Positions 1 through 64,000 of a stretch of DNA of 64,000 nucleotides are shown here, one piece after another; position 1 is the first letter of the stretch; each line of letters begins with the position of its first letter. The DNA comes from Streptomyces sp. NBC_01235. Its GTDB lineage: Bacteria; Actinomycetota; Actinomycetes; Streptomycetales; Streptomycetaceae. The translations under genes and the position numbers were made by a program. Under the pieces are notes generated by a model, which was given only the letters and a program-made list of their open reading frames with translations, was not told the DNA's origin and ran no database searches. The stretch is taken from NCBI RefSeq assembly GCF_035989285.1, contig NZ_CP108513.1, forward strand, positions 10,416,001 to 10,480,000, in the 5' to 3' direction.

Positions 1-288
1 GGCGGGCCGGCCGAAACTCACACAGCCGAGCCCGGCGTCGTCCGGGGACAGCCCCTCGACGGCATCGACATCGGGCTTGTCGAGCTGCCCGCGAAACTGC
101 CCCGCATATGCCGACAGGGATTCCGCATAACGCCGTCGGCCCTCGGCGAAAATGGTGTCGAAAGCCAGACTTGACTTTCCGGATCCGGGTACACCCGTGA
201 ATACGATCAGTGCGTCCCCGGGAAGTTCGACGGACACGTCACGAAGATTGTGCTGACGGGCACCCTTGACGACGAGCCGATTTCTCAC
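1..288 (-). CDS. UvrA-like ABC ATPase, N-terminal fragment (runs off the window)
   Basis: The 96 visible codons start at a GTG (288). They encode a UvrA-type N-terminus: [19 protein letters not shown], the Walker A motif [16 protein letters not shown], then [17 protein letters not shown] and [13 protein letters not shown]. UvrA-family ATPases bind damaged DNA or, in the short paralogues, are linked to drug resistance. After GLSP the family normally continues into an IDQK..NPRSTVGT stretch. Here it becomes [14 protein letters not shown], which I cannot align to UvrA. Either this is a divergent paralogue or the gene is broken about 45 bp from the window edge. The rest lies outside the window. 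Confidence 0.7.
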
Positions 289-470
289 TTCTTGAACCTC
301 AGGTGTAGAGAGCTGGCCGATGCCCACCGTAACACCGCGACATCACAGGAAACGGCCGCTGTCCGACGCCGCCCGGGTGTGGGGAATATCGCCCTTGACA
401 GAAAAGTCGGCCGTGTGGGCGCAGGAAATCCGCGCCGGCCACAGCCGCCCGTAAAAGATGCGTCAAAGCC

Positions 471-659
471 GTGGGCGCCGCCGTCAGGGGCGTGTCGACG
501 AACGATCGATCCGGTCCGGTCCGGGGTTTCCTCGAACCGTCCACATCTGTTTCGAACCTCTCCAAGGACTTCACGACGGCCGATCCGGCCTTCGTCGTCA
601 CCACGGCCGCCGTCTTCGCGCTGGTGGCCCTCGGGGCCAAGGGGGTGACGAAGCTGTGA
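471..659 (+). CDS. small membrane protein upstream of kdpF (start uncertain)
   Basis: The last ~29 residues (DFTTADPAFVVTTAAVFALV.. ending AKGVTKL) form one hydrophobic helix with a short basic tail. I recall a small membrane gene of this kind just before kdpF in streptomycetes. The ATG at 471 gives a 62-residue product whose first ~33 residues do not look like the family. An AAGGA sequence near 564 lies just before an ACG codon, so the true start may have mutated from ATG to ACG. The stop codon overlaps the kdpF GTG as GTGA, which supports a former kdp operon. Function unknown; possibly no longer translated properly. Confidence 0.45.
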   Translation: MGAAVRGVSTNDRSGPVRGFLEPSTSVSNLSKDFTTADPAFVVTTAAVFALVALGAKGVTKL

Positions 660-745
660 CCGCCCAGAACCCTGTCGGCCCGGTCGTGGCCGTCGCCCTG
701 CTGGGCCATCTCGTGCTCGCCCTGATCTTCCCCGAGAGTTTCTGA
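656..745 (+). CDS. kdpF: KdpF, small subunit of the Kdp K+-transporting ATPase (orphan)
   Basis: A 29-residue protein starting at GTG: a single transmembrane helix with GPVVAVALLGHLVLALIFPE, the typical KdpF pattern (one helix ending in a FPE..F tail). KdpF stabilises the KdpFABC high-affinity potassium pump. It overlaps the preceding small ORF by GTGA and lies 8 bp before the kdpA remnant. It looks intact, but the rest of the operon is missing, so it probably has no partner here. Confidence 0.7.
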   Translation: MTAQNPVGPVVAVALLGHLVLALIFPESF

Positions 746-753
746 GACAACAG

Positions 754-990
754 ATGGGTCCCGTGCTCGCCGGCGTGCTCCAGCTGCTCGCGCTCATAGC
801 GGCCCTGGCGCTCGCCCACGTCCCCCCTGGGCACCTACATGGGGTCTACTCCTCCGACCGGCACCAGCGGGCGGAGGGGCGGATCCACCGCGGCATCGGT
901 GCCGACCCGGACGCCGAGATGGGCCGGCCGGCGTATCTGCGCGGTGTCATGGCCTTCTCGGCGCCTCTCGGTCTTCTTCCGGCACGGGCC
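754..990 (+). pseudogene. kdpA: kdpA remnant (potassium-transporting ATPase subunit A), frameshifted and truncated
   Basis: The first ~85 codons match the KdpA N-terminus: GPVLAGVLQLLALIAALALA, then VYSSDRH, a degraded linker, and GIGADPDAEM..PAYLRGV.AFS. Around 820-842 the family sequence PLGTYM is found in a shifted frame (an extra C in a C run), and the original frame returns at VYSS. After ~960 the expected LSVFF continues only in another frame, and the homology ends by ~990, before the IclR gene. KdpA is normally ~550 residues, so more than 80% is gone. kdpB and kdpC are absent. This is a decayed operon end, not a working gene. Confidence 0.75.
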
Positions 991-1105
991 ACCGCTTCGA
1001 GAAATGACGGGCAGGTCTCCCCGGGCAGGCCAGCCTCCCCGGCAGGGCAGCGCTCCCGGCCCCGCGCGCCTTGCCTGCGCCGTGCACCTGGCGCACGCTT
1101 GTCGT

Positions 1106-1864
1106 ATGGGTGCGCGGGACGGCCCCACGCTCATCACCTCCGTGCAGCGGGCCTTCCGGCTGCTGGAGGCGGCGAGCGCGCACGAGAACGGCGCGCCGGC
1201 GAAACAGCTGGCACGCGAGACCGGGCTGCCCCTGGCCACCGCCTACCACCTGCTGCGAACCCTGGTCCACGACGGCTACCTGCGGAAACTGCCGGACGGC
1301 GGGTTCGTCATGGGCGACAGGATGCAGACCCTGCACACCGCGGGCCGGGGGCAGGCGCTGCTCAGCCGGGTCCGCCCCACGCTCGCCGCCCTCCGCGACG
1401 AGCTCGCGGCCGCCGCCTACCTCACCTTCTACGAGGAGGGCGAGATCCGGGTCGCCGAGATCGTCGACGGCCCCCGGGCACCCCGCGTCGACCTGTGGGT
1501 CGGGTTCGAGGACGCGGGGCATGCCACCGCCCTCGGCAAGTCCGTCCTGCGGGAACTGGACGACGACGCCCGCAACGACTACCTATCCCGGCACCACCTC
1601 GCCGACCTCACGCCGAGGACCATCACCAGCGCCCCCGAACTGCTGCGGCGACTGGACACCTCGCCCGTGGCGCCGGCCGTCACGGACCTGGAGGAGTACA
1701 CCCTGGGCACGGTCTGTGTGGCCGTGCCCGTCTACAGCGGCGACACCCTCGGCTCCCTCGGCGTGTCCCTGCCGGCGGACCGGCTGCCCAGACTCGAGGA
1801 GATCCTGGCCCGCCTGATCCCGACCGCCGACCGCGTGACCAGGGGTCTTTCCCTCACCACCTGA
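1106..1864 (+). CDS. IclR-family transcriptional regulator
   Basis: A 252-residue protein of normal IclR length. The N-terminal winged helix-turn-helix (about residues 8-60: TSVQRAFRLLEA, LARETGLPLATAYHLLRTL) is followed by the IclR effector-binding domain (about 75-245: GHATALGKSVL, ELRRL-type region, YTLGTVCVAVPVYSG). IclR proteins repress or activate nearby catabolic genes in response to small organic acids. The ATG at 1106 is preferred because upstream sequence in the same frame is a shifted frame of the kdpA remnant. No obvious target lies next to it. A TnpB element sits directly downstream. Confidence 0.9.
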   Translation: MGARDGPTLITSVQRAFRLLEAASAHENGAPAKQLARETGLPLATAYHLLRTLVHDGYLRKLPDGGFVMGDRMQTLHTAGRGQALLSRVRPTLAALRDELAAAAYLTFYEEGEIRVAEIVDGPRAPRVDLWVGFEDAGHATALGKSVLRELDDDARNDYLSRHHLADLTPRTITSAPELLRRLDTSPVAPAVTDLEEYTLGTVCVAVPVYSGDTLGSLGVSLPADRLPRLEEILARLIPTADRVTRGLSLTT

Positions 1865-2002
1865 TCGTTCACCGGAGGTCCTGGAGAATGCCTTGGCCTT
1901 CAGGCCGGGGTGGGGGCCTCCCGCTTGCGGGGGAGAATCCGGATTCCTGCGGAGCGGGGCAGGAGAAGCCGGATCGCCGCCGGGGGAGGCTACTTTGGCG
2001 TC

Positions 2003-3226
2003 ATGACGACGCCAGCGGAAGCCGACGTTGCCGGGCATGCCCGGTACACGTACCGGGTGCGTGTGTCGTCGACTGCCCGCGTGCGGCTGCTGGGCGAGTG
2101 GGACCGGTGTCGGTGGGTGTGGAACGAGTGCGTGGCAAAGTCGAAGGCTGTGTACGCGTACAACAAGGCGCACCTCAAGGACGTGCGGACGTGCGGCCCG
2201 GCGCAGCTGGACCGGATGCTGACGGAGGCGCGTGAGCGCACGCCGTGGCTGCGTGAAGGAAGTTCGGTCCCGCAGCAGCAGACCATCCGGGACTTCGGCC
2301 GCTCCCGTGCGAAGGCACAGAAAGACGTCAAGCTGCGGCTGCCTCTGCGGCAGCGGGCTGGGATGCCCAAGTGGAAGAAGAAGCGCGAGGCGGACCCGAC
2401 GCTGAACTACACGCGGCGCGGGTTCCGCCTGAAGGACGGGCGATTGCATTTGGCGGGCGGAATCGTGCTGGCCGTGGTGTGGTCCCGTGATCTTCCGGCT
2501 GACCCGTCGAGTGTGCGTGTGTATCAGGACGGCGTCGGACACTGGTACGCGTCGTTCGTCGTCCCGGCTCAGGTACGGCCCCTGCCGTTGACGGGCCGGG
2601 TGATCGGTGTCGACTGGGGCGTGCGAGAGACCGCGACCACCACCTCAGACGCGCACGACCTTCCGCACGCCCAGCACGGGAAGAAGGCTGGGCAGAAGCT
2701 GACCCGGTACGACCGGATGATGGCCCGTCGCAAACCCAGGAAGGGGCAGGCCGCCTCGAAGGGCTACCGTGAGGCGAAGCACCTGCGGGCGAAGGCGTAT
2801 AGGAAGGTGGTCCGGCAGCGGCAGGACACCGGACGCAAGTGGGCCAAACGCGTGGTGACCGACCACGACGCGGTGGCCGTGGAGGACTTCCGCCCGAAGT
2901 TCCTCGCCAGGACGCCGATGGCCCGTAAGGCCGCCGACGCCGCGATCGGCGCCACAAAGCGGGCCCTGACCGAGATGGGCCGCACGCACGCGCGGGACGT
3001 GCGCCTGGTGCACCCCGCGCACACCACCATGGACTGCGGACGCTGCGGAGTGAGAACCAAGCACGCACTGCCACTGTCCGAACGCACCTACACCTGCACC
3101 GCGTGCGGCGTCGTCTCTCCCCGGGACAAGAACTCCGCCCGTGTGATGCTCGTCCGGGCAGGTCTGAACCCGGCTGGTGTCGAGGGCGTAAGACCTCCCG
3201 GACCGCCGGTCTGGAAGGCTGCCTGA
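2003..3226 (+). CDS. tnpB: TnpB, RNA-guided RuvC-like endonuclease of an IS605-type element
   Basis: A 407-residue TnpB/OrfB. It has an N-terminal helix-turn-helix-like segment (about 15-110), a wedge/WED region, and a split RuvC nuclease. The three acidic catalytic residues are visible: D204 in GVDWG, E294 in VEDF and D375 in SPRDKNSA. A zinc finger (CGRCG .. CTACG) lies between the last two. TnpB cuts DNA using a guide RNA (reRNA/omegaRNA) made from its own 3' end and the right end of the element, which helps keep the element in place. All catalytic residues are intact, so the nuclease may be active. The ATG at 2003 is the first plausible start in a frame that stays open further upstream. 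Confidence 0.9.
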   Translation: MTTPAEADVAGHARYTYRVRVSSTARVRLLGEWDRCRWVWNECVAKSKAVYAYNKAHLKDVRTCGPAQLDRMLTEARERTPWLREGSSVPQQQTIRDFGRSRAKAQKDVKLRLPLRQRAGMPKWKKKREADPTLNYTRRGFRLKDGRLHLAGGIVLAVVWSRDLPADPSSVRVYQDGVGHWYASFVVPAQVRPLPLTGRVIGVDWGVRETATTTSDAHDLPHAQHGKKAGQKLTRYDRMMARRKPRKGQAASKGYREAKHLRAKAYRKVVRQRQDTGRKWAKRVVTDHDAVAVEDFRPKFLARTPMARKAADAAIGATKRALTEMGRTHARDVRLVHPAHTTMDCGRCGVRTKHALPLSERTYTCTACGVVSPRDKNSARVMLVRAGLNPAGVEGVRPPGPPVWKAA

Positions 3227-3262
3227 GCCAGGAATCCCCCTCTCGTTTACGAGGGGGAGCAT
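3080..3262 (+). ncRNA. candidate reRNA (omegaRNA) scaffold of the TnpB element
   Basis: In this family the guide RNA scaffold overlaps the last ~100-150 nt of tnpB and ends at the right end of the element. The following host sequence acts as guide. Here the 3' part of tnpB runs into the right-end hairpin at 3238-3257, and the guide would begin at or soon after ~3262. Boundaries are inferred from the family, not seen as a transcript. Confidence 0.35.
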
Positions 3263-3387
3263 TCAATATCTGAAAATCTGCTCCTTGCGAGCACCGGGCC
3301 GATCCCGTCTCCTAGAGGAAACGGACATTTCGGAAGTTGCCGGTGCACAGATCGGCCCGGCACACAGGTGAGGACTGCGGACGAAGC

Positions 3388-4536
3388 ATGACTCAGGCCC
3401 GGAACCATGGCGGCGACCATTGCCCGACGCGGCTGTTCAGCTACCGAGTGGCAGGCCCCCTCCTGCCCGTCCTGATCGTTTTCGTCATCGTGCTCGCCGA
3501 CCTCGTCGGCGGGGCGGGGATGATCTGGCTGCCCCTGCTGGCGGCCGGACCCGCGCTGGCAGCCACCACCAACGGGCCGCGCGGTGTCCTCTGCGTCGGC
3601 CTCCTCGCCGCCGCCCTCGGCGCGGCGTTCGGCACCCGGGACGGCGCTCCCAGCCGTGAGCTGGCGGCCGTACTGGCCGCCCTGATCGCCGTCACCCTGG
3701 CGAGTGCCCTGGCCGGAGCGCTGCGCACGCGCCGGGAACGGGTCCTGGCGGACGTCCGGTCGGTCGCCGAGGCCGCCCAGCACGCGCTGCTCAGGCCGGT
3801 ACCGGCCACGGTCGGGCCGTTCGAGGTGGCCGTCCGCTACAGCGCCGCGGCCGCGGAGGCCCGGATCGGCGGGGACCTCTACGCGCTGATACCCACCCCG
3901 TACGGCGTGCGGCTGATCGTCGGCGATGTGCGCGGCAAGGGACTGCCGGCCGTGGGCACCGCCGCGCTCGTGCTCGGCGTCTTTCGCGAGGCCGCCTACG
4001 ACGAACCCGATCTCCTCGCCGTCGTCGACCGGATCGAGCGGAGCCTCGCGCGCAATCTCGGCGCCGACGACTTCGTCACCGCCGTGGTCGCCGGACACCC
4101 GCGGCCCGGCCAGCTGGAAGTGGTGAACTGCGGACACGCACCCCCGCTGCTCATCGACGCGTCCGGCAACGTCACGGCGGTGGAGGCCACACATCCGGCC
4201 CCGCCCCTCGGCCTGCGCGCCCTGACCGAGCAGACACCCAGCCTCCAGGTGCTGCCCTTCGCCGACGGAGACCAACTGCTGCTCTACACGGACGGGGTCA
4301 TCGAGGCCCGCGACCACGACCGGGAGTTCTACCCCCTCGTCGAGGGCCTGGACCGCCACCTCTCCGACGACCCGGCGCGCACCCTCGGCGCGATCCACGA
4401 CGAACTGCTGGCGCATGTCGGCGGCCGACTGCACGACGACGCGGCGCTGCTGCTGATCCGCAAGCCGGCCGTCGCCGCCCCTGCGGTTCCCCAACAGGCG
4501 CTGTCCGGAGGGCTGTTGGGGGACCAGGCTGTGTGA
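3388..4536 (+). CDS. membrane-anchored PP2C-type (SpoIIE/RsbU-like) serine phosphatase
   Basis: A 382-residue protein. Residues ~15-115 hold about four hydrophobic segments with a short cytoplasmic linker (TRRERVLADVRSVAEAAQHALL). Residues ~140-370 form a SpoIIE phosphatase domain: ARIGGDLYAL and GDVRGKGLPAV, both with metal-binding Asp, and LLLYTDGVIEARD near the end. Such enzymes dephosphorylate anti-sigma-factor antagonists and so adjust sigma-factor activity. No sensory domain is fused beyond the membrane part. No antagonist or anti-sigma gene lies next to it, so its target cannot be inferred. Confidence 0.88.
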   Translation: MTQARNHGGDHCPTRLFSYRVAGPLLPVLIVFVIVLADLVGGAGMIWLPLLAAGPALAATTNGPRGVLCVGLLAAALGAAFGTRDGAPSRELAAVLAALIAVTLASALAGALRTRRERVLADVRSVAEAAQHALLRPVPATVGPFEVAVRYSAAAAEARIGGDLYALIPTPYGVRLIVGDVRGKGLPAVGTAALVLGVFREAAYDEPDLLAVVDRIERSLARNLGADDFVTAVVAGHPRPGQLEVVNCGHAPPLLIDASGNVTAVEATHPAPPLGLRALTEQTPSLQVLPFADGDQLLLYTDGVIEARDHDREFYPLVEGLDRHLSDDPARTLGAIHDELLAHVGGRLHDDAALLLIRKPAVAAPAVPQQALSGGLLGDQAV

Positions 4537-4566
4537 CCGCTGTGGCGGATGTTGCATAGTGTGCCC

Positions 4567-5391
4567 ATGACACGCATGCGGAAGATCGCCGCCGCGCTGT
4601 TGGCCTCCTCGGCCGCGCTGCTCGCGATACCCCCCACCGCCTCGGCCACCTCCGTCCCGCAGGGAACACAGAACACGCAGGCAACATACGGAGCGCACGC
4701 AACACAGGGAACACTCGTCAGGGAGAGCTTCGACCGCCTCCCGCTGGGTCCGGTCACCGCGGGCCGTGGCTGGACCACGGACACCGCCAACGGTTCACTG
4801 ACCGTCGAACCCAGTGCCACCGGCCACGGCCGCGAACTGCGACTCCATACCGAAGGCAACGGCCGCGCCTTCCTCGTCCTGACCGACCTCGCGCCCGCCG
4901 GCAACAGCTTCTGGGCCCGGCTGCGGCTGCGGGTGGACCGGTTCCCCACGGCCCCCGACTGGGCGCACTGGACCATCGCCGAGGCCTCCGGCTCCGACAC
5001 CCCCACCCTGGTACGCCCGTTGGGCGGCCAGTACGTTCCCACCTCGCGGGCCAACTTCTGGGGCGTCGGCTCCGATCTCGGTCCCACCGGTGACTGGACC
5101 GCCTGGAAGACCACCGCCCCCGCCACCGCCGGCACCTGGAGCTGCGTCGAATTCCACCTCGACGCGACCGACAACCGCGTCACCGTCTACCAGGACGGCG
5201 TGGAGCGCTCCGACCTGACGGTGTCCACGAAGGACCACGGCGGCACGGCGGACGACTTCGTCTTCCCGCGCTTCGACAAGCTGAAGCTGGGCTGGCAGCT
5301 GTACCAGGCGAATCCCACTCCCTCCTCGTACGACGTCCGCATGGACGACGTGGCGCTGAGCACCCGGCGCGTGGGCGGGTGCGCCTCATGA
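4567..5391 (+). CDS. secreted protein with concanavalin A/Cip1-like (lectin or polysaccharide-lyase) fold
   Basis: A 274-residue protein with a Sec signal peptide (basic TRMRKIAAALL, hydrophobic core, cleavage near ASA). A beta-rich domain follows (about 50-265: ESFDRLPLG, NSFWARLRLRVDRF, WTAWKTTAPATAGTWSCVEFHLD, YDVRMDDVALS), as in Cip1-like and jelly-roll proteins that bind or cleave cell-wall polysaccharides. The ATG at 4567 is chosen because the signal peptide starts there; a CATAGT element 7 nt upstream suggests a leaderless or very short leader. The stop overlaps the next gene's start (ATGA), so the two are probably translated together. The exact activity is not known. Confidence 0.7.
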   Translation: MTRMRKIAAALLASSAALLAIPPTASATSVPQGTQNTQATYGAHATQGTLVRESFDRLPLGPVTAGRGWTTDTANGSLTVEPSATGHGRELRLHTEGNGRAFLVLTDLAPAGNSFWARLRLRVDRFPTAPDWAHWTIAEASGSDTPTLVRPLGGQYVPTSRANFWGVGSDLGPTGDWTAWKTTAPATAGTWSCVEFHLDATDNRVTVYQDGVERSDLTVSTKDHGGTADDFVFPRFDKLKLGWQLYQANPTPSSYDVRMDDVALSTRRVGGCAS

Positions 5392-6758
5392 CGCGGGGTC
5401 TGTCGCGCCGGGCGCTGCTGGGCGGGACGGTCGGCGGACTCGCCCTGGCGTCCGCCCTGACCGGCCCGGCCGCCGCGGCCGGGCGGCGGCGCGAGACCGT
5501 CGGGCGGGAGCCGTACGTCCCCCTGACGGTGGGTGCCGGAGGAGGTCCGGCCGGGACGGACCGGGTCCATGTGCTCAAGATCGGCCCCGACACCGCGCGC
5601 ACCGTGCTGGTGATGGTCCCGGGCATGTTCGGGGCCGCCGGGGACTTCCGGCTGGTGGCCCGGGACCTCGTCGCGGCCGTGCCCGGAGTGCAGGTGTGGG
5701 CCTTCGACCGGCGTGAGGAGAACCTCGCCGACCGCTCCGGGTTCGCCACCGCGGACCCGGTCGGGTACTACCTGGACGGCCACTACCGCTCGCAGGACCC
5801 CACCGCCTCCGCCTACGTCGCGGGGTGGGGCCTGGCCCGCACCCTGGAGGACCTGGACGCGGTCGTACGGACCGCCGCCCACGGCGGCCGCCGCCGGGTC
5901 GTGCTCGGCGGCCACTCCTGGGGCGCCACCACCGCGATGACCTACGCGGCCTGGGACTTCGACGGCCGCCCCGGACACCGGGACCTCTCCGCCCTCGTCC
6001 TGGTCGACGGCGGGGTGCGCGGGGCGTTCGACGGAACGGGCCAGCCGGTGCGCAACTCGCCCCAGGAGGTGCGCGAGCGGCTCGCGGCCATCGACGGCGG
6101 AGCCGTCTTCGACATGACCTTGAGCGCCGTCGGAGTGGGCTCCCGGGCGGAGAGCACACAGATCTGGTACCAGCTCGCGGGCTGGTACGCGCACCTCGAC
6201 CCGGCCGGCCGCTCGGTCCTGCAGCCCCGGCTGCCCGACGCCCTGCGGCCGTCGTACCCGGTCACCAACGCCGGCCTGCTGGGCACCCTGGTGGACGCCG
6301 GAATCGGCTGGCCGAACGACATCAGCGTGCACTCGGGGCACCTCGCCGACACCGGCGAGGTACGCGGTTGGGTCGACACCGGCATCACCCCCATCAGCCG
6401 TGTCGCGGCGGCCTACGCGGGCGGCCCGGAGCCCGCCGTGTGGGAGTGGTACTGGCCGTCCCGCCTGTCGGTGGACCTCGACGTCGCCGATCCCTACGCG
6501 GACACCGACCTGGCCCGCTCGCTCGGTCTGCGGCTCGCGCACACCGAGGCCCTGGACACCCCGCTGTACGCCTTCCAGACGAGCTACGCCAAGGGGACCA
6601 TCGTCTCGGCCGCCCGTGAGGTCGTCGCCAACTCCCGTATTCCTTATGGCAGTTACGCGACGGACGACGGGATGAACCACCTCGACCCGCTGTTCGCGGA
6701 CACCCCGCACAACACCCTGACCCGCACCCTCGCACCGTTCCTCGCCGCACTGCGCTGA
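5388..6758 (+). CDS. Tat-exported alpha/beta hydrolase
   Basis: A 456-residue protein with a twin-arginine-type signal (LSRRALLGG then a hydrophobic stretch ending AAAA). The alpha/beta-hydrolase core has an oxyanion-type VPGMFG loop, the nucleophile elbow GGHSWGAT (Ser near 180), an acid on VLVDGG or later, and a C-terminal His in DDGMNHLDPL. It hydrolyses an ester or amide outside the cell; the substrate is unknown. It starts inside the stop of the Cip1-like gene (ATGA overlap), suggesting the two products act on the same polymer. A terminator follows at 6775. Confidence 0.8.
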   Translation: MTRGLSRRALLGGTVGGLALASALTGPAAAAGRRRETVGREPYVPLTVGAGGGPAGTDRVHVLKIGPDTARTVLVMVPGMFGAAGDFRLVARDLVAAVPGVQVWAFDRREENLADRSGFATADPVGYYLDGHYRSQDPTASAYVAGWGLARTLEDLDAVVRTAAHGGRRRVVLGGHSWGATTAMTYAAWDFDGRPGHRDLSALVLVDGGVRGAFDGTGQPVRNSPQEVRERLAAIDGGAVFDMTLSAVGVGSRAESTQIWYQLAGWYAHLDPAGRSVLQPRLPDALRPSYPVTNAGLLGTLVDAGIGWPNDISVHSGHLADTGEVRGWVDTGITPISRVAAAYAGGPEPAVWEWYWPSRLSVDLDVADPYADTDLARSLGLRLAHTEALDTPLYAFQTSYAKGTIVSAAREVVANSRIPYGSYATDDGMNHLDPLFADTPHNTLTRTLAPFLAALR

Positions 6759-6774
6759 CGAGCGACGACACACA

Positions 6775-6812
6775 CATCGGCGGGGCATCGCAGCGCGGAT
6801 GCCCCGCCGATG
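6775..6812. terminator. bidirectional terminator hairpin
   Basis: A perfect 14-bp inverted repeat (CATCGGCGGGGCAT / ATGCCCCGCCGATG) with a 10-nt loop. It lies between two converging genes (stops at 6758 and 6855), so it can serve both strands. There is no U tract, which is common for Streptomyces terminators. Confidence 0.85.
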
Positions 6813-6854
6813 ACCGGTACCGGTCCGGCTGCTCGCCCGAGGGGGCGGTCGGCG

Positions 6855-8015
6855 TCAGGACAGGAAGCTCCCGTAGGGGCCGTTGAGGATCTGGTTCTTC
6901 TGGCTCTGGTTGAAGTGGGTGTTGGGGTAGTCGTAGAAGGACGCGGACATCGGTGTGCCGTCGGTCGAGGACGAGTCCGGCAGGCCGAAGGCGTGGCCGA
7001 GTTCGTGCACCATTCCGCCGTACCAGCGGTTCATCGACTGTCCGCTGGTGCCTGCGGCGCCGTCGGCGTCGTGCCCGCTCAGGACGACCCATCCGGGGCT
7101 GGCGCCCCCGCCCGCGCCTTCTCCCTCGGCGCTGATCTCGCCGACGTTGAGCCAACGGCTGTCGGGGTTGTTCAGGCCGAACTTTCTGGCGAGTTCGTTC
7201 TGCATGTTCGTGACGGCCCACCAGTAACGGTCACCGCCGTTGGGCGTGTTCTCGTACCAGCTCCGTGGCTGGTCACCGTTGACGACCTCGACCACGGGGT
7301 TGTTCAGCGTGAAGGTCTTGCCGAGCTCCTGCCTGTAGTAGCGCTGTGCTTCCCGCATCACGTTGACGATGCCGTCGGGGTACCGCTGGTCGAACGGAAC
7401 GTCGGAGGGCTTCAGCCAGTACACCCGGACGGTCTTTGTCGGGGGCGTGGTCGGGCCGCCGCCGCTGCCGGTGAAGTCGGGCAGCCGCCATGTCCGCGAC
7501 GTCGCGTTGCTGCAGGGCAACTGGACGAGGCCGGTGTCGCCGGCCGAGGAGTCGCCCGACGGGGCGACGCATTTGCCGGAGTGCACCGCCTGCACGTTGA
7601 AGACGTTGTTCGTTCCGTTGACCGTCACGGGTATGAGACGGAACTTCTGGTTGGTTCCGGTGCCGCAGGTCCGCTGCACGATCGTGGCGTTGTCGGCGCT
7701 GGACGCTCCGTTGACGTCCACGCATTTTCCGCCGGTCGAAGTGCCGATGCCGTATTGGTCGGTGGTCCCACCGACCGGGGTGAAGGTGAAGGTCTGGTTG
7801 GCCTCGCCGTGGCAGGCCCATTGGATGAGCTGGATGCCGTCGGCGGTGGAACTGCCTGGCAGGTCCAGGCAGTTGCCGCCGTTCTGGTTGACCGCGGTGG
7901 AGGTGAACGCCGTCGCGGCGTGGACGGGCGGCGCGATCGCGACGGTGCCCATGACCGAACCGATCATCACAGTGAGCAGAACCGCCCAGAGGGACAGGAA
8001 CCGAGATCGTCTCAT
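6855..8015 (-). CDS. secreted zinc metallopeptidase with N-terminal ricin-B (CBM13-like) domain
   Basis: A 386-residue protein. A Sec signal peptide (1-~34) leads into a ricin-B lectin module (about 36-185; three NGGNCLDL / GGKCVDV / SGKCVAP repeats). A linker (GSGGGPTTPPTK) and a catalytic domain follow. The motif HELGHAFGLPD (His337, Glu338, His341, Asp347) is the extended HExxHxxGxxD zinc site of metzincin-like peptidases. The lectin part should tether it to a glycan. It is the last gene of the leftward operon, 4 bp behind the GH43 gene, with its ribosome site (AGGGGAA) inside the end of that gene. Confidence 0.85.
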   Translation of the reverse strand: MRRSRFLSLWAVLLTVMIGSVMGTVAIAPPVHAATAFTSTAVNQNGGNCLDLPGSSTADGIQLIQWACHGEANQTFTFTPVGGTTDQYGIGTSTGGKCVDVNGASSADNATIVQRTCGTGTNQKFRLIPVTVNGTNNVFNVQAVHSGKCVAPSGDSSAGDTGLVQLPCSNATSRTWRLPDFTGSGGGPTTPPTKTVRVYWLKPSDVPFDQRYPDGIVNVMREAQRYYRQELGKTFTLNNPVVEVVNGDQPRSWYENTPNGGDRYWWAVTNMQNELARKFGLNNPDSRWLNVGEISAEGEGAGGGASPGWVVLSGHDADGAAGTSGQSMNRWYGGMVHELGHAFGLPDSSSTDGTPMSASFYDYPNTHFNQSQKNQILNGPYGSFLS

Positions 8016-8019
8016 CCGA

Positions 8020-9513
8020 CTATTCCCCTGACGGTGAGGTCAGTGTGACGCCGAGGGCCACCGGGGTGCCGAAGTTCGGCGTGCCGTCGGCGTTCCAGGT
8101 GAACTTCTGCGCCCTGGTCGTACGGTTCATGTCGCAGCCACCGCCCGCGGAGTCGTTGGCGTGGTAGACCATCCAGTCCTCGGTCCCGTCGGGCGACTTG
8201 AAGAACCCGTTGTGGCCGGGACCGTAGACGCCGTTCGCGTTGGAGCGCTGGAAGACCGGGTTCGGCGACTTGACCCAGGAGGAGGAGCTGAGCGGGTCAC
8301 CGCCGTTGTAGGTGAGCATGCCGAGCTTGTAGTCGGGCGTGGAGCAGTGGCTGGCGGAGTAGACGATGAACGTCTTTCCGTTCCGCTGGAGCACCTCGCC
8401 GCCCTCGTTGACCGCGCCGCCCACGGTCTCCCAGCTGTACGTCGGCGTGGACAGCACCCGGCGGGTGCCGCTCGCCGTCCACGGGTTCGACAGAGGTCGG
8501 ATGAACATCGGCTGCGAGCCGTTGTAGAAGGTGCCCAACAGGTAGAGCTGACCGTTGAGTTGGAGGATGCTCGGGTCCAGCTCCCAGGTGTTGTCCTGCG
8601 TCGGGTCGAGCAGGTCGGCCTTGAAGCTGTAGGGACCCATCGGGTCGAGTCCGGCGCTCTCCAGCACGTGGATCCGCTGGGTGCCCAGGTCGTACGGCTC
8701 CCGCCCGGCCGTGTAGTAGAAGTACCAGCGCTTCCCGTTGGGGCCGTCGAGCAGGTGGAACTCAGGCGCCCACATCGTGCCGGCGCCGTTGGGCCGGGTG
8801 AGGTTGAAGATCACCTGGTCGGTGGCCGTGGCGAGCCCCGCCAGGGTGCTCGCCTTGCGCATGGTGACCGTCGAGTTCCAGGTGGTCGTGGCCAGGTAGT
8901 AGTAGCCGTCGTAGTACGTGAGCCACGGGTCGGGACCATGCTGGGAGAGCGGGTTGGCGTACGTGTGCGGGCTCGTTCCGCCGCCGGTGAAGGCGGGCAG
9001 CCGCCACACCCTGCCGTTCGCGGTGGCGCACGGCAGTTGCACCAGGTTGGTGTTGGACGCCGAGGACCCGCCGCTCGGCGAGACGCACTTGCCCGAGCTC
9101 ACGGAGACCAGGTTGAACGTCTTGTCCGTTCCGCCGACGGACACCGCGACGAGTCGCCACTGCTGGTTCGTACCGCCGTGGCAGGGCCACTGGATGATCG
9201 CCGCGTCGTCCGCCGTGGACGCGCCGTAGACGTCCACGCACTGGCCGGACTGGGTGGTGATCGTGTACGTGTCACTCGTCCCCGAGACCAGGGTGTAGCC
9301 GAAGTTCTGGTTGCTGCCGGAGGAGCAGGTGAAGGCCCGCAGCTGAGCACCGTTGGTTGTCGAACTGCCCGGCAGGTCGAGGCAGTTGCCGCCGTTCTGG
9401 TTCACGCCGGTCGAGGTGAACGCGACGGCGGCGGACGCGGGCGGCGCCACGAGGAAGGCGACCGCCATGGTGAGCAGGGCGATGAGTGCGGACAGGCATC
9501 TGGAACGGGTCAC
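8020..9513 (-). CDS. secreted GH43-type glycosidase with N-terminal ricin-B domain
   Basis: A 497-residue protein. The signal peptide (1-~29) is followed by a ricin-B module (about 30-180; NGGNCLDLPGSS, GQCVDVYGAS and SGKCVSPSG repeats), then a five-bladed GH43 domain (about 190-490): HGPDPWLTYYDGYYYLATT supplies the catalytic base Asp, WELDPSILQLNGQ the modulating Asp, and NEGGEVLQ the acid Glu. GH43 enzymes release arabinofuranose or xylose from plant glycans. The GTG start overlaps the stop of the upstream gene (GTGA). Its lectin module closely resembles that of the next gene, suggesting duplication. Confidence 0.87.
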   Translation of the reverse strand: MTRSRCLSALIALLTMAVAFLVAPPASAAVAFTSTGVNQNGGNCLDLPGSSTTNGAQLRAFTCSSGSNQNFGYTLVSGTSDTYTITTQSGQCVDVYGASTADDAAIIQWPCHGGTNQQWRLVAVSVGGTDKTFNLVSVSSGKCVSPSGGSSASNTNLVQLPCATANGRVWRLPAFTGGGTSPHTYANPLSQHGPDPWLTYYDGYYYLATTTWNSTVTMRKASTLAGLATATDQVIFNLTRPNGAGTMWAPEFHLLDGPNGKRWYFYYTAGREPYDLGTQRIHVLESAGLDPMGPYSFKADLLDPTQDNTWELDPSILQLNGQLYLLGTFYNGSQPMFIRPLSNPWTASGTRRVLSTPTYSWETVGGAVNEGGEVLQRNGKTFIVYSASHCSTPDYKLGMLTYNGGDPLSSSSWVKSPNPVFQRSNANGVYGPGHNGFFKSPDGTEDWMVYHANDSAGGGCDMNRTTRAQKFTWNADGTPNFGTPVALGVTLTSPSGE

Positions 9514-12500
9514 GGTCCGTACACCTTTGCTTCGAGGAGGCCGACGGAGTTGGTGCCGTTGCCGGTGAGCAGCACCCGCAGCCGGGTGGTGCTCGTGGCG
9601 GTGAAGGTGACGGTGTTGTACTGGTTCTTGACCAGCGGATAGCCGCTCGCGCCGGGCACGTCGACATAGGCGCCGCCGTTCCAGTACTGCAGCTTCCAGG
9701 AAGCCGGCATGTCGATGCCCTGGTCGTCGTCGAAGAAGTACACCTCGGCCTTGTTGAGGGTCTTCGCCGCGGGCCAGGTCAGCTCGGCCCACTGCTGTCC
9801 GGTCTCCGGCCAGGTCCCCCAGCGCGGGTTCACCGTGTCGTTGGACGACGGCGGGTCGATCCCGTCGTTGACGGCGGCCACGCTCTCCCAGGAGGAGGTG
9901 TACGACGCCGAAGCCGTCGCCGACGTCGCCAGGTTGGCCGATGGCTGGGGTGGCTGGACCCCGCCCCGGTTGAACACCTTGACCTCGGTGAGGCCCGTCT
10001 TCGCGCCGGAGGCGTTGATGGCCAGGACCCGTACCCGCTGGGCGCTGACCGCGGGGAACTGCACCAGGTTGTAGTTGGCGCGCGGTGCGGCGGGACTCTT
10101 GGTCTGGCCGGGGACGTTCACCCAGGAACTGCCGTCGTAGTACTGGATGGTGTACGCGGAGGGCGCCCGGTAGGTCGTACTCGCCGGACGGCTGTCCTTG
10201 AAGTACAGCCGCACCTCGTTCAGCGTGCGGGCGGTGCCGAAGTTCAGCTCGTACCAGTCCTGGCTGTTGGCGGACCCGCCCGCACCCCAGAACGGCTCGT
10301 TGGTGGGGTATCCGTCGACCGCGCCGGCGGTGGTGCTGCCGGATCCGGTGTACGACGCGGTCGTCGTCGACCCGGCGGCCAGGTTGGTGGGGTCGCCGGT
10401 CAGGTCGACGCCGGCCTTGGCGAGCATGTCGACCATCCGGGGGCTGTTCTGCACGACCTGGTTGGGGGCCTGGAGGCCGGCGACGGCCGAGTGGTGGGTG
10501 ACCGTGCCGCTCGTGGTCACGTCCCCGGTCGCCGGGTCCCAGGTGAACGGCACCAGCGAGCTGACGGTCGCGGCCCGGTTGCCGTTGACGTAGATCGAGT
10601 AGCCCTCCGGGACACCCGGGTAGCGCACCACTCCGTCGGCCGGGTCGTCCCAGACGATGGTCAGGTCGGCGTTGCGGTAGCGCAGGTTGTTGACGGTGAA
10701 GTGGTCCCAGCCGATGTCGATCGGGGAGAGTTCGACCTTCGCGTCGTTGCGGGGCCGCAGACCGGCGACGTCCTCGACCACCGTCCAGTTGCTGCTGCCC
10801 AGGATGTTGTGGTGGATCCAGGACCGGTAGTCGATGCCGGTGCCGTTCCAGTCGGCCCAGAACTCGTTGGCGTCGGGCCACTGGGTGTTGCCGCCGACGT
10901 ACTGCGCCCAGGTGTTCCAGTACAGCAGCTTCTTGTAGTCGGTCGCGGTCATCCAGGAGTTGGGGTAGTTGCGCAGCACCGAGGAGTAGAGCCGGAACTG
11001 GACGGTGGAGTTGATGGTGGAGAAGTTGTTGGAGCCCGGGTTCCCGGCGTCGGCCGCGGCCTTCTTGTCGGCCTGGTTGGCCGTGTAGAAGGGGAAGACG
11101 GGGTACTGGGCCGGGTCGTCGAACAGACGCAGCGCCTGCTTGTACGTCGCGGTGTCGGGGACGGCCCCGACCGAGAACGGGTAGTAGTTGTTGATCTCCT
11201 TCCAGGGCACCCACTCGTTGGTCGACTTCAGCCGGTGCTCGAACAGCTGCCGGTTGGGGTTCCACAGCACGTTGACGATGGCGTCCTTGATCTGTGTCGC
11301 GAGCGTGCGCATCTCGGTCGCCTTGGCCGTGTTGCCGGTCGCCTCGTAGGCCTGGGCTGCGGCGAGCGCGCCGCTGTACTGGTAGGCGGACTCGGCGCGG
11401 TCCATGTTGCCCGGCTTCCAGTGGAAGGAGACCGCGTCGGCGTCGTTGCCCGTCAGAGCGCCCCAGTCGTACTCGATGAGCTTGTTGTTGTCGTGGTCGT
11501 AGTAGGCGAGCTGGCCCTTGACGTCACCCTCGGCATAGTGGGCGAGGTTGCCCGCGATGGCCGGCTGACCGCCGTGGATCTGGTAGCTCCGCCAGGCCGC
11601 CTCGGCGATGTACTGGGTGTAGCTGTTCGACCAGTTCTCCGGGTCACCGGGGTTGTCGAGGAACCGGCCGCCCTTGGAGACCTGGCCCACGCTCAGCCAG
11701 TCGCCGTAGGCATAGGCCGGGTTGCGCAGGTACTTGAGGTCGTCGATGTGCATCGGCTGGGTGAGCGCGATCGCGTTGTTGTAGCCGAGGACGCCCTCGG
11801 TCGACGTCGGGAACTGGAAGGTCTGCCCGGGGATGTCGGCGTCGAGGTTGTTGAAGCGCATCAGCCACCAGCGGTAGTAGATGTTCTTCTTGATCGCGCC
11901 CTCGGGTACGTCGATGTACGGCACGTTCTGCGCCCACCACAGGTTGTACGCCCTGACGTGGGTGGCGAAGGCGGTGGCGTTGGAGTAACCCGCGTAGGCG
12001 TTGTACTCGGTGAGCGACTCGGGGATCTCGTCGGTGACGAAGCCCATCACCACCTTGGCGGTGACCGTCGCTCCGGCCGCTATCGTGACGGACCGGTTGA
12101 GCCCGCCGTCGGACACGGCGAAACCGTCGCCGGTGAGCCTCGGCCGGATGGTGGTGAGGTTGTTGTAGGCGTTCACCTGCCCGGTCAGCTCGCTGCCGGT
12201 GCCCGAGGTGGCGTACGGCGAGGTCGCCCGCAACTGCAGGGTGGTGGACGCGCTGCCGTTGTTCTTGATCGACAGGTTGGTCACCGCCACGTTGTTCTCG
12301 GTGATGAACTTGGTCTGCGTGACCGCGACGGAGCCGTTCGTGTGCACGCTCTTCCAGTAACTGGGCGCCTGCCACCGTTGGGAGACCTGTTCGGTGTAGG
12401 TGCCCGGGGTGATCGCGAGGGTGTAGGCGTTGTTGTCGTTGATGCTTTCCCAGTAGGCGACATGACCGCCGAAGCCGAGGACCGAGGGGTCGTGGGTCTT

Positions 12501-12770
12501 CATGAACAGCGCGCGCCCACGGCTCATCAGCCAGGGCCCGGCGGGGTCGTCGCCGGAGCGGGCCAGCAGACGGTCCATCCAGAAATCGGTTCCCGAACTC
12601 TCCGCGTCGTAGATGCTCCGCATCATGTCGCCCGGTGTGTAGGCGACGGGCGGGGCCGGGATCGCGGGTCCGCCGAAGGTGGGGAACCCGATGGTCTGCG
12701 CGGCGGCGGCCGGGTTCACGGAACAGACGGAACAGAGGATGAGCACGAGGGCGACGAGGAGGCGCTTCAT
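9510..12770 (-). CDS. large secreted (alpha/alpha)6-barrel glycoside hydrolase with two discoidin domains
   Basis: A 1086-residue protein, first gene of the leftward operon. The signal peptide (1-~24) is followed by a beta-sandwich region (about 30-280) and a helical-barrel catalytic domain (about 290-690: NIYYRWWLMRFNN, DDLKYLRNPAYAYGDW, WNPNRQLFEHRL, WPDANEFWADWNG). A beta domain then precedes two F5/8-type-C (discoidin/CBM32-like) modules near 780-930 and 940-1085. The barrel resembles MGH1-like/GH63-clan proteins; I cannot name the GH family. The acidic residues in DANEFWADW are candidate catalytic residues. Neighbouring GH43, GH127 and GH146-type genes point to an arabinose-containing plant polymer. 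Confidence 0.75.
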   Translation of the reverse strand: MKRLLVALVLILCSVCSVNPAAAAQTIGFPTFGGPAIPAPPVAYTPGDMMRSIYDAESSGTDFWMDRLLARSGDDPAGPWLMSRGRALFMKTHDPSVLGFGGHVAYWESINDNNAYTLAITPGTYTEQVSQRWQAPSYWKSVHTNGSVAVTQTKFITENNVAVTNLSIKNNGSASTTLQLRATSPYATSGTGSELTGQVNAYNNLTTIRPRLTGDGFAVSDGGLNRSVTIAAGATVTAKVVMGFVTDEIPESLTEYNAYAGYSNATAFATHVRAYNLWWAQNVPYIDVPEGAIKKNIYYRWWLMRFNNLDADIPGQTFQFPTSTEGVLGYNNAIALTQPMHIDDLKYLRNPAYAYGDWLSVGQVSKGGRFLDNPGDPENWSNSYTQYIAEAAWRSYQIHGGQPAIAGNLAHYAEGDVKGQLAYYDHDNNKLIEYDWGALTGNDADAVSFHWKPGNMDRAESAYQYSGALAAAQAYEATGNTAKATEMRTLATQIKDAIVNVLWNPNRQLFEHRLKSTNEWVPWKEINNYYPFSVGAVPDTATYKQALRLFDDPAQYPVFPFYTANQADKKAAADAGNPGSNNFSTINSTVQFRLYSSVLRNYPNSWMTATDYKKLLYWNTWAQYVGGNTQWPDANEFWADWNGTGIDYRSWIHHNILGSSNWTVVEDVAGLRPRNDAKVELSPIDIGWDHFTVNNLRYRNADLTIVWDDPADGVVRYPGVPEGYSIYVNGNRAATVSSLVPFTWDPATGDVTTSGTVTHHSAVAGLQAPNQVVQNSPRMVDMLAKAGVDLTGDPTNLAAGSTTTASYTGSGSTTAGAVDGYPTNEPFWGAGGSANSQDWYELNFGTARTLNEVRLYFKDSRPASTTYRAPSAYTIQYYDGSSWVNVPGQTKSPAAPRANYNLVQFPAVSAQRVRVLAINASGAKTGLTEVKVFNRGGVQPPQPSANLATSATASASYTSSWESVAAVNDGIDPPSSNDTVNPRWGTWPETGQQWAELTWPAAKTLNKAEVYFFDDDQGIDMPASWKLQYWNGGAYVDVPGASGYPLVKNQYNTVTFTATSTTRLRVLLTGNGTNSVGLLEAKVYGP

Positions 12771-12860
12771 GAGGTGCTCCCTCTCGGGTTGAGGGCAAGC
12801 GGGCAGCGGGCAGCAGGCAGCGGACGATGTCATGTGCCTGACATATGTGCGGGGAAACTC

Positions 12861-12906
12861 ACCTAAAAGGTTTTCGCAACGTAGGAGCGAGCTGATGAGG
12901 TGTCAA
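12861..12906 (-). promoter_or_regulatory. promoter of the secreted-glycosidase operon with candidate LacI operator
   Basis: On the minus strand: TTGACA (12901-12906), 17 bp, TACGTT (12878-12883). Immediately downstream is GAAAACCTTTTAGGT (12861-12875), whose ACCTTTTAGGT part is a 4-3-4 palindrome. The same motif (13 of 15 bases) follows the -10 of the transporter operon at 14163-14177. A repressor bound there would block transcription. Confidence 0.6.
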
Positions 12907-12969
12907 GAGAGAGCGCGAGAGAGCACCGAGGCCCGAGTTCGCCGACGGTGACGTTCAGGACGACGCGGC

Positions 12970-13998
12970 TCAGGACAGCGGCGCCGTCGACCCCCGGATG
13001 ATCACGCGGCAGCGCACGGTCTCGATCCCCGAGCGCCGTACCCCGCCGATCGCGGTGAACAGGGCGTGGGCCGCCGCCCGTCCGACCTGTTCCAGGTTCA
13101 TGTCGACGCTGGTGAGCGGCGGGCGCGAGGCGGTGGTCAGGACCTGCCAGTTGTCGAAGCCCATGACCGCCACGTCCTCCGGCACCCGGTGCCCGCGCTC
13201 GCGCAGGACTTCCATGGCCCCCCGGGCGATCTGGTCGCTGCCGCACAGCACGGCGTCGACTTCCCGATGCCGGTCGAGCAGCAGCGCGGTGGCCGCCCGC
13301 CCCCAGCCCTCCGACCAGGCCCCGAACCGCGGCTCGCCGACCAGGGCCAGCCCGGCGTCGGCGAGCGCGGCCCGGGCGCCCTCGGCCCGCTCCCGTGCCG
13401 CGAGGTATCCCGGGTCGCCGGTGATGTGCGCGATCCGGGTGCGGCCGCAGGCCAGCAGGTGCTCCACCGCGATCCGGCCGGCGTCGACGCTGTCGGGGAC
13501 GATGGACAGATCCGCCGGATCGTCCGACGGCGCGTACGCGTAGACCACGGGGACGGGCAGCTCACGGCCCAGCGACGGGCGCGGGTCGGTCCGGCTGCCG
13601 ACCACGATGAGACCGTCCACGCGGCGCCCGAGCAGCGCGCGCACATGGTGCTGCTCGCGGATCGCGTCCCCGCGCGCGTCGCACAGGAAGACGGCGACCT
13701 CGCCCGCCCCGAAGGCGTCCTCGGCGCCCATGAGGATCGGGATGCTGAACCGGCCCTCCAGGTCGCTGGTGAGCAGACCGACGGTGCCCGACCGTCCGAC
13801 GAGCAGACCGCGGGCCAGCTGGTTCGGCCGGAAGGCCAGCCGCTCGGCCGCCTCGATCACCCGCTGCCGGGTCTCGGCCCGCACCTGACTGCGGCCGTTG
13901 AGGGCTTTGGACGCGGTGGCGATGGACACGCCGGCCAGCCGGGCGACGTCGCTGAGTGTGGCGGGATGCGAACGAGAGGGGCCGACGGCCGGTGTCAT
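12970..13998 (-). CDS. LacI-family transcriptional repressor of the glycan island
   Basis: A 342-residue protein of normal LacI length. The N-terminal helix-turn-helix (about 14-60: TLSDVARLAGVSIATASKALNG, hinge NQLARGL) is followed by a periplasmic-binding-protein-like sugar domain (about 70-335: GLLTSDLEGRF, VDGLIVVGS, HITGDPGYLAARERAEG, CGSDQIARGAMEVLRE, VMGFDNWQVL). It sits between the leftward enzyme operon and the rightward importer/GH127 operon, the usual place for their regulator. An AGGAGAA ribosome site precedes the ATG. Ligand unknown; probably an arabinose-containing sugar. Confidence 0.9.
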   Translation of the reverse strand: MTPAVGPSRSHPATLSDVARLAGVSIATASKALNGRSQVRAETRQRVIEAAERLAFRPNQLARGLLVGRSGTVGLLTSDLEGRFSIPILMGAEDAFGAGEVAVFLCDARGDAIREQHHVRALLGRRVDGLIVVGSRTDPRPSLGRELPVPVVYAYAPSDDPADLSIVPDSVDAGRIAVEHLLACGRTRIAHITGDPGYLAARERAEGARAALADAGLALVGEPRFGAWSEGWGRAATALLLDRHREVDAVLCGSDQIARGAMEVLRERGHRVPEDVAVMGFDNWQVLTTASRPPLTSVDMNLEQVGRAAAHALFTAIGGVRRSGIETVRCRVIIRGSTAPLS

Positions 13999-14019
13999 GG
14001 ATGTTCTCCTGTCTCGCGT

Positions 14020-14040
14020 CGCGTGCGTAAACCGTACGCG
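14020..14040. promoter_or_regulatory. 21-bp imperfect palindrome upstream of the lacI-type gene
   Basis: The form is CGCGTnCGnnnnnCGnACGCG. It lies 22 bp upstream of the regulator's start codon and could be its own operator. It differs from the motif at the two operon promoters, so a different protein may bind it. Confidence 0.35.
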
Positions 14041-14130
14041 AGAAGTTTCGGCCGGGGTGCGTCCAGGACGTTTTCACAGGTTTCGGCGAAGCTCGTGCTG
14101 CAGCTCGTACAGCCGTTCTCTGCAAGGGGA

Positions 14131-14177
14131 TTGACGGGTCGTGAGCCGAGTCCTAGCTTTCAGAAAGCCTTTTCGGT
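14131..14177 (+). promoter_or_regulatory. promoter of the sugar ABC importer operon with candidate LacI operators
   Basis: TTGACG (14131-14136), 17 bp, TAGCTT (14154-14159). A perfect 6-1-6 palindrome GCTTTC-A-GAAAGC (14156-14168) overlaps the -10. The motif GAAAGCCTTTTCGGT (14163-14177) matches the glycosidase-operon site at 13 of 15 bases and is placed the same way relative to the -10. Confidence 0.6.
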
Positions 14178-14214
14178 TCCTTTTCGTCGCAGAACCCACA
14201 CTCAGGGGGACGTC

Positions 14215-15531
14215 ATGGGGAGCACGACCGGACCACGTAGACCCATCCGCCGGCTCGCCACCGGCGTCGTCGCGCTCCTCGCCGCCGCGAGCCTGGTCAC
14301 GGCCTGCGGGTCGGGGGACGGCGGCTCGGACGGCGGGGGAGAAGGCAAGGCCGCGGAGGCCAAGGGCGTCGACGACGGCGCCACGCTGACGATGTGGACC
14401 CGCGCCGCGACCCGGCCGCAGAGCGAGGCACTGGTCAAGGCCTACAACGCGAACCACAAGAACAAGATCGAACTGACCGTCATCCCGACCGACGACTACC
14501 AGGCCAAGGTCGGCGCGGCCGCCGGCTCCCGCGACCTCCCCGACCTCTTCGCCTCCGACGTGGTGTTCGTGCCGAACTACACCACCAGCAGGCTCTTCGC
14601 CGACCTCACCGAGCGCGTCGACGCACTGCCCTTCGCCGACAAGCTGGCCCAGTCGCACATCAAGGCAGGCACGTACGAGGGCAAGAAGTACGTCGTCCCG
14701 CACACGCTCGACCTGTCGGTGCTCTTCTACAACAAGGAGCTCTACCGGCGGGCGAAGCTCGACCCCGCGAAGCCGCCCACCACCCTGGCCGAGTGGGACC
14801 GTCAGGCGCGGGCCGTGGACGCGCTGGGCGGCGGCGTCGACGGCACCTTCTTCGGCGGCAACTGCGGTGGCTGCGGCGTCTTCACCTGGTGGCCGTCCAT
14901 CTGGGCCGGGGGAGCGGACGTGCTGAACGCGGAGGGCACCGAGGCGAAGCTCGACTCGGCCACCGCGAAGAAGGTCTACAGCACCTACCGGGGGTGGGTG
15001 AAGGACGACATCGTGGCCCCCGGCGCCCGCGACGAGACCGGCACCACCTGGACCGGCGTCTTCCCGAAGGGGAAGGTCGGCGTCATGCCCATGCCGTCGA
15101 CCACCCTGGGCCTGATGCCCAAGAACCTGGACCTCGGCGTCGCGCCCATCCCCGGCCCCGACGGCGGGAAGTCCACCTTCGTCGGCGGCGACGCCATCGG
15201 CATCTCCGCCACCAGCAAGAAGGCCGACCAGGCCTGGAACTTCCTCGCATGGTCCCTGGGCGACGACGCACAGGTGAACGTGGTCGCCGCCCACAAGGAC
15301 GTCGTGGCGCGCACCGACCTCGCGTCCAACAAGTACTCCGCGGCGGACCCGCGCCTGGTCACGATCAATCAGCTCGTGGCGGACGGCCGCACCCCGTACG
15401 CGCTGAAGTTCGGCCAGACCTTCAACGACCCCAACGGCCCCTGGCTGTCCCTGATGCGCGACGCCGTGTTCGGCGACGGAACGTCCGTCGAGAAGGACAA
15501 CAAGGCCGTCACCGCCTCGCTGGCCGACTGA
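14215..15531 (+). CDS. sugar ABC transporter substrate-binding lipoprotein
   Basis: A 438-residue protein. The lipoprotein signal ends in a SLVTACGSG lipobox (Cys about 28), then a Ser/Gly-rich linker and a family-1 solute-binding fold (TLTMWTRAATRPQSEALVKA, LPDLFASDVVFVPN, YVVPHTLDLSVLFYNKELY, GKVGVMPMPS). It binds an oligosaccharide outside the membrane for the two permeases that follow. The usual MsmK-type ATPase is encoded elsewhere, as is common in streptomycetes. Its ribosome site is AGGGGGAC before the ATG. First gene of the rightward operon. Confidence 0.92.
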   Translation: MGSTTGPRRPIRRLATGVVALLAAASLVTACGSGDGGSDGGGEGKAAEAKGVDDGATLTMWTRAATRPQSEALVKAYNANHKNKIELTVIPTDDYQAKVGAAAGSRDLPDLFASDVVFVPNYTTSRLFADLTERVDALPFADKLAQSHIKAGTYEGKKYVVPHTLDLSVLFYNKELYRRAKLDPAKPPTTLAEWDRQARAVDALGGGVDGTFFGGNCGGCGVFTWWPSIWAGGADVLNAEGTEAKLDSATAKKVYSTYRGWVKDDIVAPGARDETGTTWTGVFPKGKVGVMPMPSTTLGLMPKNLDLGVAPIPGPDGGKSTFVGGDAIGISATSKKADQAWNFLAWSLGDDAQVNVVAAHKDVVARTDLASNKYSAADPRLVTINQLVADGRTPYALKFGQTFNDPNGPWLSLMRDAVFGDGTSVEKDNKAVTASLAD

Positions 15532-15598
15532 ACGGCACGGCACCGGACGCACCGGACCCCGGCACGACCCCTCCCACGTCACCCGGCAGAGGAGAGCC

Positions 15599-16561
15599 AT
15601 GCAGGTGAAGGCGCCCGACCGAGCGACCGCCGAGCACCGGCCCCCGGCGGCACGTCCGGCCCGCCGACCCCGAACAGCCGCGCCCCTGTGGCGCTCCCGC
15701 AAGGTCCAGGGCCTCGGGTACGCCGCTCCCACGGCCCTGTTCGTCGCCGTCTTCTTCCTGCTGCCCCTCCTCCTCGTCGGGCAGATGTCGCTCAGCGACT
15801 GGCCGCTGCTCGCGGGCGACCAGGGCGCCAACGCCCCCGAGAACTACACCGACGTCACCGACAGCCCCCTGTTCTGGCCCGCCGTCCGCTTCACGCTCCT
15901 CTACACCGTGACCGTCACCGTCGTCCTGCTGGGTCTGGCCCTCCTTCTCGCGCTGCTCGTGCAGGAGTCCCGCCCCGGCGCCGGCTTCTTCCGTACGGTC
16001 TACTTCCTGCCCGGCGCCCTGGGCCTGGCCTCGGCATCCCTGCTCTTCTGGGGCCTGTACAGCCCCACCACCGGCCCGCTCAGCCGCACCCTGGAGAAAC
16101 TCGGCCTCGTCGACGACCCGGTGTCCTTCCTCGGCACGCCGACCTCCGCCCTGCTGTCGACGGTGTTCCTCGTCGTGTGGAAGTTCGCCGGTTTCTACAT
16201 GCTGATCCTGCTCGTCGGCCTCCAGCGCATCCCCCACGAGGTGTACGAGGCGGCCCGGATGGACGGCGCGAACCGCGGCCAGATCTTCCGGTCCATCACC
16301 CTCCCGCTGTTGCGTCCGTCCCTCGCCCTGTCCCTCCTCCTCTGCGTGACCGGATCACTGCTCGCCTTCGACCAGTTCTTCGTCCTCACCAAGGGCGGAC
16401 CCGACAACAGCACCGTCACCGTCGTGCAGTTGATCTACCGCGAGGCCTTCCAGCGGCTGAACCTCGGCACCGCGGCAGCCCTGTCGATCGTCGTGCTGGC
16501 CGCACTGCTCCTGCTGAACGTCCTGCAGTTCCGTGGCCTGCGCCGCGCCGACGAGTCATGA
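15599..16561 (+). CDS. sugar ABC transporter permease (MalF-type)
   Basis: A 320-residue protein with a basic N-terminus, six hydrophobic segments and the permease loop EAARMDGANRGQIFRSITLPLLRP (shown in part: EAARMDGANRGQ), which contacts the ATPase. It pairs with the next gene, whose ATG overlaps this stop (ATGA). A GAGGAGAG ribosome site precedes the ATG. Confidence 0.93.
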   Translation: MQVKAPDRATAEHRPPAARPARRPRTAAPLWRSRKVQGLGYAAPTALFVAVFFLLPLLLVGQMSLSDWPLLAGDQGANAPENYTDVTDSPLFWPAVRFTLLYTVTVTVVLLGLALLLALLVQESRPGAGFFRTVYFLPGALGLASASLLFWGLYSPTTGPLSRTLEKLGLVDDPVSFLGTPTSALLSTVFLVVWKFAGFYMLILLVGLQRIPHEVYEAARMDGANRGQIFRSITLPLLRPSLALSLLLCVTGSLLAFDQFFVLTKGGPDNSTVTVVQLIYREAFQRLNLGTAAALSIVVLAALLLLNVLQFRGLRRADES

Positions 16562-17406
16562 CCCGCTCGCGAAAGGAGACACCGGTGCTCACCCGCGCCC
16601 TCGGCCGGACGCCCCACTACGTCGTCGCCGGCGGACTGGCCGTCATCTTCCTCTTCCCCCTGCTGTGGAACGCCTGGGCCTCGGTCAGCGCCCAGCCCGG
16701 CACGGCGCAGGAGTCCGGCCACGGCCTCGGCAACTACCGCACGCTGCTCGACTACGACGCCGGCCTGTGGCGCTACCTCGGCAACAGCACCGTCGTCTCC
16801 GCGCTCACCGTCGCACTGACCCTCGGAGTCTCCCTGCTCGGCGGCTACGCCTTCGCCCGCTTCGACTTCCCGGGCAAGAACCTGCTGTTCCTGCTGACGC
16901 TGGCCATCCTCATGGTCCCGTACGCCACCCTCCTCATCCCGCTCTACGTGCTGCTCGGCAGGCTTCATCTGCAGAACTCGCTGTTCGGGCTGAGCCTGGT
17001 GCTGGCCATGTTCCAACTGCCGTTCGCCACCTTCATGATGCGGATCTCCTTCGAGGCGGTCCCGCGCGAGCTGGAGGAGTCGGCGCTCGTCGACGGCTGC
17101 GGCACGGCGGGCGCCCTGCGCCGGGTGCTCCTTCCGGCGGTGCGGCCGGGGCTGATCACCGTGGGGCTCTTCGCCTTCCTCGCCGCATGGAACGACTTCA
17201 TCGCGCCGCTGATCCTCATCTCGGACAGCGAGAAGGCACCCCTGCCGCTGGCCGTCGCGAACCTGCGCCAGCAGAGCATGGGCGCCGTCGACTACGGCGC
17301 CACCGAGGCCGGGGTGGTGGTCCTCGCCGTACCCTGCCTGCTCCTCTTCCTGCTCCTGCAACGGCACTACGTGCGGGGCTTCATGTCGGGCGCGCTCAAG
17401 GGCTGA
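16558..17406 (+). CDS. sugar ABC transporter permease (MalG-type)
   Basis: A 282-residue protein with six hydrophobic segments and the ATPase-contact loop ESALVDGCGTAGALRRVLLP. It forms the channel together with the preceding permease. The start is taken at the ATGA overlap. Only 25 bp separate it from the GH127 gene, so importer and intracellular enzyme are co-transcribed. Confidence 0.93.
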   Translation: MTRSRKETPVLTRALGRTPHYVVAGGLAVIFLFPLLWNAWASVSAQPGTAQESGHGLGNYRTLLDYDAGLWRYLGNSTVVSALTVALTLGVSLLGGYAFARFDFPGKNLLFLLTLAILMVPYATLLIPLYVLLGRLHLQNSLFGLSLVLAMFQLPFATFMMRISFEAVPRELEESALVDGCGTAGALRRVLLPAVRPGLITVGLFAFLAAWNDFIAPLILISDSEKAPLPLAVANLRQQSMGAVDYGATEAGVVVLAVPCLLLFLLLQRHYVRGFMSGALKG

Positions 17407-17431
17407 CGAACCGGATGAGAGGCATCAACTG

Positions 17432-19375
17432 GTGAGCGAGAAAAGAGAGTTGTCGACGTTGCTGCCCGTAGCACCGACCGAGGGGCGGTTGCACCCGCTG
17501 GGCCTGGACGAGGTCAGGATCACCGGAGGCTTCTGGGCCCGGCGCCGGGAGATCAACGCCACCGCCACACTCGCCCACTGCCGCGACTGGATGGAACGCG
17601 TCGGCTGGATCGGCAACTTCCGGGCCGCCGTCGAGGGCAGGATCCAACGGGACCGGCGGGGCCGTGAGTTCGCCGACTCCGACGTCTACAAGCTCCTCGA
17701 AGCCATGGTCTGGGAGACCGGACACGGCCTCGATCCCATGCTCACACAGTCCATCGCCGCCGCCCAGGAACCGGACGGCTATCTGAACACCGCCTTCGGC
17801 CGCCCCGGTCAGCAGCCCCGCTACAGCGACCTCGAATGGGGCCACGAGCTGTACTGCTACGGGCACTTGATCCAGGCGGGCGTGGCCCAGATCCGTACCG
17901 AAGGCGACGGTGAGCTGGCGAAGATCGCCCAGCGCGCCGCTGATCATGTCTGCGCCACCCTCGGCCGGGGCGGCATCGAACGGGTCTGCGGGCACCCGGA
18001 GATCGAGACGGCCCTGGTCGAACTGGCCAGGGCGACGGGGGAGCAGCGCTACCTCGACCAGGCCGCCCTGTTCGTCGAGCGCCGCGGCCGCGGCACCCTC
18101 GCCGACCCCGAGTTCGGCCGCGCCTACTACCAGGACGACCTGCCCGTCCGGCAGGCCACGGTGCTGCGCGGCCACGCCGTGCGCGCCCTCTACCTCGCGG
18201 CCGGCGCCGTCGACGTCGCCGTGGAGACCGGCGACGAGGAGCTGCTCGCCGCCGTCGTACGGCAGTGGGAGGCGACCGTCGCCCGCCGCACCCACCTGAC
18301 CGGCGGCATGGGCTCGCACCACCGGGACGAGTCCTTCGGCGACGACTTCGTCCTCCCGCCGGACCGCGCCTACTCGGAGACCTGCGCAGCGGTCGCCTCC
18401 GTGATGCTCAGCTGGCGGCTGCTGCTCGCCACCGGCGAGCCACGCTTCGCCGACCTGGCGGAGCGGACCCTGTTCAACGTGGTCGCGACCTCGCCGTCCG
18501 AGGACGGCAGGGCCTTCTTCTACGCCAACACCCTGCACCGGCGACGCCGCGGCACCGTACCGCCCGCCGACGCAGAGAGCCCGCGCGCCGAGTCGGGCCT
18601 GCGCGCCCCCTGGTTCGCGGTGTCCTGCTGCCCGACCAACGTCGCCCGCACCCTGGCGCTGCTTCCCGCGTACCTGGCGACGACGGACGACCACGGCATC
18701 CAACTGCACCAGTACGCCGACGCCGAGATCACCACCTCCCTCACCGGCGGCCACCGCGTCGCGCTGAGCGTACGCACCGACTACCCCTCGGGCGGGAGCG
18801 TGACGGTACGGATCGTCCGGTCCCCGGACCGCCCGTGGACCCTGTCGCTGCGCGTCCCCGCGTGGACCGAGGGCGCCACCGCACGGCTCGTCGACCCCGA
18901 CGGCGTACACCGTGCCGTCACCCCGGGCACGGTCACGGTGACCCGGCTCTTCCGGCCCGGGGAGGAGATCCGGCTCGAACTGCCCATGGCGCCGCGCTGG
19001 ATCGGGCCCGACCCGCGCATCGACGCCGTACGCGGCACCCTTGCCGTCCAGCGCGGGCCGCTGGTGTACTGCGCCGAGTCCGTGGACCTGCCGGACGGCC
19101 ACGAGGTCGACGTCGTACGGGTGGATCCGTCCGCCGAGCCGCAGGACGGGCCGGACGGGACCGTAGTGGCCCCCGGTGAACTCGCCACCGAACAAGGAGA
19201 ACCGCCCGAGGCCCCCTGGCCGTATCAGCCGCTCGACCGGGCCGCCGAGCCCGCCGCCGAGCCCGCCGGCATCGTCCTGGTGCCCTACCACTCCTGGGCG
19301 AACCGAGGGCCCTCGACGATGCGCGTGTGGCTGCCGACGACGTCCCCACCGCCGACCGCACCCCCCGGGAGGTAA
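17432..19375 (+). CDS. GH127 beta-L-arabinofuranosidase (intracellular)
   Basis: A 647-residue protein with no signal peptide, so it acts on sugar already imported. It has the GH127 (former DUF1680) (alpha/alpha)6 barrel followed by beta domains. The zinc-thiolate site of this family is present: Glu316 and Cys318 in YSETCAAV, and Cys399-Cys400 in VSCCPTN, with spacing like that of the characterised bifidobacterial enzyme HypBA1. It releases L-arabinose from beta-linked arabinooligosaccharides. The C-terminus (YHSWANRGPSTMRVWLPT) is the normal family end. GTG start with a GAGAGG ribosome site. Confidence 0.9.
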   Translation: MSEKRELSTLLPVAPTEGRLHPLGLDEVRITGGFWARRREINATATLAHCRDWMERVGWIGNFRAAVEGRIQRDRRGREFADSDVYKLLEAMVWETGHGLDPMLTQSIAAAQEPDGYLNTAFGRPGQQPRYSDLEWGHELYCYGHLIQAGVAQIRTEGDGELAKIAQRAADHVCATLGRGGIERVCGHPEIETALVELARATGEQRYLDQAALFVERRGRGTLADPEFGRAYYQDDLPVRQATVLRGHAVRALYLAAGAVDVAVETGDEELLAAVVRQWEATVARRTHLTGGMGSHHRDESFGDDFVLPPDRAYSETCAAVASVMLSWRLLLATGEPRFADLAERTLFNVVATSPSEDGRAFFYANTLHRRRRGTVPPADAESPRAESGLRAPWFAVSCCPTNVARTLALLPAYLATTDDHGIQLHQYADAEITTSLTGGHRVALSVRTDYPSGGSVTVRIVRSPDRPWTLSLRVPAWTEGATARLVDPDGVHRAVTPGTVTVTRLFRPGEEIRLELPMAPRWIGPDPRIDAVRGTLAVQRGPLVYCAESVDLPDGHEVDVVRVDPSAEPQDGPDGTVVAPGELATEQGEPPEAPWPYQPLDRAAEPAAEPAGIVLVPYHSWANRGPSTMRVWLPTTSPPPTAPPGR

Positions 19376-19479
19376 CCGACCGGTATGCCGGGCCGGGGAC
19401 ATTCGAACTGAAGGGAACCGCGACAGGCACCACCCACCGCGCCACGGCCACCGGCACCGTGACCGCCGACCCCGGGTGA
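19354..19479 (+). pseudogene. remnant of an Ig-like (Big_4-type) domain tail
   Basis: Just behind, and out of frame with, the GH127 end lies an open stretch reading VTDRYAGPGTFELKGTATG followed by a Thr-rich strand and TGA at 19477. This is the look of a bacterial Ig-like domain that ends many large secreted glycosidases. No start codon or upstream body exists. It is probably the surviving tail of a deleted gene. Confidence 0.45.
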
Positions 19480-19540
19480 GGGCCGGGGCACGAGCACAAC
19501 CGTCCATGCCGACCGACGCCCCCACGATCGGAGACCGAGC

Positions 19541-21715
19541 ATGTCCCAACCCCCCACTCGCCGCCACCTGTTGAGGCTGGCCGCCGGGACCGCGGCCGCC
19601 GTCCCGCTCCTGCACGCGACCCCGGCGGCTGCCCGTGCCGCCACCGTGGCCGCGCAGCCCACGGTCACGTCGACCTCGCTCCCGACCACCGCGGCCCCGG
19701 CACCCGTTCCGCCGACCTGGGCGGTACAACCGTTCCCACTGGACCAGGTGACCCTCGGCGACGGCGTCTTCCGCCGCAAGCGGGACCTGATGCTCGACTA
19801 CGCCCGGGCGTACCCCGCCGATCGCATCCTGGCGGTCTTCCGGGCCAACGCCGGGCTCGACACCCGAGGCGCCCTGCCGCCGGGCGGCTGGGAGACCTCC
19901 GACGGCAACCTGCGCGGCCACTACGGCGGCCACTTCCTGACCCTCGTCTCCCAGGCGTACGCGGACACACGCGAGGCCGCGCTGAAGACCAAGCTCGACC
20001 ACCTCGTGGCCGCGCTCGGCGAGTGCCAGCAGGCGCTGGCCGAGCACGGCTCGCCGAAACCGAGCCACCCCGGCTACCTGGCGGCCTACCCGGAGACCCA
20101 GTTCATCCTGCTGGAGAGCTACACGACCTACCCCACCATCTGGGCGCCCTACTACACCTGCCACAAGATCATGCGCGGTCTCCTCGACGCGTACACCCTG
20201 GCCGGGAACGCGCAGGCCCTCGCCATCGCCTCGAAGATGGGCGACTGGGTGCACAGCCGGCTCGGCCGGCTGCCCAAGGAGCAGCTGGAGCGCATGTGGT
20301 CGATCTACATCGCCGGTGAGTACGGCGGGATGAACGAGGTGCTGGCGGACCTGTACGCCCTCACCGGACGCGCGGAGCATCTCGCCGCCGCCCGCTGCTT
20401 CGACAACACCGCGCTGCTGGACGCCTGCGCCGGTGACCGGGACATCCTGGAGGGCAGGCACGCCAACCAGCACATCCCCCAGTTCACCGGCTATGTGCGG
20501 CTGTTCGACCATACGGGGTACGAGGAGTACGCGGCGGCGGCCCGCAACTTCTGGGGCATGGTCGCGGGCCCCCGGACGTACAGCCTGGGCGGCACGGGCC
20601 AGGGCGAGATGTTCCGGGCCCGGGGCGCCATCGCGGCCACCCTGGGCGACAACAACGCCGAGACCTGTGCCACGTACAACATGCTCAAGTTGAGCCGGCA
20701 GTTGTTCTTCCACGAGCCGACCCCCGCCTACATGGACTACTACGAGCGGGGTCTGACGAACCACATCCTGGCCTCTCGCCGGGACGCGCCCAGCACGGAC
20801 AGCCCGGAGGTCACCTACTTCGTCGGCATGGGGCCGGGGGTGGTGCGCGAGTACGACAACACCGGCACCTGCTGCGGCGGCACCGGCATGGAGAACCACA
20901 CCAAGTACCAGGACTCGGTCTACTTCCGTTCCGCGGGCGGCGACGCGCTGTACGTCAACCTCTACATCGCCTCGACCCTGCGCTGGCCGGAGCGGGGGCT
21001 CGTCATCGAGCAGACGAGCGCCTACCCGGCCGAGGGGGTCCGCACGCTGACGTTCCGTGAGGGCGGCGGCCCGCTCGACCTGAAGCTCCGGGTTCCGTCC
21101 TGGGCCACGGCAGGATTCACCGTCACCGTCAACGGGGTCCGGCAGCGGGTCCGGGCGGTGCCCGGCAGCTACCTCACCCTGAGCAGAAGCTGGCAGCGCG
21201 GCGACCGGGTCACGGTCACCGCCCCCTACCGCCTGCGCATCGAACGGGCGCTGGACGACCCCACCGTCCAGTCGCTGTTCTACGGGCCGGTGCTGCTGGT
21301 GGCGCGGAGCCCGTCGACGGACTTCCGGCGGTTCTCCTTCTACAAGGACTTCACGCTGCGGGGCGACCTGGCCGACGCGGTCCGCCCCGAGGGCCGTCCC
21401 CTGCACTTCACCACGCACGGCCTGACCCTGGCCCCGTTCCACCTGGCGGACGACACCCGCTACCACGCCTATTTCAGGCGCGCGGAGCCGGTCGTCGTGT
21501 TCGGTACGACCGACTCGGGCGTACCGAACCGTGCCCGCGGTGACCGCCTGACCTTCCTCGACGTCCTCTGGGCGCAGGCGCCGTTCGCGAGCTCGGCCCG
21601 TTTCGTGGAAGCGGTCCGCACCCTTGCCGACGCGTGGCTGTCCGACGGCCTGTTCACCCGGACCGAACGCGACCGCGTCGTCGCGGCGGCCGCCGGCGCC
21701 GGCCCGAGACGCTGA
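19541..21715 (+). CDS. exported GH146/GH127-type beta-L-arabinofuranosidase
   Basis: A 724-residue protein. The N-terminus (TRRHLLRLAAGTAAAVPLL, then an Ala-rich end) resembles a Tat signal. The barrel carries the zinc-Cys site of the former DUF1680 group: Glu374 and Cys376 in NAETCATYNM, and Cys444-Cys445 in TCCGGTGMENH, a pattern that fits GH146 better than GH127. It would trim beta-L-arabinofuranose outside the cell, complementing the cytoplasmic GH127. It lies 165 bp behind GH127, with the Ig-like remnant in the gap, and is the last gene of the island. Confidence 0.85.
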   Translation: MSQPPTRRHLLRLAAGTAAAVPLLHATPAAARAATVAAQPTVTSTSLPTTAAPAPVPPTWAVQPFPLDQVTLGDGVFRRKRDLMLDYARAYPADRILAVFRANAGLDTRGALPPGGWETSDGNLRGHYGGHFLTLVSQAYADTREAALKTKLDHLVAALGECQQALAEHGSPKPSHPGYLAAYPETQFILLESYTTYPTIWAPYYTCHKIMRGLLDAYTLAGNAQALAIASKMGDWVHSRLGRLPKEQLERMWSIYIAGEYGGMNEVLADLYALTGRAEHLAAARCFDNTALLDACAGDRDILEGRHANQHIPQFTGYVRLFDHTGYEEYAAAARNFWGMVAGPRTYSLGGTGQGEMFRARGAIAATLGDNNAETCATYNMLKLSRQLFFHEPTPAYMDYYERGLTNHILASRRDAPSTDSPEVTYFVGMGPGVVREYDNTGTCCGGTGMENHTKYQDSVYFRSAGGDALYVNLYIASTLRWPERGLVIEQTSAYPAEGVRTLTFREGGGPLDLKLRVPSWATAGFTVTVNGVRQRVRAVPGSYLTLSRSWQRGDRVTVTAPYRLRIERALDDPTVQSLFYGPVLLVARSPSTDFRRFSFYKDFTLRGDLADAVRPEGRPLHFTTHGLTLAPFHLADDTRYHAYFRRAEPVVVFGTTDSGVPNRARGDRLTFLDVLWAQAPFASSARFVEAVRTLADAWLSDGLFTRTERDRVVAAAAGAGPRR

Positions 21716-21821
21716 TCCCGAGTGAGACGCACGTCACGTCCGTCCGGCTCGGCCGCCTGTCACATTCCGCCGGAGCGTTCCGTCAGTGCTGTGTAAGCGT
21801 CCACACGGCAAGGAGATCATC

Positions 21822-22295
21822 ATGGAAGCGCGTCTCAACTTCTACGGCAACCCCCTCGCGGCCACCCTCGTGAAGCACTTCGGCGCTGCGGGCAAGGCCG
21901 TCACGGACTCGACACTGCCGACCGCGACCGGGAATCTGGTGCTGCTGCGGGCCAGCCAGATCAACGGCTGCGGCTTCTGCACCGACATGCACACCAAGGA
22001 CGCCATACACGCCGGGGAGACCTCGGTACGCCTCAATCTGGTCGCGGCCTGGCGCGAGGCCACGGTGTTCACCGACGCCGAGCGGGCCGCCCTGGAGCTG
22101 ACGGAGCAGGGCACCCGTATCGCCGACGCGGCCGGCGGCGTCCCCGACGAGGTCTGGGCGAACGCCGCCAAGTACTACGACGAGGAGCAGCTCACCGCCC
22201 TGGTGGCGCTCATCGCGATCATCAACGCCTACAACCGCCTGAACGTCATCATCCAGCAGCCCGCCGGCGACTATCAGCCGGGCCAGTTCGGCTGA
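21822..22295 (+). CDS. AhpD/carboxymuconolactone decarboxylase-like protein
   Basis: A 157-residue all-helical protein with the CGFCTDMH motif (Cys50 and Cys53, and the following His), the thiol-peroxidase/alkylhydroperoxidase active site of AhpD-like proteins. It probably reduces peroxides or handles small electrophiles. Single gene: ribosome site AAGGAGA before the ATG, hairpin terminator downstream (22343-22392). Confidence 0.88.
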   Translation: MEARLNFYGNPLAATLVKHFGAAGKAVTDSTLPTATGNLVLLRASQINGCGFCTDMHTKDAIHAGETSVRLNLVAAWREATVFTDAERAALELTEQGTRIADAAGGVPDEVWANAAKYYDEEQLTALVALIAIINAYNRLNVIIQQPAGDYQPGQFG

Positions 22296-22342
22296 GAGGC
22301 GACGCCGGCCGGCCTCACGAACGCCGTAGGAGGACGGGAGCG

Positions 22343-22392
22343 GAAGGCGGCTCACCCGGTCACCGGTCCACGGGGACGGGCGAGCCGCCTTC
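22343..22392 (+). terminator. terminator hairpin after the AhpD-like gene
   Basis: An 11-bp perfect stem GAAGGCGGCTC / GAGCCGCCTTC with a 28-nt loop that itself contains CCGGTCACCGG. Confidence 0.55.
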
Positions 22393-22416
22393 GCGCTTCA
22401 AGGCCTCCCGCCCGTT

Positions 22417-22432
22417 GGTAACAGCTGTTACC
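22417..22432. promoter_or_regulatory. perfect 16-bp palindrome, operator of the toxin-antitoxin pair
   Basis: GGTAACAGCTGTTACC is fully symmetric. It overlaps a TACCGT -10-like element (22429-22434) placed 6 nt before the ATG, with no ribosome site, so the transcript is probably leaderless. This fits autorepression by a ribbon-helix-helix antitoxin. Confidence 0.75.
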
Positions 22433-22440
22433 GTCTGCGT

Positions 22441-22680
22441 ATGGCGAAGACACAGTTGGGTGCGCGCGTCGACGACGAGATCGCGGAGCTGGCCAGGGCC
22501 CGGGCCAGGGACCGCGGCCTGCCCCTCGGCGACTACATCGCCGCCCTCGTGCGGGAGGACGTCGACGGACTGCGTCAGCGCGGCCTGGACGCGGCCCGGC
22601 GCTTCCTCGACGAGCACCAGGGCGTCTTCGACGAGGCCGAGGACGCCGACCGGCACGCCCCGGGCGCGCACGCCGCCTGA
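22441..22680 (+). CDS. CopG-like (ribbon-helix-helix) antitoxin
   Basis: A 79-residue protein. The N-terminal strand KTQLGARVDDEIAELARARA with a second helix LPLGDYIAALVREDVDG is the ribbon-helix-helix DNA-binding fold. The charged C-terminal helix (about 50-79) is the usual toxin-binding tail. It should bind the palindrome at 22417 and neutralise the next gene's product. Its stop and the next ATG overlap (TGATG). Confidence 0.75.
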   Translation: MAKTQLGARVDDEIAELARARARDRGLPLGDYIAALVREDVDGLRQRGLDAARRFLDEHQGVFDEAEDADRHAPGAHAA

Positions 22681-23057
22681 TGGACCTCCACATCGACGTC
22701 CCCTGGATCCTGCAGGTCGCGGAGATCGCGGGCGCGGCGGATCCGGCCCCCGACGACTACGGCGTGCCGGTGGCGGCGGTCGCCTGCCACCGCGCCGAAC
22801 TGCTCGAACAGCCCATCTACGACGGTCCCTACGCCCGCGCCGCCGCCCTCGTGCACGTACTCGGCCGCTGCCGCTGGCTCGACCGTTCCAACATGGCCGT
22901 CGCCGCGGCCACGGGCGTGATGTACCTGGAGGCCTCCGGGATCCCGGTGAAGCCCGCCCGCGAGGACGCGGTGGCCCTGCGCGACCTGCTGCGGGACCCC
23001 GCCTGCACGGCCGCGGGAATCGCCGCCCTCCTGCGCGGCTGGCCGCGAACCACCTGA
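22680..23057 (+). CDS. Fic/Doc-family-like toxin, with atypical active-site motif
   Basis: A 125-residue helical protein that matches the streptomycete 'Fic family toxin' type: MDLHIDVPWILQVAE, YGVPVAAVACHRAE, YARAAALVHVL, LDRSNMAVAAATGVMYLEASG. True Doc/Fic enzymes carry HxFx(D/E)(A/G)N(K/G)R. Here the equivalent is HVLGRCRWLDRSN, which keeps His and Asn but not the classic Gly-Asn-Lys/Arg loop. It may use a changed chemistry or be weakened. Paired and coupled with the antitoxin. Confidence 0.65.
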   Translation: MDLHIDVPWILQVAEIAGAADPAPDDYGVPVAAVACHRAELLEQPIYDGPYARAAALVHVLGRCRWLDRSNMAVAAATGVMYLEASGIPVKPAREDAVALRDLLRDPACTAAGIAALLRGWPRTT

Positions 23058-23203
23058 GCCGCCTCAGCCCCCATGGCTTCACGGAACGTCCACATGACCA
23101 CACGTGAACTTTAGGTTTCAAGCGCTACGCTCGTCGGCAGTTCGAGTGGCCGAGGAAGCCCACACACCGCCGCTCGCATTCCCCCCATGCACAGGAGACG
23201 CGC

Positions 23204-24310
23204 GTGCGCGACGGCGACGTAGTGGTGATCGGCGGCGGCTACGCGGGCGTCCGGCTGGCCAAACGACTGGACGCGACGGCGCGGGTCACGCTGGTGGACC
23301 GCAAGGAGGTCTTCTTCCACCGCATCGCCTCGCTGCGCGCCGGCGTCCGCCCGGACTGGTCGGTCACCCCCTTCATCCCGTACGACCGACTGCTGCGCGA
23401 CGGCCGGGTGGTCGTGGGCAAGGCGATCCGCATCGACACCGCCGAGCGGCAGGTCGCGCTGGCGACGGGGGAGCGACTCCCCTACGACGTGGTGGTGATC
23501 GCCACCGGAGCCGACTACCCCGAACCGGCCCGCTTCACCGGCACCACCACCGAGGAGACCCTCAAGTCCTTCGCCGGCCACCAGCGCAGGGTCGCCGCCG
23601 CCGAGCACGTCCTCGTCGTCGGCGGCGGGCCCTCCGGCGTCGAACTCAGCGCGGAGATCCGCCTGGCCCGGCCGGACGCCCGGGTCACGCTCGCCCACGC
23701 GGGGACGACGCTGCTGCACTCCACCGGCAGCGAGCGGGCCGGGCGCAAGGCGCTGGCCTGGCTGGAGTCCCACGACGTGCAGGTCCGCCTCGACTCGTTC
23801 ATGTCCCCCGGCAACGACTTCGGCACCTACCGCGACGCGCGCGGCGACATCATCGACGCCGACCTCTCCTTCTGGGCCACGGGCACCACGCCCAACACGC
23901 TCTGGCTGCGCCTGGCCGGACACGGCGACTGGCTGAACGCCGCCGGGCACGTCAAGGTCGACCGGCGGCTCCGGGTCGGTGGGCGGCCGGACGTGTTCGC
24001 CGTCGGCGACGTGAACGACGCCACCGAGCTCAAGATCACCCCCGCCGCGCTCGCCCAGGCCGACCTCGCCGCCCACAACATCCGCGTCCACCTGCAGAAC
24101 TCCGGCAGGCACCGCAGGGAGCCCCGCCTCTACCGGCCGATCCAGCGCACCCCGCTGATCGTGCCCTTCGGCCCGGCCGACGGAGTGACCGTGCTGCCCG
24201 TGCCGGGCGGTGAGAGCGCGGTGCTCGGCGGTCGCACCTCCGTGCTGGCCAAGGCGAAGACCCTCATGACCCCGTACATGAGGCGCCAACTCGGGTACAC
24301 CGCCACCTGA
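23204..24310 (+). CDS. FAD-dependent pyridine-nucleotide oxidoreductase (NDH-2/AIFM2-like)
   Basis: A 368-residue protein with two dinucleotide-binding folds: VVVIGGGYAGVRLAKRL (FAD, ~5-22) and HVLVVGGGPSGVELSAEI (NAD(P)H, ~140-157). An ATG motif (VVVIATGADYPEPARF) and a C-terminal FAD contact (VFAVGDVND) are also present. It is like type-II NADH dehydrogenases and AIF-like quinone reductases that pass electrons to quinones. GTG start with an ACAGGAGA ribosome site. Confidence 0.88.
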   Translation: MRDGDVVVIGGGYAGVRLAKRLDATARVTLVDRKEVFFHRIASLRAGVRPDWSVTPFIPYDRLLRDGRVVVGKAIRIDTAERQVALATGERLPYDVVVIATGADYPEPARFTGTTTEETLKSFAGHQRRVAAAEHVLVVGGGPSGVELSAEIRLARPDARVTLAHAGTTLLHSTGSERAGRKALAWLESHDVQVRLDSFMSPGNDFGTYRDARGDIIDADLSFWATGTTPNTLWLRLAGHGDWLNAAGHVKVDRRLRVGGRPDVFAVGDVNDATELKITPAALAQADLAAHNIRVHLQNSGRHRREPRLYRPIQRTPLIVPFGPADGVTVLPVPGGESAVLGGRTSVLAKAKTLMTPYMRRQLGYTAT

Positions 24311-24466
24311 CGCACCCATCGGTCGGGCGCTCCCGTCGCCTGCGGCCGCTTTTGGCCGAAACGGCACGCGGGGGTTTAGCAAGCGCTCTCAACTGCCCTG
24401 AACCGAAAGAAAGTTCGCCTAGGTTGGGCCTCTGATCACCAACGTACCTGTGCAGGAGGCTTTGCT

Positions 24467-25291
24467 GTGTCGGACTCCATCTCCCAGACCACCGAGACCG
24501 CCGGAACACCCGGCCGGATCGACACGTCCAAGCCGCACTCGGCCAGGTTCTGGAACTACTTCGTCGGAGGCAAGGACAACTACGAGGTCGACCGCGAGAT
24601 AGGGGACCACATCAAGGAGATCTTCCCCGGCCTTGTCGACGTCGCGGTCACCAGCCGGCACTTCCTGGGGCGCGCGGTGCGCCATCTGGCCGGCGAGCAG
24701 GGCATCCGCCAGTTCCTGGACGTGGGCACCGGCCTGCCCACCGCCGACAACACCCACCAAGTGGCCCAGCGCGTCGCCCCGGACGCCCGGATCGTCTACG
24801 TCGACAACGACCCCGTCGTACTCGCCCACGCGAACGCCCTGCTGACGAGCACGCCGGAAGGCAAGACCGCCTATCTGGACGCGGACCTGTACGACCCGGA
24901 AGCCGTCCTGGCAGCCGCCGCGGGCACCCTCGACTTATCCCAGCCGGTCGCCCTGATGATCCTCAACACGCTGGGCCATGTCGGCGACTACGAGCAGGCG
25001 CGCGACCTCGTCCGGCGGCTCATGGCCGGGCTGCCCTCGGGGAGCCACCTGGTCATCAGCGACAGCACGGCCACCAGCGAAGGCATGATCGCCGCGTCGG
25101 AGGCGTACAACGCGAGCGGCGCCGTACCCTACTACGTGCGCGGCATCGAGGAGATCGGCGGCTTCTTCGAGGGCCTGGAACTGGTGGAACCGGGGATCGT
25201 CCAGGTGCCGAAGTGGCGTCCGAACCCCGATGATTCGGCCAACTTCACCGGCGCTGTCGACGCCTACTGCGGCGTGGGGCGCAAGCAGTAG
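24467..25291 (+). CDS. SAM-dependent methyltransferase of the DUF574 (Methyltransf_19) family
   Basis: A 274-residue protein. The actinobacterial family signature is seen: SARFWNYFVGGKDNYEVDRE, FLDVGTGLPTADNTHQVAQ (SAM loop, ~85-103), IVYVDNDPVVLAHA, NTLGHVGDYEQA and the GYYVRG-like stretch near the end. Streptomycetes carry many copies, and their substrates are mostly unknown. GTG start with AGGAGG 8-10 bp upstream. Confidence 0.92.
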   Translation: MSDSISQTTETAGTPGRIDTSKPHSARFWNYFVGGKDNYEVDREIGDHIKEIFPGLVDVAVTSRHFLGRAVRHLAGEQGIRQFLDVGTGLPTADNTHQVAQRVAPDARIVYVDNDPVVLAHANALLTSTPEGKTAYLDADLYDPEAVLAAAAGTLDLSQPVALMILNTLGHVGDYEQARDLVRRLMAGLPSGSHLVISDSTATSEGMIAASEAYNASGAVPYYVRGIEEIGGFFEGLELVEPGIVQVPKWRPNPDDSANFTGAVDAYCGVGRKQ

Positions 25292-25323
25292 CCGCACCGG
25301 GCCCCGGCTCGGATACTGGGCGC

Positions 25324-25644
25324 ATGGGATTCGCCGTCTTCGTGACCTTGCCCGGGCTGGTCATTCTGCTCACCGCCGTGGCCTTCGCCGACCAACTGCT
25401 CCTCCGTGCCGGGCGGGCCGGATGGCTGCCCTGGCGGAACAGCGTCCGGCAGGGCCAGATATCGGCGACCGGGTTCGAGCAGCTCCATGCGAGCTTCTCG
25501 CCGGGGAAGCAGAGTGAACTGAAGGAGCGCCAGTCCGCACTGGTGATGCGCGACGACGAGGAGGACGGCGCGCCGCCGCACCGGACGACGGTGGACCTGG
25601 AGGAAGGATTCGCGGTCGTTCGGATGCCCCGCGCCGACCGGTAG
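25324..25644 (+). CDS. DUF6191-type small membrane protein
   Basis: A 106-residue protein. One N-terminal transmembrane helix (FAVFVTLPGLVILLTAVAFA) is followed by a polar part with LPWRNSVRQGQISATGFEQL and HASFSPGKQSELKERQS, the pattern of the DUF6191 family in streptomycetes. Function unknown. GATACT a few bases before the ATG and no ribosome site suggest a leaderless transcript. Confidence 0.7.
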   Translation: MGFAVFVTLPGLVILLTAVAFADQLLLRAGRAGWLPWRNSVRQGQISATGFEQLHASFSPGKQSELKERQSALVMRDDEEDGAPPHRTTVDLEEGFAVVRMPRADR

Positions 25645-25690
25645 CCGTGACGCGGCGGGCCGGGCTCAGACTCGGGTTCCGGCGCAACAG

Positions 25691-25718
25691 CCCAGCCACA
25701 TGAGCCCAGCCACATGAG
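25691..25718 (+). repeat. tandem duplication of a 14-bp unit
   Basis: CCCAGCCACATGAG occurs twice without a gap, in the short non-coding stretch before the aldo/keto reductase gene. Likely slippage; no function suggested. Confidence 0.8.
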
Positions 25719-25758
25719 CCCCGGCGAACCCGCCCGCCTTCCCTCTAGAGTCCTGATC

Positions 25759-26751
25759 ATGGAGAACAGGACGCTGGGGCGAACGGGCAGGCAGGTCGGG
25801 GTCGTCGGGCTCGGGGCCTGGCAGCTCGGCGACGGCTGGGGGCAGGTCGACGAGGCGGACGCGCTCGGCACGCTGCGGGCGGCGATCGAATCGGGCGTGA
25901 CCTTCATCGACACCGCCGACGAGTACGGGGACGGCCGCAGCGAGCAGGTCATCGGCACACTGCTGCGCTCGTACGGCCGGGCGGGCGCGGGTCAGCCGAC
26001 CGTGGCGACCAAGATGGGCCGGCGCGTGGCCCAGGACCCGGCGAACTACAGCGCCGCCAACTTCCGTGCGTGGACAGACCGTTCGCGGCGCAACCTCGGG
26101 GTCGAGCGGCTCGATCTGGTGCAACTGCACTGCCCGCCGGGCCCGGTGTACGCGAGCGACGCGGTGTTCGACGCCCTCGACGCGCTGGTCGAGGACGGCA
26201 CCGTCGCGGCGTACGGCGTCAGCGTCCGCACCTGTGAGCAGGCGCTGGCCGCCATCCGCCGCCCGAACCTCGCCACGGTCCAACTCGTCCTGAACGCCTT
26301 CCGGACCAAGCCGCTGGAACAGGTGCTGCCCGCCGCGGCGGAGGCAGGCGTCGGCGTCATCGCGCGCGTGCCCCTGGCCAGCGGGCTGCTCTCGGGGCGG
26401 TACACGGCCGACACCGTCTTCGGCGCGGACGACCACCGCACCTACAACCGGCACGGGGAGGCCTTCGACGTCGGCGAGACCTTCTCCGGCGTGGACTACG
26501 CGACCGGCCTGACGGCGGTGGAGCGGCTCCGCCCGCTGGTGCCCGAGGGCGTGACGTTGGCTCAGTTCGCGCTGCGCTGGATCGTCGACCAGGAAGCGGT
26601 GAGCGTGGTCATCCCCGGCGCCCGCAACGCCCGGCAGGCACACGCGAACGCCGCCGCGGCCGCGCTGGCGCCCCTGGACCAGGACACGCACAAGGCCGTA
26701 CAAGAGGTCTACGACGAGCTGATCCGCCCCCAGATCCACCACCACTGGTGA
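25759..26751 (+). CDS. aldo/keto reductase
   Basis: A 330-residue TIM-barrel reductase. The catalytic tetrad is present: Asp and Tyr in DTADEYGDG, Lys in ATKMGRR and His in LVQLHCPP. A C-terminal NADPH-binding stretch (VVIPGARNARQAHAN) follows. It reduces carbonyls; the substrate is unknown. The start is fixed by a leaderless-type promoter: TAGAGT (25746-25751), 7 nt, ATG. It converges with the acyl-CoA oxidase gene 28 bp away, with no clear terminator between. Confidence 0.9.
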   Translation: MENRTLGRTGRQVGVVGLGAWQLGDGWGQVDEADALGTLRAAIESGVTFIDTADEYGDGRSEQVIGTLLRSYGRAGAGQPTVATKMGRRVAQDPANYSAANFRAWTDRSRRNLGVERLDLVQLHCPPGPVYASDAVFDALDALVEDGTVAAYGVSVRTCEQALAAIRRPNLATVQLVLNAFRTKPLEQVLPAAAEAGVGVIARVPLASGLLSGRYTADTVFGADDHRTYNRHGEAFDVGETFSGVDYATGLTAVERLRPLVPEGVTLAQFALRWIVDQEAVSVVIPGARNARQAHANAAAAALAPLDQDTHKAVQEVYDELIRPQIHHHW

Positions 26752-26779
26752 GACACCGGGCCGACCACCGCGCGCTCCT

Positions 26780-28762
26780 TCACACCACGGCCGGCCGGGA
26801 CGGCATCCCCTCGTCCCCGTCGCTCCGGCGCGAGCCGCCGTTCCGTATGAGGGGGAGGGCGTCGAGGTACTGGGGCGGGAGGTCGAACGCGTCGGTGAGG
26901 GTGGTGAGGTGGGGCTGGAGGCTGTGGGTGAGGGCGTCGATGGTGGCGGGCAGCTGGTGGACGTGGTGGGGGGCGATGTGGTCGTCGGCGAGGAGCGTCC
27001 CGGTGTGGGGGGCGAGATGCGTGAGGAGGAAGAGGGTGGTGAGTTCGGTGAGGAGCTGGTGCGTGGGCTGATGGCTGGTGTGGGCGAGCGTGGCCAGGAG
27101 GGTGTCGGCCGCACGGACGGTGGTGTGCGCGTGGGCTCTCTGGAGGGCGGGCGTCGAGGCCGTGTTCCAGCGGGCCTGGGGATCGTGGGCGGGGCCGTGA
27201 CGGAGCGCGCTGTGGGCCTGGGCGTGGAAGGCGTGCTCGGTGTGGGCGAGGAGGTTGCGGAGGTAGCGGGGGTTGGTGAGGTGGGGCGGACCGGGGTCGG
27301 CGATGGGCGCGGCCGGCGGATGGTGGAGGAGTTCGGCGGCCGCCTTGGTGGTGATGAGGAGGTTGTCGCCCTCGGCGGTGATGGTCCCTTCCACGTACTC
27401 GGGGAAGCCGGCCAGGTGGTTGGCGGGAAGGAGGCCCTGTGCTCCGCAGCGCTCGCGGGCTTCGAGGGTGATCGTGCGGGCCTGCCAGGTGATCCAGGCC
27501 TTGGTGAGGGCGATGAGACGCTCGACGTGGTCGCGGTCGTCGGCGGTCCGACGGCTCCATTGAGCGGTGAGGGAGCGGTGGAGCAGGGTCATGGCATAGG
27601 CGGTGGCGACGGCTTCGAGGAGCCTGCTGTGGTGGGTGCGGTGCGTGTTGATGGGGATGCGCCGCCCCGGCCGGGACCCGCTGACATGGCGCTGGTTGCC
27701 GTACTGGACGGCGATTGCGAGAGCGGCCCGCGAGGCGCCGATCGCTGCGGCGCTCATGCAGAGTTTGCCGGCGGTGACGCGGGCGATGGAGGTCAGGAAG
27801 CGTTTACGGCGGTTGCCGAGCACGCTGGTGAGGGTGTTGTCGGGGTTGAGCCGACCGTGTTCGCCCTGGAGCAGCGCCTGGCGGGGGAGGGGGAGATGGT
27901 CGAACGAGGTGAGGCAGTGGTCGACGGGGGCGTTCGGGCGGAGCGGGAGGGGGGTGATGGTGATGTGGGGCAGGGGGCCGTTGTGGTCGGTGAGCGGGGT
28001 CAGAAAGAGGAAGACGCCCTGGTCACGGCCGTCGATGAGGAGGCGGGCGGCGACGACGGCGGACTTGGGGCCGCCGAGGGTGCTGGTGTTGGGCATGAAC
28101 TTGGCGGCGCCGGGGTGGGGGGTGTGGAGGATGAAGCCGCCGGTCTCGGGATCGAGGTGGGCGGTGGTCTCCAGGGCGGGAGCGTCGTTGCCGTGGTCGA
28201 CCTCGGTGCACAGGAAGGTGCCGGTGCGCTGGAGGGCGGTGAACTCGGCGAGGTCTCTCGGCGGGCTGTTGTCGTGGTCCAGAAGGCTGCCGAGAAAGAG
28301 GTTGTAGTGGATGCTGGCGACGGTGGTCAGCCCTCCGCCTCCGTCGACGATCGCCGCCCACTCGTGAAGGGCGGTGAGGAGGGCCGGGTCGGCGGCGAGG
28401 GCTTCGGGGTCGCCGAGGGTGTCGTTGACCAGGCGCAACCAGGCATAGGACTGCGCGGCACGCTGTTCGGGGGTGAGGTCGGGCTGATGGCGGAAGGTGT
28501 CCTGGGCGATGAGGCGGCGCCATGGCGCGTGGACGCGTTCCCGCTCGCCGTCCTGGTCGAACAGCAGCCGGGTCAGTTCGCGGGCCGTCGCGGCGGCCCG
28601 CACCGAGTCGTCAGGGGGTGGGCTGTGAGCGGCCGCGTCCCCGATCGGGCCATGGGCGGCGGCGTCCCCGGCCGGGTCCGGCGGGGAGACCTGGCCTGGG
28701 GCGTGGTCGGCACGGTGCGGCCCGGTGGGGCGCTCTCCGCTGTGGAATGCCAGAAGGGCCAT
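26780..28762 (-). CDS. aco: acyl-CoA oxidase, putative butenolide (avenolide-type) hormone biosynthesis
   Basis: A 660-residue acyl-CoA oxidase/dehydrogenase-fold protein: an N-terminal extension, then the helical and beta core (TVASIHYNLFLGSLLDHD, GTFLCTEVDHGNDAPALET, FMPNTSTLGGPKSAVVAARL, SIARVTAGKLCMSAAAIGASR, EARERCGAQGLLPANHL) and a long helical C-terminal domain rich in His, Thr and Pro. Such enzymes put a 2,3 double bond into acyl-CoA and give H2O2. At the S. avermitilis avenolide locus, as I recall it, aco lies divergent to the receptor gene avaR1 followed by the P450 cyp17; the same order occurs here. Its promoter contains an ARE-like site (28822-28851). Confidence 0.85.
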   Translation of the reverse strand: MALLAFHSGERPTGPHRADHAPGQVSPPDPAGDAAAHGPIGDAAAHSPPPDDSVRAAATARELTRLLFDQDGERERVHAPWRRLIAQDTFRHQPDLTPEQRAAQSYAWLRLVNDTLGDPEALAADPALLTALHEWAAIVDGGGGLTTVASIHYNLFLGSLLDHDNSPPRDLAEFTALQRTGTFLCTEVDHGNDAPALETTAHLDPETGGFILHTPHPGAAKFMPNTSTLGGPKSAVVAARLLIDGRDQGVFLFLTPLTDHNGPLPHITITPLPLRPNAPVDHCLTSFDHLPLPRQALLQGEHGRLNPDNTLTSVLGNRRKRFLTSIARVTAGKLCMSAAAIGASRAALAIAVQYGNQRHVSGSRPGRRIPINTHRTHHSRLLEAVATAYAMTLLHRSLTAQWSRRTADDRDHVERLIALTKAWITWQARTITLEARERCGAQGLLPANHLAGFPEYVEGTITAEGDNLLITTKAAAELLHHPPAAPIADPGPPHLTNPRYLRNLLAHTEHAFHAQAHSALRHGPAHDPQARWNTASTPALQRAHAHTTVRAADTLLATLAHTSHQPTHQLLTELTTLFLLTHLAPHTGTLLADDHIAPHHVHQLPATIDALTHSLQPHLTTLTDAFDLPPQYLDALPLIRNGGSRRSDGDEGMPSRPAVV

Positions 28763-28821
28763 GACCCTCTCCCCGTTGTCGCAGATCCGGAAGCTGGATG
28801 TCTGGATGTGCAGTGAGCCAG

Positions 28822-28851
28822 AAGATACGGACCTACCGGTTTTCTTATCAA
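28822..28851 (-). promoter_or_regulatory. aco promoter overlapped by an ARE-like hormone-receptor site
   Basis: On the minus strand: TTGATA (28846-28851), 18 bp, TATCTT (28822-28827). Spanning this on the plus strand, 28824-28849 has GATA and TATC at its ends and the core GACCTACCGGTTT (28830-28842). That core is like the autoregulatory elements bound by ArpA/ScbR-type receptors, and is shared (11/13) with the receptor's own promoter. Confidence 0.65.
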
Positions 28852-29070
28852 GTCAGAAATCGGCAAACTGTGGCAGCGCTGATTGGCGAGATTTGAGGGG
28901 TGCCTGGGCCGGAAGAGCGGAACAGTTACGCCTGGTGTGATCAGGGGCCGGCGGGAAACGGGAGGCGGGGCGGGAACTCCGGCAGGGATTCCGGGGATTG
29001 TGCCGGTGAGCGCCGCTCGGGGCGCTGAGGGGCGGAGGGCTGCGGGGCGTGGGGCGCGGCGCCCGCGAGG

Positions 29071-29098
29071 TGGCAGGAGACAGACCTGCCGGTATATT
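29071..29098 (+). promoter_or_regulatory. receptor-gene promoter with ARE-like site
   Basis: TGGCAG (29071-29076), 16 bp, TATATT (29093-29098). The core GACCTGCCGGTAT (29083-29095) lies between and over the -10. It matches the aco site at 11 of 13 positions. The location fits repression of the receptor by itself. The rest of the 379-bp gap (28763-29141) shows no gene. Confidence 0.6.
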
Positions 29099-29141
29099 TT
29101 CCGGAGCCGGAATCACGGGGAGCTACCTCGGAGGTGGGGGC

Positions 29142-29825
29142 GTGGCGCTGCAGGAACGGGCCGTACGGACGAGGCGGGCAGTCCTCGTCGCGGCCGCGGC
29201 GGTGTTCGCGGAGGTCGGGTACGAGGCGGCGACGATCGCGGAGATCCTGGCCCGGGCCGGGGTGACCAAGGGGGCTCTGTACTTCCATTTCTCCTCCAAG
29301 GAGGAGCTCGCGCAGGCTGTTCTGGCCAGCCAGCTGGAGGCGGTTCCGGCCGTGCCCGCACGGGAGTTGATGCTCCAGCAGGGACTGGACGAGGCGTTCG
29401 TGCTCGCCCATCTGCTGTCGGTGGGTGATCCGCTGGTCCAGGGGAGCATCCGGCTGACGGTGGATCAGGGGATGCCCAGTGACAAGCTGGACCGGCGGCT
29501 GCCGATGAGCGGGTGGATCGCTCACAACGCGGACGTGCTGGGGCGGGCGAAGGAGAAGGGCGAACTGCTGCCGCATGTCGACGTGGCCGCCGCCGCGTGC
29601 ATGTTCGTGGGGGCGTTCACGGGCGTACAGGTGCTGTCCAAGATCATGACGGGGCACGCGGACCTGCCGGAGCGGGTGGCGGACCTTCAGCGCCATCTGA
29701 TGGCGGGGATCGCGGTGCCGGCGGTGCTTCTGCAGCTGGATACGGCTCCGGACCGGGGCGCCAGGGTCTACGAGGAGGCAGTGAAGGCCAGTTGGGGGGC
29801 GGGGGCGACTCAGGCGGCCGGTTGA
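29142..29825 (+). CDS. gamma-butyrolactone/butenolide receptor (ArpA/ScbR/AvaR-type TetR repressor)
   Basis: A 227-residue protein. The N-terminal helix-turn-helix is close to ArpA/Scb[51 protein letters not shown]. The ligand domain (about 65-205) keeps family features such as [45 protein letters not shown]. These proteins repress hormone-synthesis and antibiotic genes until a diffusible hormone binds. GTG start behind a GGAGGTGGGGGC ribosome site. Divergent from aco and followed by the P450 gene. Closest functional analogy: AvaR1. Confidence 0.88.
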
Positions 29826-29830
29826 TCGCC

Positions 29831-29851
29831 CCACCGGCGGGAGGCCGGTGG
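29831..29851 (+). terminator. terminator hairpin behind the receptor gene
   Basis: A perfect 8-bp stem CCACCGGC / GCCGGTGG with a 5-nt loop, 5 bp after the stop codon. It should separate the receptor transcript from the P450 gene. Confidence 0.6.
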
Positions 29852-30033
29852 CGGTGTGGTGGCGGTCGGGTGGTGAGGCGGTGGTTGGGTTCGGGGCGGC
29901 TGGGGGAGTGGTGGGGGTGAACGGTCGTCCGGGGCGTCGTCGTGCGTCCTGGGCGGGGAGGGCGGGGGAAGCCCCTTTCTCCTGGGCAAGCGCAAATGCC
30001 GATGTGTGCAAGACGAACCCAGGGAGTACGACG

Positions 30034-31269
30034 ATGGATACGACTGCCTGCCCTTATGCCCTGGACGTGACGGGGCGTGATCTCGCCGGAGAGGCGGCGA
30101 TGCTGCGGGCCAAGGGACCGGCTGTCCAGGTGGAGTTGCCGGGCGGTGTGGTGGCCTGGGCGGTGGTGCGGCAGCAGTACGTGGAGCGGCTGCTGACCGA
30201 TTCGAGAGTGTCGAAGGACGCGCGCCTGCACTGGCCCGAGTTCATCGAGGGGAGGATCACCCAGGAGTGGCCGCTGTATCCGTGGGTTGCCAACGAGAAC
30301 ATGCTGTTCGCCTACGGTGCCTCGCACACCCGACTGCGCAGGCTGGTGGCGGGGGCGTTCACCGCGCGGCGCTCGGAGGCGATGCGGCCGCGGGTCGGGC
30401 AGCTCGCGGCTGAACTCGTCGACGGGCTCGCGGCGACCGATCAGGGCGCGCCGATCGACCTGCGGGCCTCGTTCGCCGAGCTGCTGCCCATGCGCGTGAT
30501 CTGTGAGCTGTTCGGGGTCGCGCAGGGCGAGGCCACCGATGCCCTGTGCACAGCGCTGCACACGGTGTTCGGTACGACTATCAGCGGGCAGGAGATCGAG
30601 GCGGCGCGGCTGGAGGCCTTCGTGCTGCTGTCGGAGCTGGTGAAGGCCAAACGGGCCGAGCCCGGCGACGATCTGACGTCGTTGCTGATCGAGGCCCGCG
30701 ACCAGGACGACCGGCTCAGCGAGGAGGAGCTGCTGGGCACCCTCTTCCTCATGATCGCCGGCGGCCAGGACACCACCGCCGCCCTGATCACGAACGCGGT
30801 GGGGGCGCTGCTGCGGTGGCCCGAGCAGTTGGACCACGTGCGGGCGGGGCGGGCGACCTGGCAGGACGTGGTCGCCGAGACCATGCGGGTGCACACCCCC
30901 GGGGCCTACTCGCCGATGCGGTTCGCCGTCGAGGACATCGACCTGGACGGAGTGCTGATCCGCAAGGGCGAGGCCATCCTCGTCTCCTTCGCGGCCGGAG
31001 GCCAGGACCCCGAGCGCTACGGACCGCACGCCGACCGGTTCGACGTCCTGCGCAAAGACCGCGACAGCCTCGGCTTCGGCCACGGACCTCACCGCTGCAT
31101 GGGAGCCCCGCTCGCCGGGGTGGAGGCGGAGAGCGCCTTCGCCGCGCTCTTCGAACGCTTCCCCCGGATGGAACTCGCCTGCGCGCCGGAGGAACTCCTG
31201 CCGCTGCCCAGCTTCCTGATGAACAGTTACCGGTCGCTTCCCGTGCTGCTCGCTCCCGCGCACGCCTGA
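30034..31269 (+). CDS. cytochrome P450, putative butenolide hormone biosynthesis (cyp17-like position)
   Basis: A 411-residue soluble P450. I-helix oxygen-binding motif AGGQDTT, K-helix ETMR, and heme loop [18 protein letters not shown] with Cys355. All key residues are intact. In avenolide synthesis a P450 (Cyp17) oxidises the acyl chain made with the help of Aco; here the P450 lies between two receptor-type genes exactly as cyp17 does. It could alternatively act on another metabolite. The ATG at 30034 has a weak GGGAG ribosome site. A strong terminator follows. Confidence 0.88.
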
Positions 31270-31315
31270 CCAGGGACCCATCTCGCCCGCCAGACGAGCG
31301 TTTTCGCCCGGGTGA

Positions 31316-31343
31316 CGCTGCCGGACCGCCCGGTCCGGCAGCG
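31316..31343 (+). terminator. strong terminator behind the P450 gene
   Basis: A perfect 13-bp stem CGCTGCCGGACCG / CGGTCCGGCAGCG with a 2-nt loop, 46 bp after the P450 stop. The stem is nearly a 28-bp palindrome, so it could also bind a protein, but its position favours termination. Confidence 0.75.
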
Positions 31344-31420
31344 CCCTCATCGGCGGCGTCCGCGCAAGGCAGACCGCAACGGGTGGACAGCAGACGAACA
31401 GGCCCGCACCGAGGCTAAAA

Positions 31421-31440
31421 ATACCGAACGCGCGGTTTAC
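31421..31440 (+). promoter_or_regulatory. ARE-like element upstream of the second receptor gene
   Basis: ATACCGAACGCGCGGTTTAC has ACCG and CGGT half-sites around a central CG, like butyrolactone-receptor operators, in an otherwise GC-rich leader. It lies 95 bp upstream of the start codon. A weaker match than the two sites near aco. Confidence 0.4.
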
Positions 31441-31534
31441 TCCGGGGTGTTCCTGATGGGATGCTCTCCACGTTTCGGCGGGGCGCAGGGCGCGGCCTTG
31501 CGTTGTCCGTGCGGGCCGGGTGGGGGAGGAAGGC

Positions 31535-32188
31535 ATGATGGTCAGGCAGGCACGGGCGGTTCGCACGCGCCAGTCCCTCGTCCGTGCGGCGGCCGAGGTG
31601 TTCGCCGCCGAAGGCTACGCGCGGGCGTCGCTTCCCGCCATCAGCGAACGGGCCGGTGTCAGTACCGGGGCCCTGCATTTCCATTTCGCCAGCAAGGACG
31701 ACCTCGCCGCGGCGGTGGAGAGATCGGCGGCGGACTCCGTGGAGAAGCTGGCGGAGCGCTGTCGCAGCGGGGCGGACACGCTGCTGCAGTCACTCGTGCA
31801 CACGGCCAGCAGCCTGCTGCTGGCGGTGGTCGCCGATCCCGTGATCAGGGCGGGTTTCCGGCTGAGCGATGATCCCTCCCGCAAGAACGGGGCGCAGATG
31901 CTGCGCTGGTGGCAGGCGTGGGTGCACGATCTCGTCGTCCAGGCACAGAACGAGGGGGAGCTCGCGCAGGACGTCTCGGCCGAGGCCGCGGCGACCGTGA
32001 TCGTGGCGGCGACGGCCGGATTCGAGGTGCTGGGCTCGGCGGACCGCGAGTGGCTGTCGGCGGAGCGCATGACGCAGTTGTGGACGTTCGTCCTGCCACG
32101 GCTGGCGGCCTCACCGGACCCGGCTCCGTTCCTGTCGGAAATCGGCGCGGCCGTGGACGAACGGACGGAACAGGCTCGGACGGCGTAG
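31535..32188 (+). CDS. second ArpA/ScbR-family TetR regulator (possible pseudo-receptor, AvaR2-like)
   Basis: A 217-residue protein. The helix-turn-helix again matches the hormone-receptor class: VRQARAVRTRQSLVRAAAEV, LPAISERAGVSTGALHFHFA, SKDDLAAAVE. The C-terminal domain (about 65-205: TASSLLLAVVADPVIRAGFRL, RWWQAWVHDLV) diverges from the first receptor, so it may sense another ligand or none, like ScbR2-type pseudo-receptors. The position after the P450 matches avaR2. The ribosome site GGGGGAGGAAGG supports ATG 31535; a second ATG follows directly. Confidence 0.82.
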   Translation: MMVRQARAVRTRQSLVRAAAEVFAAEGYARASLPAISERAGVSTGALHFHFASKDDLAAAVERSAADSVEKLAERCRSGADTLLQSLVHTASSLLLAVVADPVIRAGFRLSDDPSRKNGAQMLRWWQAWVHDLVVQAQNEGELAQDVSAEAAATVIVAATAGFEVLGSADREWLSAERMTQLWTFVLPRLAASPDPAPFLSEIGAAVDERTEQARTA

Positions 32189-32189
32189 A

Positions 32190-32321
32190 TCACGGAGTGT
32201 CTTCGGGATCCTCCCGGCCGTCGTCGAGCAGGGTCCGCAGGAGCTCCTCGTCGTCGGGGCCGAGGCCGGAGACGAAGCGGGCCAGGACGGTGGCGCGCTT
32301 CTCGTCCCTCGTAGTCGCCAT
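32190..32321 (-). CDS. small acidic protein of unknown function
   Basis: A 43-codon ORF with strong G/C bias at third positions: MATTRDEKRATVLARFVSG, then GPDDEELLRTLLDDG and an acidic tail. It looks like a helix-loop-helix protein. There is no clear ribosome site and I do not recognise a family. It lies opposite the receptor and kinase-fold genes, in an otherwise empty gap. It may be spurious. Confidence 0.4.
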   Translation of the reverse strand: MATTRDEKRATVLARFVSGLGPDDEELLRTLLDDGREDPEDTP

Positions 32322-32429
32322 GACTGCAGCCCGCTCGGCGCCGAGCGGGACACGCCGTCGGGCCTGGCCGGGTCCGGAGACCTGGCATGATCAACAGCAG
32401 TCCGTTCCGCTGTGAGGCTGGAGCCGCCG

Positions 32430-33512
32430 ATGGATGCGACCGAGTCAGGGCATGCCGCGCGCGTGTCCGCGTACGCGGCCGTGGGAGCACGGCTGTCCCT
32501 CCTCGGCGACCGTCGGCTCGCGGACGCGGTGACCGCGGCTCCGAGTCTCGGTTCCGGCATCGGCGGAAGATCGGCGCAGATGGACGTCGAGGGGACACGC
32601 GTCTTCGTCAAGCGGGTCCCGCTGACGGACGTCGAGTTGCGACCTGAGCACGTGCGGTCGACCGCCAACCTGTTCGATCTTCCCCTCTTCTACCAGTACG
32701 GGGCGGGGTCGGCCGGGTTCGGTGCCTGGCGTGAGCTGGCCGCGCACATCATGACCACCGGCTGGGCGCTGACGAACCAGTACGCGGGTTTCCCGCTGCT
32801 GTACCACTGGCGGGTTGTGCCGGACAGCGCACCGGCCGGCTTCGTCGACGGGCTCGGGGGCGTCGAAGGGGCCGTCGCGCACTGGGAGGGCTCGCCGGCC
32901 GTGCGCCGCCGACTGGAGGCGATCGGAAGCTCCTCGTTCAGCCTGGTGCTGTTCCTGGAGTACGTGCCCCACACGCTCGCCGCCTGGCTCGGCGAGGCCC
33001 GGGAAGCCACCTGGCGGGGACCGGACGGCGAGTCGTCCTATCGGTGGGCCGAGGACGCGCTGGTGCGGGGGACGGAGTTCATGAGCACGCGCGGACTGGT
33101 CCACTTCGACGCGCACTTCGCCAACCTCCTCACCGACGGCCGACAGGTGTACTTCGCGGACTTCGGGCTCGCGTCGAGCCGTGACTTCGACCTTTCGGCG
33201 GCGGAGGACGCCTTCCTCACCGACCACCTGGTGTACGACCGCTCCTACGCACCGAGCCATCTGCTGCGCCATCATCTGCCGGACGAGGTGCGCGGTGGCA
33301 CCGAACACGGTGCGTTCCTGCGTGCATGGGCCGACGGTCACCGGCCCGACGGGGTTCCGTCCGACATCGGCGCGCTCTTCGACCGTCACGCCCCCCACGC
33401 GGTCGTTCTGGACGGCTTCCACCGCAGACTGCTCACACAGAGCAAACGCACTCCCTTCCCCGCAGCCGAGATCCGTCGGGCCCTGGCGAGGACATCAGCG
33501 CCAGGGCGGTGA
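32430..33512 (+). CDS. protein-kinase-fold protein (small-molecule or protein kinase)
   Basis: A 360-residue protein with kinase-fold hallmarks: a candidate beta3 Lys (VFVKRVPL), the catalytic loop LVHFDAHFANLL (Asp227) and VYFADFGLASS as the DFG motif. The Gly-rich loop is replaced by GSGIGGRS. It resembles actinobacterial 'protein kinase family' proteins and aminoglycoside phosphotransferases more than Hanks-type kinases. Substrate unknown. ATG 32430 has CTGGAG upstream; a GTG 18 bp earlier is possible. The gene end carries a hairpin. Confidence 0.75.
   Translation: MDATESGHAARVSAYAAVGARLSLLGDRRLADAVTAAPSLGSGIGGRSAQMDVEGTRVFVKRVPLTDVELRPEHVRSTANLFDLPLFYQYGAGSAGFGAWRELAAHIMTTGWALTNQYAGFPLLYHWRVVPDSAPAGFVDGLGGVEGAVAHWEGSPAVRRRLEAIGSSSFSLVLFLEYVPHTLAAWLGEAREATWRGPDGESSYRWAEDALVRGTEFMSTRGLVHFDAHFANLLTDGRQVYFADFGLASSRDFDLSAAEDAFLTDHLVYDRSYAPSHLLRHHLPDEVRGGTEHGAFLRAWADGHRPDGVPSDIGALFDRHAPHAVVLDGFHRRLLTQSKRTPFPAAEIRRALARTSAPGR
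33481..33506 (+). terminator. hairpin within the last codons of the kinase-fold gene
   Basis: An 8-bp perfect stem CCCTGGCG / CGCCAGGG with a 10-nt loop, 6 bp before the stop codon. Probably part of a terminator. Confidence 0.45.
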
Positions 33513-34179
33513 GAGCGCCGTCGTGGATTCCCTTGCACACGGCGGTACTGACGGAGCGTTGTGGACGACGCGCGAAGCCTTCGGTGCCCTGCCGAGCCGC
33601 CGACGTGCTGCGCTGGGTGCCCGACGACGGCTCGGGCGACGGCTGACGAGCCGTGGCGGCCCTGCCCGAGCGGCTGTCCGCCTGTGGCATGGGCCCGTGA
33701 CGGGCGGTGTGACCTGCGTCCCGTCCCACCGGTCCGGTCGGCATCCGTCCGGGACCGCGCGGGACTGGGTGCGGTACGCCGATGCCGTGGTCGTCGGCCG
33801 GGCCGTACGGGAGCGGGAGGGTGTGTGGGAGGCTGGGTGGGAGGAACCGGCGGTCGGAGCGTAGCGGAACCCGCTTCAGCGGACCGTCGAACTGACCCTG
33901 CAGGCCGAGCCGTTCAGCTCCGGTACTCGCTCCCGTCCCTCCGTCGGGGCTTCCTCGACCATGCAGCCGCGGGCTGGAAGGTGCTCCGCGCCGATGGCAA
34001 CGACCGGTGTCCCGGACCTGACCGGCGGCGCCCCGCGCGTCACTCCTAAATCCTCACGGACATCAAAGACCCTTTGTCGCACGGTAGTTGACGGCATGTG
34101 GCCACGATGCGCTCCGCTATGCTCACCCCCGTTCGAACGAACGACGGCCGGCGGGCGTCCAGTCCACCGGGAAGGAAAC
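33513..34179. other. 667-bp stretch without a recognisable gene
   Basis: Short open stretches occur (for example a plus-strand reading ending VRYADAVVVGRAVREREG near 33810) but none has a start with a ribosome site or matches a family I know. Around 34050-34130 the base composition is less GC-rich, and a TATGCT element at ~34115 is a likely -10 for the downstream kinase gene. Possibly decayed coding sequence plus the kinase promoter. Confidence 0.4.
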
Positions 34180-35742
34180 GTGAGAGAGCGCGTGACATCC
34201 GGAGATGGCGATCACCAGGCGGCGACACGTTCGGAACGCGGCCCGGAACCACTGATCGCCGGTCGGTATCTGCTCCACGAGGTCCTCGGCAGAGGCGGCA
34301 TGGGCACGGTGTGGCGCGCCCACGACCAACTGTTGGACCGCCCGGTCGCGGCCAAGGAACTGCACATCCTCACGCACGGCGACGAGGAGCACCGCATACG
34401 GGTGCGTCGCGCGATCCGTGAGGCGCGCGCGGTCGCCCGGGTGCCGCACCCTCACGTGGTCGGCGTCCACGACCTGGTCGAGTCCGAGGACCGGCTGTGG
34501 ATCGTCATGGAACTCGTCGAGGGGCCCTCGCTGGCCCACCGAATCGCCGAGACCGGACCGCTCACACCACAGCACACGGCCGTCCTCGGTCTGCAACTGC
34601 TCGACGCGCTGGAAGCCGTGCACGCGGCCGGCACTCTGCACCGTGACGTCAAACCCGCCAACGTGCTGCTGCGCCGCGACGGCAGCGCCGTCCTCACCGA
34701 CTTCGGCATCGCGGCCCTGGACGACGGCGAGTTCCTCACGACCACCGGCGAACTGGTCGGCTCCCTCGACTTCATGGCGCCCGAGCGGGTGATGGGATCG
34801 GAGGTCGGCCCGGCCTCCGACCTGTGGTCGCTGGGCGTGACCCTCGCCACGGTCTGCGGCGGGCAGCCCCCGTTCCGCAGGCCGGCACGGCCCGCGACGC
34901 TGCACGCGGTGGCGTATGAGGAACCGCTTCTGTCGGAGCGACTCGGCCCGCTGCGCCCGGTCGTCGAGGCGCTGCTGCGCAAGTCCCCCGACGAGCGCCC
35001 TTCGGCGGCCAGTGCGCGTTCCGCGCTGCGGCGCGTCGCGGCGGGTGAGGCGGACGCCGGACCACTGCCGTCGGCGACTGTGCGCGTGTTCGCGCCCTCC
35101 TACCCGTCGGCCGACGCGGACACGGTGACCAGTGGCCAGGAACGGCTCGTCCCGGCCGGGACGAGCGGGCCGACGGCCCTGCACACCACCTCACTCGGGC
35201 CCGCGCCCGGGCAGTCGTCCCGCCCGAGGGGGCGGAAGCGGCTGTGGTGGGCACTCGCCGGTACAGCGGCCCTGGCGGCGGGCGTGGCCGGCGGTCTTTT
35301 CGTCGCCGGGGTACTGCCGCTCAAGAAGGACCCGAAGACGACGACCACCACTCAGGTCGTCCAGTCCACGACCGGGTGGCAAGGGGTGACCGGGGTGTCC
35401 GTGCGGCGGGGAGACCGGGTCACCGTGCGGTTCACCTCGGGAGCGTGGACGGTTGACTACCGGAACAAACCCATGACCGGCCCGGCCGGTTACGACGCGA
35501 ACACCGACAAGTCGCTGGACGGCGCGAAGAGTTGCAAGATCAAGCCCACGGCGCCGTTCGGCACCCTGCTCGCGCGTCTCTCCGGTGAGCGGAATCTCCC
35601 TGTCCACACCGTCGGGCGGAAGCTGACCTTCCGCGCCGCCGGCAAAGGCACCCTGCAACTGGCGATCAACGACGCCGAGGCCTGCGTGCAGGACAACAGC
35701 GGCGCACTGGCCGTGCAGGTGAGCGTCACGCACCAACCATGA
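34180..35742 (+). CDS. transmembrane Ser/Thr protein kinase with PA-IL (LecA)-like extracellular domain
   Basis: A 520-residue protein. Hanks-type kinase domain (about 29-285): Gly loop LGRGGMGTVWRA, VAAKE Lys, HRDVKPANVLL with Asp156, TDFGIAAL, MAPERV. Then a linker, one transmembrane helix (about 355-380) and an outer domain (about 395-520) reading GWQGVTGVSVRRGDRVTVRF.. with CKIKPTAPFGTLLARLSG and LQLINDAE-type ends, like the PA-IL galactophilic lectin fold of LecA. This suggests a kinase that senses a sugar or wall ligand. GTG start with a GGGAAGGAAAC ribosome site. Confidence 0.88.
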   Translation: MRERVTSGDGDHQAATRSERGPEPLIAGRYLLHEVLGRGGMGTVWRAHDQLLDRPVAAKELHILTHGDEEHRIRVRRAIREARAVARVPHPHVVGVHDLVESEDRLWIVMELVEGPSLAHRIAETGPLTPQHTAVLGLQLLDALEAVHAAGTLHRDVKPANVLLRRDGSAVLTDFGIAALDDGEFLTTTGELVGSLDFMAPERVMGSEVGPASDLWSLGVTLATVCGGQPPFRRPARPATLHAVAYEEPLLSERLGPLRPVVEALLRKSPDERPSAASARSALRRVAAGEADAGPLPSATVRVFAPSYPSADADTVTSGQERLVPAGTSGPTALHTTSLGPAPGQSSRPRGRKRLWWALAGTAALAAGVAGGLFVAGVLPLKKDPKTTTTTQVVQSTTGWQGVTGVSVRRGDRVTVRFTSGAWTVDYRNKPMTGPAGYDANTDKSLDGAKSCKIKPTAPFGTLLARLSGERNLPVHTVGRKLTFRAAGKGTLQLAINDAEACVQDNSGALAVQVSVTHQP

Positions 35743-35787
35743 CGGGCGGCCGCTGAGCACCGTTCGCGCCGCTCGGGGGCCCGGGTG

Positions 35788-36642
35788 TCACAGCCTGAGC
35801 GCGCCGGTCACCACCGCCGCCACGCCGATGACCAGAAGGATGATCACCGTGCCGACGGCCTGCGCGTTGGCACGGCGGTCGGCCGCGAGGTCGAGCGTGT
35901 GGACGGTGAGGTCGCAGGGGGCGTAGTGGATGGTGAGGTCGCGGCCGAGGGACAGACCCGGCTTGGGGATGCCGTCGCGGGAGAGGACGGTGACGTGGAC
36001 GCCCTCGCGGGTGGTGAAGGTGACGACGGGGGCGTGGTTGACGATCTCGCCGCCCTCCGCGTCGGTGTAGACGTCCTTGGTGACAGCCACGACACGCGCC
36101 GGGACGGCTGCCGCCGAGGCCAGCAGGGCGTCGCGGGTACGGGCCGTGCGGATGTCGGGGCTGAGCGCGGCCACGGCGGTGAGCAGGGAACCGAAGCCGA
36201 GCAGCGCCCATGGCCAGCCGCCGACGACGGTCGCGTGGATCGCCAGCCCGAGGAGGAGCAGCGCGACGGTGCAGTCCGGGACGACCCGGCCGTTCTTCTC
36301 GTCCGGGTTGAGGAGCACGATGCGGTACCGGTGCGGCTTCCCGGGCGGGTAGCGGACGTCGACCTCTCGGCCCACCCAGGCTTCCTTGACCGCGTCGCCG
36401 TGCCTGCCGTCGTTCGGCAGGACGAACTCCTGCCCGGTGGCCGGGTCCTGGAACGCGACCGTCACCGGTATGCCCGGCCTCTCGGAGGTGCCGTGCTCCG
36501 GCAGCCCCACCTCCACGATCCGTGCTGTCAGCCAGACCGCTCGCTGGGCCCGGGTCAGCCCGGCCAGCGAGAGCCCGTAGCCGAGCAGTACCACCCCCAC
36601 GGGCACCACCCACCACAGCTCCAGCAGGTCGTACACGCTCAT
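35788..36642 (-). CDS. DUF3592-type membrane protein
   Basis: A 284-residue protein. An N-terminal helix (LELWWVVPVGVVLLGYGLSL) is followed by a beta domain with VTVAFQDPATGQEFVLPND and VGREVDVRYPPGKPHRYRI (DUF3592-like). Two more hydrophobic segments, a second similar beta domain (VVTFTTREGVHVTVLS, LTIHYAP) and a final helix complete it. The domain appears twice. Function unknown. AGGAGG ribosome site. The next two leftward genes are similar small membrane or cytosolic proteins. Confidence 0.7.
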   Translation of the reverse strand: MSVYDLLELWWVVPVGVVLLGYGLSLAGLTRAQRAVWLTARIVEVGLPEHGTSERPGIPVTVAFQDPATGQEFVLPNDGRHGDAVKEAWVGREVDVRYPPGKPHRYRIVLLNPDEKNGRVVPDCTVALLLLGLAIHATVVGGWPWALLGFGSLLTAVAALSPDIRTARTRDALLASAAAVPARVVAVTKDVYTDAEGGEIVNHAPVVTFTTREGVHVTVLSRDGIPKPGLSLGRDLTIHYAPCDLTVHTLDLAADRRANAQAVGTVIILLVIGVAAVVTGALRL

Positions 36643-36663
36643 CCGCGCCTCCTCTCTCGACTC

Positions 36664-37125
36664 TCAGAGCTCGACACGGAACAGCCTGCGGTCCCGGTCC
36701 ACCACCGCCGCGAGCCGAAGGCTCACGCGCAGGGCGGGATGCCGTGAGCGCTTCCAGGTCGTCTCGAAGGCCCCGCACCCCGGCCCACCGATGCGCAGAC
36801 CGACGACGAAACCGGTCGACTCCCCGTCAGCCCAGTCGGTCAGGCTGGTGACCTCGGCCGTGGCCACGACCCCGACGGCGTCGAGCCGCCGGTTGTCCTC
36901 CCGTTCGACGTCGATGTGGGCCCGGAGGGCGATGCCCAGGGGCGTGCAGAGCGGAGTGAACAGGATGCCCGCGAGCAGGAGGCCGGCACCGGCGACGACG
37001 CCGAGGCCCAGCATGACCGGGCCGCACAGGCACAACCCCGAGGCGGTCACGTACAGGAACAGGGCATCGAACGGACCGACCCTCGACACCTGCTTCGGCT
37101 CGGGACCGACCGCGTCGTCCGTCAC
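36664..37125 (-). CDS. small membrane protein, unknown function
   Basis: A 153-residue protein with two hydrophobic segments (FDALFLYVTASGLCLCGPVM and GVVAGAGLLLAGILF) and a C-terminal beta-like domain (VGVVATAEVTSLTDWADGES, FRVEL end). It lies 22 bp upstream of the DUF3592 gene on the same strand and is likely co-transcribed. The GTG at 37125 has GGAG 8 bp upstream. Family not recognised. Confidence 0.6.
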   Translation of the reverse strand: MTDDAVGPEPKQVSRVGPFDALFLYVTASGLCLCGPVMLGLGVVAGAGLLLAGILFTPLCTPLGIALRAHIDVEREDNRRLDAVGVVATAEVTSLTDWADGESTGFVVGLRIGGPGCGAFETTWKRSRHPALRVSLRLAAVVDRDRRLFRVEL

Positions 37126-37279
37126 CTCACGGCTCCGGTCTCTCGGCCACGCTCGGGCACGTCCGCCGGCGCACACAGGCCGGGGAGCCGGTGTTCGTCG
37201 TACGGCGTGGTGTGTCGTCCGCCGGACCTGACGATGATCGTCGGCCTGCGGAACCGTCCTGACGGGAACCGTCTCGGGG

Positions 37280-37702
37280 TCACGGTGCCACGCCGTCCCC
37301 GGCGTAGAGGTAACCGCCGGGCCGGCCGGGATCGGCGACCAGCAGTACCTGGTCGCCGGCGCGGGGTATCCGCAGCTTGGAGACGATGGTCTGGAGGGTG
37401 ATCGGGGCGGCGGCCCCGGACGGCTGGAGGACCAGGTCCACGACCGGGTCGTGGTTGACCAGCTTGCCGGTGTCGCTGATCGACACGACGGCGGCGGGTG
37501 TGGTCGGTGCCCCCGCGGCGAGCAACTGCTGTACCCCGAGGCCGGAGTTGTACGCGCCGATCGACTGCTGGACCCTTGCGAAGTCCTCGGCGCCGAGGAA
37601 CGCGCGTGTGGTGCGTCCGTAGAACCCCTTGCCGCCGGCCACCTGGTCGACGATCTCGGCGGTCCGTTCCTCGCGGCTCCTGCGCCTTCCGAAGATTCCC
37701 AT
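37280..37702 (-). CDS. conserved hypothetical cytosolic protein
   Basis: A 140-residue protein: basic start GIFGRRRSREERTAEIV, a helical middle (FARVQQSIGAYNSGLGVQQL), then a beta domain (VVSISDTGKLVNHDPVVDL, PITLQTIVSKLRIPRAGDQV, GGYLYAG). The end resembles the small-molecule or SHOCT-adjacent domains seen in streptomycete proteins with VNHDPVV. GAAGGGAAGAA ribosome site. Function unknown. Confidence 0.7.
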   Translation of the reverse strand: MGIFGRRRSREERTAEIVDQVAGGKGFYGRTTRAFLGAEDFARVQQSIGAYNSGLGVQQLLAAGAPTTPAAVVSISDTGKLVNHDPVVDLVLQPSGAAAPITLQTIVSKLRIPRAGDQVLLVADPGRPGGYLYAGDGVAP

Positions 37703-37843
37703 GGCGTTCTTCCCTTCCGGTGATGTGAGGGGTCGGCGGCCGCCGGCCCTCGGCCGGGCCGTCGGTCCTGCTCGACGGTGTGGACGCTAAGTGGCCCAGG
37801 AGGCCTACCGATCCCAGGTTCGTCCGCGCGTTGCCGGTCGACG

Positions 37844-37855
37844 TACGCTCCTCAC
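37844..37855 (+). promoter_or_regulatory. leaderless-type -10 element for the CHAT operon
   Basis: TACGCT followed by 6 nt and the ATG at 37856, with no ribosome site. This pattern recurs at 22441, 25759, 49325 (minus) and 62191. Confidence 0.5.
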
Positions 37856-39226
37856 ATGCCACCCCCGAGCAGGCCGGCCGACGAGCGCCGACCGCGTGCC
37901 ATGGTCGTCGACCATGCCTGGCGCGGCCTCGGGCCGGGGCTGCAATCGCTGAGCGGCCCCGGTGGGGCGCCGTTGACCCGGACGGTCAAGCTGATCGTGC
38001 TGCCGCTGATCGTCAGGCCGGCGCTGCGTCCCGAACTCGCGGGGGACTTCCTCGGACCGGCGCAGGCCGCGCGCCTGGACGGGCTGATCCGGGAGTCCGG
38101 CACGCTTCTCGCGGCGACGGCACAGTGGTTCACTCTGCTCAAGAGGACCCGCCGGGCGCTGGGCATCGTCGCGGGCAACCCCCAGGACCTGTACTTCCAG
38201 CGCTGCTTCGAGCTGGCCACCGAGCACGGAGCGCCCTCGGCCGGTGCCGACGACGTCGCCAGGGCCGTGGTCGAGGACGCGGCGGACACGGCCGGCGGAC
38301 GCACGGTGGACGCGCTGAAGGGCTACCTGACCGACCCCGTCCGGCGCTCCCGGCTCGACGGGGAGCTGGCCACCGCCTGGGAGAGCCGTACCCCGGCCCC
38401 GGCCGCCGACGCGGCCGCGGCGGCGGCGCTGGCGGCAGAGGTCCTCGAAGCCTGCGCCGCGCCGGGCCGGGAGGAGGGCTCACCGCAGTACGTGTCCATG
38501 GTCGAGGCGGGACACGGGGGCTTGTTCGGCCGGGCGTTGTGGGCGCACGCGGGCGGTGTCTGGGTCCGCGACGACCTGCCGGCGCATCTGGGGCTGACCG
38601 TACGGCAGGTGCCGCCACGTCCGGAGGTCGGCCGAAGCGCCTCGACGGCCACGCTTTCCGCGCCGCTGGACCGCACGCTCTACGAGCGGCTCTTCGCCGT
38701 CCTGCAGTCGTCGGCCCGGCGCGAGGAACTGCCGACGGTGCCGGAGCTCGTCGCGCGGGAGACCGGCCGCAGTTGCGCTCCGCTCGGCCTGTACGACGAG
38801 AGCCTGCGCGTCGCCGTGGTCCTCGGCGGCCGGCTCGCGGTCGGCCTCGACCCGCTGGGCACCGGGGAGGGCGCGGCGGGGCGCACGGCGGCGCACCGGG
38901 CCGTCAACAGCCGCTGGCGACGCGAGGCCTCGGTCCTCCGTGCCCGCAGGATGACCGTTTCTCCCCGCCCCGACCCGGACGGCGGCGTCCTGAACGCCCT
39001 CGCCCAGGATCTTCGTACGCCGTGGGCCGCCTACATGCGACGGCTATGGGTGCGGTTGCACGGGCGGGACGTCCGCGACGCACCGCTGGAGGACCTCGCG
39101 TCCGCCTGGGCGGTGCTCGACGGCGTCGCCCGCTCGGTGATGATGGACCATCGCGCCCGGGTCCGGTCGGCGCTGCGCACCCTGTCGGCGGCCCCCGCGC
39201 GGTCGGCCGAGCCGAGGAGCGCGTGA
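37856..39226 (+). CDS. first gene of a CHAT-protease operon, function unknown
   Basis: A 456-residue cytosolic protein, no signal or membrane segment. It begins with LSGPGGAPLTRTVKLIVLPL, then long helices (QNPQDLYFQRCFELATEHG-like: NPQDLYFQRCFELATEHG), an Ala-rich coil near 175-200 and a C-terminal part with QDLRTPWAAYMRRLWVRLHG. I do not recognise a family. It is joined to the second gene by TGATG and the second to the TPR-CHAT gene by a 3-bp gap, so the three products should be made together. Possible roles are substrate, sensor or regulator of the protease. Confidence 0.7.
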   Translation: MPPPSRPADERRPRAMVVDHAWRGLGPGLQSLSGPGGAPLTRTVKLIVLPLIVRPALRPELAGDFLGPAQAARLDGLIRESGTLLAATAQWFTLLKRTRRALGIVAGNPQDLYFQRCFELATEHGAPSAGADDVARAVVEDAADTAGGRTVDALKGYLTDPVRRSRLDGELATAWESRTPAPAADAAAAAALAAEVLEACAAPGREEGSPQYVSMVEAGHGGLFGRALWAHAGGVWVRDDLPAHLGLTVRQVPPRPEVGRSASTATLSAPLDRTLYERLFAVLQSSARREELPTVPELVARETGRSCAPLGLYDESLRVAVVLGGRLAVGLDPLGTGEGAAGRTAAHRAVNSRWRREASVLRARRMTVSPRPDPDGGVLNALAQDLRTPWAAYMRRLWVRLHGRDVRDAPLEDLASAWAVLDGVARSVMMDHRARVRSALRTLSAAPARSAEPRSA

Positions 39227-40602
39227 TGGCCCGGGACGCGCGGGACCGCATCGACGTCCACGTCGCGCGGGGCGGGGACGGCACGATCCGGATCGGGACC
39301 GCTCCCGCCACTCGTCCCGCGACCGGTTCGGACATCGGTTCCGCCTTCGGCCACGCCGAGGCCTACGACGATGTGGTCGCCGTGGGCCCCGACTTCACCT
39401 GGGCCGTCCTGGATGTCGCGGGCGCCGTGCTGACCTGGCCCGTCCTCGGCGACCCCGGCCCGCCTTCGGCGGAGGTCCATGACCCGGGCCGGGCCCAGCA
39501 GTGGCTGTGGGCGCTGTACGGCGAGCGCGTGGCCGCCGCCGTCCACGACCGTGCGGAGGGGGAACCGGCCGGGGTACGGGTCGCGGCGGACTCCACCGCC
39601 CTCGCGGCCGACGCCGCCCGGCTCGGCCTCGGGCACTGGGCGGCCCGGTGGTGGCCGGCCTCGTACACGGACGGGATACCGGCGCTCGAACCGGACGTGC
39701 TCGGCCTGGAGTTGGCCGCACTCACCCACCGGTGCCAGCAGCTGTTCGACGCCGACGGCGATCAGCCCGACGACTGCGTGGCCGAGCTGATCGAGGACCA
39801 CCAGGCCGCCCTGGACCCACTGATCGAGTGGTGGCGCGCGGCTTCCCGGTCGGCGGACACGGCACGCCATCTGGAGAGCGTCCTGCGGCTGATCGACGAC
39901 GCGGCCGACAACGCCGGACTGGACGGGCCGGCCCTGCGCCGCCTCCGGTCGTCCCTGGACCAACGCCGTCCGGCCGGTGTGCCGGTCGACCCCGGCGTGC
40001 TCTTCGCTCGGCACGACGGCTACGCCCTCGCGGCGGGCGAACGGCTCGTCGAGGGCGGCCGGTTGATCGCCCGGGGCGCGGGGACCAACGACTGGCGCCG
40101 CTATCCGCCCGGCTTCGTCGACGCGGCCGAGAACGCGGTGTCCTGGACCGCTCGCGCGCTCGGCGCGCGGCGCCAGATCGAGGTCGAGGCCGTCGCACAC
40201 GGCGCGGCGCCCACCACGGGTACGTCCCTCGTCGCGGAGATCCACGTGAACGGTGGCCACCCGAACCGGGTGCCCCTCGCCAGACGGGACGACGTGTGGA
40301 CCGGCCTGGCGGACGTGGACCTGGGGCCGAACCCGGGCCTGTCGGCCGGGGCGATGCCGCCGCGTGTCGAGGTCGGTGTCCTGCTGCCCGGCTTCGACCC
40401 CGGCCCCGGCCCCGGTCCCGATCGCCCCGGTACGTCCGGTGAAGCAGTCGGCCGCGTCGACCGTGACGCGATCCGTACCTTGGTCCGGCAGCGGCTGACC
40501 GCCGCGGCACAGCCCCTGGCGTACGACCCGCTGCCGCACGACGCCTCCCTGGGACCGTTCCTTGCCGAGACCGCCGCCGTTGCCACCGACGAGGACTACT
40601 GA
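39226..40602 (+). CDS. second gene of the CHAT-protease operon, function unknown
   Basis: A 458-residue acidic protein. The N-terminal part (about 1-190) is rich in short strands and Trp (DFTWAVLDVAGAVLTWPVLG, HDPGRAQQWLWALYGERVAA, ARWWPASYTDGIPALEPD). The middle is helical (LESVLRLIDDAADNAGLDG). The C-terminal part (about 280-410) looks beta-rich (IARGAGTNDWRRYPPGFVDA, EVEAVAHGAAPTTG) and is followed by a Pro/Gly linker and a last helix. No known motif or catalytic signature is seen. Tight coupling to the CHAT gene suggests a partner of the protease. Confidence 0.7.
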   Translation: MARDARDRIDVHVARGGDGTIRIGTAPATRPATGSDIGSAFGHAEAYDDVVAVGPDFTWAVLDVAGAVLTWPVLGDPGPPSAEVHDPGRAQQWLWALYGERVAAAVHDRAEGEPAGVRVAADSTALAADAARLGLGHWAARWWPASYTDGIPALEPDVLGLELAALTHRCQQLFDADGDQPDDCVAELIEDHQAALDPLIEWWRAASRSADTARHLESVLRLIDDAADNAGLDGPALRRLRSSLDQRRPAGVPVDPGVLFARHDGYALAAGERLVEGGRLIARGAGTNDWRRYPPGFVDAAENAVSWTARALGARRQIEVEAVAHGAAPTTGTSLVAEIHVNGGHPNRVPLARRDDVWTGLADVDLGPNPGLSAGAMPPRVEVGVLLPGFDPGPGPGPDRPGTSGEAVGRVDRDAIRTLVRQRLTAAAQPLAYDPLPHDASLGPFLAETAAVATDEDY

Positions 40603-40605
40603 CGG

Positions 40606-43524
40606 ATGCCGGACAGCGACGAGTTCGGGGAGAACGAAGCGGTGACGCGGCTGTACGGGGACCCGTTCGACAGCGGCTTCGCCCTGGCCGAGCGGCATCA
40701 GCTGGCGGCTGATCCCACGGCCGCGTGCGCTGTCTACGAGGAGTTGCTCACCCTGGCCGAGTCCATCGAGGACTCGCCCGACGTGCGGTTCCTGCGGGCG
40801 CACCTGCTGTCCGACCTCGCGAGCGTCCGGCTCACCGCCACGGACCTGCCGGGGGCCGAGGACGCCGTCGGACGGTCCCGGGAACTGCTCGACGGCATCG
40901 CATCGGTGCCGATGGGGCCGAAGGGCCGTCAACTGTGGCTGGAAATCCTGCTGAAGACGCTGATCGCCGGAGCCGACCTGCTGCGCAGGACCGGGCGTCT
41001 GGACGAGGCCATGGCCTGCCTCGACGAGGCGGCGGTCACACTGCCCGAGTTCGACGATCCCGAGGGACTGCGCTCGGCCGAACTCGGCCTGAACCGGGTG
41101 CATCTGCTGATGGAGCGGGGCGAGTGGGGAGCGGCCGAGGAGCAGGCCTCGGCGCTGTTGTCCGCACTGCCCGCGACGGTGGTGGAGACCGTGCCGCGGC
41201 TGCTGACCGCCCTCGGCGTGATCTGCGCCTCGACCGGGCGGTACGACCCGGCCGAGGACTACTTCGCCCGTGCGGAGGACGCCTTCCGGGCATTGGGGGA
41301 CACCGGCGAGCAGCAGACTCTGCTCGCGCACCGGGCGTACGTCGCGATGGACCGGGGTGACCTCGACCGCGCGGAGCGGCTGCTCGCCGAGGCGTCCGCC
41401 TTCTTCGAGCGGCAGCGGCGGTTCGGTGATCTCGCGGTCTGCGAACAGGCCCGTGGCTTTCTCGCCGGGCGGCGCGGTGACATCACCGGCGCGGGCGACC
41501 TGACGGCGGCGAGCCTGGCCCGGTTCGAACGGCTCGGTGCCTCGATCGCCGCCGCCGACACCATGCTGCTGAGCGCCCAACACGCCTACGACCGGGGCGA
41601 CATCACCGAGATGAAGCGGCTGGCCCAGGAAGCCCGCGATGTGTACCAGGAGCGGGAGGTGTACGAGCGGTGCGCGCAGGTCGACCTCATGCTCGCGAGA
41701 ACCCTTGAGGACAACCTGAACCGGACGGACCACGGCGACCACGAGAGGCAGTCCGTCGACACGGCGCTCTCGCTCGCCCTGCCCGCCGCACTGGCCCTGG
41801 AGGCGGCGCGCTACGACTTCGTCACCGCCCATGCGCGCAGTCAGTGGCTGCAACTTGCTGACGACGCCATGCGGTTGGTCTTCCGGCTCGCCGTGCGCCG
41901 ACAGGACCAGGGGCTGCTCTTCGAACTGGTGGAACACCGCAGTGCGGGCGCCTCCCTGGCAGTGGACCGTACGCCGCGGTCGCCGGGGGCCGCCCAGGAC
42001 GGCGGGTCGGTCTTCCCGAGCCCGGCCATGAAGGCGTACGGACACGTCGACGGCCCGACGGCGCTCGGGGGTGTCGCGGCGGAGGCCGCCGTCTCCGCGG
42101 GCCTGCGCGTCGCGCCACCTCCGAAGGTGCGCATGTCGCCGGAATCCGGCCGCGTCGCGCTCCAGGAACCCATCGCGGCGGCCGAGTTCCGCTATCACCG
42201 ACGGATCGTGGACGAGCGGGAGACGCCGTTCTGGAACACCGAGGACCTGACGAGCCGCCCGGTGGTCCAGGTCCGACTGGCCGACGCCGGCGACCTGTTC
42301 ATGACCTGGACGTGGGCCGGCGGGGCCCGCGGGTTCGGCTCCGGCCGCGGGCCCGGTGACGAGGTCGACGCGGCGGTGCGTGCGCTGGCCGCCGCGCTGC
42401 CCGGGGCGGGCGGAGGAGCGGAGGGAATGGGGCGCGCGTTCGGCTCGGGAGCGATGGCCGACCGGCGGAGGGAGCACCGGCTCGCGCGGATGGTGGCCGA
42501 GGCGCTGTGGCCGGAGGGGCTGACGGCACAGATACGCCAGGTGGCGGCGCGCGCGGGCCGACCGCTGGTGCGGATCCAGCCGTCTCCCCGGGTCGCCCAG
42601 GTCCCCTGGGAACTGCTCGCCGTCGACGAAGACGTCCGGCTCATCGACCTGGCGGACGTCGTGACCACCGCGCCGGCGTCATTGCGGAGGCAGCTTCCCG
42701 CCGCGCGTCCGACGCCGGACACCGACGACAACGCCAACACCGACGCCGACACGGTCGTTCTCGTCCTCGACCCCCGGGTCCCCGGTTTCCGGGCGGACTC
42801 TCCGCTCGGCTCGGTCCTGGGACCGCCCGGCTCGGACCCTGAGCTGCTGTCGTTCGTCCGCAGCCGTCTGGACGCGGGTGCCGTCGTACCGTCCGTCGCC
42901 GCCCCGGCGCAGGCGTTCCGCCGCACCGACCTGGACCGGGAATGGCTGAGCGGCGTGCTCCGCAAGGGGGCACGCAGACTCCTGTACGTCGGGCACGTCA
43001 GCGGCGCGCCGGTCGAGGGCGGGCAGAGCGAGGACGGCACGCTCCATCTGTGCTGCGGTCCGGGGACCGCCGGCCTGGCCGAGCCGGTCCGCACCCATCG
43101 GCCGCTGTCGGCCAAGGACCTTCTGCTGGGCACGCTTCCCCTGCGCGCCGACGGAGAGCCGGGCGCGCGGATCTGGCCCGCGCCGCCGCGTGTCGCCCTC
43201 ATCGGCTGCGAGAGCGGCGGCGATCTCCGGTTCGCCGAGTCGTTCGGCCTGGCGACAGCGATGATCCACAACGGTGCCGAGCTGGTCACCGCCACCCGCT
43301 GGGCGCTGCCGACCAGCTTCGCGTTCCACCGGCTGGCCGGCCTGCCCGAGGCCGTACGCCCGCTGTCCGAGGCGATCATCGCCGTCGACACCGCCCACGA
43401 GCACCGCGACCCCGTGCACCGGCTCGGCCGCTGGCAGCGCGAGCAACTCGACCGGTGGCGCGCCGGTGGCCGGATCGAGCACTCGCCCCTGCTGTGGGCG
43501 GCCATGACCTGCATCGTCGTATGA
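40606..43524 (+). CDS. TPR-CHAT protein (caspase-like cysteine protease fold)
   Basis: A 972-residue protein. Residues ~15-420 form TPR-like helical repeats (for example AEDYFARAEDAFRALGDTGE, ERLLAEASAFFERQRRFGD). Residues ~520-972 form a CHAT domain. Its dyad is visible: His797 in RLLYVGHVSG and Cys868 in ALIGCESGGD. The usual CHAT end (GAELVTATRWALPTSFAFH, LSEAIIAVDT) is present. CHAT peptidases act in conflict and cell-death systems, and cut specific partners once a TPR or sensor part is triggered. Here two unknown proteins are encoded in the same operon, the likely partners or substrates. Confidence 0.85.
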   Translation: MPDSDEFGENEAVTRLYGDPFDSGFALAERHQLAADPTAACAVYEELLTLAESIEDSPDVRFLRAHLLSDLASVRLTATDLPGAEDAVGRSRELLDGIASVPMGPKGRQLWLEILLKTLIAGADLLRRTGRLDEAMACLDEAAVTLPEFDDPEGLRSAELGLNRVHLLMERGEWGAAEEQASALLSALPATVVETVPRLLTALGVICASTGRYDPAEDYFARAEDAFRALGDTGEQQTLLAHRAYVAMDRGDLDRAERLLAEASAFFERQRRFGDLAVCEQARGFLAGRRGDITGAGDLTAASLARFERLGASIAAADTMLLSAQHAYDRGDITEMKRLAQEARDVYQEREVYERCAQVDLMLARTLEDNLNRTDHGDHERQSVDTALSLALPAALALEAARYDFVTAHARSQWLQLADDAMRLVFRLAVRRQDQGLLFELVEHRSAGASLAVDRTPRSPGAAQDGGSVFPSPAMKAYGHVDGPTALGGVAAEAAVSAGLRVAPPPKVRMSPESGRVALQEPIAAAEFRYHRRIVDERETPFWNTEDLTSRPVVQVRLADAGDLFMTWTWAGGARGFGSGRGPGDEVDAAVRALAAALPGAGGGAEGMGRAFGSGAMADRRREHRLARMVAEALWPEGLTAQIRQVAARAGRPLVRIQPSPRVAQVPWELLAVDEDVRLIDLADVVTTAPASLRRQLPAARPTPDTDDNANTDADTVVLVLDPRVPGFRADSPLGSVLGPPGSDPELLSFVRSRLDAGAVVPSVAAPAQAFRRTDLDREWLSGVLRKGARRLLYVGHVSGAPVEGGQSEDGTLHLCCGPGTAGLAEPVRTHRPLSAKDLLLGTLPLRADGEPGARIWPAPPRVALIGCESGGDLRFAESFGLATAMIHNGAELVTATRWALPTSFAFHRLAGLPEAVRPLSEAIIAVDTAHEHRDPVHRLGRWQREQLDRWRAGGRIEHSPLLWAAMTCIVV

Positions 43525-43575
43525 CCGCCGATGAGTGATGGACGTCGAGGAAGGTGGTCCGGTACGGCGGGACGG

Positions 43576-44808
43576 TCAGTGCGCAGGGCCGACGCCGTTG
43601 CCCAGTCGGTCTGCCAGGCAGGCGAGGTACAGGGCCATGGCGGAGCGGTGGTCGCGCAGCGGACGGCCGGTGATCTGCTCGATCTTGTTCATCCGGTAGA
43701 CGACGGTGTTGCGGTGGATGTGCAGGTCGGCGGACGCCCGTACGAGGTTGAACCCGCTCTCGCACCAGGCGGTGATCGTGTCGCGGAGCACCGGCCAGTC
43801 CGGCTGGGCGCGCAGGTCCGCCGCGGTGCGTGCCAGCAGCCGGTTGCGGGCGGGTTGACCGACTGCGGCCAGGACCTGATGGACGCGCAGGTCCGCGATC
43901 AGGCGGACGGGGGTGTCCTCGGCCTGGCGGGCGACGGGAGCGTCGCCCGCCAGACGCGCGCCCAGTCGGAGCGCGTCGCACGCGTCCTGGTAGGAATCGT
44001 GCAGGCCGCCGACGGACGACGCCGGTTCGCCGATTCCCGCGCGGGCACGCAGGCCGTCCTGGGCGGCGATGACGTCGATGAGGCGCCGGCAGTCGTCGGC
44101 CAGGGAGGTCACCGGGCTCCGGGCCGGGAGCCGGTGCAGCACGCCGATCCAGCCCGGTGCGGTACCGGCGACGATGTCCTGGGGGTCGGCGAAGACTTCG
44201 CGGACCGTGCGGAGCAGTTCCGAGCGGACCAGCGCCATGTCGCGGGCGGGCGGGGCGGCGGGGCGGCGGGCGCCCGTACCGGGCCCGGGCGGCACGCTCA
44301 CCTCGAACGCCACCGCGACCCTTCGCAGTCGTAGGTCGAAGCCCAGTTCGGCCGCCCGGAACTCGAGGGAATCGCTCTCGACGACGTGGGGATCGTACGA
44401 GGCGATGTCGGCGAGCAGTTTCTCGGCCGCCCGCTCGCCGAGCAGGCGGGAGCGCAGCATCACGGACTCCCTCAGCAGGATTTCCGTCTGGCGCTTCACC
44501 AGCAGCCCGAAGCGGCGCACCTGGGCGGGAGTTCCGGTGATGCCGACCGTGCCGACCGCCTGCCCGTCCGTGACCAGCGGCAGGGTGACCCCAGGGCGCA
44601 CCCCCCGGAGCAGGTGAGCCTGCGACGCGCTGTGTGTGGCGGGTTCCTTGGTCCGTATCACCTCGACTGACGCCTCGTGGAACGTCCCGACCCGGCTGCT
44701 GTCGCCGCTGCCGATGACCGTGCCTTCCGCGTCGGTGATCAGCACGTTGAAGCCGATGACCGCGGAGGTGTCCCCGGCGATCTCCTGAGCGAGTGACGGA
44801 CTCAGCAT
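43576..44808 (-). CDS. CdaR-type (sugar-diacid/PucR-like) transcriptional regulator
   Basis: A 410-residue protein. The N-terminal diacid-recognition domain (LSPSLAQEIAGDTSAVIGFN, VLITDAEGTVIGSGDSSRVG, FHEASVEVI, PLVTDGQAVGTVGITG) is as in CdaR. A GGDEF-like middle follows, then a C-terminal helix-turn-helix (DTITAWCESGFNLVRASADL, HIHRNTVVYRMNKIEQITGR). CdaR activates glucarate/glycerate-type genes. Divergent from the ABC operon at 45005, so it probably controls that. ATG 44808 has a GAAGGAAC ribosome site. Converges with the CHAT operon. Confidence 0.85.
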   Translation of the reverse strand: MLSPSLAQEIAGDTSAVIGFNVLITDAEGTVIGSGDSSRVGTFHEASVEVIRTKEPATHSASQAHLLRGVRPGVTLPLVTDGQAVGTVGITGTPAQVRRFGLLVKRQTEILLRESVMLRSRLLGERAAEKLLADIASYDPHVVESDSLEFRAAELGFDLRLRRVAVAFEVSVPPGPGTGARRPAAPPARDMALVRSELLRTVREVFADPQDIVAGTAPGWIGVLHRLPARSPVTSLADDCRRLIDVIAAQDGLRARAGIGEPASSVGGLHDSYQDACDALRLGARLAGDAPVARQAEDTPVRLIADLRVHQVLAAVGQPARNRLLARTAADLRAQPDWPVLRDTITAWCESGFNLVRASADLHIHRNTVVYRMNKIEQITGRPLRDHRSAMALYLACLADRLGNGVGPAH

Positions 44809-44876
44809 GTACGTTCCTTCCGCCCCCTCCGAGAATGGACGCACCGTACAGCCGGGCGAGCGATTTCAGCCACAAG

Positions 44877-44886
44877 TTCGTACGAA
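44877..44886. promoter_or_regulatory. palindrome between the CdaR-type regulator and the ABC operon
   Basis: TTCGTACGAA, a perfect 10-bp palindrome in the 196-bp divergent gap, is the only clear dyad there. Candidate operator for the regulator. Confidence 0.4.
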
Positions 44887-45004
44887 GTGACCGGTGACGT
44901 GCAGCGGGCCTGTCCATAGCGTATGGGCCCATCACATCCCCGCCGGGGGCACATCGTAGTGAACGGGCGGGTTCCTTCAGCGCCGTTCCGGAAGGCCCAA
45001 GCCG

Positions 45005-45943
45005 ATGACCCGTGTGCGTTCGCTTCTCTCCGCCTTGTCGGCGGTTCTCCTGATATCGACAGTCGCCGCCTGCGGTTCGGGCGGCGACGACGCTCCGAAG
45101 AACGTGTCCGCGAAGACCGCCGCGCTGGGCACGCTCACGCCCGGCGTGATCAAGGTGGCCGTCCAGCCGTACGCCCCCTACACCAGCGTCAAGGGTGACA
45201 AGATCGTCGGCCTGGACGGAGACATCCTCAACTACGCGGCCAAGCAGCTGGGCCTCCAGGTCGAGCCCGAGGTGACCGATTTCGCCGGGATGCTCGCCGG
45301 GGTGCAGTCCCGCCGGGTGGACATCACCATCGGCGGCGTTGCCTGGTCCGCCGACCGGCAGAAGCAGGGGCTGTTCACGGATCCCCCCTACTACTCGCCG
45401 CCGGCGATGGCCGTCCGGTCCGGGAAGACGTACCGGACGGTCGACGATCTCAAGGGGCTGGACCTCGGGACGGTCGAAGGCTACGTCTGGGTCAAGTCCA
45501 TCCAGTCCGTGCCCGGCGCCGAGCTGCACGCCTACCCCGACGCCAACGGCGTGTTCGACGACCTCGGCGCCGGCCGGGTCGACGTCGGGTTCCTCGACCC
45601 GCTCCTCATCATCGCGGCGCAGAAGGAACGGCCCGAACTGAAGATCAAGACGGAGTATCTGACGCCGCCGACCGCCGCACAGGTCAAGGCGAAGCCCGCC
45701 TACGCATACTTCCAGCCGTACCAGACCGGCTTCTACCTGCCCAAGAAGGCCACCAAGCTGGAGCAGGCCATCTCCGCGCAGATCGACGCCATGTACGCGA
45801 ACGGCGAGATGGCGAAGCTCGTCAAGAAGTACGGCGGTGACCCCGAGCAGTTCCTCGAGCCCGCCGCCGATGTCGCCACCGCGCGCCGGGGCGTGGACCG
45901 GCCCGAGAACTGGACTGCGCCGTCCGTCGCGGCATCGCAGTGA
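45005..45943 (+). CDS. polar amino acid-type ABC transporter substrate-binding lipoprotein
   Basis: A 312-residue protein. Lipobox at STVAACGSG (Cys about 22), then a family-3 solute-binding fold ([86 protein letters not shown]). Family-3 proteins bind amino acids, opines or related small nitrogen compounds. First gene of an operon with permease, ATPase and an FAD amine oxidase. Confidence 0.9.
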
Positions 45944-45957
45944 GGGGAGAAGCGGTG

Positions 45958-46722
45958 ATGAACGACATGGCGTCCGGTCTCTTCCAAGTCCCCTGGTCCG
46001 ACTACCGGCCCGACCTGCTCGACGCGCTCGGGCGCACCGTCTCGTACACGGTGGTGAGCTTCGCCGGCGCGGTGGTCCTCGGCCTGGCCGTGGCGTTGCT
46101 CAGGCTGAGCAGGGCATGGCCGGCGCGCGCCGTCGCGGCCGTCTACACCGAGGTGTTCAAGAACGTCCCGCTGCTGGCCATCATCTTCCTGACGTACTTC
46201 GGCCTGGCCTCGGCCGGGATCCGGCTGGACGTGTTCACGGCCGGTTGCCTCAGCCTCGTCGTCTTCTACGCCGCCTACCTGTCCGAGATCTTCCGCTCCG
46301 CGATCAGCGGGGTGCACGCGGGACAGACCGAGGCGGGAGAGGCGCTGGGCCTCGGCAAGGTGGGCATCTTCGGCCACGTCATCCTGCCGCAGGCACTCCG
46401 GCAGGCGCTGCCCGGCACCAACACGATGCTGGTCGACCTGCTGAAATCCACCTCGCTGCTGGTCACCGTCTCAGCCGCCGAGCTCATGTCGGAGGGGCGG
46501 CTCATCACCTCGGCCACCTTCCGGGCGCTGGAGGTGTACCTGGTCATCTCGGCCGTCTACTTCGCCCTGTGCTACCCGCTCTCCCAGCTCCTTCTGCTGC
46601 TGGAGCGGAAGGTGCGGGCGGGTGTGCCCCTGTCTCCGTGGCGACGACGCCGGGTGCGGGCCGCACGCGCACTGCTCGCCGGGGACACCGGCGTGGACGT
46701 CCGAGTGAAGGAGACGGCATGA
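45958..46722 (+). CDS. amino acid-type ABC transporter permease
   Basis: A 254-residue protein with about five transmembrane helices and the HisM-type loop ([21 protein letters not shown] shortened: [14 protein letters not shown]) plus [20 protein letters not shown]. The ATG at 45958 is preferred: AGGGGAGA lies 8 bp upstream. GTG codons at 45955 and 45940 are alternatives. The stop overlaps the ATPase start (ATGA). Confidence 0.9.
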
Positions 46723-47525
46723 CCGAGCCCGTCACCACAGCGAAAGCCCCGGCCGGGACGGGCGGGCAGACGCCCGCCGAAGCCGTCGTACGGATCGAAG
46801 GCCTCAGCAAGGCCTTCGACGGGCGCCTGGTGCTCGACGACGTACACCTCGAGGTCGACCGCGGCCGCATCGTGAGCGTCATCGGGCAGAGCGGCGGCGG
46901 GAAGACGACCCTGATGCGCTGCGTCAACCTGCTGGAACGCCCGGACCGGGGCACGGTCGAGGTCGCCGGAGAGGTGGTGCACAGCGGCGGCCGACTGGTC
47001 TGCCGCGACCTGCCCCGGCTGCGCCGCACCGTGGGCATGGTCTTCCAGCGCTTCAACCTGTTCCCGCATCTCACGGCCGTGGAGAACGTCGTGCTGGCCC
47101 AACGCAAGGCGGGCGTGCCCGAGCAGGAGGCGCTGGAGCGGGCCGTCACACTGCTGCGCCGGGTCGGGGTGGCCCACCGCGGCCTCGCGCAGCCCGACCA
47201 GCTCTCCGGCGGCGAGCAGCAGCGGGTCGCCATCGCACGGGCTCTCGCCCTGAAGCCCGAGGTGCTGCTCTTCGACGAACCCACGTCCTCCCTCGATCCG
47301 GAGGCCACCCGCGAGGTACTGAGCGTGATGCGGGAACTCGCCGCGGACGGAATGACGATGCTGCTGGTCACCCACGAACTGCCCTTCGCCCGCGAGGTGT
47401 CCGACCACGTCGTCTTCGTCGACGGCGGACGCATCGTGGAGGAGGGGAGGCCCGAGGACGTCCTCGACCATCCCGCGCAGGCCCGGACCCGGGAGTTCCT
47501 CGCCTCGTACGGATCCGCGTCATGA
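46719..47525 (+). CDS. amino acid-type ABC transporter ATPase
   Basis: A 268-residue protein. Walker [17 protein letters not shown] loop [20 protein letters not shown], signature [16 protein letters not shown], Walker [13 protein letters not shown] and switch His in LVTHELPFA. All motifs intact; GlnQ/HisP type. Overlaps both neighbours by ATGA. Confidence 0.95.
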
Positions 47526-48820
47526 CCCGTGCTCCCGTGGTCGGCGCGGGACCCGTCGTGGTCGTCGGCGGCGGAGTCGTGGGGCTCTGTACGGCGTACT
47601 ACCTGGCGGCGGCCGGTATTCCGGTGGAGATCGTCGAACGGCGCGGCCTCGGCTCCGGGGCGTCCCGGGGCAACGCCGGCTGGGTCTGCCTCAGTCATTC
47701 AACACCCGTACCGGCCCCGGGAGTTGTGAGATACGCCCTGCGCTCGCTGGGCCGCCCGGACTCGCCGCTCTATCTCCGGCCCCTTCCGGATCCCGCGTTC
47801 GTACGATGGCTGTGGCGGTTCTGGCGCAGCAGCACTCCGGCCGCCTTCCGGAGCGGGTACGCGGCCATCGCCGAACTGAACCGCGACACCTTCGGCCTCT
47901 TCGACGGTCTGCGCGAAGCCGGGGTCGACACGACGCTGACCCGGCCCGGCATGGTGCACGCCTTCCTGTCGGAAGCCGAGGCCAGTCACCACCTCGCGAT
48001 CCAGCGGGAGATGGCGGACGGCCACTACCCGATGCCCGTCGACGTCACCACGGGACCCGAGGCGCATCTGCTGGACGAGGCGCTGTCGCCCCGGGTACGT
48101 GCGGCGTACCTCGTCGAGGGAGAAGGCGTCGTCGACCCGGAGGCGTTCGCCCGGGCGCTCGGAGAGGCACTCGCCGCCCAGGGGGTGAAGGTCCACGAGA
48201 ACGCCGAGGCCACCGGGTTCCGGTCCGGGGGCGGCGGGGTCGCCGCGCTGCGTACGACGCAGGGTGAGATTCCCTGCGGGGCCGTCGTCATCGCCGCCGG
48301 AATGCGCTCCCCGGGGCTGCTGCGCTCCCTGGGCCAGTCGCTGCCGCTCCAGGCGGGCAAGGGCTACAGCTTCTCCGTGGACCTGGATCCGGCGCCCCGG
48401 CACACGCTGTACTTCGGCGAGCGCAGGGCCGTCGCCTCACCGATCGGCGGCACCACGCGGATCGGCGGCACGATGGAGCTGAGCGGCAACAACAACCGCC
48501 TCGACTGGCGCCGTGTCGTCGCCGTCGCCCTCGCCAGCCGGCACTATCTGGGCCGCTGGTTCGACGATCCGGACGATCTGGTCGGCCTGATCCGGGACCC
48601 CTGGGTGGGCGGGCGGCCGTTCCTCCCCGACGGACTCCCGGTGATCGACCGTGTCCCGGGACACGACAACGTCTTCGCGGCCACCGGCCACGGCATGCTG
48701 GGCGTCACGCTGGGCCCGGTCACCGGGCACAGACTCGCCGAGTACGTCCGCACCGGCGACCGGCCCGAGGCCCTGGCGCCCTTCCGCTTCGAACGGCTCC
48801 GGCGTCAGGTGCGGTCGTAG
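47522..48820 (+). CDS. FAD-dependent amino acid/amine oxidoreductase (DadA-like)
   Basis: A 432-residue protein. FAD-binding [21 protein letters not shown] and [16 protein letters not shown], then the DAO fold ([70 protein letters not shown]). Enzymes of this type oxidise D-amino acids or secondary amines to keto acids and ammonia or amines. Its coupling to an amino-acid-type importer suggests that it degrades what the importer brings in. The exact substrate is unknown. Confidence 0.87.
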
Positions 48821-48878
48821 GCGCGAAAGAAGGTGCCGAGGGCTGTCGGCTGATGCGGAACACTCCGACAGCAACGGC

Positions 48879-49325
48879 CTAACCGGCGTTCAACGGACGT
48901 TCGAAGAACGTCTCCAGGACCACCGTTGCCTGTGTCCCGCTGACCCCGTCGATCGTGTACAGGCGGCGCAGCACGTCCTGGAGCCGCTCCGTGGTCGCGG
49001 TGCGCACCTTGACCAGGACGCTCGCGCTGCCCGCGATGACGTGCGCCTCCTGTATCTCCGGGACGGCGGCGAAGTCCTCGGCCCGGTCGCCCATCCACAC
49101 CGTCGAGTCGACCAGCACGAAGGCGAGGACCCCGCGGTCGAGCGCGGCGGGGTCGACGTCGACCGTCGTGGCCCGGATGACCCCTTGTTCGCGCAGCTTG
49201 CGCACGCGCTCGTGCGCGGCGCCCGCCGACAGGCCGACCGCCCTGCCCAGAGCGGCGTACGACCGGGTGGCGTCACGCTGGAGCAGGGCGATCAGCCGAC
49301 GGTCGATGTCATCCACTGACTTCAT
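48879..49325 (-). CDS. Lrp/AsnC-family transcriptional regulator
   Basis: A 148-residue protein: helix-turn-helix (DDIDRRLIALLQRDATRSYA, LGRAVGLSAGAAHERVRKL) and a RAM effector domain (VLAFVLVDSTVW, AEDFAAVPEIQEAHVIAGSA, RLYTIDGVSGTQATVV). These proteins regulate amino-acid genes. ATG 49325 follows a TATGGT -10-like element by 6 nt, so the transcript may be leaderless. Convergent with the DadA-like gene, divergent from the SMP-30 gene. Confidence 0.92.
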   Translation of the reverse strand: MKSVDDIDRRLIALLQRDATRSYAALGRAVGLSAGAAHERVRKLREQGVIRATTVDVDPAALDRGVLAFVLVDSTVWMGDRAEDFAAVPEIQEAHVIAGSASVLVKVRTATTERLQDVLRRLYTIDGVSGTQATVVLETFFERPLNAG

Positions 49326-49401
49326 GTGCAAACCATACCTGGTTCGGTCAACTGCGTGTTACGTTGAACGAAATCCTGTCCCCACCTCTTGGGAGGACGC
49401 C

Positions 49402-50310
49402 ATGTCCGCCGACGGCCTGTACGAGATCCTGGACGACCGCTTCCGTACCGGACGCTGTGCGAACGGCGACAGCCGGTTGGAGGTCCTGTACGACGGATGC
49501 CGCTGGGCCGAGGGGCCGCTGTACCTCCCCGCCTGGCGCCAGTTGCTGTGGAGCGACATCCCCAACGACCGCATCCTGCGCTGGGACGAGGCCACCGGCG
49601 CGGTCGGCGTCTTCCGCACCCCGGCCGGCTACAGCAACGGCAACACCCTCGACCGGCAGGGCCGCCTGGTCACCTGCGAGCAGGGCAACCGCCGCGTCAC
49701 CCGTACCGAGCCGGACGGGACCGTGACCGTCCTCGCCGATCGGTACGACGGCAAGCGTCTCAACAGTCCGAACGACTCCGTCGTGGGCCCCGACGGCACG
49801 ATCTGGTTCTCCGACCCGGACTTCGGCATCGTCAGCGACTACGAGGGCCATCGCGCCGAGTCCGAGATCGGCGCGTGCAACGTGTACCGGATCGACCCCG
49901 CGACGGGGGACGTGCACCTCGCCGCCGACGGGTTCGAGGGACCCAACGGCGTCATCCTGTCCCCTGACGGCAAGCGTCTGTACGTCTCCGACTCGCGGGC
50001 CGCCCGGATCCATGTGCACGACATCCGCGAGGACGGCACACTCTCCGACGGGAAGGTCTTCGCCGAGGGTCGGGGCGACGTCCACTTCGACAACATCCGC
50101 TTCGACGACGAGGGCCGTCTGTGGGCCGCCGCCCTGGACGACGGCGTCCACTGCTACGACCCCGACGGCACCCTGATCGGCCGGCTGCGCGTGCCCGAGC
50201 GCGTCTCCAACATCGCCTTCGGCGGCCCGAAGAACAACCGCCTCTTCATCACGGCCACCACCTGCCTGTACTCGCTGGTGATGTCGGTGACCGGGGCGCC
50301 GCGCCTCTAG
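49402..50310 (+). CDS. SMP-30/gluconolactonase-family lactonase
   Basis: A 302-residue six-bladed beta-propeller: CRWAEGPLYLPAWRQLLWSD (metal Glu), NGNTLDRQGRLVTCEQGNRR, NSPNDSVVGPDGTIWFSDPD (metal Asn), GPNGVILSPDGKRLYVSDSR (metal Asp), DDEGRLWAAALDDGVHCYDP. It hydrolyses sugar lactones. Ribosome site GGGAGG. Divergent from the Lrp gene. Confidence 0.92.
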   Translation: MSADGLYEILDDRFRTGRCANGDSRLEVLYDGCRWAEGPLYLPAWRQLLWSDIPNDRILRWDEATGAVGVFRTPAGYSNGNTLDRQGRLVTCEQGNRRVTRTEPDGTVTVLADRYDGKRLNSPNDSVVGPDGTIWFSDPDFGIVSDYEGHRAESEIGACNVYRIDPATGDVHLAADGFEGPNGVILSPDGKRLYVSDSRAARIHVHDIREDGTLSDGKVFAEGRGDVHFDNIRFDDEGRLWAAALDDGVHCYDPDGTLIGRLRVPERVSNIAFGGPKNNRLFITATTCLYSLVMSVTGAPRL

Positions 50311-50367
50311 ACCGCGGGTGACGACCGACTCCCGTCCGGTCACCACGCGTGAGGGCCCCGGCGAACC

Positions 50368-53265
50368 ATGACTCGCGCTCGTTATGTCCGTATCCTCGTC
50401 AATGTCAGATTATTTGCGAAGAGTGACGTATCGCGGATGCGGGTGAGGCGAAGCGTGGTGAGGCCTGGCAGGGAGTCGATACCGACGGGGCGTGCGACGG
50501 ACGGCACGGGGCCCGCTCGTTTCCGTGAGCGGTTCCTGCAGGGTGAGCCGGTCGAGCGGGGTGTGCGAGCGTCGATCCTGGACTCATGGCAGCGCTGCCG
50601 CTCCCTGGGGCTCTCGCCGGACCAGTCCGATCTTCCTTTCCGGGACGACTTCGACCCGGACGGCCGGATCGTCCGCGCGGCCGTGCCCGTGCTCGACCGA
50701 CTGCAGTCCACGTTCTCCGGCAGCGAGATCAACATCTCCGTCGCCGACGCGCGTGGGGTGGTCCTTCTACGCCGTTTCGGTGAGCCGTCGCTGGTCAGAA
50801 GCCTTCCGGCGATCCAGAGAGTGCCGGGCTTCGTGTTCGCCGAGCAGTTCGCCGGTACGAACGGCATCGGCCTCGCCCTGGCCGAGCGGCAACACATCCG
50901 CGTCTACGGCGCCGAGCACTTCGCGGAGCGCTCCCAGCAAAACGCCTGCGTCGCGCTTCCCGTGCGCGACCCGCTCAGCGGACGCATCGAGGGTGTCCTG
51001 TGTTTCGGCTATCCACGCAGCTTCGAGACCCCGGCGCTGAGCGCCGTGATCCGCAAGGCGGCCCGGGCCATGGAGCGGAGGCTGTTGGGGCAGAGTTCCG
51101 CGCGTGAGCGCGCCTTGTTGCGGGCGTACCTGGCCACCGGAGCCGAATCCGCCGCCGGACCTCACCGCGGCATCGCGGTGGACGAGCCTGCCCTCGAGCT
51201 GCGCCCCCATGATCAGGCGATCCTCATGGAGGAGGCCGCCGAGTTGCTCTCCCGTGCGCAGTGTGCCGCCGTCGACGTGCCCCTGCCCGGCGGCCGGCGG
51301 ATCACGCTCGTGAGCCGTCCGGTGACGAGCGCCTCCGGGGCGGAGGGCTTCGCCATCGAGGCAGTCCTCCCCGGAGTCCCCCCAGGAGAACCGCCGGCCG
51401 TCCCGTACCAGGTCGAAGAACTGCCCGGCCTTGCCGCCCATCCCGCCGTCGGCATCGCCGTTTCGCGGCTCGCGCGACTCTCCGTCGGAGGCAAGGGGCT
51501 CACGGCCGACGGCACCGGCGGTGCGACGGACGCGGCTGCCGAACCGCCGCCCGCGGCCAGAGGACTCGTACTGGTCGGGGAGCCGCAGGTGGGGGCGTAC
51601 GCCCTGGCCGCGCGACGACGTCTGGAGCTGCTGTCCGAGGCCAGCGCCCGCATAGGCACCACCCTGGACGTGCGCCGAACCGCCGAGGAACTCGCCGAGA
51701 CGGCCGTCCCACGCCTGGCCGACTTCGTCACCGTCGACCTGCCCGAGGCCGTAATACGGGGCGAGGAGTCCGCCGACCCTCTGGGCGACCTGCGCCGTAC
51801 GGTGGTCCACGGCATCCGCGACGGCCTCCCCTTCAGCCCCGTCGGCGAGCGGATGGACTTCGGCCCGACCGCGCCCCAGCTGCGCTGTCTGACCGGCGGA
51901 CACGCGGTGCTGGAACCCGACCTGACGATCTCCGCGGGCTGGCTCGCCCAGGACCCCGAGCACACCGACCAGCTGCTGGCCCATGTGCATTCCCTCATCG
52001 CGGTACCCCTTGTCGCCCGCGGTGTCGTCCTGGGCATCGCGAGCTTCTACCGCGCCCAGGATCCCGCCCCCTTCGGGGACGACGACCGTTCGCTGGCCCA
52101 GGAACTGGCCGCCCGCGCCGCCCTGTCCATCGACAACGCCCGGCGCTACACGCACGAACGCACCATGGTCCTGGCCCTGCAGCGCAGACTGCTCCCGCAC
52201 GGGCTGCCCGATCAGGAAGCCGTCGAGGTCGCCCACCGCTACCTGCCCGCCGAATCCGACGTGGGCGGAGACTGGTACGACGTCATCCCGCTCTCCGGCG
52301 CCCGCATCGGCCTCCTGGTCGGCGACGTCGTCGGGCACGGCATGCTCTCCGCCGCCACCATGGGACGGCTGCGCACCGCCGCACGCAGCTTCGCCGAACT
52401 CGACTTCCCCCCGGACGAGGTACTCATCCACCTCGACAACCTGGTGGGGCGCCTGGACCGGGAGGACCCCGACGGCGAGGGCGCCGGCATCATCGGCGCG
52501 ACCTGCCTGTACGCCATCTACGACCCGACCTCGCAGCGGTGCGTCATGGCCCGCGCCGGCCATCCGCCGCCCGCGCTGGTCCGCCCCGACGGCAGCGTGT
52601 TCTATCCCGACCTGCCGGCCGGGCCCCCTCTCGGCCTCGGCGGGCTGCCCTTCGACGCCGTCGAGATCGACCTCCCCGAGGACAGTCAGCTGGTCCTCTA
52701 CACCGACGGACTCATCGAGGACCGGCACCGCGACGTCGACGTGGCCCTCGACCAGCTGCGCGGAGCCCTGGCCCACCATCCGCAGCGCACACCCGAGGAA
52801 ACCTGTCAGGCGATCCTGGACACCGTGGCCCCCGCCCACCCGTGCGACGACATAGCCCTGCTCGTCGCCCGCACCCACGCCCTGGACCCCCGACGGATCG
52901 CCACCTGGGAACTGCCCCCCGACCCGGCCCGAGTCGGCGAGGTCCGTGCGTCCGCGCTCCGGCAACTGGCCGACTGGGGACTCGACGAGGCCGCGTTCGC
53001 CGCGGAACTGATACTGAGCGAGCTGGTCACCAATGCCATCCGGCACGGTTCCGGGCCCATCAGGGTGCGGATGCTGCACGACCGCACCCTGATCTGCGAG
53101 GTCTCCGACACCAGCAACACCGCCCCGCATCTGCGTCGGGCGGCCAGCACCGACGAGGGCGGACGTGGCCTGTTCCTCGTCGCGCAGCTGTCGCGGACCT
53201 GGGGTACGCGCCATCTCTCGGAGGGCAAGGTCATCTGGGCCGAATGCGAACTCGCCGGCACATGA
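50368..53265 (+). CDS. GAF-sensor / PP2C phosphatase / anti-sigma-type ATPase fusion
   Basis: Up to 965 residues. In order: an AcoR-like N-terminal stretch (FLQGEPVERGVRASILDSWQ, RCRSLGLSPD) with a GAF domain (about 100-230), a middle linker, a second GAF (about 425-595), a SpoIIE-type PP2C phosphatase (about 610-850: GGDWYDVIPL, VGDVVGHGM, LVLYTDGLIED), and a C-terminal RsbW-like HATPase (about 870-960: ILSELVTNAIRHGSG, DEGGRGLFLVAQL). It joins phosphatase and anti-sigma kinase functions in one protein. The start is uncertain: ATG 50368, ATG 50437 or GTG 50458 (preceded by GAGGCGAAG) are possible. Confidence 0.87.
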   Translation: MTRARYVRILVNVRLFAKSDVSRMRVRRSVVRPGRESIPTGRATDGTGPARFRERFLQGEPVERGVRASILDSWQRCRSLGLSPDQSDLPFRDDFDPDGRIVRAAVPVLDRLQSTFSGSEINISVADARGVVLLRRFGEPSLVRSLPAIQRVPGFVFAEQFAGTNGIGLALAERQHIRVYGAEHFAERSQQNACVALPVRDPLSGRIEGVLCFGYPRSFETPALSAVIRKAARAMERRLLGQSSARERALLRAYLATGAESAAGPHRGIAVDEPALELRPHDQAILMEEAAELLSRAQCAAVDVPLPGGRRITLVSRPVTSASGAEGFAIEAVLPGVPPGEPPAVPYQVEELPGLAAHPAVGIAVSRLARLSVGGKGLTADGTGGATDAAAEPPPAARGLVLVGEPQVGAYALAARRRLELLSEASARIGTTLDVRRTAEELAETAVPRLADFVTVDLPEAVIRGEESADPLGDLRRTVVHGIRDGLPFSPVGERMDFGPTAPQLRCLTGGHAVLEPDLTISAGWLAQDPEHTDQLLAHVHSLIAVPLVARGVVLGIASFYRAQDPAPFGDDDRSLAQELAARAALSIDNARRYTHERTMVLALQRRLLPHGLPDQEAVEVAHRYLPAESDVGGDWYDVIPLSGARIGLLVGDVVGHGMLSAATMGRLRTAARSFAELDFPPDEVLIHLDNLVGRLDREDPDGEGAGIIGATCLYAIYDPTSQRCVMARAGHPPPALVRPDGSVFYPDLPAGPPLGLGGLPFDAVEIDLPEDSQLVLYTDGLIEDRHRDVDVALDQLRGALAHHPQRTPEETCQAILDTVAPAHPCDDIALLVARTHALDPRRIATWELPPDPARVGEVRASALRQLADWGLDEAAFAAELILSELVTNAIRHGSGPIRVRMLHDRTLICEVSDTSNTAPHLRRAASTDEGGRGLFLVAQLSRTWGTRHLSEGKVIWAECELAGT

Positions 53266-53368
53266 AGACAATGCGTGAAATGGCATGGTTGATACCGATT
53301 GATCACAATAGATCTCGCTAGTATTCCCCCTGCACGTCGGGAAGAACTCGCCAGGCCGACCCCCGGAG

Positions 53369-54922
53369 ATGTCCGTGCACGACGCTCCCGACACGTCCGT
53401 GGAGGCGGGTCACCCCTACGAGGCGGAACCCCTGGTCCGCATCCGCGGGCTCGTCAAGCGGTTCGGTGGGACCCTCGCGCTGGCCGGGGTCGACCTCGAC
53501 GTCCACGCCGGCCGGGTCCTTGCCCTCCTCGGGCCCAACGGTGCCGGAAAGTCCACGCTCATCAAGGTGCTCGCCGGTGTCCACCACGCCGACGCGGGAC
53601 AGATCACGGTCGACGGGCACCCGCTCGGAAGTCATGCCGCCTCCCGCACCATGTCCTTCATCCATCAGGACCTCGGTCTGGTGGAGTGGATGACGGTCGC
53701 CGAGAACATCGCCCTCAGCACCGGGTATCCGCGCCGCGCCGGGCTCATCTCCTGGCGGCTGACCCGCGAGGGCTGCGTCGACGCCCTGCGGATCGTCGCC
53801 GGACATCTGGACCCCGACACGCCGATCGCCGGCCTCGCCTCCGCCGAGCGTTCGCTGGTCGCGATCGCCAGAGCCCTCGCGGCACGCGCGAAGCTCATCG
53901 TTCTCGACGAGCCGACCGCCCGCCTCCCGGCCGCGGACTGCGCCCAGCTGTTCCGCGTCCTGCACGCCCTGCGCGACCTGGGGCACGGCATCCTCTACGT
54001 CAGCCACCGTCTGGACGAGGTGTACGAGGTCGCCGACAGCTTCGCCGTGCTGCGCGACGGCCGCCTCGTCAGCCACGGCGCACTGGCAGCCCACAGTCCC
54101 GCCCGTCTGGTGCACGACATCGTCGGCGAGGAGCTGACCGCCCACCGTCCCGCCACGGCTCCGGCCGACGGGGCGGCCGTCCTGACCCTGGACGGTGTAC
54201 GGACCACCGGCGCGGGCCCGGTCAGCCTGGAACTCCGGGCCGGGGAAGTCCTGGGCCTGGTCGGTCTCACGGGCGCCGGGCACACCGAACTGGGCCGGGC
54301 CCTCGCGGGTTCCCGCCCCCTTCTCGACGGGCGGGCCCTTCTCCACGGCCGGCCGTACCGCCCTCGCACGGTCGCCGACGCCGTCGGACTCGGTGTCGGC
54401 CTCGTGCCCGGCGACAGACTGCGGGAGGGCTGTCTCGCCGAGCTGTCCGTGCGGGAGAACCTCCTGGCCAATCCCCGCGCGGGAGGCCGGTCGGCGCCGC
54501 GCTGGATCAGCCCCCGCCGCGAACGCGCCGAGACCGCCACCCTGATCGAACGGTTCGCGGTGCGTCCCCGAGACAGCGAGGCCCCCATCGCCGTCCTCTC
54601 CGGAGGCAACCAGCAGAAAGTCATGATCGGCCGCTGGCTCCGGACGGGCCTGAGCCTGCTGATCCTCGAGGAGCCGACCGCGAGCGTCGACGTGGGCGCC
54701 AAGGCCGCGATCCACCGCCTGCTCGACCAGGCGCTGGCCGAAGGTCTCGCGGTTCTGCTCATCTCCACCGACTTCGAGGAGGTCGCGGGTGTCTGCCGGC
54801 GCGCCCTCGTCTTCGTCCGCGGGACCGTGACGGCCGAGCTGAGCGGCGCGGACCTCACGGCAGCCGAGCTGACCCGGGCCGCGTCCGCCATGCCCCCCTC
54901 CGGAACCGGGACGAACCCATGA
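53369..54922 (+). CDS. ribose/simple-sugar-type ABC transporter ATPase (two NBDs)
   Basis: A 517-residue tandem ATPase of the RbsA/MglA type. First NBD: Walker A LLGPNGAGKSTLIKVL, Walker B LIVLDEPTARLP, switch LYVSHRLDEV, but the signature is GLASAERSLVAIARAL instead of LSGGQ-like. Second NBD: a degenerate Walker A (GLTGAGHTELGRAL, no Lys), a good signature VLSGGNQQKVMIGRWL and Walker B LLILEEPTASVD (EEPT for DEPT). A lost second Walker A is normal for this family. Overlaps the permease start (ATGA). Confidence 0.9.
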   Translation: MSVHDAPDTSVEAGHPYEAEPLVRIRGLVKRFGGTLALAGVDLDVHAGRVLALLGPNGAGKSTLIKVLAGVHHADAGQITVDGHPLGSHAASRTMSFIHQDLGLVEWMTVAENIALSTGYPRRAGLISWRLTREGCVDALRIVAGHLDPDTPIAGLASAERSLVAIARALAARAKLIVLDEPTARLPAADCAQLFRVLHALRDLGHGILYVSHRLDEVYEVADSFAVLRDGRLVSHGALAAHSPARLVHDIVGEELTAHRPATAPADGAAVLTLDGVRTTGAGPVSLELRAGEVLGLVGLTGAGHTELGRALAGSRPLLDGRALLHGRPYRPRTVADAVGLGVGLVPGDRLREGCLAELSVRENLLANPRAGGRSAPRWISPRRERAETATLIERFAVRPRDSEAPIAVLSGGNQQKVMIGRWLRTGLSLLILEEPTASVDVGAKAAIHRLLDQALAEGLAVLLISTDFEEVAGVCRRALVFVRGTVTAELSGADLTAAELTRAASAMPPSGTGTNP

Positions 54923-56022
54923 CCGCCCCGTCCTCCCCCTCCTCACCCCGGGGACGACCGCGTCGACCGAGCCGACCGAGCCGACCGGGCGGACACCTCA
55001 TCGGCTCCTACGGACTGCTCGCCCTCACGGCCCTGCTCTTCCTGATCTTCTCCCTCGCCCTGCCCCGCACCTTCCCCACGCTGGACACCGTCGACTCCAT
55101 CCTGTCCAACCAGGCGATCCCGGCCGTCCTCGCGCTCGCCGCCATGGTCCCCATCGTGACCGGCGCGTTCGACCTCTCCATCGGCTACGGCCTCGGCCTG
55201 GCACACGTCACGGTGCTGCACCTCGTCGTGAGCGACGGATGGCCCTGGCCGCTCGCCTGCCTCGCGGTGATCGTCGGAGGGGCCCTCGTGGGCGTCCTCA
55301 ACGGTGTCATCGTCGTGTTCGGCCGGATCGACTCCTTCATCGCCACCCTCGGGACCGGCAGCATGATGTACGCCGTGACCGGCTGGATCACCGGCGGCGG
55401 CCGGATCGTCCCCGGCCCGCAGGGCCTTCCGGCCGCGTTCACCGACCTCTACGACTCCACGTTCCTCGGCCTTCCGGTCCCCGCCTTCTACGTGCTCGCC
55501 CTCACGGTCGTCCTCTGGCTGGTGCTGGAGCGGCTGCCGCTCGGCCGGTGCCTCTACGTCGTCGGCTCCAACCCGCGTGCGGCCGACCTCGTCGGCATCC
55601 CGACCCGCAGATACACCGTGTACGCGTTCGCCGCGTCGGGGCTGATCGTCGGATTCGCCGGTGTACTGCTCGCGGCACAGCAGCAGATCGGCAATCCGAG
55701 CGTCGGCCTGGACTACCTGCTGCCCGCCTTCGTCGGCGCCCTCCTCGGCTCCACGGCGATCAAACCCGGCCGGCCCAACGCCATCGGCACCGTCGTGGCG
55801 GTCGCGGTCCTCGCCGTCGGCCTCACCGGCATCGGCCAGCTCGGCGCCGACTTCTGGACGGTCCCGCTGTTCTACGGGGGCACCCTGCTCATCGCCGTCG
55901 GTCTGGCCGGATACGCCGCCCGCCGCCGACTGCGCAGCGGCGTCGTCGCGGCCCGCGCCGCGCCCGCCGGGCCGCCGTCCGCCCCGACCCAGGACGGGGG
56001 TTCGGCAGGCGTCACTCCCTGA
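54919..56022 (+). CDS. ribose/simple-sugar-type ABC transporter permease
   Basis: A 367-residue protein with an Arg/Pro/Ser-rich N-terminus and about nine hydrophobic segments. RbsC-family loops are seen: VPIVTGAFDLSIGYGLGLAH, GRIDSFIATLGTGSMMYAV, LYVVGSNPRAADLVGIPTRR, AFVGALLGSTAIKPGRPNAI. It forms the membrane channel with the tandem ATPase. Confidence 0.9.
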   Translation: MTAPSSPSSPRGRPRRPSRPSRPGGHLIGSYGLLALTALLFLIFSLALPRTFPTLDTVDSILSNQAIPAVLALAAMVPIVTGAFDLSIGYGLGLAHVTVLHLVVSDGWPWPLACLAVIVGGALVGVLNGVIVVFGRIDSFIATLGTGSMMYAVTGWITGGGRIVPGPQGLPAAFTDLYDSTFLGLPVPAFYVLALTVVLWLVLERLPLGRCLYVVGSNPRAADLVGIPTRRYTVYAFAASGLIVGFAGVLLAAQQQIGNPSVGLDYLLPAFVGALLGSTAIKPGRPNAIGTVVAVAVLAVGLTGIGQLGADFWTVPLFYGGTLLIAVGLAGYAARRRLRSGVVAARAAPAGPPSAPTQDGGSAGVTP

Positions 56023-56089
56023 CCCACACCGCGGGCAGCACCTGTGTCCAGGCCGCATCCTTCCGCCCGTTCCCACGCGAGGAGTTCCC

Positions 56090-57253
56090 TTGTACGGCAA
56101 CCGCAGAGCCATCCCCGGCGTCTTCACGGCCCGGCTCGCCTCCTGCGCCCTGCTGGCAGCGGCAACCGTCCTCGTCGGCTGCGAACGCGGCTCGTCGCGC
56201 GGCCCGGGGGAGTCCACCACGGGCCCGAGCGGCTGCCCCGCCGTCCAGGCCAGGGCCGAGACCGCCGTCGCGAAGGCGGAGGAGACCGACGTCTCCTGGG
56301 ACGGCCCGACCAACGGCCCCGGCGCGGTGTCGGGCAAGACCATCGTCTACGTCGCCCAGACCATGACCAATCCCGGGGTCGCGGGCGCCGCGAACGGGGT
56401 GCGGGAAGCCGCGCGCGTCATCGGATGGAACATCCGGGTGATCGACGGCGGGGGCAGTCCCACCGGCATCCAGGCGGCGATGAGCGAGGCCGTGGCCCTC
56501 AAGCCCTCGGGCATCGTCATCGGCGGCTTCGACCCCAACTCGACGTCACGGCAGGTCGCGCGGGCCAACAAGGAACACATCCCCCTCATCGGCTGGCACG
56601 CGGTCGCCGCGCCCGGCCCCAGCCGACGGCCCGAGCTCTTCACCAACGTCACCACCCGCGTCGAGGACGTGGCCGCAATCAGCGCGCAGTGGATCATCTC
56701 GCACTCCAACGGCCACGCCGGGGTCGTGCTCATCACCGACTCCTCGATCCCCTTCGCCAGGAACAAGTCCGAGCTGATCAGGAAGGCGCTCGCCACCTGT
56801 CGGGGCGTCGAGCTGCTCGCCTACGAGAACATCCCCATTCCGGACGCGAGCAGCCGCACCCCTCGGGAGATCTCCTCCCTCCTCGCCCGGTTCCACCACC
56901 GGTGGACCCACTCCGTCGCCATCAACGACCTGTACTTCGCCGACGCGGCCCCCGCCTTCCGCGCGGCCGGCGAGAACGGTTCCGGCCCGCCCTTCAACAT
57001 CGGCGCGGGCGACGGCGACCCCTCCGCCTTCCAGCGCGTCAACAACAGGCAGTACCAAGCCGCCACCGTGCCCGAGCCGCTGTCCCTGCAGGGCTGGCAG
57101 ATCGTCGACGAGTTCAACCGCGCTTTCGCAAGCCGTCCCGCCAGCGGGTATGTGGCCCCCGTCCACATCGCCACGGCCCGCAACAGCGCCGGTGCCACGA
57201 CCTGGGACCCGTCGGGCTACCGGGAGGCGTACCGGAAGATCTGGGGCAAGTGA
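56090..57253 (+). CDS. ribose/simple-sugar-type ABC transporter substrate-binding lipoprotein
   Basis: A 387-residue protein starting at a TTG (56090), with GAGGAG 6-7 bp upstream. Lipobox TVLVGCERG (Cys about 27), then a type-I periplasmic-binding fold (IVYVAQTMTNPGVAGAANGV, GSPTGIQAAMSEAVALKPSG, IVIGGFDPNSTSRQVARANK, GHAGVVLITDSSIPFARNKS, WQIVDEFNRAFASRPASGYV). The fold is of the sugar/autoinducer-2 type, but the ligand is unknown. Last gene of the three-gene operon. Confidence 0.88.
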   Translation: MYGNRRAIPGVFTARLASCALLAAATVLVGCERGSSRGPGESTTGPSGCPAVQARAETAVAKAEETDVSWDGPTNGPGAVSGKTIVYVAQTMTNPGVAGAANGVREAARVIGWNIRVIDGGGSPTGIQAAMSEAVALKPSGIVIGGFDPNSTSRQVARANKEHIPLIGWHAVAAPGPSRRPELFTNVTTRVEDVAAISAQWIISHSNGHAGVVLITDSSIPFARNKSELIRKALATCRGVELLAYENIPIPDASSRTPREISSLLARFHHRWTHSVAINDLYFADAAPAFRAAGENGSGPPFNIGAGDGDPSAFQRVNNRQYQAATVPEPLSLQGWQIVDEFNRAFASRPASGYVAPVHIATARNSAGATTWDPSGYREAYRKIWGK

Positions 57254-57529
57254 CGGCGGCGTCGGGGACCTGGCCGACGTGGGCCCGTGGCGGTCGGCGT
57301 GCCCGACCCCGTGCGGTGGCGCGCCCCGCAGCGGAGCGCCGGTGGTGGTGAGGTTGTGGGGTGGCTGCGCAGAGCCGAGGGCCGGTGAACTCTCCTCTCT
57401 TACGCAGTACGAGTGAATGAGCCGGTTGTTCCGTTCGGGGCCGGTGGCGAGTCTTTTACGGTCTCTGAATGGATCCGCAGGCCGGAGGGGAGGGCCTGCG
57501 GGCGGGGGACCGGTGGAAAGGCGCACCTG

Positions 57530-58561
57530 ATGTCGGGATTGGGGAAGTCGCCGGACGCGCTCAGGGGCCGGGAGGGCCGCTGTCGTCGGACCGGGGCGTG
57601 GGCCTGGGGCGCGGTGGGCGTGGCGTGTCTCGTCGGAACAGCGCTGACTTTCAGCGGGCCGTGGGAGGCCGGGAGCGCGGTGGCGCGAATGGTGGCCTTC
57701 GGGCCGTCCACCGGTTGCTGGGGGCTGACGGTCTCCTTGATGCTTCGTGCATGGGGGTCGAGCGGACGGGTGCGGACGCGTCTGTTGCTGTTGGGGGGTT
57801 CTGCGGCGGCCGGGGGTGTGTACCGGGGGGCGGCCAACGTGCTGTCGGCCTACTCTCCGGCTTCGGGACAGGACGCGCGATCGTTGCTCGTTTCGGTGGT
57901 GGTCACCGGAGTGACGCTGACGGTCGGCCTGGGGGTGGCCGGTCTGGTGGTCGCGGCCGACGCCGGCACGGGTCGGCACGTGGTGCTGCGGCGTGTGCTT
58001 GACGGGGTCGTCATCGCCGGAGCCGTGTTCATGACGGGATGGGTACTGCTGCGGGGGGCCGGTGACGGCTGGCGGCTGGGGACGGGGATGGTCGGTGTCC
58101 TGTGGACCGCGGAAGTCGTGTTCCTCAGTTTTCTGTTCGCCCTGCGCCGTCTCGTACGGAGCGACCAGTCGGCCACGTTGTGGGTCGGGATCGCCGGGCT
58201 GTCCCTCACACTGGTCGGCGACACCCTGCGACTGTGGACGGTCGGCCCCCACGGCCCCGAGGTGATGTCCTGTCAGCTGGTCGACGCCTTCGACACCGTG
58301 GGACTGCTGGTGGTCGCTGTCGGCCCTTGGGTGCCCGGCGGGGCGAGCGTCCTGGACACTGCCCCGCCGGCGTTGCGATGGGGGATAGAGGGCGCGGCGG
58401 CGTTCATTCCCCTGACGGTCTGCACGGTCACGGCGCTGGGATATGTGTTGGCTCCTCCTGCCCGTGACCCGGTGCCCCTGCTGGTCGGCGCGACCGCACT
58501 GCTGAGCCTCTGGGCGCGCCAGACGTTCCTGCCGAGCGAGAACACCAGAAACGACGACTGA
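57530..58561 (+). CDS. multi-spanning membrane protein resembling the sensor half of a GGDEF/EAL protein
   Basis: A 343-residue protein with about nine transmembrane helices (AWAWGAVGVACLVGTALTF, RVLDGVVIAGAVFMTGWVLL, VVFLSFLFALRRLVRSDQSA, LWVGIAGLSLTLVGDTLRLW, LTVCTVTALGYVLAPPA). The last helix ends in WARQTFLPSENTRNDD, the point where related streptomycete proteins go on into a signalling helix and a GGDEF domain. Here it stops. It may be a stand-alone sensor or a truncated gene. ATG 57530 has GGAAAGG upstream; the same frame is open from 57413. Confidence 0.6.
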   Translation: MSGLGKSPDALRGREGRCRRTGAWAWGAVGVACLVGTALTFSGPWEAGSAVARMVAFGPSTGCWGLTVSLMLRAWGSSGRVRTRLLLLGGSAAAGGVYRGAANVLSAYSPASGQDARSLLVSVVVTGVTLTVGLGVAGLVVAADAGTGRHVVLRRVLDGVVIAGAVFMTGWVLLRGAGDGWRLGTGMVGVLWTAEVVFLSFLFALRRLVRSDQSATLWVGIAGLSLTLVGDTLRLWTVGPHGPEVMSCQLVDAFDTVGLLVVAVGPWVPGGASVLDTAPPALRWGIEGAAAFIPLTVCTVTALGYVLAPPARDPVPLLVGATALLSLWARQTFLPSENTRNDD

Positions 58562-58691
58562 GTTCTCCTGAGCGGTGCGGCGCGGTCTCACCTCCGACGG
58601 CAGGGGTGATGCGGCGAGGCCGGGGTAGACGGGACTGCACACAGGCCTTGCTGCACCGGCCTCGTTCATCGACCGATCCAGGAGGGCAGTC

Positions 58692-58838
58692 GTGCCAGGG
58701 ATGTTGGAGAAGATCAAGCGGTTCAGCAGGAGCCCGCAGGGACAGCGCACCATGGAGCAGGTCCGCCGCGCCTCGGCCGACCCGCGGCGCCGGGCCCAGG
58801 TCCAGCGCCTGCTCGGCAGGCTGCGTGGGCGGCGCTGA
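58692..58838 (+). CDS. small basic protein (48 residues)
   Basis: GTG start with GGAGGG 5-10 bp upstream. The product is MPGMLEKIKRFSRSPQGQRT, then MEQVRRASADPRRRAQVQRL and a basic tail: two amphipathic helices, strongly positive. This kind of small 'KIKRF..SPQG..' protein is recurrent in streptomycetes. Function unknown; nucleic-acid binding is possible. Confidence 0.65.
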   Translation: MPGMLEKIKRFSRSPQGQRTMEQVRRASADPRRRAQVQRLLGRLRGRR

Positions 58839-58854
58839 CCCGAGGGGCCGTTGT

Positions 58855-59088
58855 CCGGCGCAGAAGGCGTTCCGCGAGGTCGCCCGGCACCCGAACGCGA
58901 CGGCCCGGGCTCCTGCTCGCCTGCTTGGCGGACAAACAGGCGAGGCCCATGGCCGGCGGCCACCCGGCCCTCCCGCCGCCGGTCATCGTGAGCTGCTCAC
59001 CGACGCCGACCAGCAGGTGGTGGAAGCGGCGGCCGCCAACCCGTCGCTGCCGCCTGCCGTGATGTCTGATCTCGTGCCCCAGCTGTGA
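58855..59088 (+). pseudogene. leucine-rich repeat variant (LRV) protein remnant
   Basis: Three reading frames give successive parts of one repeat protein: FREVARHPNATARA, then (shifted) LLACLADKQARPMAGGHPAL, then (shifted back) ELLTDADQQVVEAAAANPSL and PPAVMSDLVPQL before TGA at 59086. The HPN/NPSLPP spacing is that of LRV repeats. At least two frameshifts and no start: a decayed 3' end. Confidence 0.65.
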
Positions 59089-59183
59089 GTACCTGCCCGC
59101 CGAGGGAAACGCCCAGCCCCGCCGACTCGAGGGCCGAACCTCCACCTGGATCGAGGCACGTCACCCTGTGGCCACTGTGCGGT

Positions 59184-59225
59184 CGTGGGTGTTCCAGGCA
59201 GTTCCCACCGCCTGGAACACCCACG
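59184..59225. terminator. strong hairpin terminator behind the ECF41 operon
   Basis: A perfect 16-bp stem CGTGGGTGTTCCAGGC / GCCTGGAACACCCACG with a 10-nt loop. It lies 20 bp downstream of the sigma-factor stop (59245, minus strand). No U tract. Confidence 0.8.
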
Positions 59226-59244
59226 GCTCGGCGCGGTCGCGCTC

Positions 59245-60096
59245 CTACCTGGCGAGCCGGGCCGGCTCCTCCAGCCGCGTCAGTTTCTGAGGATTCGCCA
59301 CCGCATGGATCCGGGTGACCCGCCCGTTCTCCACCACCAGGCTCACCGCGGCCAGTTGGCCGGCGACCTCGATCCGGCCCGCCGGCGCGCCATTGAGCCA
59401 CACGGCCGACACCACCCGGCCGGGGCGCGCGAGCAACGTCGCCACGAGTTCAGCCCCGTGGACGGGAGCCCGGGCGGCGTCCGCGAGACCGCCGCCGTCG
59501 GCGACCAGGACCACGTCCGGCGCCAGTACCTCCATCAGCTCCTGCACCTGCCCGGTGCGCAACGCGGCCAGGAACCGCTCCACCACCGTCTGCTGCTCCG
59601 ACCGGCTCACCCGCACCCGGGGCCGCCGGGCCGCCACGTGTTCGCGTGCCCGCCGCGCGATCTGTCGCACCGAGGCCGCGGACTTCCCGACGGCCTCGCC
59701 GATCTCGCCGTAGGGCATCTCGAAGACCTCGCGGAGCACGAACACCGCCCGCTCCGTGGGCCCGAGGGTTTCCAGCACGGTCAGCAGCGCGATCGAGACG
59801 CTGTCCGCGAGTTCGACGTCCTCGGCGACATCGGGGCTGGTCAGCAAGGGTTCCGGCAGCCACTCGCCGACATAGTCCTCGCGGCTGCGCGCCAACGTCC
59901 GCAGCCGGTTGAGCGCCTGTCGTGTGACGATCCGTACCAGGTAGGCCCGCGGGTCACGCACCTGGGAACGGTCGACGTCGGCCCACCGCAGCCAGGACTC
60001 CTGCAGCACGTCCTCCGCGTCAACCCCCGAGCCGAGCATCTCGTAGGCGACCGTGAACAGCAGACTGCGATGGACGACGAAGGGGTCGTCGATCAT
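59245..60096 (-). CDS. ECF41-group sigma factor (SigJ-like)
   Basis: A 283-residue protein. Sigma region 2 (FVVHRSLLFTVAYEMLGSGV, DAEDVLQESWLRW) and region 4 (YGEIGEAVGKSAASVRQIAR) are joined by the ECF41 linker YVGEWLPEPLL. A C-terminal SnoaL-like domain (~175-283) carries DGGG and NPQKL (family: NPDKL). In ECF41 factors this extension replaces an anti-sigma factor and tunes activity. It overlaps the upstream AhpD-like gene (ATGA), the fixed ECF41 partner. Confidence 0.93.
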   Translation of the reverse strand: MIDDPFVVHRSLLFTVAYEMLGSGVDAEDVLQESWLRWADVDRSQVRDPRAYLVRIVTRQALNRLRTLARSREDYVGEWLPEPLLTSPDVAEDVELADSVSIALLTVLETLGPTERAVFVLREVFEMPYGEIGEAVGKSAASVRQIARRAREHVAARRPRVRVSRSEQQTVVERFLAALRTGQVQELMEVLAPDVVLVADGGGLADAARAPVHGAELVATLLARPGRVVSAVWLNGAPAGRIEVAGQLAAVSLVVENGRVTRIHAVANPQKLTRLEEPARLAR

Positions 60097-60671
60097 GCCG
60101 TCGACGCCACGTCGGACGTCCCGGGACGCCCGGCCAGCGGAATCTCGCAGGCTTCGGAGAAGCCCTGCGACGAGACGCCGTTCGCCACGTTGGCCCTGGT
60201 CGCCAGGTTGACATAGGCGATGTACGCGGTGAGCTCGACCATCGCCGCCGGGCCGAGCCGTTCGAGCAGGCTCGCGTACTGGTCATCGGTGACGGTCGGC
60301 GGCGTGTTCGTCATAGCCTCGGCGTACCCCATCACGTCCCGCTCCAGCAAGGTGAACACCTCCGAATCCCGCCAGCGCGGCACCTGGCTCGCCTTGACCA
60401 GGTTCAGGTTCTCGTTCTGCGCGTGGAAGTAGCCGACGTCGAGGCACCAGCTACAGCCGACCTGTGCCGCGACGGCCATGTGGGCGAACGACTTGAGACT
60501 CGGGTCGGCCGCATTCCACGCGCCCACCTTGCCGCCGAACTCCAAGTTGTCCTGGGCGACCCCGGGGCTGTGCCACAGCACCTCGACGTTCTCGGGCACG
60601 GCACCGAGCTGCTTGATCATGTCGTCCTCGAGCTCGGCGGGGAGCTCGGCCTTCGGGAGACGTAGCGCCAC
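60093..60671 (-). CDS. carboxymuconolactone decarboxylase/AhpD-like partner of ECF41
   Basis: A 192-residue helical protein: VALRLPKAELPAELEDDMIK, VGCSWCLDVGYFHAQN (CxxC and His), ELTAYIAYVNLATRANVANG. ECF41 genes are nearly always next to such a gene, and the sigma factor transcribes it. The GTG at 60671 is chosen: AAGGAG lies 6 bp upstream, and the candidate sigma promoter at 60723-60749 then leaves a short leader. The earlier ATG at 60719 would lie only 3 bp from that -10. Confidence 0.87.
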   Translation of the reverse strand: MALRLPKAELPAELEDDMIKQLGAVPENVEVLWHSPGVAQDNLEFGGKVGAWNAADPSLKSFAHMAVAAQVGCSWCLDVGYFHAQNENLNLVKASQVPRWRDSEVFTLLERDVMGYAEAMTNTPPTVTDDQYASLLERLGPAAMVELTAYIAYVNLATRANVANGVSSQGFSEACEIPLAGRPGTSDVASTA

Positions 60672-60722
60672 GGTGTTCTCCTTGTAGGTGGTCCTGTTCG
60701 GCTGTTCGCCTGTTGCCATGAA

Positions 60723-60749
60723 GACACCGCCGACCCCTCGAATGTGACA
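60723..60749 (-). promoter_or_regulatory. candidate ECF41-dependent promoter (autoregulation)
   Basis: Minus strand: TGTCACA (60743-60749), 16 bp, TGTC (60723-60726). ECF41 promoters have a TGTCACA -35 and a CGTC-like -10. It stands directly upstream of the AhpD-like/sigma operon. Confidence 0.6.
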
Positions 60750-61357
60750 CCGGCGTGGGGCAGCGATCCGGGCGACCTGTTTCCGGCCAGGCGTCACGTG
60801 GAGCCGGCGCCGCAAGCGGCGGCCGCGTCTTCGCCCCCGATGGGCGCGTTCCAGGGTGAGCGGATGGTCGAGCACGATGGGAGAAGGGCGTGGCGAGGTG
60901 ACTGGCCACCGGAGTGGGGTACTTGCCGTCCACGTTGATGTGATCGCGGCCGACGACGTGCTCCTCGACGTCCTCGCCGTGGTCACCGCCACCGGTCTGT
61001 CCGCCCCTGGGACAGGCGCGGCCCGGGCAGACCGTCCGCTTCCGCCACCGCGCCCTTGACCGGGCGTCACCGCCCACCGTGCTCAGCGAGGCGCCGTCGA
61101 CGCGCTGCGAACCCGCGTCCGCACGGCCTTCGACACCCTGCGCGTCCCCGCTCCCGCCGGCTGTCGACCGCGCGCCCGCCCGACTGTCCCCTCGCCCTGC
61201 CCGCACGGAGCCGAACACCCTTCGTCCCACGCCTGCTCCACGACAGGAGACACCATGAGTACCGTGGTCGCTCAGCCAGTCACCGGCACGGTCGACCCCT
61301 GTCCCGGCCCCTCGGGCAGCGGCTCGGCGGCGGTGAGTTGTCGCGGACGACCTGCGA
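60750..61357. other. 608-bp stretch without a recognised gene
   Basis: One small ORF at 61255-61401 (+) begins with ATG after an ACAGGAGACACC ribosome site and encodes ~48 residues (MSTVVAQPVTGTVDPCPGPS..), but it runs antisense into the end of the SDR gene and ends in low-quality sequence; it may be the start of a truncated gene. A reading with VDALRTRVRTAFDTLRV near 61095-61160 also looks once-coding. Probably decayed sequence. Confidence 0.4.
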
Positions 61358-62122
61358 TCAGGGGCGCGGCCCGAGGAACAGGCCACCGCTGGCGTCGATG
61401 ACCTGCCCGGTGATCCAGCGTGCCGCGTCGGAGGCGAGGAACGCGACCACGTCGGCGACGTCGTCGGGCCGGCCCAGCCGATCGAGCGCCGTCGTCGCGG
61501 CGATGAGGTCGGCCAGGCCCGGTGCTTCGAAGAACGCTCCGTTGGCCGCCGTCCGCGTGGCGCCGGGAGCGACCGCGTTCACCGTGATTCCTCGGACCCC
61601 GAGCTCGTTGGCCAAGGTCATGCTCATCGTCTCGACCGCGCCCTTCGTCATGGCGAAGGAGGTCTGGGCGGGGTTGGCCATCCGGGTCGCCACGGACGAG
61701 ATCGTGACGATGCGGCCGCCGTCGCGGAGCAGCGGCAGCGCTCGCTGGATGATGAAATACGGCGCTCGCACGTTCACCGCGAAGAGGTGGTCGAACTCCT
61801 TGCGCGTCGTGACTCCGAGCGGGCCGGCGGGCACGGCTGCCGCGTTGTTGACGAGGATGTCGAGCGGCCGCCCGGCCAGACCGGCCTCGGCTCCCGCGAA
61901 GAGCGTCTCGACGTCGTCGTCCACGCCCAGCCGCGCTCCCACGGCGAGCGCGGTTCCCCCCGCCCGCTCGATCGCCTCGACCGTCGCCGTCGCACCGGCC
62001 TCGTCCGTGCCGAAATGGACGATGACCACTGCACCCCGTGCCGCAAGCCGGACCGCGATCGCCTGCCCGATGCCGCGCGACGCCCCGGTCACGAGAGCCG
62101 TCCTGCCGGCCAGATCACTCAT
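61358..62122 (-). CDS. SDR-family oxidoreductase with Phe in place of the catalytic Tyr
   Basis: A 254-residue short-chain dehydrogenase: ALVTGASRGIGQAIAVRLA (TGxxxGIG), ILVNNAAAVPAG (NNA), IVTISSVATRM (Ser), then QTSFAMTKGAVETMSM, where YxxxK would be expected, and VNAVAPGATRT. The Lys is kept but the Tyr reads Phe. The enzyme may be changed or inactive, or use another residue. GGGGGAT ribosome site before ATG 62122. Divergent from a TetR gene with shared operators. Confidence 0.87.
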   Translation of the reverse strand: MSDLAGRTALVTGASRGIGQAIAVRLAARGAVVIVHFGTDEAGATATVEAIERAGGTALAVGARLGVDDDVETLFAGAEAGLAGRPLDILVNNAAAVPAGPLGVTTRKEFDHLFAVNVRAPYFIIQRALPLLRDGGRIVTISSVATRMANPAQTSFAMTKGAVETMSMTLANELGVRGITVNAVAPGATRTAANGAFFEAPGLADLIAATTALDRLGRPDDVADVVAFLASDAARWITGQVIDASGGLFLGPRP

Positions 62123-62147
62123 GCCACATCCCCCGTATTGTGAGTGA

Positions 62148-62180
62148 CTACCAATCTGGTAGTCACTACCACTCCGGTAG
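62148..62180. promoter_or_regulatory. two identical-spacing operators for the TetR regulator
   Basis: CTACC-N5-GGTAG occurs twice: 62148-62162 and 62166-62180. The first lies inside a longer perfect dyad, AGTGACTACCA / TGGTAGTCACT (62143-62167, 3-nt spacer). The second overlaps TAGGGT (62178-62183), a -10 element 7 nt before the TetR ATG. Both divergent genes can be controlled from here. Confidence 0.8.
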
Positions 62181-62190
62181 GGTCTATCAC

Positions 62191-62829
62191 ATGCCCGACC
62201 AGCACTCAACACTGCGAGCACAACGGCGAGCGGAGACGCAGCGCACGATTCAGGCGCACGCGATACGGCTGTTCACCGAGCGCGGATACGACGCCACGAC
62301 CGTGACCGACGTCGCCGAGGCCGCAGGTGTGTCACCCATGACCGTGTACCGGCACTTCCCCACGAAGGAAGACCTCGTGCTCGTCGACCGGCACGGTCGG
62401 CTCGTCGCCGAGCGGATCGCCGCGTCGTCCGCGTCGCAGCCCCTCGTCCGCCGCATCGGCGGAGCGCTCATCGACTCGGCCGCGACGCTGACCAGCGGCG
62501 GCCACGGCGACGACCCGGCAGCGGGCGAACAGTTCCTGCTCGCCCGCCTCCGGCTCATGATCTCGACGCCCGCCTTGCGGGCCAGGCACCTGGACAATCA
62601 CTACGCCCTTCAGCAGGCGATCGTCGACGCCCTCGGGGGCGACGCCACCGACCCCGACGCGGCGTTCCAGGCCCAAGCGGCGGCAGGCGCCTGTCTCGCC
62701 GCCATGCACACGGCGTTGGTGCGCTGGGCCGAGGACGACGGACGGACCGAACTGCCCGGCCTGATCGCCAAGGCGCTTGCTGCCGCCTTCGGGGACGACA
62801 GCGTCGACCGCGTCGGCCCGGAGGCGTGA
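62191..62829 (+). CDS. TetR-family repressor of the divergent SDR gene
   Basis: A 212-residue protein: helix-turn-helix (TQRTIQAHAIRLFTERGYDA, TTVTDVAEAAGVSPMTVYRH, FPTKEDLVL), then a helical ligand domain (about 70-205). It most likely binds the two CTACC-N5-GGTAG sites between itself and the SDR gene and is released by a small molecule the SDR handles. No ribosome site; the start follows a leaderless-type promoter. Confidence 0.9.
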   Translation: MPDQHSTLRAQRRAETQRTIQAHAIRLFTERGYDATTVTDVAEAAGVSPMTVYRHFPTKEDLVLVDRHGRLVAERIAASSASQPLVRRIGGALIDSAATLTSGGHGDDPAAGEQFLLARLRLMISTPALRARHLDNHYALQQAIVDALGGDATDPDAAFQAQAAAGACLAAMHTALVRWAEDDGRTELPGLIAKALAAAFGDDSVDRVGPEA

Positions 62830-63048
62830 GAACGCCCCTGCGAGCACCCGCCTGAAGCGACCGACGTCGGCCCGGAAGCTGAAGACGCCGCGGTACCGGC
62901 GTACCGGTGCCCCGGCCTGAGGGAGCGAAGGCGCACACTGGAAGAGCACAGCCCCCGCACGCGGGTGCGCCGGTGATGGGGCACACCGTGACCGCGGAGG
63001 CGTCTGCGCTCACGGTTCCTGGGCCGGCCACGCCGACCAGGAGGATCC

Positions 63049-63555
63049 ATGCCCGCACCCAGCAGCCCGCCCGACCGGTCCGTGACGCGGTCCGGCGTCG
63101 CCCTGCGCCACCGTGCCGCACGCCTCCTCGCGCGCCTGCACCACAGTCCCGCTCCCGGCGGGCCGTCGCGCCAGGCCCAGGCGCGGGCCCTGCTCGCGGT
63201 GCTGGACGAGGCGGTGGCCGCTCAGCGGCCCGCTGATGCGGCAGTGGCCGCGTGCGGGGAGCCCGGCCCCGTCGCCGGGCGGACCGCCCAGGACTGCGGG
63301 CGCGCGGGCTCGGCATTCCTCCGTCTCCGGGCCCGACTGCTGGAGCTACCCCTCACCGAACCCGATCTGCTGGCGGCGCAGGCGTACGCAGGGCGGCTGC
63401 TGGCGTACGACCAGTGGATGGTGCGCCAGTCCCTGAACCTGGCCTTCAGCGTGCACCCGGACGTTCGTACGGAGGAGGCCCGACAGCGCCTGAACGGCCT
63501 GAGCCGACCCGCGGACGATCTGCGACGACTGCGCGATGCCCTGCGGTCCGCGTAG
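63049..63555 (+). CDS. hypothetical helical protein
   Basis: A 168-residue protein rich in Ala, Arg and Leu, predicted all helical (RHRAARLLARLHHSP, RQAQARALLAVLDEAVAAQR, DLLAAQAYAGRLLAYDQWMV). ATG behind a good AGGAGG. No signal or motif recognised. The 219-bp gap before it shows no gene. Confidence 0.6.
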   Translation: MPAPSSPPDRSVTRSGVALRHRAARLLARLHHSPAPGGPSRQAQARALLAVLDEAVAAQRPADAAVAACGEPGPVAGRTAQDCGRAGSAFLRLRARLLELPLTEPDLLAAQAYAGRLLAYDQWMVRQSLNLAFSVHPDVRTEEARQRLNGLSRPADDLRRLRDALRSA

Positions 63556-63668
63556 TTCGGACTGACTCCGGCGGACAACAGCCGCATGCTCGCCCGCATT
63601 GCGTCCCCCGGGGCCGGGTGTCGCGCTCGGGCGTGGCCGCGAGGCGCCGGGCGGGGATGATGGCGGGT

Positions 63669-64000
63669 ATGCGCATCCGTATCGACGCCGTCGACCTGCC
63701 CGGACTCGTCTGCCGGCCTTCCGCTGACGGGAACGCTCCCGCCTACGGCAACGTCCATGTCGCCGTGCAACGACGCGACCGGCCGGCCGAGCTCCTGGAG
63801 CCGCAGCCCGGCGACGCCCCGTCCGCGACGTGGACCCTGGAGTGCACCGCCGTCGCCTCGCCGACCGGTACCCAGGTGAAGGGCCCGTACGTGCAGGACC
63901 GTCTGGGGCGCCGGTTCGTCTACCTGTCCTGGGGCACGGTCGACGAGGCGGGCGTCTTCACGATGTTCCGCCGCGCCAAACTCATGCTCGACGCCGTGCC
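63669..64000 (+). CDS. DUF5990-family protein, N-terminal part (runs off the window)
   Basis: 110 codons are visible: MRIRIDAVDLPGLVCRP, YGNVHVAVQRRDRPAELLEP, GDAPSATWTLECTAV, GPYVQDRLGRRFVYLSWGTV, MFRRAKLMLDAV, the pattern I recall for DUF5990. Function unknown. The ATG at 63669 follows GATGAT by 7 nt, a leaderless-type layout; two ATG codons at 63657 and 63660 are in the same frame. Confidence 0.7.
   Translation, partial: MRIRIDAVDLPGLVCRPSADGNAPAYGNVHVAVQRRDRPAELLEPQPGDAPSATWTLECTAVASPTGTQVKGPYVQDRLGRRFVYLSWGTVDEAGVFTMFRRAKLMLDAV

Follow-up and report, generated by a model that had tools for sequence, protein, structure and literature searches.

The genome of Streptomyces sp. NBC_01235 carries a four-gene locus that, judged at the level of sequence and with a probability of about 0.9, is a self-amplifying quorum circuit of the avenolide (butenolide) type. 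With it the strain very probably produces an avenolide-like hormone and senses it. It lies in the window, the whole stretch of 64,000 nucleotides that was analysed (contig NZ_CP108513.1, 10,416,001 to 10,480,000), and comprises genes for an acyl-CoA oxidase (aco), a receptor (R1), a cytochrome P450 and a second receptor (R2), with predicted ARE operators in the gaps. An earlier note on this DNA had read it as an avenolide-type locus between positions 26780 and 32188; this reading passes the sequence-level tests given below, and the two limits coincide with the end of aco and the end of R2.

Organization of the locus

The features are as follows (window coordinates, strand):
26780..28762, minus: aco, acyl-CoA oxidase of the Aco type, proposed to form the butenolide, 660 aa
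28825..28842, minus: predicted ARE operator of aco, fitting AWWCCRBBHDDNMSGTWT exactly and lying 63 bp ahead of the aco ATG
29078..29095, minus: ARE-like site ahead of R1, weaker (2 mismatches), at a distance of 47 bp from the R1 GTG
29142..29825, plus: R1, AvaR1-type butenolide receptor/repressor (predicted), 227 aa, GTG start
30034..31269, plus: P450 of the CYP17 type, proposed side-chain oxidase of the hormone, 411 aa
31421..31438, minus: predicted ARE operator of R2, a palindrome that fits the consensus exactly, 97 bp ahead of the R2 ATG
31535..32188, plus: R2, second ScbR-family receptor, putative pseudo-receptor type, 217 aa

All four genes are open frames without an internal stop (GC3 0.87-0.91), of the types, order and directions originally described, with aco leftward and receptor, P450 and receptor rightward. 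The likely starts are ATG 28762 for aco, GTG 29142 for R1, ATG 30034 for the P450 and ATG 31535 for R2, each preceded by a purine-rich stretch that may serve as a ribosome-binding site.

The avenolide locus of S. avermitilis likewise groups aco and a CYP17-type P450 with receptor genes, and has AvaR1 consensus operators. The order given for it in the earlier note is right for aco, avaR1 and cyp17, but the gene numbered after cyp17 is avaR3, not avaR2 (aco sav_3706, avaR1 sav_3705, cyp17 sav_3704, avaR3 sav_3703, avaR2 sav_3702; PMC5744401). That locus has three receptors, whereas the window locus has two.

The nearest named relative found is the locus of Streptomyces sp. yr375 (SAMN04487983_101173/4/5), which a published table already lists among putative butenolide loci (PMC7347384 Appendix table 2). 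It shares the order aco, R1, P450, R2, followed by a possible kinase gene, with identities of 86% (85.9%) for aco, 95% for R1, 93% for the P450 and 85% for R2. In yr375 a SAM methyltransferase gene adjoins aco, whereas in the window an aldo-keto reductase gene and a DUF6191 gene separate the two. The aldo-keto reductase gene (25714-26751) was considered as a hormone-tailoring gene, a role unsupported by its distribution: 31 of 61 Streptomyces genomes, the strain's own among them, have a relative at E 1e-90 or better, and among 75 loci, many with a flank of 1.5 kb, it was matched only in two copies of its own locus (L001 and L003).

Oxidase and P450 in relative loci

The oxidase matches the profiles PF22924 (60 bits) and PF01756 (ACOX, 54 bits) above cut-off, and its EGDN motif (Glu464) is invariant in all 64 aligned rows, aco itself included. 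It is 53% identical to two relatives in an S. avermitilis-like clade. The P450 matches PF00067 (102 bits), has CYP154A1 (1odo) as its best solved relative and retains, as had been claimed, all its key residues (Cys355, Glu282/Arg285, Thr247/Thr248). Its identity is 72-76% against P450s from four eLife-table species and 67-68% against the two S. avermitilis-like relatives; judged by these species and relatives, it is a CYP17-type P450 placed directly behind the receptor.

Best-match searches with both enzymes were performed in a draw of 295 Streptomyces genomes, in which the best AvaR1 match is 88%, so that S. avermitilis itself was not found among them. An R1 relative adjoins the oxidase in 29 of the 30 best oxidase loci (own locus included), the exception being L018. 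The top 39 P450 places, own included, all have an R1 match on the same contig no more than about 4 kb away, in one case (genome G257) in the opposite orientation; the place ranked 40th, at 59% identity, is the first that lies away from R1 (compared by eye). The outcome named in the earlier note as refuting, best matches of the two enzymes outside butenolide-type loci, thus did not arise in this draw. The oxidase fetched 63 relative loci. An R1 relative adjoins it in 45, and 42 of these also have the P450, a grouping beyond chance; in one locus (L058) aco and R1 are present and a CYP17-type P450 is absent nearby. Gene order and strands are the same in 41 of the 42 three-gene loci by a strict script, and the 42nd (L081) has the same order by gene prediction. 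One contig is counted twice in the survey (L035, the yr375 locus, and L088). By eye, 14 of 43 named loci carry a strain or species name that also appears in the published butenolide-locus table (putative loci); yr375, LUP30 and S. rishiriensis NBRC 13407 are three of these. The oxidase by itself proves nothing, because 18 of the 63 loci have an oxidase, 48-52% identical, without a close R1 relative alongside.

Comparable oxidase and P450 pairs with an adjoining receptor have been described as ScyA1/ScyR1 in S. cyaneogriseus, orf18/tylP/orf16 in S. fradiae and spbR/snbU in S. pristinaespiralis; in S. albus J1074 the pair is XNR_2339/2340, with the nearest avaR1 homolog reported elsewhere in the genome. 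Genetics has been reported to tie these four systems to an extractable signal, antibiotic yield or an avenolide-like compound (PMC5575351, PMC7670052, PMC7554373). The systems spbR/snbU and tylP are described as regulating antibiotic clusters, and no antibiotic-cluster gene was found among the 16 scanned of the 51 predicted genes of the window.

The receptor R1 and its ligand

R1 matches the ScbR-family autoregulator receptor model NF041196 (200.7 bits, cut-off 150), and its best PDB match is AvaR1 (6wp9/6wp7; E 5e-92, 310 bits, 65% identical). The γ-butyrolactone receptor 5xaz is also similar, at 280 bits, and lactone-site residues are reported to be common to butenolide and butyrolactone receptors (PMC7347384). 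R1 could thus be imagined to sense a γ-butyrolactone made by an AfsA of the strain, the oxidase and P450 being lipid-metabolism genes merely under its control, and the genome does have two AfsA loci, at 1.106 and 2.051 Mb. We consider this very improbable. Those are the only AfsA genes of the genome, none adjoins R1, and each AfsA locus has its own adjoining NF041196 receptor, whereas R1 accompanies aco and the P450 across relatives. In the systems studied genetically, extracts of a scyA1 oxidase mutant (PMC7670052) and of a snbU P450 mutant (PMC7554373) have been reported no longer to free the receptor from DNA; in an activated S. albus mutant, secondary metabolism fell silent once the oxidase was deleted (PMC5575351).

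AfsA-based γ-butyrolactone systems and butenolide systems of the SRB and SAB types have ScbR-family receptors and ARE operators in common with the locus. In the SRB-type system the synthase is AfsA-like. An AfsA-like synthase has been described for the SAB-type system as well, and the window locus has none.

The earlier note held that the ligand domain is divergent; this proved wrong, since 108 of 173 aligned ligand-domain positions equal AvaR1 (38 of 50 in the DNA-binding domain) and the pocket is almost wholly kept. Of 16 DNA- or ligand-site positions tested, 15 are as in AvaR1. R1 thus keeps the residues described as touching the lactone and retains Gln64, Thr108, Trp127, Thr162 and Gln165 (AvaR1 numbering), of which Gln64, Thr108 and Trp127 are reported as conserved receptor residues (PMC7347384). 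Divergence of the ligand domain as a sign of a new hormone was therefore rejected on the residue table: with the pocket kept, it is a weak ground for predicting another ligand.

The sole exception is position 131, Thr in AvaR1 and Asn in R1, and only this position hints, from sequence, at a hormone other than avenolide. In AvaR1, Thr131 reportedly forms a bond with the avenolide C10 hydroxyl (PMC7347384); by the residue table this contact residue is absent in R1, which makes avenolide itself less likely as the hormone. The residue does not define the family, because Asn is found in 34 of 46 R1 relatives (Thr in 8, others in 4), and R1 groups outside the AvaR1 subclade.

The second receptor R2

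R2 also matches NF041196 (184.4 bits, cut-off 150), and its length is within the range of its relatives. At the AvaR1-numbered positions it has Ala64, Ser108, Thr161, Ala162 and Glu165, and the lactone contacts of a true receptor are missing. From these residues it looks like an AvaR2-like pseudo-receptor. Two features speak against identity with AvaR3: R2 occupies the slot after the cyp17-type gene but lacks the 75-aa insert reported for AvaR3 (PMC5744401), and its residues point to a pseudo-receptor. The names of its homologs, among the 120 of 359 matches listed, were uninformative on its identity.

Operators

Genome-wide (11.09 Mb) the AvaR1 consensus has only seven exact matches, and the sites before aco and R2 are two of them. 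The strict operator pattern AWACCRNNNNNNMSGTWT occurs at four places genome-wide (five strand hits, against two for the reversed pattern), two of them in this locus. In yr375 the R2 site is identical, the site before R1 also has 2 mismatches and the aco operator has 1 mismatch (0 in the window). Among the 45 relative loci (44 distinct, since L035 and L088 are one contig), 44 have a site with at most one mismatch between aco and R1; in 60 dinucleotide shuffles the count averaged 0.42 and never exceeded 2 of 45. As the operators are exact and conserved, we infer that R1 binds them.

This conservation also bears on the possibility that the locus is a silent relic, with genes intact and no hormone produced, as the poor transcription reported for the aco and P450 homologs in wild-type S. 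albus J1074 (PMC5575351) might suggest. The frames of all four genes, their key residues and the operators are intact and conserved, and the high identity of R1 and the P450 to yr375 suggests selection; a relic thus appears extremely improbable.

Across the genome, sites with at most one mismatch give 61 strand hits versus 21 for the reversed pattern, so a good part of the 61 may be due to chance. Outside the window there are 57 such places, of which 56 were inspected in 54 fetched loci (the place at 8.409 Mb was left out); a predicted gene start lies within 350 bp of the site at 26 of the 56, as judged by a crude gene finder. No antibiotic-cluster regulator was found in four of the 32 listed proteins and one ORF with an internal site. 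No regulon is claimed.

Proposed circuit

By analogy with S. avermitilis, Aco would oxidise an acyl-CoA precursor towards the butenolide and the P450 would hydroxylate or oxidise its alkyl tail. R1 is predicted to repress through the sites upstream of aco and R2 and the weaker site at its own promoter, and the P450 is probably in one transcript with R1. The reported targets of repression by AvaR1 are aco, avaR2, avaR3 and avaR1 itself, which is co-transcribed with cyp17 (PMC5744401). At a threshold the hormone would enter the R1 pocket and release R1 from DNA, switching aco on, so that the signal would amplify itself; R2 would be induced at the same time. Because its lactone contacts are missing, R2 is most likely a pseudo-receptor brake acting on the same operators as R1. 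More tentatively, the hormone may be a relative of avenolide whose tail differs in C10 oxidation or in branching and is read by the Asn131 pocket, the commoner state of the family to which Thr131 of AvaR1 is the exception, with R2 as a second input for an antibiotic or other ligand at the same operators; we hold this combined proposal to be possible but somewhat doubtful.

Some members of the family may depart from this simple loop, since other systems behave differently. In S. cyaneogriseus scyR1 transcription is reported to depend on ScyA1, and silencing of ScyR1 left scyA1 expression unaltered (PMC7670052); the antibiotic yield of S. pristinaespiralis rose when the P450 SnbU was lost (PMC7554373); in S. 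albus butenolide 4 is described as being itself no antibiotic inducer (PMC5575351).

Significance

Circuits of this type are already well established, and the locus is one more intact example, close to yr375, which is already in print; it changes no general view. The strain combines one butenolide system with two AfsA systems, and residue 131 may sort hormone tails. Hormones of this class have been reported to turn on antibiotic clusters at nanomolar doses (PMC6930871), and the intact locus therefore marks a strain that might be woken by the hormone or by deletion of R1.

Organization of the putative butenolide locus

The window (10,416,001-10,480,000) lies near one end of a Streptomyces genome assembled as a single contig of 11.09 Mb. 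The arrangement of aco, receptor, P450 and second receptor described in the earlier note as being of the avenolide type was borne out in gene order and strands:

26780-28762, strand -, aco, acyl-CoA oxidase
28825-28842, strand -, predicted operator of aco
29078-29095, strand -, weaker operator-like site before R1
29142-29825, strand +, R1, AvaR1-type butenolide receptor
30034-31269, strand +, P450 of CYP17 type
31421-31438, strand -, predicted operator of R2
31535-32188, strand +, R2, second ScbR-family receptor (pseudo-receptor type)

The oxidase gave ACOX domain matches, the P450 matched PF00067, and R1 and R2 both scored above the cut-off of the ScbR autoregulator-receptor model. Among solved structures R1 matched AvaR1 first (E 5e-92), followed by the gamma-butyrolactone receptor 5xaz/5xay, which we take to be JadR3; R2 also matched AvaR1 first, at just 88 bits. 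None of the four genes contains a TTA codon.

The domain scan covered 16 of the 51 predicted window genes (the four locus genes and neighbours); no antibiotic-cluster genes were found among these 16. The scanned neighbours include an aldo-keto reductase, a SAM-dependent methyltransferase (PF04672), a pyridine-nucleotide reductase, a Ser/Thr kinase and a possible kinase with weak matches only, all below cut-off. The SAM methyltransferase is separated from aco by two genes (25324-26751), one encoding a DUF6191 protein and the other an aldo-keto reductase of a common kind; in yr375 and four further relatives (L008, L033, L037 and L073) the methyltransferase adjoins aco without such a reductase.

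Relatives of the locus

An oxidase relative was found at E 1e-30 in 119 of 295 Streptomyces genomes drawn, and an AvaR1-like receptor at E 1e-65 in 54 of 392. We compared 63 loci with an oxidase relative (43, then 20 added). A close R1 relative adjoins the oxidase in 45 (44 distinct, since L035 and L088 are one contig), together with the P450 in 42 and also an R2 relative in 34, within the fetched stretch. The contig edge is reached before the P450 position in L033 and L037; no P450 was found near aco/R1 in L058.

The remaining 18 oxidases (48-52% identical; L060-L069, L071, L074, L092-L097) have no close R1 relative adjoining and form a second class of Aco-like oxidases. Three of these loci carry a distant R1 relative (33-36%) further off, and contexts differ among the seven inspected. 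In L097 the oxidase is preceded by an exact operator match ~310 bp upstream.

The S. echinatus locus (L044) holds two R1-type receptors (78%, 68%) and one R2-like receptor. On the Streptomyces contig G129:C1 the receptor and P450 of such a locus occur twice with equal scores (0.41 Mb and 8.11 Mb, near both contig ends), a pattern expected of a terminal repeat; one copy shows a partial oxidase match.

In the oxidase tree the window pairs with yr375 and next falls within a starred set that comprises 12 close relatives; a separate clade is formed by the S. avermitilis-like loci (L078-L083). R1 and AvaR1 share a large R1 clade (97/98), with R1 outside the AvaR1 subclade; R2 groups with other second receptors (36 rows, 96/97), apart from R1.

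PMC7347384 tabulates 90 putative butenolide loci, identified by similarity network and the same synteny as here, including those of yr375, LUP30 and S. rishiriensis NBRC 13407, which are close relatives of the window locus. The latter is thus one further case of an already documented locus type. PMC7347384 alone was found to pair avenolide with yr375, and none of the matches listed for butenolide with Streptomyces mirabilis, a species of that table, concerned the window locus by title and abstract start.

Predicted operators

Compared with the AvaR1/AvaR2 consensus AWWCCRBBHDDNMSGTWT, as quoted from PMC5744401, the predicted operators are exact upstream of aco and R2 and carry two mismatches upstream of R1. 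The aco site is located 63 bp ahead of the ATG start and has the same core as the aco operator used in the AvaR1-DNA crystals. With ≤2 mismatches the window contains 12 matches versus 5.8 expected, 12 being reached in 2 of 100 shuffles; genome-wide there are seven exact places, two of them in this locus. Among the relatives, aco-R1 gaps hold a site with ≤1 mismatch in 44/45 and an exact one in 32/45 (60 shuffles of these gaps: mean 0.42, maximum 2, and mean 0, respectively). Upstream of R2 a site with ≤1 mismatch occurs in 22/34 loci, the shuffle control covering aco-R1 gaps only. Another of the seven exact matches lies within a 3172-aa open frame, gene or shadow frame (L103:5673-15191; G000, the strain's own genome, 9.956-9.965 Mb), which had no Pfam match at 1e-8.

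Ligand pocket

Sixteen positions, drawn from PMC7347384 or adjacent to such positions, were compared; labels there shift by one in places, and the numbering used fits Gln64, Thr108, Trp127, Thr131, Thr162 and Gln165. R1 equals AvaR1 at 15 of 16, the sole exception being Thr131 to Asn; Thr131 is reported there to bond the C10 hydroxyl of avenolide. Of 46 R1 relatives, 34 have Asn at position 131, 8 have Thr and 4 another residue, with one contig counted twice and three distant rows left out.

R2 has lost Gln64, Thr108, Phe161, Thr162 and Gln165, and the same residues are missing from the second receptors in the six S. avermitilis-like loci. By analogy R2 may still bind hormone despite these lost contacts, because AvaR2, called a pseudo-receptor, is described in PMC6930871 as responsive to avenolide and antibiotics.

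No R2 match at E 1e-30 was found in the genome records examined for three close relatives, LUP30, S. rishiriensis NBRC 13407 and S. humidus (L034, L036, L073). Plain loss of R2 there is weakened as an explanation, since the protein-database matches listed include P0009, a 76% R2 relative that comes from S. rishiriensis, perhaps from another strain. At the pocket base, residue 130 of R1 is Arg rather than His in these three loci.

Proposed circuit and other hormone systems

We infer the enzyme chemistry, operator binding and regulon at the locus by analogy. As in S. avermitilis, release of aco from repression would feed back positively on the signal; R2 would be induced and likely act as a brake. 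PMC5575351, PMC7670052 and PMC7554373 indicate that not all studied relatives follow such a simple loop.

Outside the window, two AfsA-type synthase genes with adjoining ScbR-family receptors lie at 1.106 Mb (L098) and 2.051 Mb (L099) of G000:C1, and a further receptor of the ScbR family, at 8.401 Mb, stands without an AfsA match nearby. Given the two synthase-receptor pairs, the strain may, judging from its sequence, run two gamma-butyrolactone systems besides the butenolide locus, and thus three hormone circuits may operate in parallel in one strain.
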